A stretch of DNA of 34,396 nucleotides from Butyrivibrio sp. (GTDB lineage: Bacteria > Bacillota > Clostridia > Lachnospirales > Lachnospiraceae): assembly GCA_017615275.1 (NCBI GenBank), contig JAGAAO010000040.1:1-34396 (forward strand), in the 5' to 3' direction. Shown in pieces: positions 1-34,396 of the stretch (position 1 is its first letter; each line of letters starts with the position of its first letter). Under the pieces are notes generated by a model that worked only from the letters and a program-made list of their open reading frames with translations, searched no databases and had not been told where the DNA came from. Both the position numbers and the translations under genes were made by a program.

Positions 1-133
1 ACCAGAGATTTGCTTACAGCTTCCTTCAGATTCCACCTCACGATGGACACCCTTGCTGTTCGGCTATACACTTCCCACTATCTGGGCGTGTTCGGGACTT
101 GCACCCGTTAGAGCGCGCCCATGGCGCGCAAAC
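1..133 (-). mobile_element. Group II intron (IIC-like), 5' end only, truncated by window edge
   Basis: Read on the minus strand, the segment starts near 133 and runs off the left edge. It carries the conserved 5' domain I of bacterial group II introns: a short GC hairpin (CGCGCCATGGGCGCG), then GGGTGCAAGTCCCGAAC, AAGGGTGTCC and GTGGAATCTGAAGGAAGC. From memory this order closely resembles class IIC introns such as the Oceanobacillus iheyensis one. The 5' end would be GTTTG instead of the usual GTGYG, so the exact splice site is uncertain. It begins directly after the hairpin and T-tract of the HAD gene terminator, which is the usual insertion site of class C introns. The reverse transcriptase and the 3' end lie outside the window. 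Confidence 0.8.
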
Positions 134-134
134 C

Positions 135-167
135 AAAAAAAGAAGCAGAACGTCATTCTCTGCTTCT
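135..167 (-). terminator. Intrinsic terminator of the pheA-HAD operon
   Basis: A 9-bp perfect stem (AGAAGCAGA at 141-149 with TCTGCTTCT at 159-167) has a 9-nt loop and is followed on the minus strand by seven T. It lies 30 bases after the HAD stop codon. It also appears to be the exon-side target of the adjacent group II intron. Confidence 0.85.
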
Positions 168-195
168 CTAAAGTTCACTTATAATATATAAATTC

Positions 196-1014
196 TCATA
201 TCGCGCCCAAGATTATATCAGCCAGACCGTCATGATCGTTGTCACAAGTCGTCACGATATCGCAGACTTTTTTGACTGCATCCTTTGCGTTTAGCATGGC
301 TACGCCAACACCTGCTGCCTCAAGCATCGATATATCATTTTCCTCATCCCCAGCTGCATAGGTATTCTCAAGCGGCACATCGAGAATATCCGCAAGCCTC
401 TTTACCGCACTGCCCTTGCCAGCTTCCTTTGGAAATATCTCAAGGTAATACGGGTTTGAGTATAAAAGAGTGAGCCTGTCGCCCACAATTTCAGCAAGCG
501 CCTTCCTGAAATTCTCCTGCTTCACTTTATTGTGAAGCTCAATCGCTATCATCTTAGGCGGCGGGGATGTCAGCTCTTTTACCACATCCTTCGTCACAAT
601 AAGAGGCGTCTTGATCACTCTCCTGTAAAACTGAATACATTCACCGTCCGTTGGACTGACAATATGCGTTTCATTATACGTGTGGCAGTGTATCCCGAAC
701 TTATCCGCAAGCTCCAAAATGACAGGAACAAGTTCAAGCGGAACTCCTGTCTTATAGATATACTTCTCTTCATCCACGCTGTATATCTCAGTTCCGTTGC
801 AACCGCATAAAAAACTGCCCTTGAAGTCAAGTCCCAGCTCACGATAGACAGCTTTCGCACTGTCTATCGCCCTACCGGTATTGATACAAAAGTAATTACC
901 GGCGTCTGTAAACTTCTTCAGGGCATTCATTGTCCTTGGTGATATATCTTTTTTACTTGTAAGAAGAGTGCCGTCCAGGTCAAAGAAAAAAATCTTTCTG
1001 TCTGATCTCTTCAC
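196..1014 (-). CDS. Cof-type HAD-superfamily phosphatase
   Basis: The 272-residue protein is the usual length for Cof/YidA-type HAD hydrolases, cytosolic Mg-dependent phosphatases of sugar phosphates, nucleotides or cofactors. Motif I is FFFDLDGTLL, with the nucleophile Asp12 and general acid Asp14. Motif IV is GDEENDISML near residue 222. The large C2-type cap lies between them. The start codon is GTG, supported by a GAGGAG site 8 bases upstream. It is the last gene of the minus-strand operon, 20 bases after the small acidic ORF, and is followed by a clear terminator. The substrate cannot be read from the sequence. Confidence 0.9.
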   Translation of the reverse strand: MKRSDRKIFFFDLDGTLLTSKKDISPRTMNALKKFTDAGNYFCINTGRAIDSAKAVYRELGLDFKGSFLCGCNGTEIYSVDEEKYIYKTGVPLELVPVILELADKFGIHCHTYNETHIVSPTDGECIQFYRRVIKTPLIVTKDVVKELTSPPPKMIAIELHNKVKQENFRKALAEIVGDRLTLLYSNPYYLEIFPKEAGKGSAVKRLADILDVPLENTYAAGDEENDISMLEAAGVGVAMLNAKDAVKKVCDIVTTCDNDHDGLADIILGAI

Positions 1015-1034
1015 AAATAATACTCCTCACATAA

Positions 1035-1289
1035 TCATACTTCGACGATCAGATATCTACCGTCGCCTATATCAAAAACTTCGTCAGCTTCAAGCACATT
1101 GCTGCCTTCTGTGTCAACGCCCGCTTCTTCAAAATACTCTTCGACTTCGTCGGGGCCGTCAACAACAACAGCCATTGAATCTTCCAGAAATGCCTCAGCT
1201 TCCTCTATATTGTCGGCCACATCCTCGGGAAACAGTTGTCCCTGATTCTCAAGAAAACATCTCAAAACCGCTTCATCATATTCATGCAT
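1035..1289 (-). CDS. Conserved small acidic protein, function unknown
   Basis: An 84-residue, strongly acidic protein with no signal peptide or membrane segment. The ATG has GGAGG seven bases upstream. It lies between maf and the HAD gene with gaps of 15 and 20 bases, so it is almost certainly co-transcribed. The sequence has a helical, Glu-rich first half and ends in an IGDGRYLIVEV-like strand. I recall similar small proteins in Lachnospiraceae, sometimes labelled glyoxalase in databases, but no glyoxalase metal ligands are visible, so I do not adopt that name. Real gene: likely. Function: unknown. Confidence 0.75.
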   Translation of the reverse strand: MHEYDEAVLRCFLENQGQLFPEDVADNIEEAEAFLEDSMAVVVDGPDEVEEYFEEAGVDTEGSNVLEADEVFDIGDGRYLIVEV

Positions 1290-1304
1290 AAAAAAACCTC
1301 CAAA

Positions 1305-1880
1305 CTACAATAAACCTTTTAATCTCATTTCCTTATAAAGCCGTGATATCGGCAAGCCGACTACATTGTAGTAATCCCCCCTTATTCCGTTAATATATAT
1401 GGCAAACAGCCCTTGTACCCCGTAGGCTCCCGCCTTATCATCAGGTTCGTCCGTTGCAACATAAGCGTCGATCTCATCATCATCCATCTTCGCGACATCC
1501 ACATGCGTTTCCTCACAGAATGTAACGCATTCCTCTCGTCCATCTATTCTGTAAAACAATGTTACTCCTGTGTATACTTGGTGTGTGTTGCCTTGAAGCT
1601 GCTCGATCATTTCGCGTGCATTCTTTTTGTCCGAAGGTTTACCGAGCACTTTGTGATTATATGATACGACTGTGTCAGCGCCTATTACAACTATGTCGCC
1701 CGTTAAAATTTTATGAAAAATCTCTGAAGCTTTTTGGAAAGAAAGCTCCTTTACAATTTCATCGGGTTCTGTAGAGTCTGTAATTTCTTCACCTTCGGGT
1801 ATGATGATCTCAAAATCTTTTACCACCTTTCCCAAAAGTTCTTTGCGCCTGGGTGACCCCGATGCCAGTACATATCTCAT
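1305..1880 (-). CDS. maf: Maf-family nucleoside triphosphate pyrophosphatase
   Basis: The 191-residue protein is full length for Maf/YhdE. These enzymes hydrolyse non-canonical or ordinary nucleoside triphosphates to monophosphates plus pyrophosphate and influence septation. The N-terminal SGSPRRKELL loop (residues 7-16) is the family signature for substrate phosphate binding. GADTVV at 67-72 supplies the catalytic Asp69, and GKPSD follows near 80. The ATG is preceded by AAGG at five bases. It lies 78 bases after ppk1 with no terminator between them, so it is probably in the same operon. The exact nucleotide preference is not readable. Confidence 0.93.
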   Translation of the reverse strand: MRYVLASGSPRRKELLGKVVKDFEIIIPEGEEITDSTEPDEIVKELSFQKASEIFHKILTGDIVVIGADTVVSYNHKVLGKPSDKKNAREMIEQLQGNTHQVYTGVTLFYRIDGREECVTFCEETHVDVAKMDDDEIDAYVATDEPDDKAGAYGVQGLFAIYINGIRGDYYNVVGLPISRLYKEMRLKGLL

Positions 1881-1958
1881 TATTACCTTATCCCTCTTTC
1901 TTTACAATAGTACATTTTTCACATATTTTTCCTGAAAACACTAGATAAATCGGCATTC

Positions 1959-4100
1959 TCACGATTTGACGTTCGGATTTTTCTCAGGAATGAACACTCT
2001 TGTGTTGCGATTCTTATAGATCTTTGCCTGAGAATAAGCCTCTTCGCACATGATCTTCTGCGAGTTTATGCGCTCTGCGTCATCTCCTGTAATTTCAGTC
2101 TTTACATATTCGCCCTTATCGTTCATGATATGAGCTTTTTCTGTATCTCTAAGTTCCAGATCAAGAATATGCCACAATTTTTTCTTAAGATCGTCATTCT
2201 CAATAGGAAAAAGAATCTCCACACGCCTCTCAAGGTTTCTGGGCATCCAATCCGCACTGCTGGCATAGAACTCCATGCTGCCTCCGTTTTCAAAACAGAA
2301 TATCCTGCTGTGCTCAAGGAAATTACCGACTATGGATCTTACGGTGATGTTCTCCGAAACACCCGGAATTCCAGTCTTTAAGCAGCATATACCTCTTACT
2401 ATAAGGTCGATCTTAACTCCCGCGCAGCTTGCAAGATATAGTTCCTTTATAACATCTTTATGACAGATGGCATTCATCTTTGCCACTATTCTTGCGGGTT
2501 CTCTGTTAAGAGCATGCTCTTTTTCCCTTCTGATAAGATCTATTATCCTGTCCTTAAGCCATAAAGGCGCAAGGGAGAGCTTATTCCAGCCAAGAGGCTC
2601 CGAATATCCCGAAAGCATATTAAATACAGCGGTAGCATCTTCACCAAATGCAGGTGCACAGGTAAAAAGACCTATATCCGTGTACTGTTTTGCAGTTGAA
2701 TCATTGTAGTTACCCGTCGCAAGATGAACGTATCTCTTTATACCGTCCTCTTCTTTTCTTACGACCAAAGTGATCTTGCAGTGAGTCTTAAGTCCAACAA
2801 GACCGTATATTACATGGCATCCGGCTTTCTCAAGCATCTTTGCCCATACAATATTGTTTTCTTCATCAAATCGTGCTTTCAGCTCAACGAGAACAGTTAC
2901 CTGCTTTCCGTTGTCTGCAGCCTTAGCAAGAGCCGCAATAATGGGTGAATTGCCGCTTACTCTGTAGAGAGTCTGCTTTATGGCAAGAACTTGCGGATCG
3001 ACTGCTGCCTCTTCGACGAATCTTACTACGTTTTCAAAAGTCTCATAGGGATGATGCATGAGTACATCGCCTTTTCCGATAACTTTGAAAACATCTTTTT
3101 CTCCCATAAACTCGGGAACCGCACTAGGCGGTCTGTATCCGTGCTCCTTAAGATGATCGTATCCCTCAAGCTTATACAACTTCATCAAAAAAGTAAGATC
3201 CAGTGGTCCGTTGACTTTAAAGATCTCGTTGTCATCTACCTTAAGTTCCTCAGAGATCAGCTTTAAGAGCTTACCGTCCGTCTCCGACGAAACTTCAAGC
3301 CTTATTGCCTGTCCCCACTGGCGCTTCTTGATCTGCTTCTCTATCTCTTTAAGAAGATCCTCCGCCTCGTCCTCATCTATGGACAGATCTGCGTTTCTCT
3401 CAACTCTGTAGGGCGCACTTGCGATTATATCGTAGTTAAGATATAGCTTATCTACATTGTGCATAATGAGGTCTTCAAGGAAAACAAGCTTTCCGACTTT
3501 GTCCTCTTCGCTTCCCGGAACATGAAGGAGTCTTGGAAGAACGTCAGGCACCTGAACAGTTGCAAAATCAACGTCGTCCTTACCTTCTTTCTTCTTTACC
3601 AGCGAACCGATATTAAGCGTCTTGTTCCTGATAAGAGGAAAAGGCCTCGAGGAATCAACCGCCATCGGTGTAAGAACGGGAAAAACAACTTCATCAAAAT
3701 ATCTCTCCGCATAGTCGAGTTCTTTTTCCTTAAGCTCTCCCATATCGCAGATCTTGATACCGTTCTCAACAAGAAGCGGCAAAAGGCTCTCACTATAAAC
3801 TTCATATTGGTGCTCGGTAAAATCATGGAGCTTTTTAAGAACAGCCTTAAGCTGCTTAGAAGCCGTCATGCCGGATATATCGGGCTTTTTGTACTCCGCA
3901 TTTATCATGTCTTTAAGAGACGCGACGCGGACCATAAAAAACTCATCCAGATTGCTCGCAGAAATGCTCAGAAACTTAACTCTCTCCAAAAGGGGATTGG
4001 TCTCATCCTCCGCTTCCGAGAGAACTCTCTCATTAAACTGTATCCAGCTTAGCTCTCTGTTGGTGTAATATTTGGAACTGTCAACATTGATCTCTTTCAT
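1959..4100 (-). CDS. ppk1: Polyphosphate kinase 1
   Basis: The 713-residue protein has the full PPK1 architecture: an N-terminal helical domain opening with YYTNRELSWIQFNERVL, a head domain, and two phospholipase-D-like C domains. The two catalytic histidines are visible, His440 in KTHCKITLV (the residue that becomes phosphorylated) and His597 in LEHSRIFCFEN. It makes inorganic polyphosphate reversibly from ATP. The ATG has GAGGGG five bases upstream. It directly follows the exopolyphosphatase gene (16-base gap), so synthesis and breakdown of polyphosphate are encoded together. Confidence 0.97.
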   Translation of the reverse strand: MKEINVDSSKYYTNRELSWIQFNERVLSEAEDETNPLLERVKFLSISASNLDEFFMVRVASLKDMINAEYKKPDISGMTASKQLKAVLKKLHDFTEHQYEVYSESLLPLLVENGIKICDMGELKEKELDYAERYFDEVVFPVLTPMAVDSSRPFPLIRNKTLNIGSLVKKKEGKDDVDFATVQVPDVLPRLLHVPGSEEDKVGKLVFLEDLIMHNVDKLYLNYDIIASAPYRVERNADLSIDEDEAEDLLKEIEKQIKKRQWGQAIRLEVSSETDGKLLKLISEELKVDDNEIFKVNGPLDLTFLMKLYKLEGYDHLKEHGYRPPSAVPEFMGEKDVFKVIGKGDVLMHHPYETFENVVRFVEEAAVDPQVLAIKQTLYRVSGNSPIIAALAKAADNGKQVTVLVELKARFDEENNIVWAKMLEKAGCHVIYGLVGLKTHCKITLVVRKEEDGIKRYVHLATGNYNDSTAKQYTDIGLFTCAPAFGEDATAVFNMLSGYSEPLGWNKLSLAPLWLKDRIIDLIRREKEHALNREPARIVAKMNAICHKDVIKELYLASCAGVKIDLIVRGICCLKTGIPGVSENITVRSIVGNFLEHSRIFCFENGGSMEFYASSADWMPRNLERRVEILFPIENDDLKKKLWHILDLELRDTEKAHIMNDKGEYVKTEITGDDAERINSQKIMCEEAYSQAKIYKNRNTRVFIPEKNPNVKS

Positions 4101-4116
4101 GTGTTCCCCTCACTGT

Positions 4117-5667
4117 TTACTCCAAGATCTTTTTTTGTCTTATAACAGGCTTTACTCCGAATACTTCCTCAAAAAATTCCGCTCTGTTTGTGAAAAGACC
4201 TTTTTCAAGCGTTATATCCGCAGTTGTATCCACGTTTATGACAAGTTTCCTGTCCTTAAGTTCAACCGTAACGTCTTTGAACTTCTGTTTATGCGTTCTG
4301 TCAAGACCATTGGCAATCCTTATTATCGCCGTAAGCTTTGCAATCCTCAGATAGTCTTCCCTTGAAAGACCATCAAAAAATCTGCTTCCGCTGCTGTAAT
4401 ATTCGAATTTCTCGTGATTGAACCTTACAACATTGGCAACTATGGCTCTCTCCGCATGAGAAAGACCTATTATCTCGGTCGACATTATTATGTTATAGGA
4501 ACAGTCTCCGAGATAAACAAGGCTTATATACTTACCACAGTCGTGAAGTATGGTTGCGATCTGAAGAAGGACTCTGTCTCTTTCACTAAGACCGTGAAGA
4601 TTCTTGGCACTGTCAAATATTGTGAGCGCGATCTTCTGAAGAGTCTCCCTCCTTGATTTACTTCCCATATATCTCTTTGAGATATTCTGAGCACAGGCAA
4701 TAATGTCCTGTTCAAAGTCGTGCGGCGATCTTATGTATTTCTTTTTCTCCGCGTATTCATATGCGATACCGTCGGCAAGCGTAATACCGGGTGCCCACAT
4801 ATTTTCCGCCTTTGTAACATCCAAAATACATTTTACAAGCGCTCCCGCCACATACATGAGCGGTACGTTTTCCTCAGGAATATTGAATTTCTTGGCTACT
4901 TCAAGTTCACTCATCTTATATGATTTCTTGAGGAACTTACGATATTCTTCTGCCGAAACGTATCCTTCATCTTCGGAACCGAGTTTTACTTTCCGTATCA
5001 CAGGAGAAACATAATCATCTATGATAATAAGATTCTCGACTTTTTTGTCCTTAAGATGCATCTTACTAAAGACCGAAAGTCTGGAATTGATAAGCTCTGT
5101 TACAAGCTCCGCATAATTAAGTCTGGACGCATGTACCTGCTCCATCGTCGTATGCAAACGAAGAACACCTGTCATAAGGTTCTGAGTTACCACAAGTGTG
5201 TCTTTTTCAAAAAGAGATATCTGAATACTTCCTCCGCCGATATCCGCAATGGCTGTCGGCTTTGAAAGCACTTCTTCAAACTGATCGTATTTGAGCGCTA
5301 TGGACTTATAGTCAATAAAACGCTGCTCGGAGTTACTGAGAACATCGATATGTAAGCCCGTCCTGCGCTCTATAAGATCACGAACTATGGCTATATCTTT
5401 GGTCTCTCTTATGGCACTTGTACCGTATGCCTGATAATGGGTAACCCCGTATTCCTCCATTATCTTCTTAAACTCGGACAAAATACGAATCATTTCGTCC
5501 ACGTGGTAGCTTGAGATCCTGCCCGTCGCATAGGTCTCGCTTCCTATGTCCATGCGATGGCGCACGTGATCAAGCTCTCTGACGCCGTTCTTTACAGACA
5601 GCTCAAAAATCTTAAGAGACATCTCATAAGAACCAACGTCAATCGCTGCAAATACCTCACCCGTCAT
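4117..5667 (-). CDS. ppx: Ppx/GppA exopolyphosphatase with C-terminal HD domain
   Basis: The protein begins with the ASKHA phosphatase fold (AAIDVGSYEMSLKIFEL, then the phosphate loop IADIGGGSIQISLF). It ends in an HD-type domain with ILHDCGKYIS. This is the long Ppx/GppA form, which removes terminal phosphate from polyphosphate and, in some members, hydrolyses pppGpp. I place the start at the ATG at 5667 (516 residues, MTGEVFAAID), because GAGGGG lies seven bases before it. The open frame extends five codons further, but that upstream ATG has no such site. It lies between pheA and ppk1. Confidence 0.93.
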   Translation of the reverse strand: MTGEVFAAIDVGSYEMSLKIFELSVKNGVRELDHVRHRMDIGSETYATGRISSYHVDEMIRILSEFKKIMEEYGVTHYQAYGTSAIRETKDIAIVRDLIERRTGLHIDVLSNSEQRFIDYKSIALKYDQFEEVLSKPTAIADIGGGSIQISLFEKDTLVVTQNLMTGVLRLHTTMEQVHASRLNYAELVTELINSRLSVFSKMHLKDKKVENLIIIDDYVSPVIRKVKLGSEDEGYVSAEEYRKFLKKSYKMSELEVAKKFNIPEENVPLMYVAGALVKCILDVTKAENMWAPGITLADGIAYEYAEKKKYIRSPHDFEQDIIACAQNISKRYMGSKSRRETLQKIALTIFDSAKNLHGLSERDRVLLQIATILHDCGKYISLVYLGDCSYNIIMSTEIIGLSHAERAIVANVVRFNHEKFEYYSSGSRFFDGLSREDYLRIAKLTAIIRIANGLDRTHKQKFKDVTVELKDRKLVINVDTTADITLEKGLFTNRAEFFEEVFGVKPVIRQKKILE

Positions 5668-5685
5668 AAGTAAACCCCTCATTGT

Positions 5686-6822
5686 TTAATAATTTCCGAG
5701 TATTCTAAGTGTTTTAGCTTCCTCCCGAAGTCCGCGAAGTGCATTCTTGACCGCGCTGTCTCCGAGATTTCCGTCGAAGTCGATAAAGAATCTGTACTCC
5801 CAGTTTCTGTCCTCGATAGGTCTTGATTCTATCTTGGTCATATTGAGATCGTTATATATAAAATGTGACATGATGTGATAAAGAGAGCCCGCCTCATGTG
5901 GAATCTCAAGGCAGATGCTTATCTTTTTCGCATCCTTCATAAATACTTTCTGATTCGTTACAATGATAAATCTTGTGGAGTTGGAATCTGCCTGATTCAC
6001 TCCCTCTTTTATTATCTCAAGTCCGTAAACAGATGCTGCGCCCGCACCTGCTATAGCTGCCTGTGACTTATCCTTGTCCTCAGCAACTTTCTTGGCTGCA
6101 AAGGCATTATTCTTCATACCTATCTGCTGTATACCGCCATTCTCCGAAAGGAACTTGGCACTCTGCATAAGTGCCTGCGGATGTGCGTATACTGTCTTTA
6201 TATCTTCAAGCTTTGCTCCGGGAACACCCAAAAGACAATGCTTTATCTCTATAATCTGCTCTCCCACGATATAATGCTCATACTCGGCAAGAAGGTCGTA
6301 TATCTCGCTCACAATGCCCGCTGTAGAATTTTCTATCGGAAGAACCGCGTAATCTACACTTCCCTCTTCCAAAAGAGCCATCGCATCTCTGAACGTCTCA
6401 ACCGAAGTGCTGTTGACGTTCTCCCCGAAGAACTTCTTCATTGCTTCCTCGGAATAAGAGCCTGCGGCTCCCTGATAACAAACTCTTGCATTCTTATCTA
6501 TACCGTCTTTTGGTATAAAAGGAAGATTTCCCGATGCGCCTTTCTCTGAAAGTTTCTGGTACTGGAGCTTTCTGCTCATTGACATCAGCTGTGAAAAAAG
6601 TTCTTCAATACCCGTCCTGTTAAAATCAGAATGTGCAAGTGCCTTGACTGCCTTAAGCTTTTCTTCCTCTCTCTGCTTGTCAAAAACCTTTTTTCCAACC
6701 GATATTTTATAGTCAGCGACCTTTGATGCAACGTCCATTCTTTTCTCATATAATTCGACAATCTGTTTGTCGATCGCATCAATCTCGCATCTTAAATCTT
6801 TCAGATCCATAAATTCACGCAT
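5686..6822 (-). CDS. pheA: Bifunctional chorismate mutase/prephenate dehydratase
   Basis: The protein joins three domains. The first is an AroQ-type chorismate mutase (about residues 5-90, LRCEIDAIDKQIVELYEKRM). The second is prephenate dehydratase (about 110-290, with YQGAAGSYSEEA, ENSTAGIV and SNSTRF). The third is a C-terminal ACT domain with the Phe-binding ESRPIEDR motif. It converts chorismate to phenylpyruvate and should be feedback-inhibited by phenylalanine. The start is ambiguous: AGGAGG is one base before the first ATG (6822) and 13 before the second (6810), and homology favours the second. It is the first gene of the operon, with its promoter at 6847-6875. Confidence 0.95.
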   Translation of the reverse strand: MREFMDLKDLRCEIDAIDKQIVELYEKRMDVASKVADYKISVGKKVFDKQREEEKLKAVKALAHSDFNRTGIEELFSQLMSMSRKLQYQKLSEKGASGNLPFIPKDGIDKNARVCYQGAAGSYSEEAMKKFFGENVNSTSVETFRDAMALLEEGSVDYAVLPIENSTAGIVSEIYDLLAEYEHYIVGEQIIEIKHCLLGVPGAKLEDIKTVYAHPQALMQSAKFLSENGGIQQIGMKNNAFAAKKVAEDKDKSQAAIAGAGAASVYGLEIIKEGVNQADSNSTRFIIVTNQKVFMKDAKKISICLEIPHEAGSLYHIMSHFIYNDLNMTKIESRPIEDRNWEYRFFIDFDGNLGDSAVKNALRGLREEAKTLRILGNY

Positions 6823-6846
6823 TCCTCCTATGTACTGATTAATTGA

Positions 6847-6875
6847 ATTTTAGAACAAATGCTTCTTGATAGCAA
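6847..6875 (-). promoter_or_regulatory. Sigma-70 type promoter of the pheA operon
   Basis: On the minus strand TTGCTA (6875-6870) is separated by 17 bases from TAAAAT (6852-6847), about 25 bases before the first pheA ATG. The -35 hexamer overlaps that of the divergent promoter at 6866-6894 by two bases. Confidence 0.65.
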
Positions 6876-6894
6876 GAAATATCACGCCTATAAT
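6866..6894 (+). promoter_or_regulatory. Sigma-70 type promoter for the DUF5050-like gene
   Basis: TTGATA (6866-6871), a 17-base spacer and a perfect TATAAT (6889-6894). The predicted start is near 6901, giving a leader of about 26 bases to the ATG at 6927. It may also serve pyrBI, since no clear terminator separates them. Confidence 0.8.
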
Positions 6895-6926
6895 AGATAT
6901 AACCGAATCATTGAAAGAGGTAGACG

Positions 6927-7934
6927 ATGAACAAACAAACTGCGGTCACGTTCGCTTTTATCACTCTTGTCATAGCATTTGCTACTGCTATACATATCAG
7001 GAACAGGCAAATACCTATGTCCCCATCAGATCATGGCAATACGGCAGGTAATCTTCACAATTACGGTCTTGTATATGAGATGGATGGGAAGGTCTTTTTT
7101 TCCAATCCAAATGACAATAATTGTCTTTATTCCATGAACCCGGATGAATCAAGCCCAAAACGTCTTACTAGTATGGGTGTTAAGTATATCAACGGTGCAA
7201 ACGGTTATCTTTATTTCTACATGGATTCAACCAGTAAATCAGCCAATGTAAAAGGTCTCGGATCGGTAACAAACCAGTACGGTCTGTACAGATGCAAAAC
7301 AAGCGGAAAAAATCAGACGTGTCTGCTTAGAGACTTCTGCGGAGAAGTTCAGTTGTGCGGAGAAAACCTTTATTATCAGGTAAAATCAGGAACAGGCTCT
7401 CTTGAAAAGATACGTGTGGATCAAAAAGATCGAACTGTTATCGCCAACGAGCCCATATCCCCTGTTTGCTACGACAACGGAGTCATATACTACACGGGCG
7501 TAACCGAGGATCACAATATTCACACCATGCATATTGTGGAAGGCAACAGAACTTCAACTATCTTAAACGGTAACTACTTCTTTCCCGTAGTTCAGGACGG
7601 TTATATTTACTATATGAACGGCGACGACAATTACGCATTGTGGCGCACGAATCTTTCAAACGGCAAGCAGCAATGTGTGATCCCTGAGAGACTTGACTGC
7701 TTCACATTAAACGGAAGCCATATATACTATGCTTTTTCAGATACTCAGAATCCTTCACTTAAGAGATGCAACATCGACGGAAGCGATCCTGTCGTGCTCT
7801 ATAACGGCGTCGTCAACAGCATAAATCTGTCTTCGAGATATGTATATTTTAAGGTTTACGGATTTGATAATGTGATGTATCATATGCCATTGGATGGGTC
7901 GGCACCGGTTTCGGCTTTCATTGTAAAAGACTGA
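6927..7934 (+). CDS. Membrane-anchored DUF5050-like beta-propeller protein
   Basis: A 335-residue protein with an N-terminal signal anchor (about residues 5-22, AVTFAFITLVIAFATAIH) and a large extracytoplasmic part. That part is made of repeats of the type (I/L)YYxxxxD-xxLYRxxxDG, such as GYIYYMNGDDNYALWRTNLSNGK and HIYYAFSDTQNPSLKRCNIDGS. This pattern matches the DUF5050/TolB-like propeller family of Clostridia, whose function is unknown. The ATG has GAGG six bases upstream. It is divergent from pheA and lies 51 bases before pyrB. No catalytic residues are recognisable, so a sensing or binding role is only a guess. Confidence 0.8.
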   Translation: MNKQTAVTFAFITLVIAFATAIHIRNRQIPMSPSDHGNTAGNLHNYGLVYEMDGKVFFSNPNDNNCLYSMNPDESSPKRLTSMGVKYINGANGYLYFYMDSTSKSANVKGLGSVTNQYGLYRCKTSGKNQTCLLRDFCGEVQLCGENLYYQVKSGTGSLEKIRVDQKDRTVIANEPISPVCYDNGVIYYTGVTEDHNIHTMHIVEGNRTSTILNGNYFFPVVQDGYIYYMNGDDNYALWRTNLSNGKQQCVIPERLDCFTLNGSHIYYAFSDTQNPSLKRCNIDGSDPVVLYNGVVNSINLSSRYVYFKVYGFDNVMYHMPLDGSAPVSAFIVKD

Positions 7935-7985
7935 CCTTTAAGCAACAATTTAGTTTTTTTATTTAGTATTATTTGAGGAGAAGGT

Positions 7986-8942
7986 ATGAACAAAATGCGA
8001 CACATGATGAACCCACTCGACTTCAGTGTATCTGAGTTGGAGGACTTATTTGATGTAGCAAACGATATTGAGAAAAATATGGGGGCGTATTCTCACAAAT
8101 GTGACGGAAAGCTTCTTGCTACATGTTTCTACGAACCAAGTACAAGAACAAGACTCAGCTTTGAAACAGCAATGTTGAGACTCGGAGGCAAATGTTTGGG
8201 ATTTGCCGACGCAAGCAATTCTTCGGCAGCAAAAGGCGAAAGCGTTGCCGATACAATTCGTGTTATCTCCTGTTTCGCTGATATCTGTGCCATGCGTCAC
8301 CCCAAGGAAGGTGCTCCTATGGTGGCAGCGGCAAATTCTTCAATTCCTGTAATCAACGCCGGCGACGGTGGTCATCAGCATCCCACTCAGACACTTACCG
8401 ATCTTCTTACTATCAGATCATTACACGGAAAATTAGGCGATTTTACCATCGGTCTTTGCGGCGACCTTAAATTTGGTCGAACAGTCCATTCTTTGATAAA
8501 TGCTCTTACAAGATATGAAGGCATCAATTTTATCTTTGTTTCTCCCAAAGAACTTCGTGTTCCCGATTATATAACAGAAATGCTCAATGCAAAGGGCATC
8601 AAATACGAAGAAGTTATTAAGCTTGAAGAAGTTATGCCAAAGCTTGATTTCCTATACATGACGCGCGTACAAAAAGAGCGTTTCTTCAACGAGGAAGACT
8701 ATATCAGACTTCGTAACTTCTACATCCTCGATGAAGCCAAGATGACTCTTGCAAAAGAGAAAATGTTCATACTCCACCCGCTTCCTAGGGTTAACGAGAT
8801 CGCGGTCGAGATTGACAATGACCCGAGAGCTGCATACTTCAAGCAGGTTCAGTACGGTCTTTATGTAAGAATGGCGCTTATACTTACGCTTTTAAACATG
8901 ACGGATGCGCATATGAATGAGGGATTACTTAAAGAGCTTTAA
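7986..8942 (+). CDS. pyrB: Aspartate carbamoyltransferase, catalytic subunit
   Basis: The 318-residue enzyme condenses carbamoyl phosphate and aspartate, the committed step of pyrimidine synthesis. The carbamoyl-phosphate loop [15 protein letters not shown] (Ser52-Thr-Arg-Thr-Arg56) is intact, as are [11 protein letters not shown] and the [10 protein letters not shown] segment near the C-terminus. GAGGAG lies upstream of the first ATG. It is followed after 50 bases by its regulatory subunit gene pyrI. I see no PyrR-type attenuator in the 51 bases upstream. Confidence 0.97.
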
Positions 8943-8992
8943 ATACGATCAATTTACTTAACGAGGATTTTTAAAAGAGAAAGAGGTCATAC

Positions 8993-9436
8993 ATGTTAAA
9001 TATCGGAAAAATTGAAGAAGGTTTTGTACTCGATCATATTCAGGCAGGAAAAGGCATGCAGATTTATAAGCATTTGGGGCTAAATAAGCTTGATTCCACT
9101 GTTGCCATAATAAAGAATGCCAAGAGTAAAGTTATGGGCAAAAAAGACATCTTAAAGGTCGAATGCGACATTGATACGCTTAATCTGGACATCCTTGCAT
9201 TTATCGATCACAACATCACGGTAAATGTTATAAAGGCAGGCGAGATTATAGAAAAGCGCGCTTTGGTTCTTCCCAAAGAGATTACGAACGTTATTCGCTG
9301 CCACAATCCCAGATGTATCTCATCAATCGAGCAGGGACTTCCGCAGGTCTTCTATCTTGCCGATGAAAAGAAAGAAGTTTATCGCTGCAAGTACTGCGAC
9401 GAGAAGTACACAGACGGTGACGCTTCAAAGAATTGA
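8993..9436 (+). CDS. pyrI: Aspartate carbamoyltransferase, regulatory subunit
   Basis: The 147-residue PyrI subunit binds nucleotide effectors and assembles with PyrB trimers. The C-terminal zinc site is complete: Cys103 and Cys108 (CHNPRC) and Cys132 and Cys135 (CKYC). The N-terminal allosteric domain (IQAGKGMQIYKHLGL) precedes it. The ATG has GAGG six bases upstream. It forms a two-gene pyrBI unit that ends in a strong terminator 25 bases downstream. Its presence means the enzyme is probably the allosteric PyrBI type. Confidence 0.96.
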   Translation: MLNIGKIEEGFVLDHIQAGKGMQIYKHLGLNKLDSTVAIIKNAKSKVMGKKDILKVECDIDTLNLDILAFIDHNITVNVIKAGEIIEKRALVLPKEITNVIRCHNPRCISSIEQGLPQVFYLADEKKEVYRCKYCDEKYTDGDASKN

Positions 9437-9457
9437 ACAATATAAGCTATATATACA

Positions 9458-9506
9458 AAAAATTCCCCGGAAAACGATCATCTCATTTTCCGGGGGTAAT
9501 TTTTTT
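9458..9506. terminator. Bidirectional terminator between pyrI and the CAP gene
   Basis: A 10-bp stem (CCCCGGAAAA at 9465-9474 with TTTTCCGGGG at 9486-9495) is followed by a run of T on the plus strand and preceded by a run of A. It can therefore stop both pyrI and the convergent CAP gene. Confidence 0.9.
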
Positions 9507-9553
9507 GGGGTTTGTTTCTGTATATGTTTGTAACTACTTAATATCTGATTATA

Positions 9554-10111
9554 TTAATAGCCGAACTCCTGTGCCCAGTACGGACTTCCGTCATCGGCAT
9601 AACATAATGCGATTCCAACAGTCTTATATCCGCCATCCATGATGTTGGCAGCGTGTGTAGGTGAATTCATCCAAGCTGTGAATACAGTGTCAGCTGTAGG
9701 ATACAACTTTGCAAGGTTCTCACCATACTGTACGTTACTGTCAACAGTCCAGAATGGATCTCCACCAGGTCTTGTATGTGAGAACTCTGTCTGTATCTCT
9801 GTTGCTCTAACCTGAGCTGCTGTTGTAAGGGCGTCGCTCCATGCCAGTGCAGGAAGTCCCTTCGATGCTCTCTCCTGGTTAATAAGATCGAATACAGCGG
9901 CACATGCCTGGATACTAGCCTGACTCGATGAAGCCGAACCGGCAAGAGCTATTGCTCCGTCATCGATATAAATTTCACCGGCCCCCTCGTCGGCACCTCT
10001 TGTTGCAGCCTGATTATCAAGCGCTCCCTTGTTTACAGATCCGCATGCTACACAACTAAAAGCGAATACACATGCAAACATTACAGTAAAAAGTTTTTTA
10101 AAGTTTTTCAT
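9554..10111 (-). CDS. CAP (SCP/PR-1) domain lipoprotein
   Basis: A 185-residue exported protein. It opens with a lipoprotein-type signal peptide (MKNFKKLFTVMFACVFAF followed by SCVAC); the lipobox is atypical because Cys or Ala would occupy the -3 position. After an acidic linker comes one CAP domain (about 65-185) with FDLINQERASKGLPAL, the SHTRPGGDPF box, GENLA and AWMNSPTHAANIM. Bacterial CAP proteins are secreted and of largely unknown function; some bind lipids or peptidoglycan-linked ligands. The ATG has AGGAG nine bases upstream. It is monocistronic, with a promoter region rich in repeats at 10130-10208. Confidence 0.9.
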   Translation of the reverse strand: MKNFKKLFTVMFACVFAFSCVACGSVNKGALDNQAATRGADEGAGEIYIDDGAIALAGSASSSQASIQACAAVFDLINQERASKGLPALAWSDALTTAAQVRATEIQTEFSHTRPGGDPFWTVDSNVQYGENLAKLYPTADTVFTAWMNSPTHAANIMDGGYKTVGIALCYADDGSPYWAQEFGY

Positions 10112-10129
10112 ATCTCATCTCTCCTGCTA

Positions 10130-10176
10130 ATTATAAGGCAAAAACATAACCCTCTCATAACCTAGTTATAGGTTAT
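10130..10176 (-). promoter_or_regulatory. Promoter of the CAP gene with 11-bp direct repeats at the -35 region
   Basis: On the minus strand a perfect TATAAT (10135-10130) has no good -35 box. In its place are two GGTTATG repeats (10162-10156 and 10151-10145), exactly 11 bases apart, in the spacer and over the -35 position. The upstream copy is part of an inverted repeat ATAACCTA-gtta-TAGGTTAT (10157-10176). This arrangement suits an activator of the OmpR/PhoB type, but the regulator is not identified. Confidence 0.5.
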
Positions 10177-10184
10177 ATTATTTT

Positions 10185-10208
10185 CTTAATCGATTCAATA
10201 CGATTAAG
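10185..10208. repeat. 8-bp inverted repeat upstream of the CAP gene
   Basis: CTTAATCG (10185-10192) and CGATTAAG (10201-10208) are perfect inverted repeats with an 8-base spacer. They may be an operator. A weaker pair, TTTGGGT near 10215 and ACCCAAA near 10275, lies further out. No gene is encoded between 10112 and 10428. Confidence 0.4.
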
Positions 10209-10342
10209 CACATTTTTTGGGTTAAAAATATCTATTATTTCACTTAAATAAGTTTCCGAATGAAATTTTTTTACCCAAATTTCGATATAATTCTCCAAAT
10301 ACCGATGAAATCTGGTTTTAAATATGCTCATAAAAAGGCTGC

Positions 10343-10371
10343 TTGATTCGAATGTATGTTCGATGTATAGT
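10343..10371 (+). promoter_or_regulatory. LexA-controlled promoter of the first Y-family polymerase
   Basis: TTGATT (10343-10348), a 17-base spacer and TATAGT (10366-10371). The spacer contains CGAATGTATGTTCG (10349-10362), which differs at one position from the Gram-positive LexA box CGAAC-N4-GTTCG. LexA bound here would block RNA polymerase, so DNA-damage induction is expected. Confidence 0.8.
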
Positions 10372-10428
10372 ATAAAAAGAGAAATTAATGGATTTGTTTA
10401 TAGTTTTTTATTAATTGAGGTTGTTATT

Positions 10429-11700
10429 TTGAGTCTGAAAAAGTCATATGAATATGACAATTATATATTCCACATCGACGTAAATTCGGCGTTTCTGTCG
10501 TGGTCCGCGGTAAAAAAGCAAAAAGAAGATCCCGAGGCTGTCGATCTGAGAACCATTCCTTCAGCCGTGGGCGGCGATGTCAAGACACGCCACGGTATCA
10601 TCACCGCCAAATCAATTCCCGCCAAGAAATACGGCATTACAACAGGCGAGCCCGTTGTTAAGGCTCTGCAGAAATGCCCCAAACTTGTGCTGGTACAGTC
10701 TGATTTTTCCACATACAAGGAATATTCCCACGCATTCATAGAAATACTTAATAAGTACTCTCCGCTTGTTCAGCAGGTTTCAATAGATGAGGCTTACATC
10801 GACATGACGGGTACGGAAGCCATATACGCGGATCTTGTAACGCCTGACCTTCCTTTTCCCATATGCGTCGCTGAAAAGATCAAGAATGAAATACGGGATA
10901 CTCTTGGATTTACCGTAAACGTAGGCATTTCAGACAATAAGCTTCTTGCCAAGATGGCAAGTGATTTCACCAAGCCAGACAGGATCCACACTCTTTTTCC
11001 CGATGAAATAGAAGAAAAAATGTGGCCTCTTCCTATAGGTGATCTCTACGGCTGCGGCAAGGCAACCGCTTCCAGACTTATGAATCTCGGAATCAGAACA
11101 ATAGGTGATGCCGCCAATGCAGATACCGTCATGCTCTCCCACATACTCGGAGAAAATATAGGAAACTACATATATTACAGCGCAAACGGCTTTGGAAGCA
11201 CCGATGTATCAGACAGCTATGAAGAAGCCAAGAGTTACTCCAATGAGGCAACTCTATCATCAGACATTACTTCAGACAATTACGACAAAGATATAGTCCG
11301 TGTTCTTAAATATTTGTCGGAAAGTGTATCAAGAAGGCTTCGCAGGGACAATGTATTTGGAAGAACTGTCACCGTTTCCGTTAAGACAAGTGATTTTAAA
11401 CGCCATTCATGCCAGATGCAGCTCGATAATTCAATTGATGATGCTGGTAAACTGTATGTTTACGCCAAGGAACTTGCAGATAAGATGCTTCTAGGCGATG
11501 ACGGTCTTTTTATAAAAGGAGAAAGCGTTCGCCTTGTGGGCGTAGGCGTCTCGAAGCTTGATGACGGTTCGTACAGACAGCTTTCACTCTTTGACGACAC
11601 TCTTTTTGCCAAAGATGAAAAGACAGAGCGTCTTAATAAAATGGCTGATGAGATAAATCTAAGATTCGGTAAGAACACCTTGGAAAAAGGTTTTCACTAA
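10429..11700 (+). CDS. dinB: Y-family DNA polymerase (DinB/Pol IV type)
   Basis: A translesion polymerase. I place the start at the TTG at 10429 (423 residues), with GAGG eight bases upstream. The earlier in-frame ATG at 10324 lies upstream of the promoter and cannot be used from it. Catalytic carboxylates are visible: Asp17 in FHIDVNSAF, and Asp120 and Glu121 in SIDEAYIDMT. The fingers, thumb (YGCGKATASRLMNLGI, helix-hairpin-helix) and little finger domain follow. The first motif reads VNSAFLSW where typical Pol IV has VNxFFASVE, so it is a divergent subgroup. LexA control is predicted. It is one of two Y-polymerases in the window. Confidence 0.92.
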   Translation: MSLKKSYEYDNYIFHIDVNSAFLSWSAVKKQKEDPEAVDLRTIPSAVGGDVKTRHGIITAKSIPAKKYGITTGEPVVKALQKCPKLVLVQSDFSTYKEYSHAFIEILNKYSPLVQQVSIDEAYIDMTGTEAIYADLVTPDLPFPICVAEKIKNEIRDTLGFTVNVGISDNKLLAKMASDFTKPDRIHTLFPDEIEEKMWPLPIGDLYGCGKATASRLMNLGIRTIGDAANADTVMLSHILGENIGNYIYYSANGFGSTDVSDSYEEAKSYSNEATLSSDITSDNYDKDIVRVLKYLSESVSRRLRRDNVFGRTVTVSVKTSDFKRHSCQMQLDNSIDDAGKLYVYAKELADKMLLGDDGLFIKGESVRLVGVGVSKLDDGSYRQLSLFDDTLFAKDEKTERLNKMADEINLRFGKNTLEKGFH

Positions 11701-11719
11701 GAATGTATTTTACGCGTAA

Positions 11720-11749
11720 GCGGCAATGTGCTCAATCACACATTGCCGC
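11720..11749. terminator. Convergent terminator whose loop holds the rluA stop codon
   Basis: An 11-bp perfect stem (GCGGCAATGTG at 11720-11730 with CACATTGCCGC at 11739-11749) and an 8-base loop. The loop contains the stop codon of the minus-strand rluA-like gene (11732-11734). The T-tracts are weak on both sides. Confidence 0.7.
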
Positions 11750-12643
11750 TTTCATATCCTCAGGAATATCTGCATCAAAAGAAAGATGTTCTCCCGTTAT
11801 AGGCTGGTCAAACTCAAGGTGACACGCATGAAGCGCAGCTCTTGTAAGACCTCTGTTATCTTCAATTTCTTTTCCGTATAGGTTATCACCAAGAAGCGGA
11901 TGTCCAAGATAAGACATATGAACCCTTATCTGGTGCGTTCTTCCGGTATCGAGACGCAGTCTAACCAGACTGAATCCGTCAAATTCTTTTTCAACAGTAT
12001 AATGTGTTACCGCACTCTTTCCGTCGCTTCTCACTTCTCTGATCATCCTCTGACCGGGAATTCTCTCTATCGGAGCGTCAACAGTACCGTTCTTTTTATC
12101 AAAAGTACCGTTGCACAGAGCAAGATACTCTTTTCTTCGCGACATGTTTGCGCTCTGATGTGACAATACCGATGCGCTGTGCCTGTTTTTGGCAAAGATT
12201 ATAAGTCCCGAAGTCTCTCTGTCAAGCCTTCCTATAACACGCATAACATGCTCCTGCCCTGTCTTCTTATAATATCCCGCAAGAGCGTTACTTAGAGAAT
12301 CCTTGTAATGTGCATACGAGGGATGAACCACCAGGTCGCCTCTCTTATTTAATAAAATAAGATCCTCATCTTCATATACTATGTCTATGGGCTCGTCGCT
12401 TGGAATGATCGGCGAACTGTTCTCTATATCTTCATATAATCTGACAGTCAATGTCTCTCCGGGGTTCAGCTCTTCTTTTAACCATATGGGTGTACCACTG
12501 CGCATGACGCCATCCTCAAAGCTCTTGCACCTGCTGACTTCCCTGCTTGAGAGCATAAGTCTTTCACGCATTATTTCACCTGCGGTAAGAGTTCCGTCAT
12601 CACCCGAGACTGTATATTCAATTTCTCTGTATTCTTTACTCAT
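11732..12643 (-). CDS. RluA-family 23S rRNA/tRNA pseudouridine synthase
   Basis: The 303-residue protein isomerises uridines in structured RNA. It has an N-terminal S4-like segment and the catalytic domain. GRLDRETSGLIIFAKN holds the catalytic Asp141, and the RTHQIRVHMSYLGHPLLGD motif follows. The paralog (RluA, C or D type) cannot be fixed from sequence alone. The only ATG that fits homology is at 12643. It has no ribosome binding site and lies seven bases after a -10 box, so translation is probably leaderless. The open frame upstream of that ATG runs through the feo terminator and is not coding. Confidence 0.92.
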   Translation of the reverse strand: MSKEYREIEYTVSGDDGTLTAGEIMRERLMLSSREVSRCKSFEDGVMRSGTPIWLKEELNPGETLTVRLYEDIENSSPIIPSDEPIDIVYEDEDLILLNKRGDLVVHPSYAHYKDSLSNALAGYYKKTGQEHVMRVIGRLDRETSGLIIFAKNRHSASVLSHQSANMSRRKEYLALCNGTFDKKNGTVDAPIERIPGQRMIREVRSDGKSAVTHYTVEKEFDGFSLVRLRLDTGRTHQIRVHMSYLGHPLLGDNLYGKEIEDNRGLTRAALHACHLEFDQPITGEHLSFDADIPEDMKAAMCD

Positions 12644-12650
12644 AGAGGGT

Positions 12651-12679
12651 ATTCTAGTAAAAAAAATCGTGGGTGTCAA
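12651..12679 (-). promoter_or_regulatory. rluA promoter embedded in the feo terminator
   Basis: On the minus strand a perfect TTGACA (12679-12674), a 17-base spacer and TAGAAT (12656-12651). The -35 box lies in the loop and stem of the feo operon terminator. The -10 box ends seven bases before the rluA ATG, so the transcript should begin at or next to the start codon. Confidence 0.75.
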
Positions 12680-12693
12680 AACAGACACCCACG
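12659..12693 (-). terminator. Terminator of the feo operon
   Basis: A 10-bp perfect stem (CGTGGGTGTC at 12668-12677 with GACACCCACG at 12684-12693), a 6-base loop and a run of eight T on the minus strand. It lies seven bases after the stop of the FeoB-associated protein. Confidence 0.92.
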
Positions 12694-12699
12694 GTAATA

Positions 12700-12873
12700 T
12701 CAATTTTTATGAGCTGTGCCGCATTTGCTGCAACCGGAGCAACCTCCCGAACATCCGCAGCAGCTGCCGCCCTTTAATTCGGATGAAATCATTTTTACAA
12801 AATTCTTTCCACATATAAATAAGACTACGCACAAAACTGATATTACAATTATATGTCCCAAAACTACAGGCAT
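12700..12873 (-). CDS. FeoB-associated Cys-rich membrane protein
   Basis: A 57-residue protein with one N-terminal membrane segment (PVVLGHIIVISVLCVVLFIC) and a Cys-rich tail with repeats of CxGC and CSGC type (CCGCSGGCSGCSKCG). This is the build of the small FeoB-associated Cys-rich family found after feoB in Firmicutes; its role in ferrous iron uptake is unproven. The start at 12873 is preferred because AAAGG is about nine bases before it, whereas the ATG at 12882 overlaps that site. It is the last gene of the feo operon, 30 bases after feoB. Confidence 0.88.
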   Translation of the reverse strand: MPVVLGHIIVISVLCVVLFICGKNFVKMISSELKGGSCCGCSGGCSGCSKCGTAHKN

Positions 12874-12903
12874 GATCATCATCCTTTCTAATATTAACTC
12901 CGC

Positions 12904-15198
12904 TTATGCGTTAATCTTAACAGCCATCTCAAGACCTTCGTTTCCTTTGGGCTGATATCCCTTTCTGAAAATAAGGTATAAAAGAGTTACAACAAGAACT
13001 ATAGCTACAATGGTTCCAAAACCAAAAGCAACTTCGCCTGCGATCATTCCTCCGAGATTGTAGGTGATGAGCGAAATCACATATGCCCAACCTGTCATAT
13101 AACCGATTGCAGCCCATGTCCACTTACGGTTATTCATCTCACGCTTTATTGCGCCGATAGCTGCAAAGCAAGGAGCGCAAAGAAGATTAAACAGCATGAA
13201 TGAGAACGCTGCAATAGGTGTGTAATCAGCTCTTACTCTGTCCCAAATCTGCTCGCCTTCTTCACCAAGCTCTTCCGCGCCGTCCATATCGTCATACGAA
13301 TACAATACGCCGAAGGTACCTACTACTTCTTCCTTGGCAACAAGACCTGTAACGGTTGCAACTGTAGGCTTCCAGTTGCCGAATCCAAGAGGCTTAAATA
13401 CTATAGAAGCTGCATCTCCGACACTTGCAAGGAGTGAAGCATCCATGGAATTTACTTCCGTGGTAGGAACATCCATCTTTGCGGAAAGCTCATTGATATA
13501 CTCATCTGTAACAACAGCTTCATCTTCAAAAAGCTCATCAACAAGACCGAAATGTCCGTTTACGTTTCCAAATGCTGTAAGGAACCAGATGATAACCGAA
13601 GAAACAACGATAACACTTCCGGCGCGCTTAATAAATGACCAGCCGCGCTCCCAAGTTGCTCTAAGCACACCCACAAAGGAAGGAACATGGTATGCAGGAA
13701 GCTCCATTACGAAAGGAGCCGGAATTCCGGCAAACGCCTTGAATTTCTTTAAAATTATTCCCGAAAGAACGATAGAACCGATTCCTATAAAGTAAGCCGA
13801 TGCAGCGATCCAAGGTGATCCTCCAAAAATAGCTCCCGCAATAAGGCCTATGATCGGAAGTTTAGCTCCGCAAGGCATAAATGTTGTTGTCATAATAGAC
13901 ATTCGTCTGTCGCGCTCATTCTCGATAGTACGGCTTGCCATAACACCGGGAACTCCGCAACCTGTAGCTACAAGGCAAGGAATAAACGCTTTACCCGAAA
14001 GTCCGAACTGACGGAAAATACGATCCATAACAAAGGCAACTCTCGCCATGTATCCAATATCCTCAAGAATTGAAAGAAGCAGGAACAATACGAGCATCTG
14101 AGGAACGAATCCGATAACGGCTCCGACACCTGCTACAATACCATCCTGAATAAGTCCGTAGAGAACGGTTCCCTCTTCTACATGAAGTGCGCCGAGGATA
14201 ACATCAAACAATCCCGGAACCCACTCACCAAAGATAACATCATTGGTAAAATCAGTTGCCGCCGTACCGATTGAAATGCTCCATCCGCCCATTGCTATGG
14301 CATAGATAAAGAACATTATGCCTGCAAATATGGGAAGACCAAGGATACGGTTTGTAACTACTCTGTCTATCTTATCGGACGCAGAAAGCTCGCCCTTCTT
14401 ACGTCCCTTAATTACAGCTTTGTCAGTAACTTCTGTAATATAGTTATATCTCTCATTGGTGATAATTGATTCGGAATCATCATCAAGAGCTTTCTCGCAC
14501 TCGCTGATAACCTTCTCAACTTCTGCTTTCTTACTCTCTGAGAGATTGATGCTTTCCATAACCTTCTCATCTCTCTCAAATGCTTTTATCGCATTCCAGT
14601 GAAGGAATTTCTCATCAACTTCACCTTTGATAATGTTCTCAATCTTTTTTATCGCTTCCTTAGCTTCTCCGGAGATAACTTCATTAGCAGTTGCTAACTT
14701 GTTGGCGTTTGCAATAGCTATTGCTTTCTTAACAAGAGCCTCCGTTCCCTCGCTCTTAAGAGCTGAGAGTTCCACAACTTCACAACCAAGTGCTTCTGAA
14801 AGAGCCTTAGTATCTACCTTGTCTCCGTTCTTACGAACAAGATCCATCATGTTAAGCGCAATGATAATGGGGATATTGAGCTCCAAAAGCTGTGTTGTAA
14901 GATAAAGGTTTCTTTCTATATTGGTACCGTCTACGATATTAATGATCGCATCAGGCTTCTCTGTCACAAGATAAGTACGTGATACAACTTCTTCCAATGT
15001 ATAGGGAGAAAGAGAATAAATTCCGGGAAGATCCTGAATTATAACATCCTTGTACTCCTGTCCCTTAAGTTTTCCTTCTTTTTTCTCAACCGTTACGCCG
15101 GGCCAGTTTCCAACATATTGTCTGCTTCCTGTCAGATCGTTGAAAAGCGTGGTTTTTCCGCTATTGGGATTTCCCGCTAAAGCAATTTTAATTTCCAT
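12904..15198 (-). CDS. feoB: Ferrous iron transport GTPase/permease FeoB
   Basis: The 764-residue protein is a full-length FeoB that imports Fe(II) across the cytoplasmic membrane. The N-terminal G domain has G1 GNPNSGKTTLFN (9-20), G3 DLPG near residue 56 and G4 NMMD near 117. A helical GDI-like region follows (about 170-270). The membrane part contains two Gate domains, with ATGCGVPGVMASR and TFMPCGAKLPI in the first. The ATG has AGGAGG five bases upstream. It sits 13 bases after the second feoA gene. Confidence 0.97.
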   Translation of the reverse strand: MEIKIALAGNPNSGKTTLFNDLTGSRQYVGNWPGVTVEKKEGKLKGQEYKDVIIQDLPGIYSLSPYTLEEVVSRTYLVTEKPDAIINIVDGTNIERNLYLTTQLLELNIPIIIALNMMDLVRKNGDKVDTKALSEALGCEVVELSALKSEGTEALVKKAIAIANANKLATANEVISGEAKEAIKKIENIIKGEVDEKFLHWNAIKAFERDEKVMESINLSESKKAEVEKVISECEKALDDDSESIITNERYNYITEVTDKAVIKGRKKGELSASDKIDRVVTNRILGLPIFAGIMFFIYAIAMGGWSISIGTAATDFTNDVIFGEWVPGLFDVILGALHVEEGTVLYGLIQDGIVAGVGAVIGFVPQMLVLFLLLSILEDIGYMARVAFVMDRIFRQFGLSGKAFIPCLVATGCGVPGVMASRTIENERDRRMSIMTTTFMPCGAKLPIIGLIAGAIFGGSPWIAASAYFIGIGSIVLSGIILKKFKAFAGIPAPFVMELPAYHVPSFVGVLRATWERGWSFIKRAGSVIVVSSVIIWFLTAFGNVNGHFGLVDELFEDEAVVTDEYINELSAKMDVPTTEVNSMDASLLASVGDAASIVFKPLGFGNWKPTVATVTGLVAKEEVVGTFGVLYSYDDMDGAEELGEEGEQIWDRVRADYTPIAAFSFMLFNLLCAPCFAAIGAIKREMNNRKWTWAAIGYMTGWAYVISLITYNLGGMIAGEVAFGFGTIVAIVLVVTLLYLIFRKGYQPKGNEGLEMAVKINA

Positions 15199-15211
15199 CT
15201 CTGCCTCCTAA

Positions 15212-15433
15212 TTATTCCACTTCGACATTCTCTGCATCAGCCTTACGAACAGTAAGTTCATACCCTCTGACTGTAAGTTCGATCGGATCCCCAAGCGGAG
15301 CGACCTTTCTAACAAATACTTCAACACCTTTTGTCAATCCCATATCCATGATCCTGCGTCTGGTTGGGCCCTCGCCGTGAAGCTTCTTCACAACTGCTGT
15401 CTGTCCAATTTCAACATCTTTTAATGTCTTCAT
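15212..15433 (-). CDS. feoA: FeoA-type SH3-like protein (second copy)
   Basis: A 73-residue FeoA-domain protein with the typical MGLTKGVEVFVRKVAPLGDP core and a C-terminal RKADAENVEV strand. FeoA is a small cytosolic partner thought to modulate FeoB. GGGAGG precedes the ATG by seven bases. It lies between the first feoA and feoB, 37 bases from the former. Confidence 0.94.
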   Translation of the reverse strand: MKTLKDVEIGQTAVVKKLHGEGPTRRRIMDMGLTKGVEVFVRKVAPLGDPIELTVRGYELTVRKADAENVEVE

Positions 15434-15470
15434 CGAAACGCCTCCCTTTTATATTATTTTCTGTAATTCC

Positions 15471-15680
15471 TTAGATAAAAATACGGTTTGCGAGCCCCTT
15501 ATCCAGAGCAATACGACTATCTTTAACTTTGACGATCATATTTCCGCCGTTTTTACTTACAATGTGAATTTCCTCTCCTACAACGAAACCAAGTTCAGCC
15601 AGATGCTGTTTAATCTCATCACTTCCCGAGATCCTCTTAATTACAACGATCTCATCTATATCTGCCATTGATAAAGGCAT
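15471..15680 (-). CDS. feoA: FeoA-type SH3-like protein (first copy)
   Basis: A 69-residue FeoA-domain protein (LAELGFVVGEEIHIVSKNGGN core). I place the start at the ATG at 15680, which has GGAGG eight bases upstream; the in-frame TTG at 15695 overlaps that site. It is the first gene of the feo operon. The two FeoA proteins are clearly different in sequence, so this is not a recent duplication. The promoter and operator lie at 15707-15763. Confidence 0.93.
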   Translation of the reverse strand: MPLSMADIDEIVVIKRISGSDEIKQHLAELGFVVGEEIHIVSKNGGNMIVKVKDSRIALDKGLANRIFI

Positions 15681-15706
15681 AAAAACTACCTCCAAAAAAC
15701 CAATAT

Positions 15707-15730
15707 ATCGGTTAGCATAATCTAACCGAT
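15707..15730. promoter_or_regulatory. Inverted-repeat operator of the feo operon
   Basis: ATCGGTTAG (15707-15715) and CTAACCGAT (15722-15730) form a perfect 9-bp inverted repeat with a 6-base spacer. A further GTTAG at 15732-15736 makes an overlapping CTAAC-N5-GTTAG repeat that reaches the -10 box. The GGTTAG/CTAACC half-sites recall DtxR/IdeR boxes, but the 6-base spacing is not the standard one. It does not resemble a Fur box. An iron-responsive repressor is inferred. Confidence 0.7.
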
Positions 15731-15734
15731 TGTT

Positions 15735-15763
15735 AGTCTAGTATAACAGAGAAGTTTTGTCAA
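15735..15763 (-). promoter_or_regulatory. Promoter of the feo operon
   Basis: On the minus strand a perfect TTGACA (15763-15758), a 17-base spacer and TAGACT (15740-15735). The predicted start site near 15728 falls inside the inverted repeat at 15707-15730. Confidence 0.75.
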
Positions 15764-15776
15764 TACCAATTTTATA

Positions 15777-16346
15777 CCCCTGGTCACGGGAATTACACTC
15801 ACCTGCGCTGCGCCGCTTCTGACTCCGCCGCCATAGCTGCCTGCACTCCGTATGGGGCTGTGGGGGAGGTGATTTTTTGTCTGTGAAAAAGTTGTGGATT
15901 CATGAGGCTCCCAAATCCGACCTTAAATTCTTCTCGCTGCTCATTTGTCTGACATTCCGATTGCCTACGGACAAGGACTTTGGACCTTATACTTTTTCGC
16001 TACCAACAAATCTCACATTTTCTCGGATGTTCCGTCGTTTTTCTTTTAACGCGCATACTGCGACTATAAACGTCTCGTATGCGCAGGAAAAACGACTTTG
16101 GAACATCTGAAAATGTGGATCTGTTGCTAATGACTCAAAAGTATAAGATCCAAAGCCTTAGTCCGTAGGCAATCGGAATGGAGTTTATGAGCTGCAGAAT
16201 TTAAGGTAGGATTTTGAAGCCCATGAATCCAGGCGAAAGAGCGACAAAAAATCACCTCCCCCACAGCCCCATACGGAGTGCAGGCAGCTATGGCGTCGGA
16301 GTCAGAAGCGGCGCAGCCGGGGAACACGCAAAGCCGTGACCGGAGG
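15777..16346. repeat. Giant imperfect palindrome, about 570 bp, no gene
   Basis: The whole interval between the feo operon and the MFS gene is one inverted repeat with its centre near 16067. Outermost: GGTCACGG (15782-15789) with CCGTGACC (16334-16341). Next, 15807-15881 is complementary to 16243-16317 at 74 of 75 positions (the mismatch is 15828/16296). Further in, matched pairs include 15896-15904/16222-16230, 15921-15930/16197-16206, 15954-15972/16161-16179 (19 of 19), 15986-15996/16137-16147, 16014-16022/16109-16117, 16026-16033/16100-16107, 16034-16043/16087-16096 and 16051-16058/16077-16084. Four-base ATAC flanks (15774-15777 and 16348-16351) could be a target duplication. It contains no convincing protein gene. 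Confidence 0.9.
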
Positions 16347-16349
16347 CAT

Positions 16350-16378
16350 ACTTTCCTTAGTGGAAAGTTTTTCTTTTC
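16350..16378 (+). terminator. Intrinsic terminator next to the palindrome
   Basis: ACTTTCC (16350-16356) and GGAAAGT (16362-16368) form a 7-bp stem with a 5-base loop, followed by TTTTCTTTT. No plus-strand gene precedes it, so it would end transcripts that run rightwards through the palindrome. Confidence 0.7.
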
Positions 16379-16396
16379 CTAATTGGATGAATGGTA

Positions 16397-16405
16397 TGTT
16401 ATAAT
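16397..16405 (+). promoter_or_regulatory. Extended -10 promoter of the MFS-regulator pair
   Basis: TGT directly before a perfect TATAAT (16400-16405) makes an extended -10 element; no good -35 box is seen. It leaves a leader of nearly 100 bases before the MFS gene. Confidence 0.55.
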
Positions 16406-16499
16406 GACAGCGAAATCTTGGTAAGCTTTAGCCATAAGTTTTTTGCCCTTTTAAGGACTTTTTAAGAATCTACACTTTACAGTAGTAGTACGAGGAAGG

Positions 16500-17798
16500 A
16501 TGTTTGATATGGCTAATGAAATGACTTACAAGGATATCTTTAAGGACAGACAATACAGAAAGATTTTATTTTCTAATCTGATCAACAGGTTTGGAGACTC
16601 GATAGATGCAATAGCATTTACATGGCTTATTTATCAGATCACGCAGAGTGCTTCGTGGGCTGCACTCATTTACGGACTCAACAGGCTTCCAAATATTGTG
16701 CTTCAGCCTTTTCTCGGTCCGATAGTCGAAAAGACGGATAAAAAGAAAGTCATTGTGTCTTCTCATATTATAAGAGGAATCACAATTGCGGTATTTGCAT
16801 TTATGTACATAGCGGGTATGGTAACACCGTATATATTGACCGCGTTTACAATTTTGATCACGACGATTGAATCTTTCAATCTCCCTGCATCAACAGCTAT
16901 CATTCCTCTTGTTGTAAAAAAAGAGAAGCTGGCACACGCGATCAGCTTAAATTCATGCTTGTCGAACGTTGCAACACTTATAGGAACAGGTCTTTCAGGT
17001 GTTATACTCGCAAACCTCGGAGTACAATTTGCAATGCTTGTCGATGTCTCCACATTCTTTTTGGCAGCGCTTATTATCTTGCCGTTAAAGACCAATCAAA
17101 GCTCTGCTGATTCAAATGCCCCCAAAGCCGCTGAACAGAATTCATATTTCTCATTGCTTAAAGACGGCATTAAATATTTACTTGGTAACCATATAATAAT
17201 GAACATATGCTTCATTGCCTTACTTATGAATTTCTTTTTGGTACCACTCAACGCATTGGAAGCTCCGATTGCCGAAGAAATTTACGGCTTGGGAAGCGGA
17301 ATACTGAGCGTTATGGGAATGGCAGGCGCGATAGGTGGAATCTTCGGCGCAGTTATAATTCCCAAGATAATAGCTAAACTCTCTGTAAAAAAAGTCCTTG
17401 TTTACGGAGGTTCAGCAATGGGTATATTCATGTTTATCCTGTCACTTGGCGGATATTTTAAGGGAATGCTTGTTCCCGGATATCTCCTTGCAGGTATCAG
17501 CTTTTTTATGATGGCGACAGCCGCATCTGTCTTAAATGGGACAATAGATATACAGTTCGGAAAAAACTGCGAAAAAGAATATCTTGCAAGAGTAGGCTCT
17601 GTTATTGGCGCCATCTCCATAACTGCGATGCCGATCGGTTCTTTTATAATAAGTTTTTTATCAATAAATATAAGCACTTCAGTCTTGCTTGCATCATACG
17701 GGATCATGTTTACGATACTGATGATCCTAGTATTTATAAGTAACATGGATTTTGAAACAAAGGAAAAGGACGTAGAAAATGAAACTAAAACTATCTGA
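16500..17798 (+). CDS. MFS transporter (EntS/MFS_3-like exporter)
   Basis: A 432-residue integral membrane protein with about 12 hydrophobic segments, of the major facilitator superfamily. The N-terminal FSNLINRFGDSIDAIAFTWLIYQ and the PFLGPIVEKTDKKKVIVSSHIIRG loop resemble the MFS_3/EntS and macrolide-efflux-like group. The substrate is unknown. The start is either 16500 or 16509; GAGGAAGG lies just upstream and gives the better spacing for 16509. The 3' end overlaps the next gene, an XRE/TPR regulator, by 20 bases, so the two are translationally coupled. Confidence 0.88.
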   Translation: MFDMANEMTYKDIFKDRQYRKILFSNLINRFGDSIDAIAFTWLIYQITQSASWAALIYGLNRLPNIVLQPFLGPIVEKTDKKKVIVSSHIIRGITIAVFAFMYIAGMVTPYILTAFTILITTIESFNLPASTAIIPLVVKKEKLAHAISLNSCLSNVATLIGTGLSGVILANLGVQFAMLVDVSTFFLAALIILPLKTNQSSADSNAPKAAEQNSYFSLLKDGIKYLLGNHIIMNICFIALLMNFFLVPLNALEAPIAEEIYGLGSGILSVMGMAGAIGGIFGAVIIPKIIAKLSVKKVLVYGGSAMGIFMFILSLGGYFKGMLVPGYLLAGISFFMMATAASVLNGTIDIQFGKNCEKEYLARVGSVIGAISITAMPIGSFIISFLSINISTSVLLASYGIMFTILMILVFISNMDFETKEKDVENETKTI

Positions 17799-18900
17799 CA
17801 ACATAAAAAAATACAGAAAAGAAATGGAACTCACACAGGAAGGGCTTGCCGATGCCATCGGTGTCACAGTAGGCGCCGTATCCAAATGGGAAAGAGGAAG
17901 TAACACCCCTGATATTGTTACTATGATGGAACTTGCTAACCTTTTTGATATCTCGCTTGATGAATTGGTAGGCTACGATATGTCGTCCAAAAAAATTGAA
18001 GACATGTGTGCCAGAATAGAATCACTCGGATTGGAACACCGTTTTGACGAAGCGATAAAAGAAGCCGGTGATGCCATATTGCGCTATCCTCACAACTTCA
18101 AAGTGCTTCATACATATGCGGATATCTATTTACTCAAAACAATGGAAACCCTAAATCCGGATGACGCAGAAAAAGGAATCTCGCTCTTTAACGAAGCTCT
18201 TCGCCACATATCTCAGAATAATGATCCTGAAATAAACAAATATAATATTAAGACAAAGATTGCTCATCTGTATATAGAAGTCGATCCCGAGAAAGCACTT
18301 GAACACCTAAAAGAAATCAATTTCAACAATAATCTCTGCAACGAGATTGCACTTGTTCTACAGCATCTCGGAAGGACAACCGAAGCTCTTGATAACTTTA
18401 CTCTTGCCCTTATACAGAATCATAGCGATCAGTGCCTTATTGTGATAAATTTCGCATGGGCGCTAATTGATACAGATAAAAATTGTAATCTCAGAAAAGC
18501 AATAGAGCTGCTCGATATTCAACTTGCCATATGCGATGCATACAGTTACCAAGATAAGATAACCTACATTTATAAAAACAAATTGTTATTGATGATTTCA
18601 AAAGCCTGCCTCTATTCATTGCTCGATGACCAAAAAGAAATGAAAAACTGCGTTAAAGAGACCCAGCGCATGAGCAAACTATTTTGTAGCGTCAATCCAC
18701 CTTTGGATATTGAAGATTTTTTTAAGTTTAATTTCTCATCAGAAAAACACCATCCTTACGACATGTACGGGAATGATGCAAATACAGGTATAGACACTTT
18801 TCTTCAAAGAAAAGTGGATACGATGTCCGGAAAAAAACGCGAGTGCATACAACGCGTCATCGATTACTGGAATAATACAAAAGAAGTCTCGGCTAATTAA
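17779..18900 (+). CDS. XRE-family HTH regulator with TPR-like C-terminal region
   Basis: A 373-residue protein with an N-terminal Cro/C1-type HTH (about residues 6-62: LSDNIKKYRKEMELTQEGLA, then AVSKWERGSNTPDI). A long helical region follows, with TPR-like spacing (ALEHLKEINF, HLGRTTEALDNFTLAL, CLIVINFAWALIDTDKN). HTH-TPR proteins often sense a peptide or small ligand through the TPR part. It overlaps the MFS gene, so it probably controls its own operon, though this is an inference. AAGGA precedes the ATG. The stop codon lies in the loop of the downstream terminator. Confidence 0.88.
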   Translation: MKLKLSDNIKKYRKEMELTQEGLADAIGVTVGAVSKWERGSNTPDIVTMMELANLFDISLDELVGYDMSSKKIEDMCARIESLGLEHRFDEAIKEAGDAILRYPHNFKVLHTYADIYLLKTMETLNPDDAEKGISLFNEALRHISQNNDPEINKYNIKTKIAHLYIEVDPEKALEHLKEINFNNNLCNEIALVLQHLGRTTEALDNFTLALIQNHSDQCLIVINFAWALIDTDKNCNLRKAIELLDIQLAICDAYSYQDKITYIYKNKLLLMISKACLYSLLDDQKEMKNCVKETQRMSKLFCSVNPPLDIEDFFKFNFSSEKHHPYDMYGNDANTGIDTFLQRKVDTMSGKKRECIQRVIDYWNNTKEVSAN

Positions 18901-18913
18901 GCCGGGACTTCTT
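18881..18913. terminator. Bidirectional terminator between the XRE/TPR gene and phoH
   Basis: AAGAAGTCTCGGCT (18881-18894) pairs with AGCCGGGACTTCTT (18900-18913) with one mismatch. The 5-base loop contains most of the TAA stop codon of the regulator. The T-tract is interrupted on both strands (TTTTGTATTATT on the minus strand). Confidence 0.75.
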
Positions 18914-18935
18914 GCTTATTCTTTATGAAGATTTA

Positions 18936-20327
18936 TTAAAAATCTTTTTTGTCACGCATTCTTTCAATGGCGTCCATAGCGAGATGACTTCTCTCACACT
19001 CTGAAGCGGACAGAGATATCTGCCAGCAGAAAGGGCTGCCCTTCATATGTTCCGATGCATATGACAATCCGTTTGTCCTCTCATCAAGGAACGGTCTGTC
19101 TATCTGGTTCGGATCTCCCAAAAGGATTATCTTGGTGTCCTTTCCTGCTCTTGTGATGATACCTTTTGCCTGTGTAGGAGTCATGTTCTGCGCTTCATCT
19201 ATAATAAGGTAGGTCTTAAGTATTGACCTTCCTCTTATAAAGTTAAGCGCTTCACACTGAATAATTCCTCTATCAAAAACTTCATCAGTTTTATCATTGA
19301 GTTCTTTTTCATCCTTATAGCGTTCTTCCTCGTTGGAATCGATAAGCTGTTCAAGGTTATCGATTATAGGACGCATAAGAGGTGAGATCTTTTCCTGCTC
19401 GTCGCCGGGTAAAAATCCTATATCATCGTCAAACTGAGAATTTGGTCTACAAACAAGAATTCTTCTGTACTCCCCCGTAGGCCTGTTTAAGAGTTTCTCA
19501 AGTCCCACAGCAAGTGAATAGAAAGTCTTGGCTGTTCCCGCCATTCCTTTGACAATTACAAGCGGTGCTACATCAGCCGGCTGCATAAGAGCTTCCTGAA
19601 GGAAATACTGACCTGCATTTCTCGGCTTAACACCGTAGGGCTGGCTCTTTTCATAATCAAGCTTTTTGATAAAGCCGTTTGAGACTCTGCCCATCTGAGT
19701 TTTATTATTGGATTGATCTGCTCTCACCACAACAAACTCGTTTTCGTAAAGATCCGGCTTATACTGTTTACCTTCTTCATCACAGCAATAAACCTTATCT
19801 ATAGGGATGCCTTTTTTCTTGAAATCCTTAAAGGCATCTTCGGGAGCATACACGTCAACTCGTCCGCTGTACTGCTCTCCGCCCCCTGCAACCTGCTCAG
19901 TGGTAAAGTCCTCGGATCTCATACTGAGTATCTGAGCCTTTATCCTCATGAGAATGTCCTTGGTTACAAGAACTACCTGCTCTTTCCTCGTATCTGAAAG
20001 CCCTTTACATACCTTCAAAATACGATTGTCGGACTTGTGCTCCGACATGTCTTGAGGAAGCTCAACATCCTTGAAGTTCTTTTCAACCCTCAGAACTCCA
20101 CCGTTATCGAGCTTGACCCCTGCAACCAGATCGCCTGTGCCCCTCATTTGTTCGAGGATTCTGATTGCCTCGCGTACATTCGCTCCTCTCTCGCCCTCAT
20201 CACGCTTATGGGCGTCAAGTTCTTCTAAGACTACCAGCGGAAGAACGACCTCGTTATCATCGAAGCACTTCAAGGCGTGTGGTGCCTGAATCAAAACGTT
20301 GGTGTCCAGTACGTAGATCTTCTTCAT
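18936..20327 (-). CDS. PhoH-family ATPase with N-terminal PIN domain
   Basis: The 463-residue protein joins a PIN RNase domain (about residues 3-140, opening IYVLDTNVLI with Asp8) to a PhoH-type ATPase domain. Walker A is GMAGTAKT (261-268) and Walker B is YLIIDEAQN (Asp377-Glu378). PIN-PhoH proteins (PhoH2/YlaK type) are thought to be ATP-dependent RNA helicase/ribonucleases; the cellular role is poorly known. GGGGG lies seven bases before the ATG. An extended -10 promoter is seen just upstream. It is transcribed apart from sulP. Confidence 0.92.
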   Translation of the reverse strand: MKKIYVLDTNVLIQAPHALKCFDDNEVVLPLVVLEELDAHKRDEGERGANVREAIRILEQMRGTGDLVAGVKLDNGGVLRVEKNFKDVELPQDMSEHKSDNRILKVCKGLSDTRKEQVVLVTKDILMRIKAQILSMRSEDFTTEQVAGGGEQYSGRVDVYAPEDAFKDFKKKGIPIDKVYCCDEEGKQYKPDLYENEFVVVRADQSNNKTQMGRVSNGFIKKLDYEKSQPYGVKPRNAGQYFLQEALMQPADVAPLVIVKGMAGTAKTFYSLAVGLEKLLNRPTGEYRRILVCRPNSQFDDDIGFLPGDEQEKISPLMRPIIDNLEQLIDSNEEERYKDEKELNDKTDEVFDRGIIQCEALNFIRGRSILKTYLIIDEAQNMTPTQAKGIITRAGKDTKIILLGDPNQIDRPFLDERTNGLSYASEHMKGSPFCWQISLSASECERSHLAMDAIERMRDKKDF

Positions 20328-20363
20328 ACGCGGTCCCCCTATATTTATATGACTTGTACATTA

Positions 20364-20390
20364 ATTATACCACATCTTGTGTTCAGGCAA
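20364..20390 (-). promoter_or_regulatory. Promoter of the phoH-like gene
   Basis: On the minus strand TGG precedes a perfect TATAAT (20369-20364), an extended -10. A TTGCCT box (20390-20385) is only 15 bases upstream, so the -10 element is the main evidence. Confidence 0.55.
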
Positions 20391-20442
20391 CCATTTATAT
20401 GATATATTGTCACAAGTCAGGGGGGCAGGCTGCGACGGCGTA

Positions 20443-22086
20443 TTAAATCTCGGCGGCACGCTTAAGAGCATCATCGATGTGAGGTCTGAAATTCTCACGT
20501 CCCACAAGGTCTACAAATCCGTCTTTTTCCATCGTATTTAAAGGCTGCTCGTTTACGTGTGAGAACACCATGGTTACGTTGTGTCTCTTACACTTCTCAT
20601 AGAGCTGCTCAAACGAATGCATCGCTGTTGCATCGATTGCAGGAACACCTCTCATACGGATAACAAGTACTCTTGTGAAATCCTTAAAGCCAATCTCCGC
20701 GATCTGCTCAGCATCACCGAAGAACATAGGTCCGCTGATTTCATATACACGAACATGCTTTGGAATATCTTTGAGGTCGGATCCGTCCGGATCATCCTCA
20801 GGATCATAGTACTTCCAGCCCTTTACTCTCGACTCCTCGCTCATTCTCTTCATAAAAAGAACGCAGGCTGTAACCATTCCGATCTCGATTGCTACAACAA
20901 GGTCAAATACTATAGTGAGAACGAAAGTCATTACAAGTACCAGAATATCGCTTTTAGGAGCAGTCTTGCAAAGGTGTGTAAACGTCTTATACTGGCACAT
21001 ATTGTATGCGACCATGAACAAGATAGCCGCTATGGTAGGCATAGGAATAAGCGCCGCAAAAGGCATAAGTACCACAAGCACAAGTACAAGACATACAGAA
21101 TGGATCATTCCGGCAATAGGGGTTCTTCCGCCGTTTTTGATATTGGCAGCAGTACGCGCGATAGCACCTGTTGCAGGAATACCGCCAAAGAGTGCCGATC
21201 CGATGTTACCTACACCCTGAGCCACAAGTTCCATATTGGATCTGTGCTTGGAATCAATCATGCTGTCCGCAACAACGCATGACAAAAGAGATTCTATCGC
21301 AGCAAGGATTGCGATGGTAAAACCGTCTCCCGCCACTTCTCTAAGTGTCTTAAAGCTAAATACAGGGAATCTGAGCGCAGGAAGCTGTCCCTTGATTTCA
21401 TAGAGATCCCCTATTGTATTGACATTCATATTAAGGAATTTAACCATCAAAATACCTACGATAACCGCGATAAGCGATCCCGGTATCTTCTTGCTGACCT
21501 TAGGCCAGACTATCTGTATAGCAAGACAAATAACGCCCACAATAAGCGCACTGTAATTGATAGTGGAAATATTTCTTCCGATAGCCGACATCTTATCTAC
21601 CGTTTCTACAGTGGCTGTTCCCGCAGGATATGTAAGTCCCAAAAAGTCTTTAATCTGTCCGACAAAAATGGTAACGGCAATACCCGCCGTGAATCCGGTG
21701 GTAATTGTATAAGGGATGAATTTAATAAGCGATCCCAATTTAAAAACACCCATCAAAACCAATATTATTCCGGCGAATATCGTAGCAAGAGCAAGCCCTT
21801 CCATTCCTTTATTGGCAACAATTCCTGCAACTATAGTTGCAAAAGCTGCTGTAGGTCCTGCAATCTGAACTCGGCTTCCACCAAGAAAAGAGATGATAAA
21901 TCCCGCTACTATCGCGGTATAAAGTCCTTCCTCAGGTCCGACTCCGGATGCAAGCGCAAGCGCAATAGAAAGAGGAAGCGCAATGATCGCAACAATTATT
22001 CCCGAAATAAGATCCTGAGAGAACTGCTTACCGGTATATCCTTTCAACACGGTAAACAACATTGGTTTCAATTTTTCGTTTTCCAT
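20443..22086 (-). CDS. SulP-family anion transporter with STAS domain
   Basis: A 547-residue membrane protein of the SLC26/SulP family. The transmembrane domain covers about residues 20-400, with DLISGIIVAIIALPLSIALA, GGSRVQIAGPTAAF and the GGIPATGAIARTAANIKNGG signature. A C-terminal cytosolic STAS domain covers about 430-547, with RMRGVPAIDATAMHSFEQLY. Members carry sulfate, bicarbonate or dicarboxylates; the substrate cannot be told here. GGGAG lies seven bases before the ATG. It follows the terminator of the opp operon. Confidence 0.93.
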   Translation of the reverse strand: MENEKLKPMLFTVLKGYTGKQFSQDLISGIIVAIIALPLSIALALASGVGPEEGLYTAIVAGFIISFLGGSRVQIAGPTAAFATIVAGIVANKGMEGLALATIFAGIILVLMGVFKLGSLIKFIPYTITTGFTAGIAVTIFVGQIKDFLGLTYPAGTATVETVDKMSAIGRNISTINYSALIVGVICLAIQIVWPKVSKKIPGSLIAVIVGILMVKFLNMNVNTIGDLYEIKGQLPALRFPVFSFKTLREVAGDGFTIAILAAIESLLSCVVADSMIDSKHRSNMELVAQGVGNIGSALFGGIPATGAIARTAANIKNGGRTPIAGMIHSVCLVLVLVVLMPFAALIPMPTIAAILFMVAYNMCQYKTFTHLCKTAPKSDILVLVMTFVLTIVFDLVVAIEIGMVTACVLFMKRMSEESRVKGWKYYDPEDDPDGSDLKDIPKHVRVYEISGPMFFGDAEQIAEIGFKDFTRVLVIRMRGVPAIDATAMHSFEQLYEKCKRHNVTMVFSHVNEQPLNTMEKDGFVDLVGRENFRPHIDDALKRAAEI

Positions 22087-22118
22087 AACAAATCTCCCTT
22101 TTTATTCCTTATAACTGC

Positions 22119-22154
22119 AAAAAACGTCGCCCCGGGCATACCGAGGCGGCGTTT
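22119..22154 (-). terminator. Terminator of the opp operon
   Basis: On the minus strand the arms AAACGCCGCC and GGCGACGTTT form a GC-rich stem with one wobble pair and further pairing inside, followed by six T. It lies about 20 bases after the oppA stop. Confidence 0.88.
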
Positions 22155-22175
22155 CATATTATAACACGTAATCAA

Positions 22176-24050
22176 TTACTTGTTAACTTTGCAATACATA
22201 AAATATTTAAATCCAAGAGGACTTGAGAAGAATCCGCTTACTGTATCATCTATCATGTAAAGATCTGTGTAGAAGTAGATAGGGCAGATGCATCCTGTAG
22301 ACATAAGGAGATCCTCAGCTCTATGCATAAGAGCATAACGTGTCTTAGGATCTGTGCAAACCTTGATATCCTTAACAACTACATCATATGTCTCAGCCCA
22401 TGTTCCGTTCTCAATCTTTGTATCATATCCAAGATCTGAAAGGTCAATGCTATATGCTGCTGTTTCAGCATTTGCACCCTTACCGAGCTGAGCATCGTTG
22501 TTTCCTGATGCTGTTGTCCAAAGATCAAGGAATGAAATAGGATCGTTGTAATCTCCGAGCCATCCGTTACGTGCTACAGAGAAGTCACCCGCCTTACGAG
22601 TCTCAAGGAATGTAGCCCACTCCTGGTTCTCAAGGTTGAAGTTGATTCCAACACCTGCAAGTTCAGCCTGTACAGCTTCTGCGATAGCCTTGTGGCCTTC
22701 GTTTGTGTTGTAAAGGTATGTAAATGTAGGAATGTCTGTGAACTTTCCTGAAGCTTCATCATAAGTATAATACTTCTTAAGTGTATTAACAGCCTTTGTC
22801 CAGTTGTCTTCGTAAGCATCCTCTGTTACATCAAAGTAACCTGTAATATTCTTATCGGGACCTGCATTCTCATAGAACTGAGATCCGTCTTCATCTGTAA
22901 GACCCATAGCAACGAATGAAGAAGCAGGTACCTGTCCTCCCTTTGCTACATCATTTACAATATAGTTTCTGTCGATAAGAAGTGCAATCGCATTACGAAT
23001 CTCATTTTCTGCCTTTACCTTCTCTGCACCTGAAAGTGTGCTTGACTTAGGAAGAAGGCTCTGGTTGTTATTCCAGCAGATATAATATGTTCCAAGCTGA
23101 CCTTCGCATACAAACTCAGAAGGATACTGATCTTTGAGGTTAGGAATCTCGTTTGTGGGAACATCATCAATGAACTCCCATGATCCGTTCTCAAAGTTTG
23201 CAAGCATGTTGTTTGTATCGTCTGAAAGGTAGAAGTTGATCTCATTCATTGTTATATCAGCTGCATCAATGAAATCTTCTCTCTTTGTAAGAGTGATAAC
23301 TGAGTTATGATCCCATGATCCCATTGTATATGCACCGTTACATACATATGTAGAAGGCTCTGTTGCCCATCCCTCATTTGCAACAACATCCTCACGAACA
23401 GGCATGTATGCAGGGAATGCAAGAAGCTCATTCCAGTAAGGAACATCGTTCTTAAGTGTAACTTCGATAGTCTTGTCATCTTTTGCTTCTGCATTAAGCT
23501 TAAGATCAGGTGATGCGCCTTCTGCGACCATCTCATCATAGCCGGCAACAACATCAAACATATAACCGTAATCAGCAGCAAGTGCGGGACCTGCAGCACG
23601 GTTCCAAGCAAATACGAAATCACTCGCAGTTACAGGCTTTCCGTCTGACCATGTAAGCCCATCTTTAAGCGTATAAGTATAAGTTACTGTTCCGTCAGGG
23701 TTTGATTTACCCTCTGTCAACTCTGTAGCACAATCAGGCTGAAGCTCAACCTTTCCCTGTGCATTGAGGCCCCATTTAGCAAGACCTGAGAAAAGATGTG
23801 TGATGAGTGTTGCGCCATCAACTGAAGAGTTCAATGCGGGATCAAGTGATGCGGGCTCAGAAGCAAGACAAACGTTAATAACGCCTGAATTCTTTCCTTC
23901 TTCGTTTGCTGCATTACCTGTTGACTCTGTAGCATCTTTCTGTGTTGACTGTCTTTCTTTTTCTGCGGATGTATCAGCATCTTTACCGCAAGCAACCAGG
24001 CTCAGTAACATACTTGATGCAAGAAGTACTGAGAGTAATTTCTTTTTCAT
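22176..24050 (-). CDS. oppA: Oligopeptide ABC transporter, substrate-binding lipoprotein
   Basis: A 624-residue family-5 extracellular solute-binding protein. The signal peptide MKKKLLSVLLASSMLLSLVAC ends in a good lipobox (LVAC, Cys21). The mature part opens with a Glu/Asp/Lys/Asn-rich linker and then VINVCLASEPASLDPALNSS, typical of OppA. It should capture peptides outside the membrane for OppBCDF. AAGGAGG lies just upstream of the ATG. It is the last gene of the operon and ends at a strong terminator. Confidence 0.94.
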   Translation of the reverse strand: MKKKLLSVLLASSMLLSLVACGKDADTSAEKERQSTQKDATESTGNAANEEGKNSGVINVCLASEPASLDPALNSSVDGATLITHLFSGLAKWGLNAQGKVELQPDCATELTEGKSNPDGTVTYTYTLKDGLTWSDGKPVTASDFVFAWNRAAGPALAADYGYMFDVVAGYDEMVAEGASPDLKLNAEAKDDKTIEVTLKNDVPYWNELLAFPAYMPVREDVVANEGWATEPSTYVCNGAYTMGSWDHNSVITLTKREDFIDAADITMNEINFYLSDDTNNMLANFENGSWEFIDDVPTNEIPNLKDQYPSEFVCEGQLGTYYICWNNNQSLLPKSSTLSGAEKVKAENEIRNAIALLIDRNYIVNDVAKGGQVPASSFVAMGLTDEDGSQFYENAGPDKNITGYFDVTEDAYEDNWTKAVNTLKKYYTYDEASGKFTDIPTFTYLYNTNEGHKAIAEAVQAELAGVGINFNLENQEWATFLETRKAGDFSVARNGWLGDYNDPISFLDLWTTASGNNDAQLGKGANAETAAYSIDLSDLGYDTKIENGTWAETYDVVVKDIKVCTDPKTRYALMHRAEDLLMSTGCICPIYFYTDLYMIDDTVSGFFSSPLGFKYFMYCKVNK

Positions 24051-24086
24051 AATTTTCCTCCTTTTAATTATGAATCTTATTTATCA

Positions 24087-25073
24087 TTAGTTGGCATCCT
24101 CCACATGATGACACGCAACATAGTGACCTGTACTTACTTCCTTGAATTCAGGCATACTCTCTGCGCAATCTGCCTTTGCATAAGGGCATCTTGTACGGAA
24201 AGGACATCCTGAAGGCGCATTCAACGGACTGGGTATATCGCCCGAAAGAATTATACGCTGGTTTGCTCTTGCAATCTTGGGATCCGGAATAGGAACCGCT
24301 GAAAGAAGAGATTTGCTGTATGGATGAAGCGGGTGATTATAAATCTCATCCGCATCTGCAAGCTCAACCATTTTGCCGAGGTACATAACTGCTATTCTAT
24401 CACTTATATGACGAACAACCAACAAATCGTGAGCGATAAACAGATAAGTAAGTCCAAGTTTATCCTGAAGTTCGTCAAACATATTGATTACCTGCGCCTG
24501 AATTGAAACGTCCAGAGCTGATACAGGCTCGTCGCACACTATAAATTCGGGATTTACGGAAAGCGATCTTGCAATACCGATACGCTGTCTCTGTCCGCCT
24601 GAAAACTCGTGTGCATATCTTGAAGCATGCTCACTGTTAAGTCCAACATAGTTCATGAGCTCAAGTATGCGTTCTCTTCTCTCTGCCTTTGTCTTATAAA
24701 GCTTATGGATATCGAGAGGCTCACCGATAATATCGGAAACGGTCATTCTGGGATTAAGTGAAGAATAAGGATCCTGGAATACCATTGTTGCCTTTTTTCT
24801 GAATTCTTTAATATCCTTCTTTGTCTTTATAAGCTTGCCATCATACCAAATTTCTCCGTCAGTCGGCTTATATAAATTAAGAATTGTTCTTCCAACGGTT
24901 GTCTTACCACATCCTGACTCACCTACAAGTCCGAGTGTTTCTCCTTTTTTAATAGCAAAAGATACATCATCAACCGCTTTTAAATATTTGCTTTTTAGAA
25001 AACCTACATTAATATTAAAGTACTCTTTTAAATGTTTAATTTCAACGAGATTTTTTTCGTTATTTCCACTCAT
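24087..25073 (-). CDS. oppF: Oligopeptide ABC transporter ATPase OppF
   Basis: A 328-residue ABC ATPase. Walker A is GESGCGKTT (about residues 52-60), the signature is [15 protein letters not shown] and Walker B is [12 protein letters not shown]. The C-terminal oligopeptide/dipeptide extension ([20 protein letters not shown]) has four Cys, which in related ABC proteins hold an Fe-S cluster. Its ATG overlaps the oppD stop (ATGA), so the two are coupled. Confidence 0.95.
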
Positions 25074-26059
25074 GGTCTTTCACCGCCTTCCATCTGCTTC
25101 TTGATATTCATCCAGCAACCTGCTGCATGATCAGCATTGATCTGCATACGCTCTGCTCTTTCACGAAGACAGATTTTCATAGCAGCGTCACATCTGGGCG
25201 CAAAAGGACAACCCTTCGGCATATTAAGAAGGTCGATGGGTGTACCTGTTATAGGCTCAAGTTTCTTGCCTTCTTTTCCCTCTGTGGGAATGGAACGAAG
25301 TAATCCCTTTGTATATTCATGACAAGGATTGTAGAATATTTCATCTGCAGTTCCCTGCTCACATATCGATCCTGCGTACATTACGATAACCTCGTCGCAC
25401 ATCTGCGCAACTACACCAAGATCGTGTGTGATCATAATAATAGCCATTCCAAGCTCTTTCTGAAGTGACTTCATAAGATCAAGGATCTGTGCCTGAATTG
25501 TTACATCAAGAGCTGTTGTAGGCTCATCCGCAATAAGAATGTCAGGCTCACATGCAAGCGCCATGGCGATCATAACACGCTGTCTCATACCGCCTGAAAA
25601 CTCGTACGGATACTGCTTCATTCTCTTTTCGGGTTCATTTACGTTAACAAGCTTGAGCATCTCGATTGCGCGCTCTTTAGCCTGCTCTCTGTTTCTGTTT
25701 GTATGGAGGAGAATTGCCTCCATAAGCTGATGTCCGATTGTATATGTAGGGTTAAGTGATGTCATGGGATCCTGGAAAATGATTGAAACCTTATTTCCGC
25801 GGACTGTCTTCATGACTTTCTCACCGGCACCAACAAGCTCCTGACCGTCAAGTTTTATGGAACCAGAAACAATCTTACCTGCTCCCGCAAGTATCTGCAT
25901 AACTGAATATGCTGTTACAGACTTTCCGGAACCTGACTCTCCGACTATTCCGAGGACTTTGCCTCTGTCCAAATTAAATGATACACCATTAACTGCTTTA
26001 ACCTCTCCTGCGTCGGTAAAGAATGAGGTATGCAGATCTCTTACTTCCAATAAACTCAT
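25070..26059 (-). CDS. oppD: Oligopeptide ABC transporter ATPase OppD
   Basis: A 329-residue ABC ATPase. Walker A is GESGSGKS (about residues 40-47), the signature is [15 protein letters not shown] and Walker B is [12 protein letters not shown]. The C-terminal extension ([14 protein letters not shown]) has the Cys pattern of this family. It pairs with OppF to drive import. GGAG lies upstream of the ATG, and 31 bases separate it from oppC. Confidence 0.95.
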
Positions 26060-26090
26060 CTTTTAAAATCTCCTATCATAATTTGTCACA

Positions 26091-27149
26091 TCAAGTATCA
26101 AGCTTAGGATCAAACGCATCACGAAGTCCGTCACCGAAAAGATTAAGAGACAAAACGATGAGCGAAATTACAAGCGCAGGGAAAATCATTCTGTATGGGA
26201 ATGAATTAATTCCGTTAAGTGCATCCGAAGCAAGTGAACCCAATGACGGCATGGGAGCATTTACACCAAGTCCAAGGAATGAAAGGAAACTCTCTGTAAA
26301 AATCGCACTGGGAATCTGAAGCGCCGTTGAAATAATTATGACTGAAAAGCAGTTGGGAAGAAGGTGCTTTAAGATTATCCACTTTCCTTTCGCTCCGGCT
26401 GCCTGTGAAGCCAGTACATACTCCTGTTCTCTCAAAGACAAAATCTGTCCTCTGATAAGTCTTGCCATTGATACCCAGTAAAGAACACCAAATACAATGA
26501 ACAAACTTATAATGTTAGAACCGATCTTGGAGAAAACTGTTTCCTCCAATTTTCCTTCAAGAGCAACCTTAAGTACTGACGAAAGCAAAATAACCATCAG
26601 CATATCAGGAAGCGAATATATGATATCGACTATTCTCATTATGATCAGGTCGACCTTACCGCCTGCATAACCTGCAATGGCACCTATAGTCAAACCGATA
26701 ACAAGAACGATGATACTTGCAAAGAATCCTACAGCAAGTGAAATACGTGTTCCGTATACCACTCTGATGAAATAATCACGACCCTGAGAGTCTGTCCCGA
26801 AAATGTGAGGAACAACCTTCTCTCCGGCGTCTATTTTCTTCATCTCAGATTTACTGTATTCAAAAGGAGCAAGGTCGTTATATGTATTATCAACCGGCTT
26901 ACCGGGTCTCACTCCGAGAGCCTGCTCATATGAATACGGCCAAACCATAGGAATAAAAATTGCTGCCAAAGTAATTAACAATATTATAAAGAAACAAGCT
27001 GTTGCAACCTTATTTTTAAGAAGTCTCTTGATACTATCTTTGAAAAATGTGGATGAGGGGCGCATCTGCACCATATATTCCTTTTCTTCAGCGGTTGCAG
27101 GAATAAAATCATCCATATTAACCTGTGCGCTTAATATTTTATTATCCAT
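26091..27149 (-). CDS. oppC: Oligopeptide ABC transporter permease OppC
   Basis: An inner-membrane permease with about six membrane segments and the EAA-type loop (EYVLASQAAGAKGKWIILKH). An N-terminal cytoplasmic stretch precedes the first segment (about residue 45). I prefer the ATG at 27149 (352 residues), because GGAGAG lies upstream of it. The ATG at 27170 overlaps the oppB stop but has no binding site. The polypeptide also carries the long periplasmic-side loop typical of OppC (HIFGTDSQGRDYFIRVVYG). Confidence 0.93.
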   Translation of the reverse strand: MDNKILSAQVNMDDFIPATAEEKEYMVQMRPSSTFFKDSIKRLLKNKVATACFFIILLITLAAIFIPMVWPYSYEQALGVRPGKPVDNTYNDLAPFEYSKSEMKKIDAGEKVVPHIFGTDSQGRDYFIRVVYGTRISLAVGFFASIIVLVIGLTIGAIAGYAGGKVDLIIMRIVDIIYSLPDMLMVILLSSVLKVALEGKLEETVFSKIGSNIISLFIVFGVLYWVSMARLIRGQILSLREQEYVLASQAAGAKGKWIILKHLLPNCFSVIIISTALQIPSAIFTESFLSFLGLGVNAPMPSLGSLASDALNGINSFPYRMIFPALVISLIVLSLNLFGDGLRDAFDPKLDT

Positions 27150-27166
27150 GTCTGAAAACTCTCCAA

Positions 27167-28096
27167 TCATTCTAATGTAATACGAGGATCTACAATCTTA
27201 TACAATATATCGCCGACAAGGTTCATTATTACTATAAGAGTTGCAAGTACAATGGTAGTTCCCATAACCAGCGGGTAATCACGACCGGTTATGCTGTTTA
27301 CAAATGATCTTCCGATACCGGAAACAGCAAATACCTGCTCTACAACAATAGAACCAGTAACAATATATGCAAGCATTGGTCCAAAATATGTGATAACCGG
27401 AATAAGTGAGTTTTTAAGAGCATGTCCAAAGATTATCTTCATTCCAGAGACACCCTTTGCCTTGGCTGTTCTGATATAATCCTGTCCAAGAACTTCAAGC
27501 ATAGAAGATCTTGTAAGTCTTGTAATATAAGCCATAGGATAAAGGGACAAAGTTATTATAGGAAGAATAAGTCCATTCTTAGCCGCTCCGTTTGCAGGTA
27601 AAATCTTCAAATGGTTTGCAAAAATGATAAGAAGGAACGATCCCATAATAAATGATGGCATAGATACGAATGCCGTTGTGATGATCATAATGATCCTGTC
27701 CACAAATTTGTTTCTTCTAAGAGCGGCGATTGCTCCGAAGACAACTCCAAATATAAGTGCAATAAATGCTGCTATGACACCGATCTTAACGGAAGTCTTC
27801 ATTCCGTCAGCGATGATCTGGTTAACAGTACGTCCTCTTTGCTTAAGTGAAGGACCAAAATCAAACTTAGTAACAATATCCTTTAAATATGTAAGATATT
27901 GCACATGAAGAGGCTTATCCAACCCATACTTAGCCTCCATAGCAGCCTCAACCGACTCGGTTACTGCTTTTTCACTGGTGAAAGGACCACCGGGAACTGC
28001 ATGCATTACAAAGAAGGTAACTGTAATAACCACCCAAATTGTAACAATCGCAAGCAAAATTCTCTTAAGAATGTACATTAATGTTTTTGTGTTCAT
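27167..28096 (-). CDS. oppB: Oligopeptide ABC transporter permease OppB
   Basis: A 309-residue permease with six membrane segments, the N-terminal TLMYILKRILLAIVTIW segment, HAVPGGPF and the EAA loop (DYIRTAKAKGVSGMKIIFGH). The start at 28096 (MNTKTLMYILK) has GGAG five bases upstream and matches the family. The open frame extends 20 codons further into a 39-bp repeat, but that extension has no binding site. It is the first gene of oppBCDFA, with a leader of about 230 bases. Confidence 0.93.
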   Translation of the reverse strand: MNTKTLMYILKRILLAIVTIWVVITVTFFVMHAVPGGPFTSEKAVTESVEAAMEAKYGLDKPLHVQYLTYLKDIVTKFDFGPSLKQRGRTVNQIIADGMKTSVKIGVIAAFIALIFGVVFGAIAALRRNKFVDRIIMIITTAFVSMPSFIMGSFLLIIFANHLKILPANGAAKNGLILPIITLSLYPMAYITRLTRSSMLEVLGQDYIRTAKAKGVSGMKIIFGHALKNSLIPVITYFGPMLAYIVTGSIVVEQVFAVSGIGRSFVNSITGRDYPLVMGTTIVLATLIVIMNLVGDILYKIVDPRITLE

Positions 28097-28139
28097 AGTT
28101 TCTCCAACCTGTCTTGTAATAAAATAAATAATTGTCATC

Positions 28140-28204
28140 AAGATGTATCCGTTCATAGCGTTAACGCTTCACTCCGCTAAGATGTATTCGTTCATAGCGT
28201 TAGC
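28140..28204. repeat. Two-copy 39-bp repeat upstream of oppB
   Basis: AAGATGTATYCGTTCATAGC followed by GTTARC occurs at 28140-28165 and at 28179-28204, so the period is 39 bases. On the minus strand each copy contains ATGAACG-A/G-ATACATCTT. The first copy encodes the false N-terminal extension of oppB. The second would encode a short MNEYILAE peptide followed by TGA. Confidence 0.7.
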
Positions 28205-28227
28205 ACTGCACCACACTAAATTGCATA

Positions 28228-28266
28228 AAAAAATACAATGACATACTTGCCCGTACGCCATTGTAT
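28228..28266 (-). promoter_or_regulatory. Attenuator-like hairpin in the opp leader
   Basis: On the minus strand ATACAATG (28266-28259) pairs with CATTGTAT (28240-28233). Six further pairs, some of them wobble, extend the stem to a GGGCAA loop. A run of seven T follows, so it looks like an intrinsic terminator. It lies between the opp promoter and oppB. A second hairpin (CACGTATT with AATACGTG) is upstream near 28290-28320. I recognise no known riboswitch or T-box in the leader. Confidence 0.65.
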
Positions 28267-28329
28267 CGTCTATCATCTTGAGGTTGATATACACGTATTT
28301 TTAAAAAATAATACGTGCAAGCACAGATT

Positions 28330-28358
28330 ATGATAAATAAATGCCAATATTATGTCAA
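28330..28358 (-). promoter_or_regulatory. Promoter of the opp operon
   Basis: On the minus strand a perfect TTGACA (28358-28353), a 17-base spacer and TATCAT (28335-28330). The predicted start is near 28323, which leaves a leader of about 225 bases before oppB. Confidence 0.8.
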
Positions 28359-28413
28359 GTGGATTGGTTAAAATCGCTCCAAAGTGATTAATATACATCA
28401 ACCATCTGTCACC

Positions 28414-28449
28414 AAAAAAAACAACTGTCCGCATGCCACGGACAGTTGC
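28414..28449 (-). terminator. Terminator of the flagellin-like gene
   Basis: A 10-bp perfect stem (CAACTGTCCG with CGGACAGTTG, 7-base loop) is followed by eight T on the minus strand. It lies about 20 bases after the stop codon. Confidence 0.92.
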
Positions 28450-28469
28450 GTTAATTTTGTCATCGAATT

Positions 28470-29237
28470 TTATGCCATAAGTTTTATTGCCTTCTCCTCT
28501 TCGTCTTTCTGCTTCTTATTCTGAAGAGTTGCCTGGTAAAGATCCAGTACTTGCTTGGTCTTGAGCTGTTGATAAGCATTTATTGAGTTATCCTCTTCCT
28601 TATCCATCTGGAATCCGTTAAGTTCAAGCGCTGCGTGGGTATTGTAGCCATGGGCATATTCGATTCCGTTTGTCCTGGCACCCGCGTCCGTCCTTGAGCT
28701 CGTGAGCTTATCAAGAGCCTTGTCTATATCGTCGAGATTAAAGTCGCCTGTGACATCGTAATCCTTGATTCCAAGTGCATCCAATGTCATATTGTATCCG
28801 GATACGGTTTCTGATGATCCGTTTGCATCAGATGCGACTACCATATCCTTTGCCGAGCCGTTTAATAGTTTCTTCTCATTGTACGTGGTATTGTTTGCTA
28901 TATCCTCAATACCCTTCTTGTACTGATCGATCTGATCCTGAATTGCCTTCTTGTCACTGTCTGAATTTGTGCCATTCATTGCTTTTACAGACAACTCTCT
29001 GATTGACTGTAAATATCCGGTAACCTCTTCCATAGCCCCGTCTTGAACTCTGACTGCCGATCTTGCCGATGTAAGATTTTCCGATCCAGCCTCAAGTCCT
29101 CCGACCTGTTGTTTGGTTCTCTCCTGCATTGCAAGTTCCGATGCACCCTGAGCAGCACTGACATAGGTTCCGCCGTTTGCAATAACAGAATAAGGCGAGT
29201 AACCCGAATATCCGCTTACCGATGATATGCTACTCAT
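28470..29237 (-). CDS. Divergent flagellin-like protein
   Basis: A 255-residue protein. Its residues from about 40 to 125 match the flagellin D1 helices (SARSAVRVQDGAMEEVTGYL, then IRELSVKAMNGTNSDSDKKA and IEDIANNTTYNEKKLLNG). The C-terminal part (GARTNGIEYAHGYNTHAALE, then QVLDLYQATLQNKKQ) recalls the returning C-terminal helix. The usual N-terminus (MxINHN and the SSGxRIN region) is missing, replaced by a Ser/Gly/Tyr-rich stretch. A strong AGGAGG precedes the ATG. It is monocistronic with its own terminator, and no other flagellar gene is in the window. Whether it is exported or builds a filament is not known. Confidence 0.8.
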   Translation of the reverse strand: MSSISSVSGYSGYSPYSVIANGGTYVSAAQGASELAMQERTKQQVGGLEAGSENLTSARSAVRVQDGAMEEVTGYLQSIRELSVKAMNGTNSDSDKKAIQDQIDQYKKGIEDIANNTTYNEKKLLNGSAKDMVVASDANGSSETVSGYNMTLDALGIKDYDVTGDFNLDDIDKALDKLTSSRTDAGARTNGIEYAHGYNTHAALELNGFQMDKEEDNSINAYQQLKTKQVLDLYQATLQNKKQKDEEEKAIKLMA

Positions 29238-29253
29238 ATAAGCCTCCTTCTAA

Positions 29254-29267
29254 GCGTACAAGTACGC
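29254..29267. repeat. Small palindrome in the 5' leader of the flagellin-like gene
   Basis: GCGTAC-AA-GTACGC lies 17 bases before the ATG and just upstream of the ribosome binding site. It could affect translation or bind a regulator. A clear promoter for the gene was not found. Confidence 0.4.
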
Positions 29268-29480
29268 AAAAAACAATTTCTTGACTTTATAGTAGCATCC
29301 CGCAAAAAAAAATCTATAGAAATATATCGAAAAATTCGTTAAATTGAAACGTAATTACCATTTTTTCCATTCCAAGATGAAATAATAGTTTAGTAAACCG
29401 CGGAAACACTGATGTTAAGCGGCTTTGAAAATTTTTTCAAAAAAAATGTAATTTTTCACTTTTTGTACACAATTTTAGTT

Positions 29481-29591
29481 TATAGTAGTTGTTAGGTTAG
29501 TGATGTAACTTTGCTCTATTCCTTAGAGCTGATCACTATCTCCCCCTCATAAGAAAATCGCAGGCACTCACGTCCCCCCGTGGGTGTTTTT
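29481..29591 (+). ncRNA. Candidate small structured RNA (low confidence)
   Basis: In the 480-base gap between the flagellin-like gene and the next ORF, the plus strand has TATAGT (29481-29486) with a poor -35. A two-part hairpin follows: TAGTGAT 29498-29504 with ATCACTA 29532-29538, enclosing GCTCT 29513-29517 with AGAGC 29525-29529. Then comes an intrinsic terminator (CACTCACG with CGTGGGTG, 29565-29586, then five T). No protein gene ends here on the plus strand, so the terminator needs some transcript to stop. The rest of the gap holds nothing I can name. Confidence 0.4.
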
Positions 29592-29649
29592 GCGTTGTAT
29601 GAATATTTTTTAATCCGATAAAAAAGTTTCAATATTAAATACATAAATA

Positions 29650-29698
29650 AAGAAAGCTTGTATCGAAGCCGCCAACGCCGCCCGGTACAAGCTTTCTT
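29650..29698 (-). terminator. Terminator of the small membrane protein gene
   Basis: A 13-bp perfect stem (AAGAAAGCTTGTA at 29650-29662 with TACAAGCTTTCTT at 29686-29698) encloses a GC-rich loop. It lies 19 bases after the stop codon of the minus-strand gene. Confidence 0.8.
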
Positions 29699-29716
29699 AA
29701 CACTTACATAATAATT

Positions 29717-30154
29717 TTACTTCGAATATTTCTCGTAGAGATCCTTGAACTCTGCAAGTTCCTCCGGAGAAAAATTCTCCGTCGCATATTCAACAAGTCC
29801 CTCTTGATCGTTATTGTTTACATATCCCGCTACCTCTGTCATAGTATTTGCATCCATATGCTCAGCCAAGATCTCACTCACCTTCTCTTTATCTTCCTCT
29901 GAGATGGATTCCAGAGCTTCTTTTACCTCCGGATTGTCACCTGCGATCTTATCGATGTTCTCATACATGATATCCACCGCTTTATCTGCCGCTGCTTTTT
30001 TAGTTTTCTTCACGATCATAGGAAAAGCAAACTTCACGAACAGAATAAGAACGATGCAAATGACCATTAGAGTGAATATGCATCTGCCCAAAGCGTTGTT
30101 TCTTCGGTCTCTTGGTATGTAAGTATATTTTTTGTTTCGATTATTTCTTGCCAT
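29717..30154 (-). CDS. Small single-pass membrane protein of unknown function
   Basis: A 145-residue protein I do not recognise. It has a basic, Asn/Arg-rich N-terminus (residues 1-24) and one membrane segment (about 25-48, IFTLMVICIVLILFVKFAFPMIV). A Lys-rich stretch and an acidic helical region with two possible helix-hairpin repeats follow (NPEVKEALESISEEDKEKVS and NFSPEELAEFKDLYEKYSK). The basic N-terminus suggests a cytoplasmic N-end with the helical region outside. It is monocistronic with its own terminator. Real gene: likely, from its composition and its terminator. Confidence 0.7.
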   Translation of the reverse strand: MARNNRNKKYTYIPRDRRNNALGRCIFTLMVICIVLILFVKFAFPMIVKKTKKAAADKAVDIMYENIDKIAGDNPEVKEALESISEEDKEKVSEILAEHMDANTMTEVAGYVNNNDQEGLVEYATENFSPEELAEFKDLYEKYSK

Positions 30155-30217
30155 TTTTATTTTGCTCCAATACTTATTTTAGAATAGGTTATATTTCTTT
30201 TAGAGTTCTGACATATT

Positions 30218-30246
30218 TTGGCAACAGTTAGACTGTAATATATAAC
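30218..30246 (+). promoter_or_regulatory. Promoter for the candidate RNA at 30252
   Basis: TTGGCA (30218-30223), a 17-base spacer and TATAAC (30241-30246), each hexamer one base from consensus. The predicted start at 30252-30253 coincides with the first paired bases of the RNA fold. Confidence 0.6.
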
Positions 30247-30251
30247 CATCA

Positions 30252-30421
30252 GGAGGACATACCTTCTGAACCCCCAACAATACTTTTTTTCATACACGGG
30301 TTGCTTGGATCCCCGTCCGGCAACCCCTCCTCCCAAAAATCCGCATCTGTTCATACAGATGCTTTTTCTTTTGTTCAGAGAGAAAAAAGTATGTCGGGAT
30401 CTCCTTAATTCTTTAGCTCTT
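30252..30421 (+). ncRNA. Candidate structured RNA of unknown family
   Basis: Four mutually compatible helices can be seen. P1 is GGAG+GACATAC (30252-30262) with GTATGTC (30389-30395) and CTCC (30401-30404), with a 5-base bulge. P2 is TCTGAAC (30265-30271) with GTTCAGA (30373-30379). P3 is GGGTTGC (30298-30304) with GCAACCC (30320-30326), enclosing GGAT-CCCC-GTCC. P4 is GCATCTGT (30343-30350) with ACAGATGC (30355-30362). P1 is followed by a U-rich TTAATTCTTT. The 3' end overlaps the convergent herA stop. Size and closed shape are in the 6S RNA range, but I cannot match conserved 6S positions. P4 may also serve as the herA terminator on the other strand. Confidence 0.5.
30335..30362 (-). terminator. 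Probable terminator of the HerA-like gene
   Basis: On the minus strand GCATCTGT-atga-ACAGATGC is followed by GGATTTTTGG. It is a strong 8-bp stem with a short T-tract, about 50 bases after the stop codon. Confidence 0.6.
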
Positions 30422-31990
30422 AAAGAGAGTTGAAAGTATTCCACGTCCGAGACTTGCGCCAAGATTTCCGCCCAGAGTCTTTCCGAATTTTCCGAATTTA
30501 CCTCCGACAGACTTGCCGACTTCTCTTCCGACAGTTCCCGCCACTGAGTTACCTATTGTTTTTGCTGTCTGCTTCTTCTTTCTGTCAGCGGCAGCTTCTT
30601 CTTTTTCTTTTTTCTTGGCAGCAGCGGCTTCCTCTTTTTCTTTCGCCTTTGCTGCTTCTGCTTCAGCCTTGAGCTTAGCGGCTTCCTCGGCATCTGCGAT
30701 TCCCTTTCTCTCAAGGAATTCGTAAGCAGAATCGGGATCTTCGGGCTCAAAGTACTTGCTGTAAAGCACACTTCCCTTTATTTCTTTGTCCCTTGTAGCA
30801 TCATCGATTCCGCCAAACTTACTCTGCGGAGGAAGGATCTTAACTTTCTCGCATACTGTGGGAGTACCGTCCTCGCTAAGGAATGAGCATACAGCTTCTC
30901 CCGTTCCCAGCTCCTGAATGACATCCGCAGTCTTAAATGCAGGATTCTCCCTGAATGAATCAGCAGCCGCCTTAACCGCCTTCATATCGGCAGGTGTATA
31001 CGCATGAAGTGCATGCTGAATCTTGTTTCCGAGCTGAGCGAGTACGCCGTCGGGAATATCCCTCGGGTTCTGTGTTACGAAGTAGATACCTACTCCCTTC
31101 GAACGAATGAGCTTAACAACCTGCTCTATTTTGTCCATAAGAAGCTTTGGTGTGTCTGCAAAAAGAAGGTGTGCCTCATCGAAGAAGAATACCATCTTGG
31201 GCTTATCAAGATCACCGACTTCAGGCAGTGTCTCAAAAAGCTCAGACATCATCCAAAGAAGGAACGTTGCGTACAAAGTTCCGTTATTGATAAGACTGGT
31301 GCTATCAAGAATGTTGATCATTCCTTTTCCGTCAGTTCCTGTGGTGAACCAATCTTTTATATTAAGTGCAGGTTCAAAAAAGAATTTGTCAGCGCCCGCA
31401 ATCTCCAGCGAAACGACCGCTCTCACGATCGCTGCAACAGAAACTTTGCTGATATTGCCGTAGCTTGCCGCAAACTCCTTGCTGTTCTCCGAGATGTAAT
31501 TGAGCATAGCTTTCAGATCCTTGGTATCCACCAATAGAAGATCGTTGTCATCAGCGATCTTGAAAGCAATTGAAAGGATGTCTCTCTGGAGATCATTAAG
31601 CCCCAATATTCTCGACAAAAGAAGCGGTCCCATCTCAGAAACCGTTGTTCTGAGCGGTATGCCCTTTTCGCCAAAAACATCCCAATATGTAGCCGGATAC
31701 TTCTGATATTTAAAACCTGCTTCCGCAAGTCCAAATTTCTGAATTCTCTGCTGCATATCTTCGGAATCCGTGCCTTCACACACCATTCCCGAAAGATCGC
31801 CCTTTACATCTGCAAGAAACACAGGGACGCCCATGTCACTGAAGGACTCAGCCAAAACTTTAAGCGTAACCGTCTTACCTGTTCCGGTAGCGCCCGCAAC
31901 AAGACCGTGTCTGTTAGCCATCTTTGGTAAAAGAAATACATTCTCACCGTTTTCGGTATTGGCAATCCAAATCTTACCGTCTTTTAACAT
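30413..31990 (-). CDS. HerA-like ATPase (DUF853 family)
   Basis: A 525-residue P-loop ATPase of the HerA/FtsK superfamily. Walker A is GATGTGKT (residues 33-40) and Walker B is MVFFFDEAHLLF. The domain has the DUF853 layout (VPVFLADVKGDLSGM, YWDVFGEKGIPLRTTVSEMG, IYFVTQNPRDIPD). The C-terminal 110 residues are an Ala/Lys/Glu-rich probable coiled coil followed by a Gly/Lys-rich tail. I place the start at the ATG at 31990, which has GGGAGG five bases upstream. Its role is unknown; HerA proteins pump or unwind DNA with nucleases, but no NurA or Sir2-type partner is beside it. It has an extended -10 promoter at 32043-32048. Confidence 0.9.
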   Translation of the reverse strand: MLKDGKIWIANTENGENVFLLPKMANRHGLVAGATGTGKTVTLKVLAESFSDMGVPVFLADVKGDLSGMVCEGTDSEDMQQRIQKFGLAEAGFKYQKYPATYWDVFGEKGIPLRTTVSEMGPLLLSRILGLNDLQRDILSIAFKIADDNDLLLVDTKDLKAMLNYISENSKEFAASYGNISKVSVAAIVRAVVSLEIAGADKFFFEPALNIKDWFTTGTDGKGMINILDSTSLINNGTLYATFLLWMMSELFETLPEVGDLDKPKMVFFFDEAHLLFADTPKLLMDKIEQVVKLIRSKGVGIYFVTQNPRDIPDGVLAQLGNKIQHALHAYTPADMKAVKAAADSFRENPAFKTADVIQELGTGEAVCSFLSEDGTPTVCEKVKILPPQSKFGGIDDATRDKEIKGSVLYSKYFEPEDPDSAYEFLERKGIADAEEAAKLKAEAEAAKAKEKEEAAAAKKKEKEEAAADRKKKQTAKTIGNSVAGTVGREVGKSVGGKFGKFGKTLGGNLGASLGRGILSTLFKS

Positions 31991-32042
31991 AGTTACCTCC
32001 CAACTTATTTGTTTCAAATTTCTTAGCAAATACTACTTCGCT

Positions 32043-32050
32043 ATTATACC
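32043..32050 (-). promoter_or_regulatory. Extended -10 promoter of the HerA-like gene
   Basis: On the minus strand TGG precedes a perfect TATAAT (32048-32043). No good -35 box is seen. It is divergent from the SOS promoter at 32101. Confidence 0.5.
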
Positions 32051-32100
32051 ACGATGCCACCTTAAATATAACCCCGCCGAAATGCGCAGGTCTACGGCGT

Positions 32101-32130
32101 TTGACATCGCAAACGTTTGTTCGGTATAAT
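32101..32130 (+). promoter_or_regulatory. LexA-controlled consensus promoter of the second Y-family polymerase
   Basis: A perfect TTGACA (32101-32106), an 18-base spacer and a perfect TATAAT (32125-32130). The spacer holds CAAACGTTTGTTCG (32110-32123), one mismatch from CGAAC-N4-GTTCG. A consensus promoter that must be tightly repressed fits SOS control. Confidence 0.85.
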
Positions 32131-32136
32131 TATATC

Positions 32137-33402
32137 ATGTTAGGAAAAGAAAGAACATACATCTGCATAGATCTGAAATCTTTCTACGCATCGGTTGAAT
32201 GCGCCGAAAGAGACCTCGATGTCATGACGACACGGCTTGTTGTAGCCGATCCCGAGCGCTCCGATAAGACAATATGTCTCGCCGTTTCTCCGGCAATGAA
32301 AGCTCTCGGCGTTCACAACAGGTGCCGTGTTTTTGAGATACCCAAGAATATCGACTACATTATGGCAGTCCCCAGAATGCAGAAATATATTGATTATTCC
32401 GCTGAAGTTTACGCGATCTACCTGAAATATATATCAAAAGACGACATACACATATACTCTGTTGATGAAGCTTTTATGGACGTCACGGAGTACCTTAACC
32501 TTTACCATATGACCGCAAGGCAGCTCGGGCAGCGCATCATGGACGACATAGCCAAAACGCTCCACATCCGCGCCACATGCGGGATCGGAAGCAATCTCTT
32601 TTTGACCAAAGTTGCACTTGATATAACCGCCAAGCACGCCCCCGATTTTATAGGTGAACTCGATGAAAAGAGCTATCGCGAGACCTTGTGGGATCACACT
32701 CCCCTAACCGACTTCTGGCGAGTTGGTAAAGGAATCGCATCACGCCTTGCGACATACGGAATGCTCACAATGAGAGATATCGCAAACGGAGACGAGAATC
32801 TTCTATATAAACTTCTCGGTGTGAATGCCGAACTTCTGATTGACCACGCCTGGGGCAGAGAACCCGTTACAATAAGCGATATTAAGTCCTACCGGTCCTC
32901 ATCGCATTCTCTTTCTCAGGGTCAGGTCCTTATGAGCGATTACAGCTTTGAGAGGGGACTTACGATTGCAAAAGAAATGATGGATGTCCTTTGCCTTGAT
33001 ATGGTCGACAAAGGGCTTGTCAGCAAGTCTTTTTCCCTTTGTGTCGGCTACGCCAAAGGCTCACCACTTCCCGCCGCCAAGGGATCTTTTAGCCTCGACA
33101 CCGAAACCAATGCGTCAATGCTCCTTATTCCCGGAATCGCCGATCTTTACAAGCAGATAGTAAATCCTGCTTACAACGTCCGCAGAATGTACGTCGTCGC
33201 AAACAACGTCGTCTCCGAGGAATATATGCAGTACTCGTTCTTCGTATCTCCCGCAGATCTTGAAAGAGACAGAAAAATGCAAAAAGCAGTCCTTGAGATT
33301 AAGAACAAATTCGGTAAAAACGCGATCCTAAAGGGACTTAATTTTGAAGAAGGTGCCACCACAAGAGAACGCAACAATCAGATCGGAGGCCATAAAGCAT
33401 GA
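32137..33402 (+). CDS. Y-family DNA polymerase (UmuC/UvrX type), SOS-regulated
   Basis: A 421-residue translesion polymerase. It opens ICIDLKSFYASVECAERDLD with catalytic Asp12 and the likely steric gate Tyr17, and has SVDEAFMDVTEYL with Asp110 and Glu111. The start must be the ATG at 32137, because family homology begins within ten residues. That ATG lies six bases after the -10 box and has no ribosome binding site, so the mRNA is probably leaderless. It overlaps the YolD-like gene by four bases (ATGA). Such UvrX-YolD pairs are common in Firmicutes. It belongs to a different subgroup from the polymerase at 10429. Confidence 0.93.
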   Translation: MLGKERTYICIDLKSFYASVECAERDLDVMTTRLVVADPERSDKTICLAVSPAMKALGVHNRCRVFEIPKNIDYIMAVPRMQKYIDYSAEVYAIYLKYISKDDIHIYSVDEAFMDVTEYLNLYHMTARQLGQRIMDDIAKTLHIRATCGIGSNLFLTKVALDITAKHAPDFIGELDEKSYRETLWDHTPLTDFWRVGKGIASRLATYGMLTMRDIANGDENLLYKLLGVNAELLIDHAWGREPVTISDIKSYRSSSHSLSQGQVLMSDYSFERGLTIAKEMMDVLCLDMVDKGLVSKSFSLCVGYAKGSPLPAAKGSFSLDTETNASMLLIPGIADLYKQIVNPAYNVRRMYVVANNVVSEEYMQYSFFVSPADLERDRKMQKAVLEIKNKFGKNAILKGLNFEEGATTRERNNQIGGHKA

Positions 33403-33734
33403 GACACAAGATGCCTATGGACAAAAGAGCTGCTCAGTTCCTGCCTTTTCAAGCCGTAAAAGGTCTGGATGAAGCTCTTTTGGAAAAAGAAAAAATAAAA
33501 GTACCAAAAATCGAGCTCTCCGACGAAATGTACGAAGAACTCGATAAGAAAATGCACAATATTAAAAAGGGGTCAATCATCTCCTGCATCTACTTCCACA
33601 AGGATGAATACCTGAAGGTAACAGGCATGGTTGCCCGCTTCGACGATACTTCACGCATACTTCAGATCGTAAATACCAAAATACGCTTTGAAGATATCCT
33701 CGATGTGGAGTTTGAAGAAGATCGGGATGATTAG
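33399..33734 (+). CDS. YolD-like protein, partner of the Y-family polymerase
   Basis: A 111-residue protein with the MDKRAAQFLPFQAVKGLDEA opening and a C-terminal beta-rich domain (ISCIYFHKDEYLKVTGMVAR, KIRFEDILDVEFEE), as in YolD-like proteins that accompany UvrX/DinB. The ATG overlaps the polymerase stop (ATGA) and has GGAGG nine bases upstream. It should be induced with the polymerase after DNA damage. The biochemical function is not established; a UmuD-like accessory role has been suggested. Confidence 0.85.
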   Translation: MRHKMPMDKRAAQFLPFQAVKGLDEALLEKEKIKVPKIELSDEMYEELDKKMHNIKKGSIISCIYFHKDEYLKVTGMVARFDDTSRILQIVNTKIRFEDILDVEFEEDRDD

Positions 33735-33789
33735 AAAAACGCGTGCAAAAAATGTTGCTCCTTCATTTATCTTTATATACTACCATCTC

Positions 33790-34281
33790 TCATTCGGCAC
33801 CTCTGACTTCTGAAATAAGCCCTGTACAGCCGTCAACAACATCATTCCACGTGGCATCAAAGTTTCCCGTATACCAAGGATCTGCTACATCGCCATTCCT
33901 TCCCGCAAAATCCAGCATCTTGCGAACCTTGTTGTCTGGATCACCGCCATATATACGCTGCATATTTCTGATATTCGCGCTGTCCATCCCTATTATATAA
34001 TCGAACTTATCATAATCACCGCGTACTGTCTGTCTGGCTCTCTTTTCTGCCACTCCGAGCTCATTATCAGAAGTTCCTATACCATGTTCCCTCAATTTTG
34101 CTCTCGCCGGAGGATATACAGGACTTCCAACACCGTTCCATATCTCCTCTGTGCTCGTCGCAGCAGACTCAATATAAAACTCGTCCTCTATCCCACGCTT
34201 CCTTACCATATCTTTCAAAACAAACTCCGCCATCGGCGAACGGCATATGTTTCCATGGCATACGAATAGTATCTTAATCAT
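33790..34281 (-). CDS. Low-molecular-weight protein tyrosine phosphatase
   Basis: The 163-residue protein has the family P-loop at its N-terminus, VCHGNICRSPMAE, with catalytic Cys8 and Arg14 (CX5R). The general acid is in the late DPWYTG motif near residue 133. It removes phosphate from tyrosine (or arginine) residues in proteins; the substrate is unknown. AAGGAGT lies about eight bases before the ATG. It is monocistronic and convergent with the YolD-like gene. No strong terminator is visible in the 55 bases between them. Confidence 0.94.
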   Translation of the reverse strand: MIKILFVCHGNICRSPMAEFVLKDMVRKRGIEDEFYIESAATSTEEIWNGVGSPVYPPARAKLREHGIGTSDNELGVAEKRARQTVRGDYDKFDYIIGMDSANIRNMQRIYGGDPDNKVRKMLDFAGRNGDVADPWYTGNFDATWNDVVDGCTGLISEVRGAE

Positions 34282-34396
34282 ATATTCCTACTCCTTGATA
34301 TTCCGAGTTATTCGCTGAAATGCGCACCACCGGTGGATTACAAAAGTGTTTACTCTATCACGCGACATTAAAATAATAACACAATCGTGTAATAAT

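Follow-up and report, generated by a model that had tools for sequence, protein, structure and literature searches.

The long palindrome at positions 15807-16317 of the window (the whole 34,396-nucleotide stretch of DNA from Butyrivibrio sp. that was analysed) probably belongs to a family of miniature transposons that are giant palindromes (fold-back MITEs) with conserved internal loops, a reading of the sequence to which we assign a probability of about 0.7. At the level of the family, the unit is present or absent at one orthologous site, its two arms change together, and it is found flipped. The better-preserved copies carry inverted GTTACYATTCACAG ends, and the best-preserved ones are flanked by 8-bp target duplications. 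The presumed family membership of the window copy rests on its interior, recognisable ends being absent.

When the window palindrome was aligned to its own reverse complement, 432 of the 480 aligned columns agreed, and the predicted RNA fold of 15760-16400 reached -399.7 kcal/mol, compared to a mean of -182.5 kcal/mol for 20 shuffled sequences (z -28). An earlier interpretation based on the letters and their open reading frames (hereafter the sequence-only reading) had described a long near-perfect palindrome with nearly identical 75-bp outer arms, and both descriptions are confirmed. Outside the main arms there is an extra 10-nt stem, with an unpaired stretch in between. The parts of the palindrome are listed in Table 1.

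Table 1. Features of the window palindrome and its right-hand border, with positions in the window.
Feature	Position	Strand	Basis or remark
Outermost 10-nt stem, left half, CTGGTCACGG	15780-15789		Read in the sequence; paired in the RNA fold
Outer left arm, 75 nt	15807-15881		99% complementary to 16243-16317
Internal loop 1, left side, TGTGAAAAAGT	15882-15892 (approximate)	+	Unpaired; copies L003 and L005 have a similar unpaired TGTGAAAGAG
Internal loop motif A, TTGTCTGA	15945-15952	+	Faces 16180-16187; unpaired columns conserved in 17 representative copies
Middle stem, left arm, fast-changing yet paired	15953-15996		91% complementary to 16137-16180
Conserved 5' core	15997-16072	+	R1 match of 72.7 bits, partly by construction (the copy is among the 23 of R1)
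Apex region	16060-16076		Further stem here in longer copies (copy printouts)
Core mirror in right arm	16076-16132	-	R1 match on the opposite strand, E 4.2e-4
Middle stem, right arm	16137-16180		Complementarity and paired changes
Internal loop motif B', GGAGTTTA	16180-16187	+	Faces 15945-15952; conserved in the 17-copy alignment; unpaired opposite TTGTCTGA
Internal loop 1, right side, GGCGAAAGAGCG	16232-16243 (approximate)	+	Sequence reading and copy printouts
Outer right arm, 75 nt	16243-16317		Partner of 15807-15881
Outermost 10-nt stem, right half, CCGTGACCGG	16334-16343		Read in the sequence; paired in the RNA fold
Terminator-like site past right end	16350-16368	+	Consensus match only

A BLASTN search for further copies, as proposed in the sequence-only reading, was productive: it gave 14 matches to the palindrome in its own genome, some of them the two strands of one place, and 31 BLAST-found places overall, 27 of which are self-palindromes of at least 140 bp. 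We also used R1, a sequence-only model of the 5' core built from 23 copies, the window copy included. R1 found nine core matches below E 1e-9 in the own genome and, across 79 genomes of the Butyrivibrio group, matches in 25 at E<=1e-6 and in 34 at E<=0.01, whereas 45 had none. The number of matches per genome reached 18 in this set, with ten or more in some genomes. Among 42 R1 places chosen for retrieval, 38 lie in palindromes of at least 260 bp, and three of the other four reach a contig end. The family palindromes are mostly about 400-900 bp long, and the copies lie between genes, although some extend tens of bases into an adjoining frame. Copies within one genome are often near-identical inside (G064).

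The distribution of the family is patchy. In 397 genomes drawn across the taxonomic family, four matched R1 at E<=1e-4 (G000, G003, G322 and G304). G322 belongs to another genus and has 11 places matching R1; the single G304 match falls within a reading frame, has no matching palindrome and is probably spurious. Named genomes scanned with a pattern gave eight stretches, all from Butyrivibrio (seven in strain INlla14 and one in a metagenome assembly). The core pattern had no match in viral contigs, nor had the palindrome any in phage and plasmid records. No description of the palindrome family was found in open-licence papers, which is weak evidence of novelty. The two copies at L151 (G000:C26) are separated by about 700 bp, and the palindrome of the second is shorter, being trimmed on both arms. 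A composite transposon formed by paired palindromes was considered and set aside, as the genes between nearby pairs vary from one pair to the next (translations read; a Pfam search with L099 gave no match).

Two quite different origins for such palindromes can be weighed at this point. Chimeric inverted reads could produce false palindromes during assembly or amplification; the window genome is fragmented (99 contigs, 84.8% complete), and several copies are found at contig ends. However, copies with the same asymmetric loops are found mid-contig in many genomes (among them Butyrivibrio sp. INlla14 and, on a contig of 3.55 Mb, G006), and one orthologous copy is present in two species, which makes an artefact very improbable. 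A degraded gene or coding sequence could have left the frames that are seen, namely one of 77 aa (15877-16110) starting in the left arm of the window palindrome, one of 66 aa on its minus strand, and frames of up to 131 aa lying mostly inside other copies. Against this, the 5' core is kept as nucleotides with one-base gaps between subfamilies, so that no frame is kept across subfamilies, and the probability of a coding origin is practically negligible. The other copies contain no frame longer than 131 aa mostly inside the palindrome, and no transposase gene was seen in them (first 70 residues read).

Printing the copies against their own reverse complements revealed a common plan, in which the stems are broken by asymmetric internal loops at fixed places. 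The recurring loops are GAAAGAG opposite GAAAGAG, a bulge within TTCATGAG, TTGTCTGA opposite GAGTTTT, a three-base bulge next to ATGTTTCC, and TTTTAAT next to GCGCATGC. Longer copies have an extra stem with side hairpins past GCGCATGC, which the window copy lacks. The outer stems of L002, L003 and L005, all from one genome, differ over nearly their whole length, yet each remains almost perfectly paired. In general the outer stems are the most variable part between copies and the inner loops the conserved part, so the selection on the outer arms suggested by the sequence-only reading finds no support. The gradient that it had noted, with perfect outer and imperfect inner arms, stands as a pattern but not as a sign of decay, since in other copies the mismatches and indels of the inner arms turn up again at the same positions, as internal loops.

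The same difference is seen in the conservation of alignment columns, scored as mean majority frequency in one alignment of 17 related copies from 17 genomes, where the effect is modest: 0.734 for the 93 mostly unpaired columns versus 0.652 for the 327 mostly paired ones (p 5e-4), with the 203 mixed columns as the least conserved class (0.572). Conservation is higher in the unpaired than in the paired columns, and the inner "mismatches" are thus not decay. In the 17-copy consensus the TTGTYTGA/GAGTTTT loop occurs a second time, closer to the apex and with its sides swapped; being present twice in opposite register, it gives the hairpin of each strand both forms. In L089 and L222 a small hairpin of about 40 nt, present on one side only, is inserted within one of the conserved internal loops.

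An ordinary palindromic MITE with an interior that is mere baggage would also have loops that look conserved if its copies were young and related and correction between the arms had yet to act on the loops. The near-identical interiors of copies within one genome, the modest size of the loop conservation, and the existence of 143-bp and 47-bp elements that share the ends are all compatible with this. On the other hand, the loops are common to genomes whose stem sequences differ widely, the unpaired columns are the most conserved class among copies from 17 genomes, and asymmetric loops should be lost through arm correction if nothing preserved them. A baggage interior is for these reasons distinctly unlikely. 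With the transposon family as the preferred reading, the internal loops would be kept by selection, most simply through recognition in an extruded or single-stranded DNA hairpin, although this step is less firmly grounded than those concerning movement and arm pairing.

The covariance across copies, another check suggested by the sequence-only reading, bore out the pairing. In four copies from the own genome both sides had changed in 33 of 129 pairs, compared to a shuffle mean of 12.5 (0 of 500 shuffles reached 33) and to 3-9 in slid controls; the structure scored came from these four sequences, which favours the pairing result. In the helix around the middle stem, both sides had changed in 23 of 45 pairs (four copies). 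The orthologous elements L102 and L104 (G004 and G069) differ by 21 compensated and 20 one-sided changes. This element has been flipped in place: 617 of 689 positions are identical when one copy is inverted and 533 of 671 when it is not, with flanks identical at 954 of 978 and 844 of 971 positions. In L007 the inner part is inverted relative to the outer part. The gene conversion between arms proposed by the sequence-only reading fits these observations, as both arms change together and copies flip.

Compensated stem changes, loops more conserved than stems, and asymmetric loops kept on each arm separately across genomes would also be compatible with a family of large structured RNA genes, each giving a rod-like RNA of about 400-900 nt whose conserved loops bind protein or undergo RNase III cleavage, transposition being incidental. 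The sequence-only reading had placed a plus-strand terminator just past the right end of the window copy, and a terminator-like site is indeed present there, which would suit an RNA gene, but the signal is weak (two sites on both strands versus a shuffle mean of 1.0). A simple scan of 15690-16500 gave no promoter-like site on the plus strand, and the window palindrome had no Rfam match at the gathering threshold. If pairing were under selection in an RNA, G-U mismatches should be preferred to A-C ones. Among the isolated mismatches in 63 copies there were 67 G-U, 76 A-C and 66 others, beside 15,675 Watson-Crick pairs, i.e. no G-U excess (p 0.50); these counts replace a smaller strand test in which some of the 23 copies were unoriented (44 G-U versus 43 A-C). 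The lack of an excess in the 63 copies argues against RNA-level selection on the stems, albeit the one-sided changes in the ortholog pair lean to G-U (10 G-U, 4 A-C and 6 others). Two further points count against an RNA gene: at one orthologous site the element stands inverted with respect to its surroundings, and 57 copies have neighbours in every arrangement (+- 19, ++ 15, -+ 12, -- 10, ?- 1), as counted from a simple gene drawing in which frames overlapping the palindrome by at least 60 bp were set aside. Taken together, we consider an RNA gene family, and with it the giant hairpin RNA offered as an alternative by the sequence-only reading, rather unlikely.

Instead, pairing of the arms seems to be kept at the DNA level, as suggested by the lack of G-U excess and by copies that flip in place. 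In the preferred reading, the arms of the transposon would be kept complementary by DNA-level correction, through template switching in hairpins or cruciforms or through recombination between the arms. Paired changes together with loop inversions have been described as marks of template switching for RNA stems (PMC8794818), and we infer by analogy that template switching may be a mechanism that maintains the arms. The share of transversions was considered as a means to distinguish DNA from RNA and was dropped: it amounts to 44% of the compensated changes (988 of 2267, four groups), too near the value of 39% that PMC8794818 implies for rRNA.

The family is mobile, judging from a precise empty site in a relative with 94-97% identical flanks. 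Where G065 has the L091 element G003 has 21 bp instead, and the flanks are 97% and 94% identical; the site is clean at this one locus only. Of seven further loci, five (L200, L201, L202, L204 and L205) lack the element in another genome, where the two flanks adjoin with spacers of 63-125 bp; L201 and L202 read alike at their empty loci, and at the remaining two, L203 and L206, one flank was not placeable.

The search for empty sites, which the sequence-only reading had recommended, thus succeeded at the L091 locus but not at the window locus, where relatives lack a whole block. The window palindrome lies between feo genes, the nearest being a minus-strand frame (15471-15695) that we take to be feoA-like as named in the sequence-only reading, and an MFS transporter gene (16500-17798, plus strand; Pfam). 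In six of eight relatives examined, the gene that comes after feo matches the final part of frame 18936-20327, presumably PhoH-like. The palindrome and the MFS and helix-turn-helix genes form a block (15760-18930) that is absent from those six relatives. Since what they lack is everything from the palindrome to the PhoH-like gene, the locus does not offer a clean empty-site test. At the contig end, positions 1-47 of the window hold a minus-strand fragment that matches a group II intron D1-D4 family.

The terminal motif GTTACYATTCACAG (up to 4 mismatches) was present at both ends in 14 of the 67 copies with enough flank. For these 14 the identity between the two flanks was 0.54 at a length of 8 bp versus 0.29 for swapped flanks, and flank lengths of 3-7 and 9-12 stayed within 0.08 of the control. 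The 8-bp match was perfect in two of the 14, at least 6/8 in five, and at most 5/8 in nine. Short elements with the same ends were also found. Three of 143-144 bp (L264-L266) have GTTACYATTCACAG ends and, by eye, perfect 8-bp duplications; in other short two-ended elements the 8-bp flanks match, likewise by eye, at 7/8 (L267), 5/8 (L268), 3/8 (L275) and 2/8 (L273) positions. The miniatures L267 and L275 are bounded by GTTACYATTCACAG, and there are even 47-bp elements with GTTACYATTCACAG ends. The ATAC duplication that the sequence-only reading had suspected around the window copy is not upheld: copies with recognisable ends show 8 bp, and in the window copy neither a clear terminal motif nor a target duplication was seen. 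Its suggestion of a palindromic non-autonomous mobile element, on the other hand, holds at the level of the family, with many copies, patchy distribution, an empty site, terminal motifs and 8-bp duplications. The window copy would then represent an aged or altered copy whose ends can no longer be recognised.

GTTACYATTCACAG occurs in 42 of the 79 genus genomes, with a reversed control pattern giving 6 matches in all. With the motif bounding short elements and an IS66-type element as well, a transposition system with such ends seems to exist in the genus. The palindromic element would be moved in trans by a DDE transposase, for which an IS66-like type with the same ends in the genus is the best candidate. 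An IS66-type element (L259) is bounded by the GTTACYATTCACAG motif, and PF03050 matches lie within about 1.5 kb of the motif on four more contigs (G007:C24, G007:C25, G015:C4 and G038:C88), one of them below cut-off. No IS66 transposase was found in G000 (84.8% complete), G003, G006 and G065, all of them many-copy genomes, and the presence of IS66 does not track that of the element (9 of 25 carriers versus 25 of 54 others, p 0.47).

The motif is also found outside the ends CAATGTCATT... of some IS4-like elements, on both sides in L258/L286 and on the one side read in L287, L271 and L277, so the owner of the motif is uncertain. The IS4-like ends stand next to GTTACYATTCACAG as if inserted in, or captured by, a motif pair, and L258 has no 8-bp duplication. 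IS4-like elements were considered as autonomous partner of the palindromes and are not claimed as such, as most have their own ends CAATGTCATT... and only a few the motif outside.

In G003 and G065 the giant palindrome has a separate neighbour, a REP-like unit (TGAGCCCTAGGGACGGAGGTTGTGGCTCA) that is abundant, measures about 29 bp and is often found in inverted pairs (L210, L217, L091, L084). In L091 and L220 this unit makes up the outermost arms, whereas L084 has inserted at the edge of such a unit. On one strand the unit contains CGTC, the tag of a REP super-family (PMC3733652).

Regarding function, it is possible, if somewhat doubtful, that the element works as a folded strand, namely as a giant hairpin of DNA (extruded or single-stranded) or of the corresponding RNA, in which something in the cell recognises a succession of conserved loops. 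Constant arm-arm correction would then let the stems drift freely and selection would hold the loops, so that many 500-bp palindromes could persist. In bacteria, instability would be expected of palindromes this long. Among the 79 genus genomes, 37 have an SbcD (TIGR00619) match over cut-off, with a patchy distribution and weaker SbcD-like matches besides. An SbcD gene is found alongside many core matches in G006 and G064, and with fewer copies in G039 and G012. Absence of SbcD as a permissive factor was considered and is not claimed, as the difference between carriers (8 of 25 over cut-off) and the other genomes (29 of 54; p 0.09) is confounded by kinship. With its many paired changes beside unpaired loops that escape correction, the family offers a natural laboratory for arm-to-arm correction. 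It also carries a warning that strong covariation alone is not evidence for a functional RNA.

Several known systems resemble the palindrome family in part. Like MITEs of bacterial insertion sequences, the elements have inverted ends, a duplication of fixed length, no transposase gene seen inside and many intergenic copies, and would be moved in trans. Unlike MITEs, they form a single palindrome over nearly their full 400-900 bp, the internal loops of which are conserved, and recognisable ends on both sides are confined to the 14 of 67 copies. An 8-bp duplication is typical of the IS66 family, and the giant palindromes share it, as they share the terminal motif on L259; they differ in having no transposase gene, and in several carriers no IS66 gene was found. 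The stem sequence of integron attC sites varies and their unpaired features stay, and the giant palindromes likewise vary in stem and keep unpaired features, but they are much longer, and their ends and 8-bp duplication point to a DDE transposase. REP/BIME elements (PMC3733652) are similar in being dispersed intergenic palindromes with units in inverted pairs, but REPs measure 20-40 bp, whereas the giant palindrome exceeds them ten- to twentyfold in size and comes with an 8-bp duplication. Finally, the paired changes across the stem and the loop inversions resemble those of hairpins maintained by template switching, which in PMC8794818 are rRNA and microRNA stems, whereas here hundreds of base pairs and a mobile element are involved.
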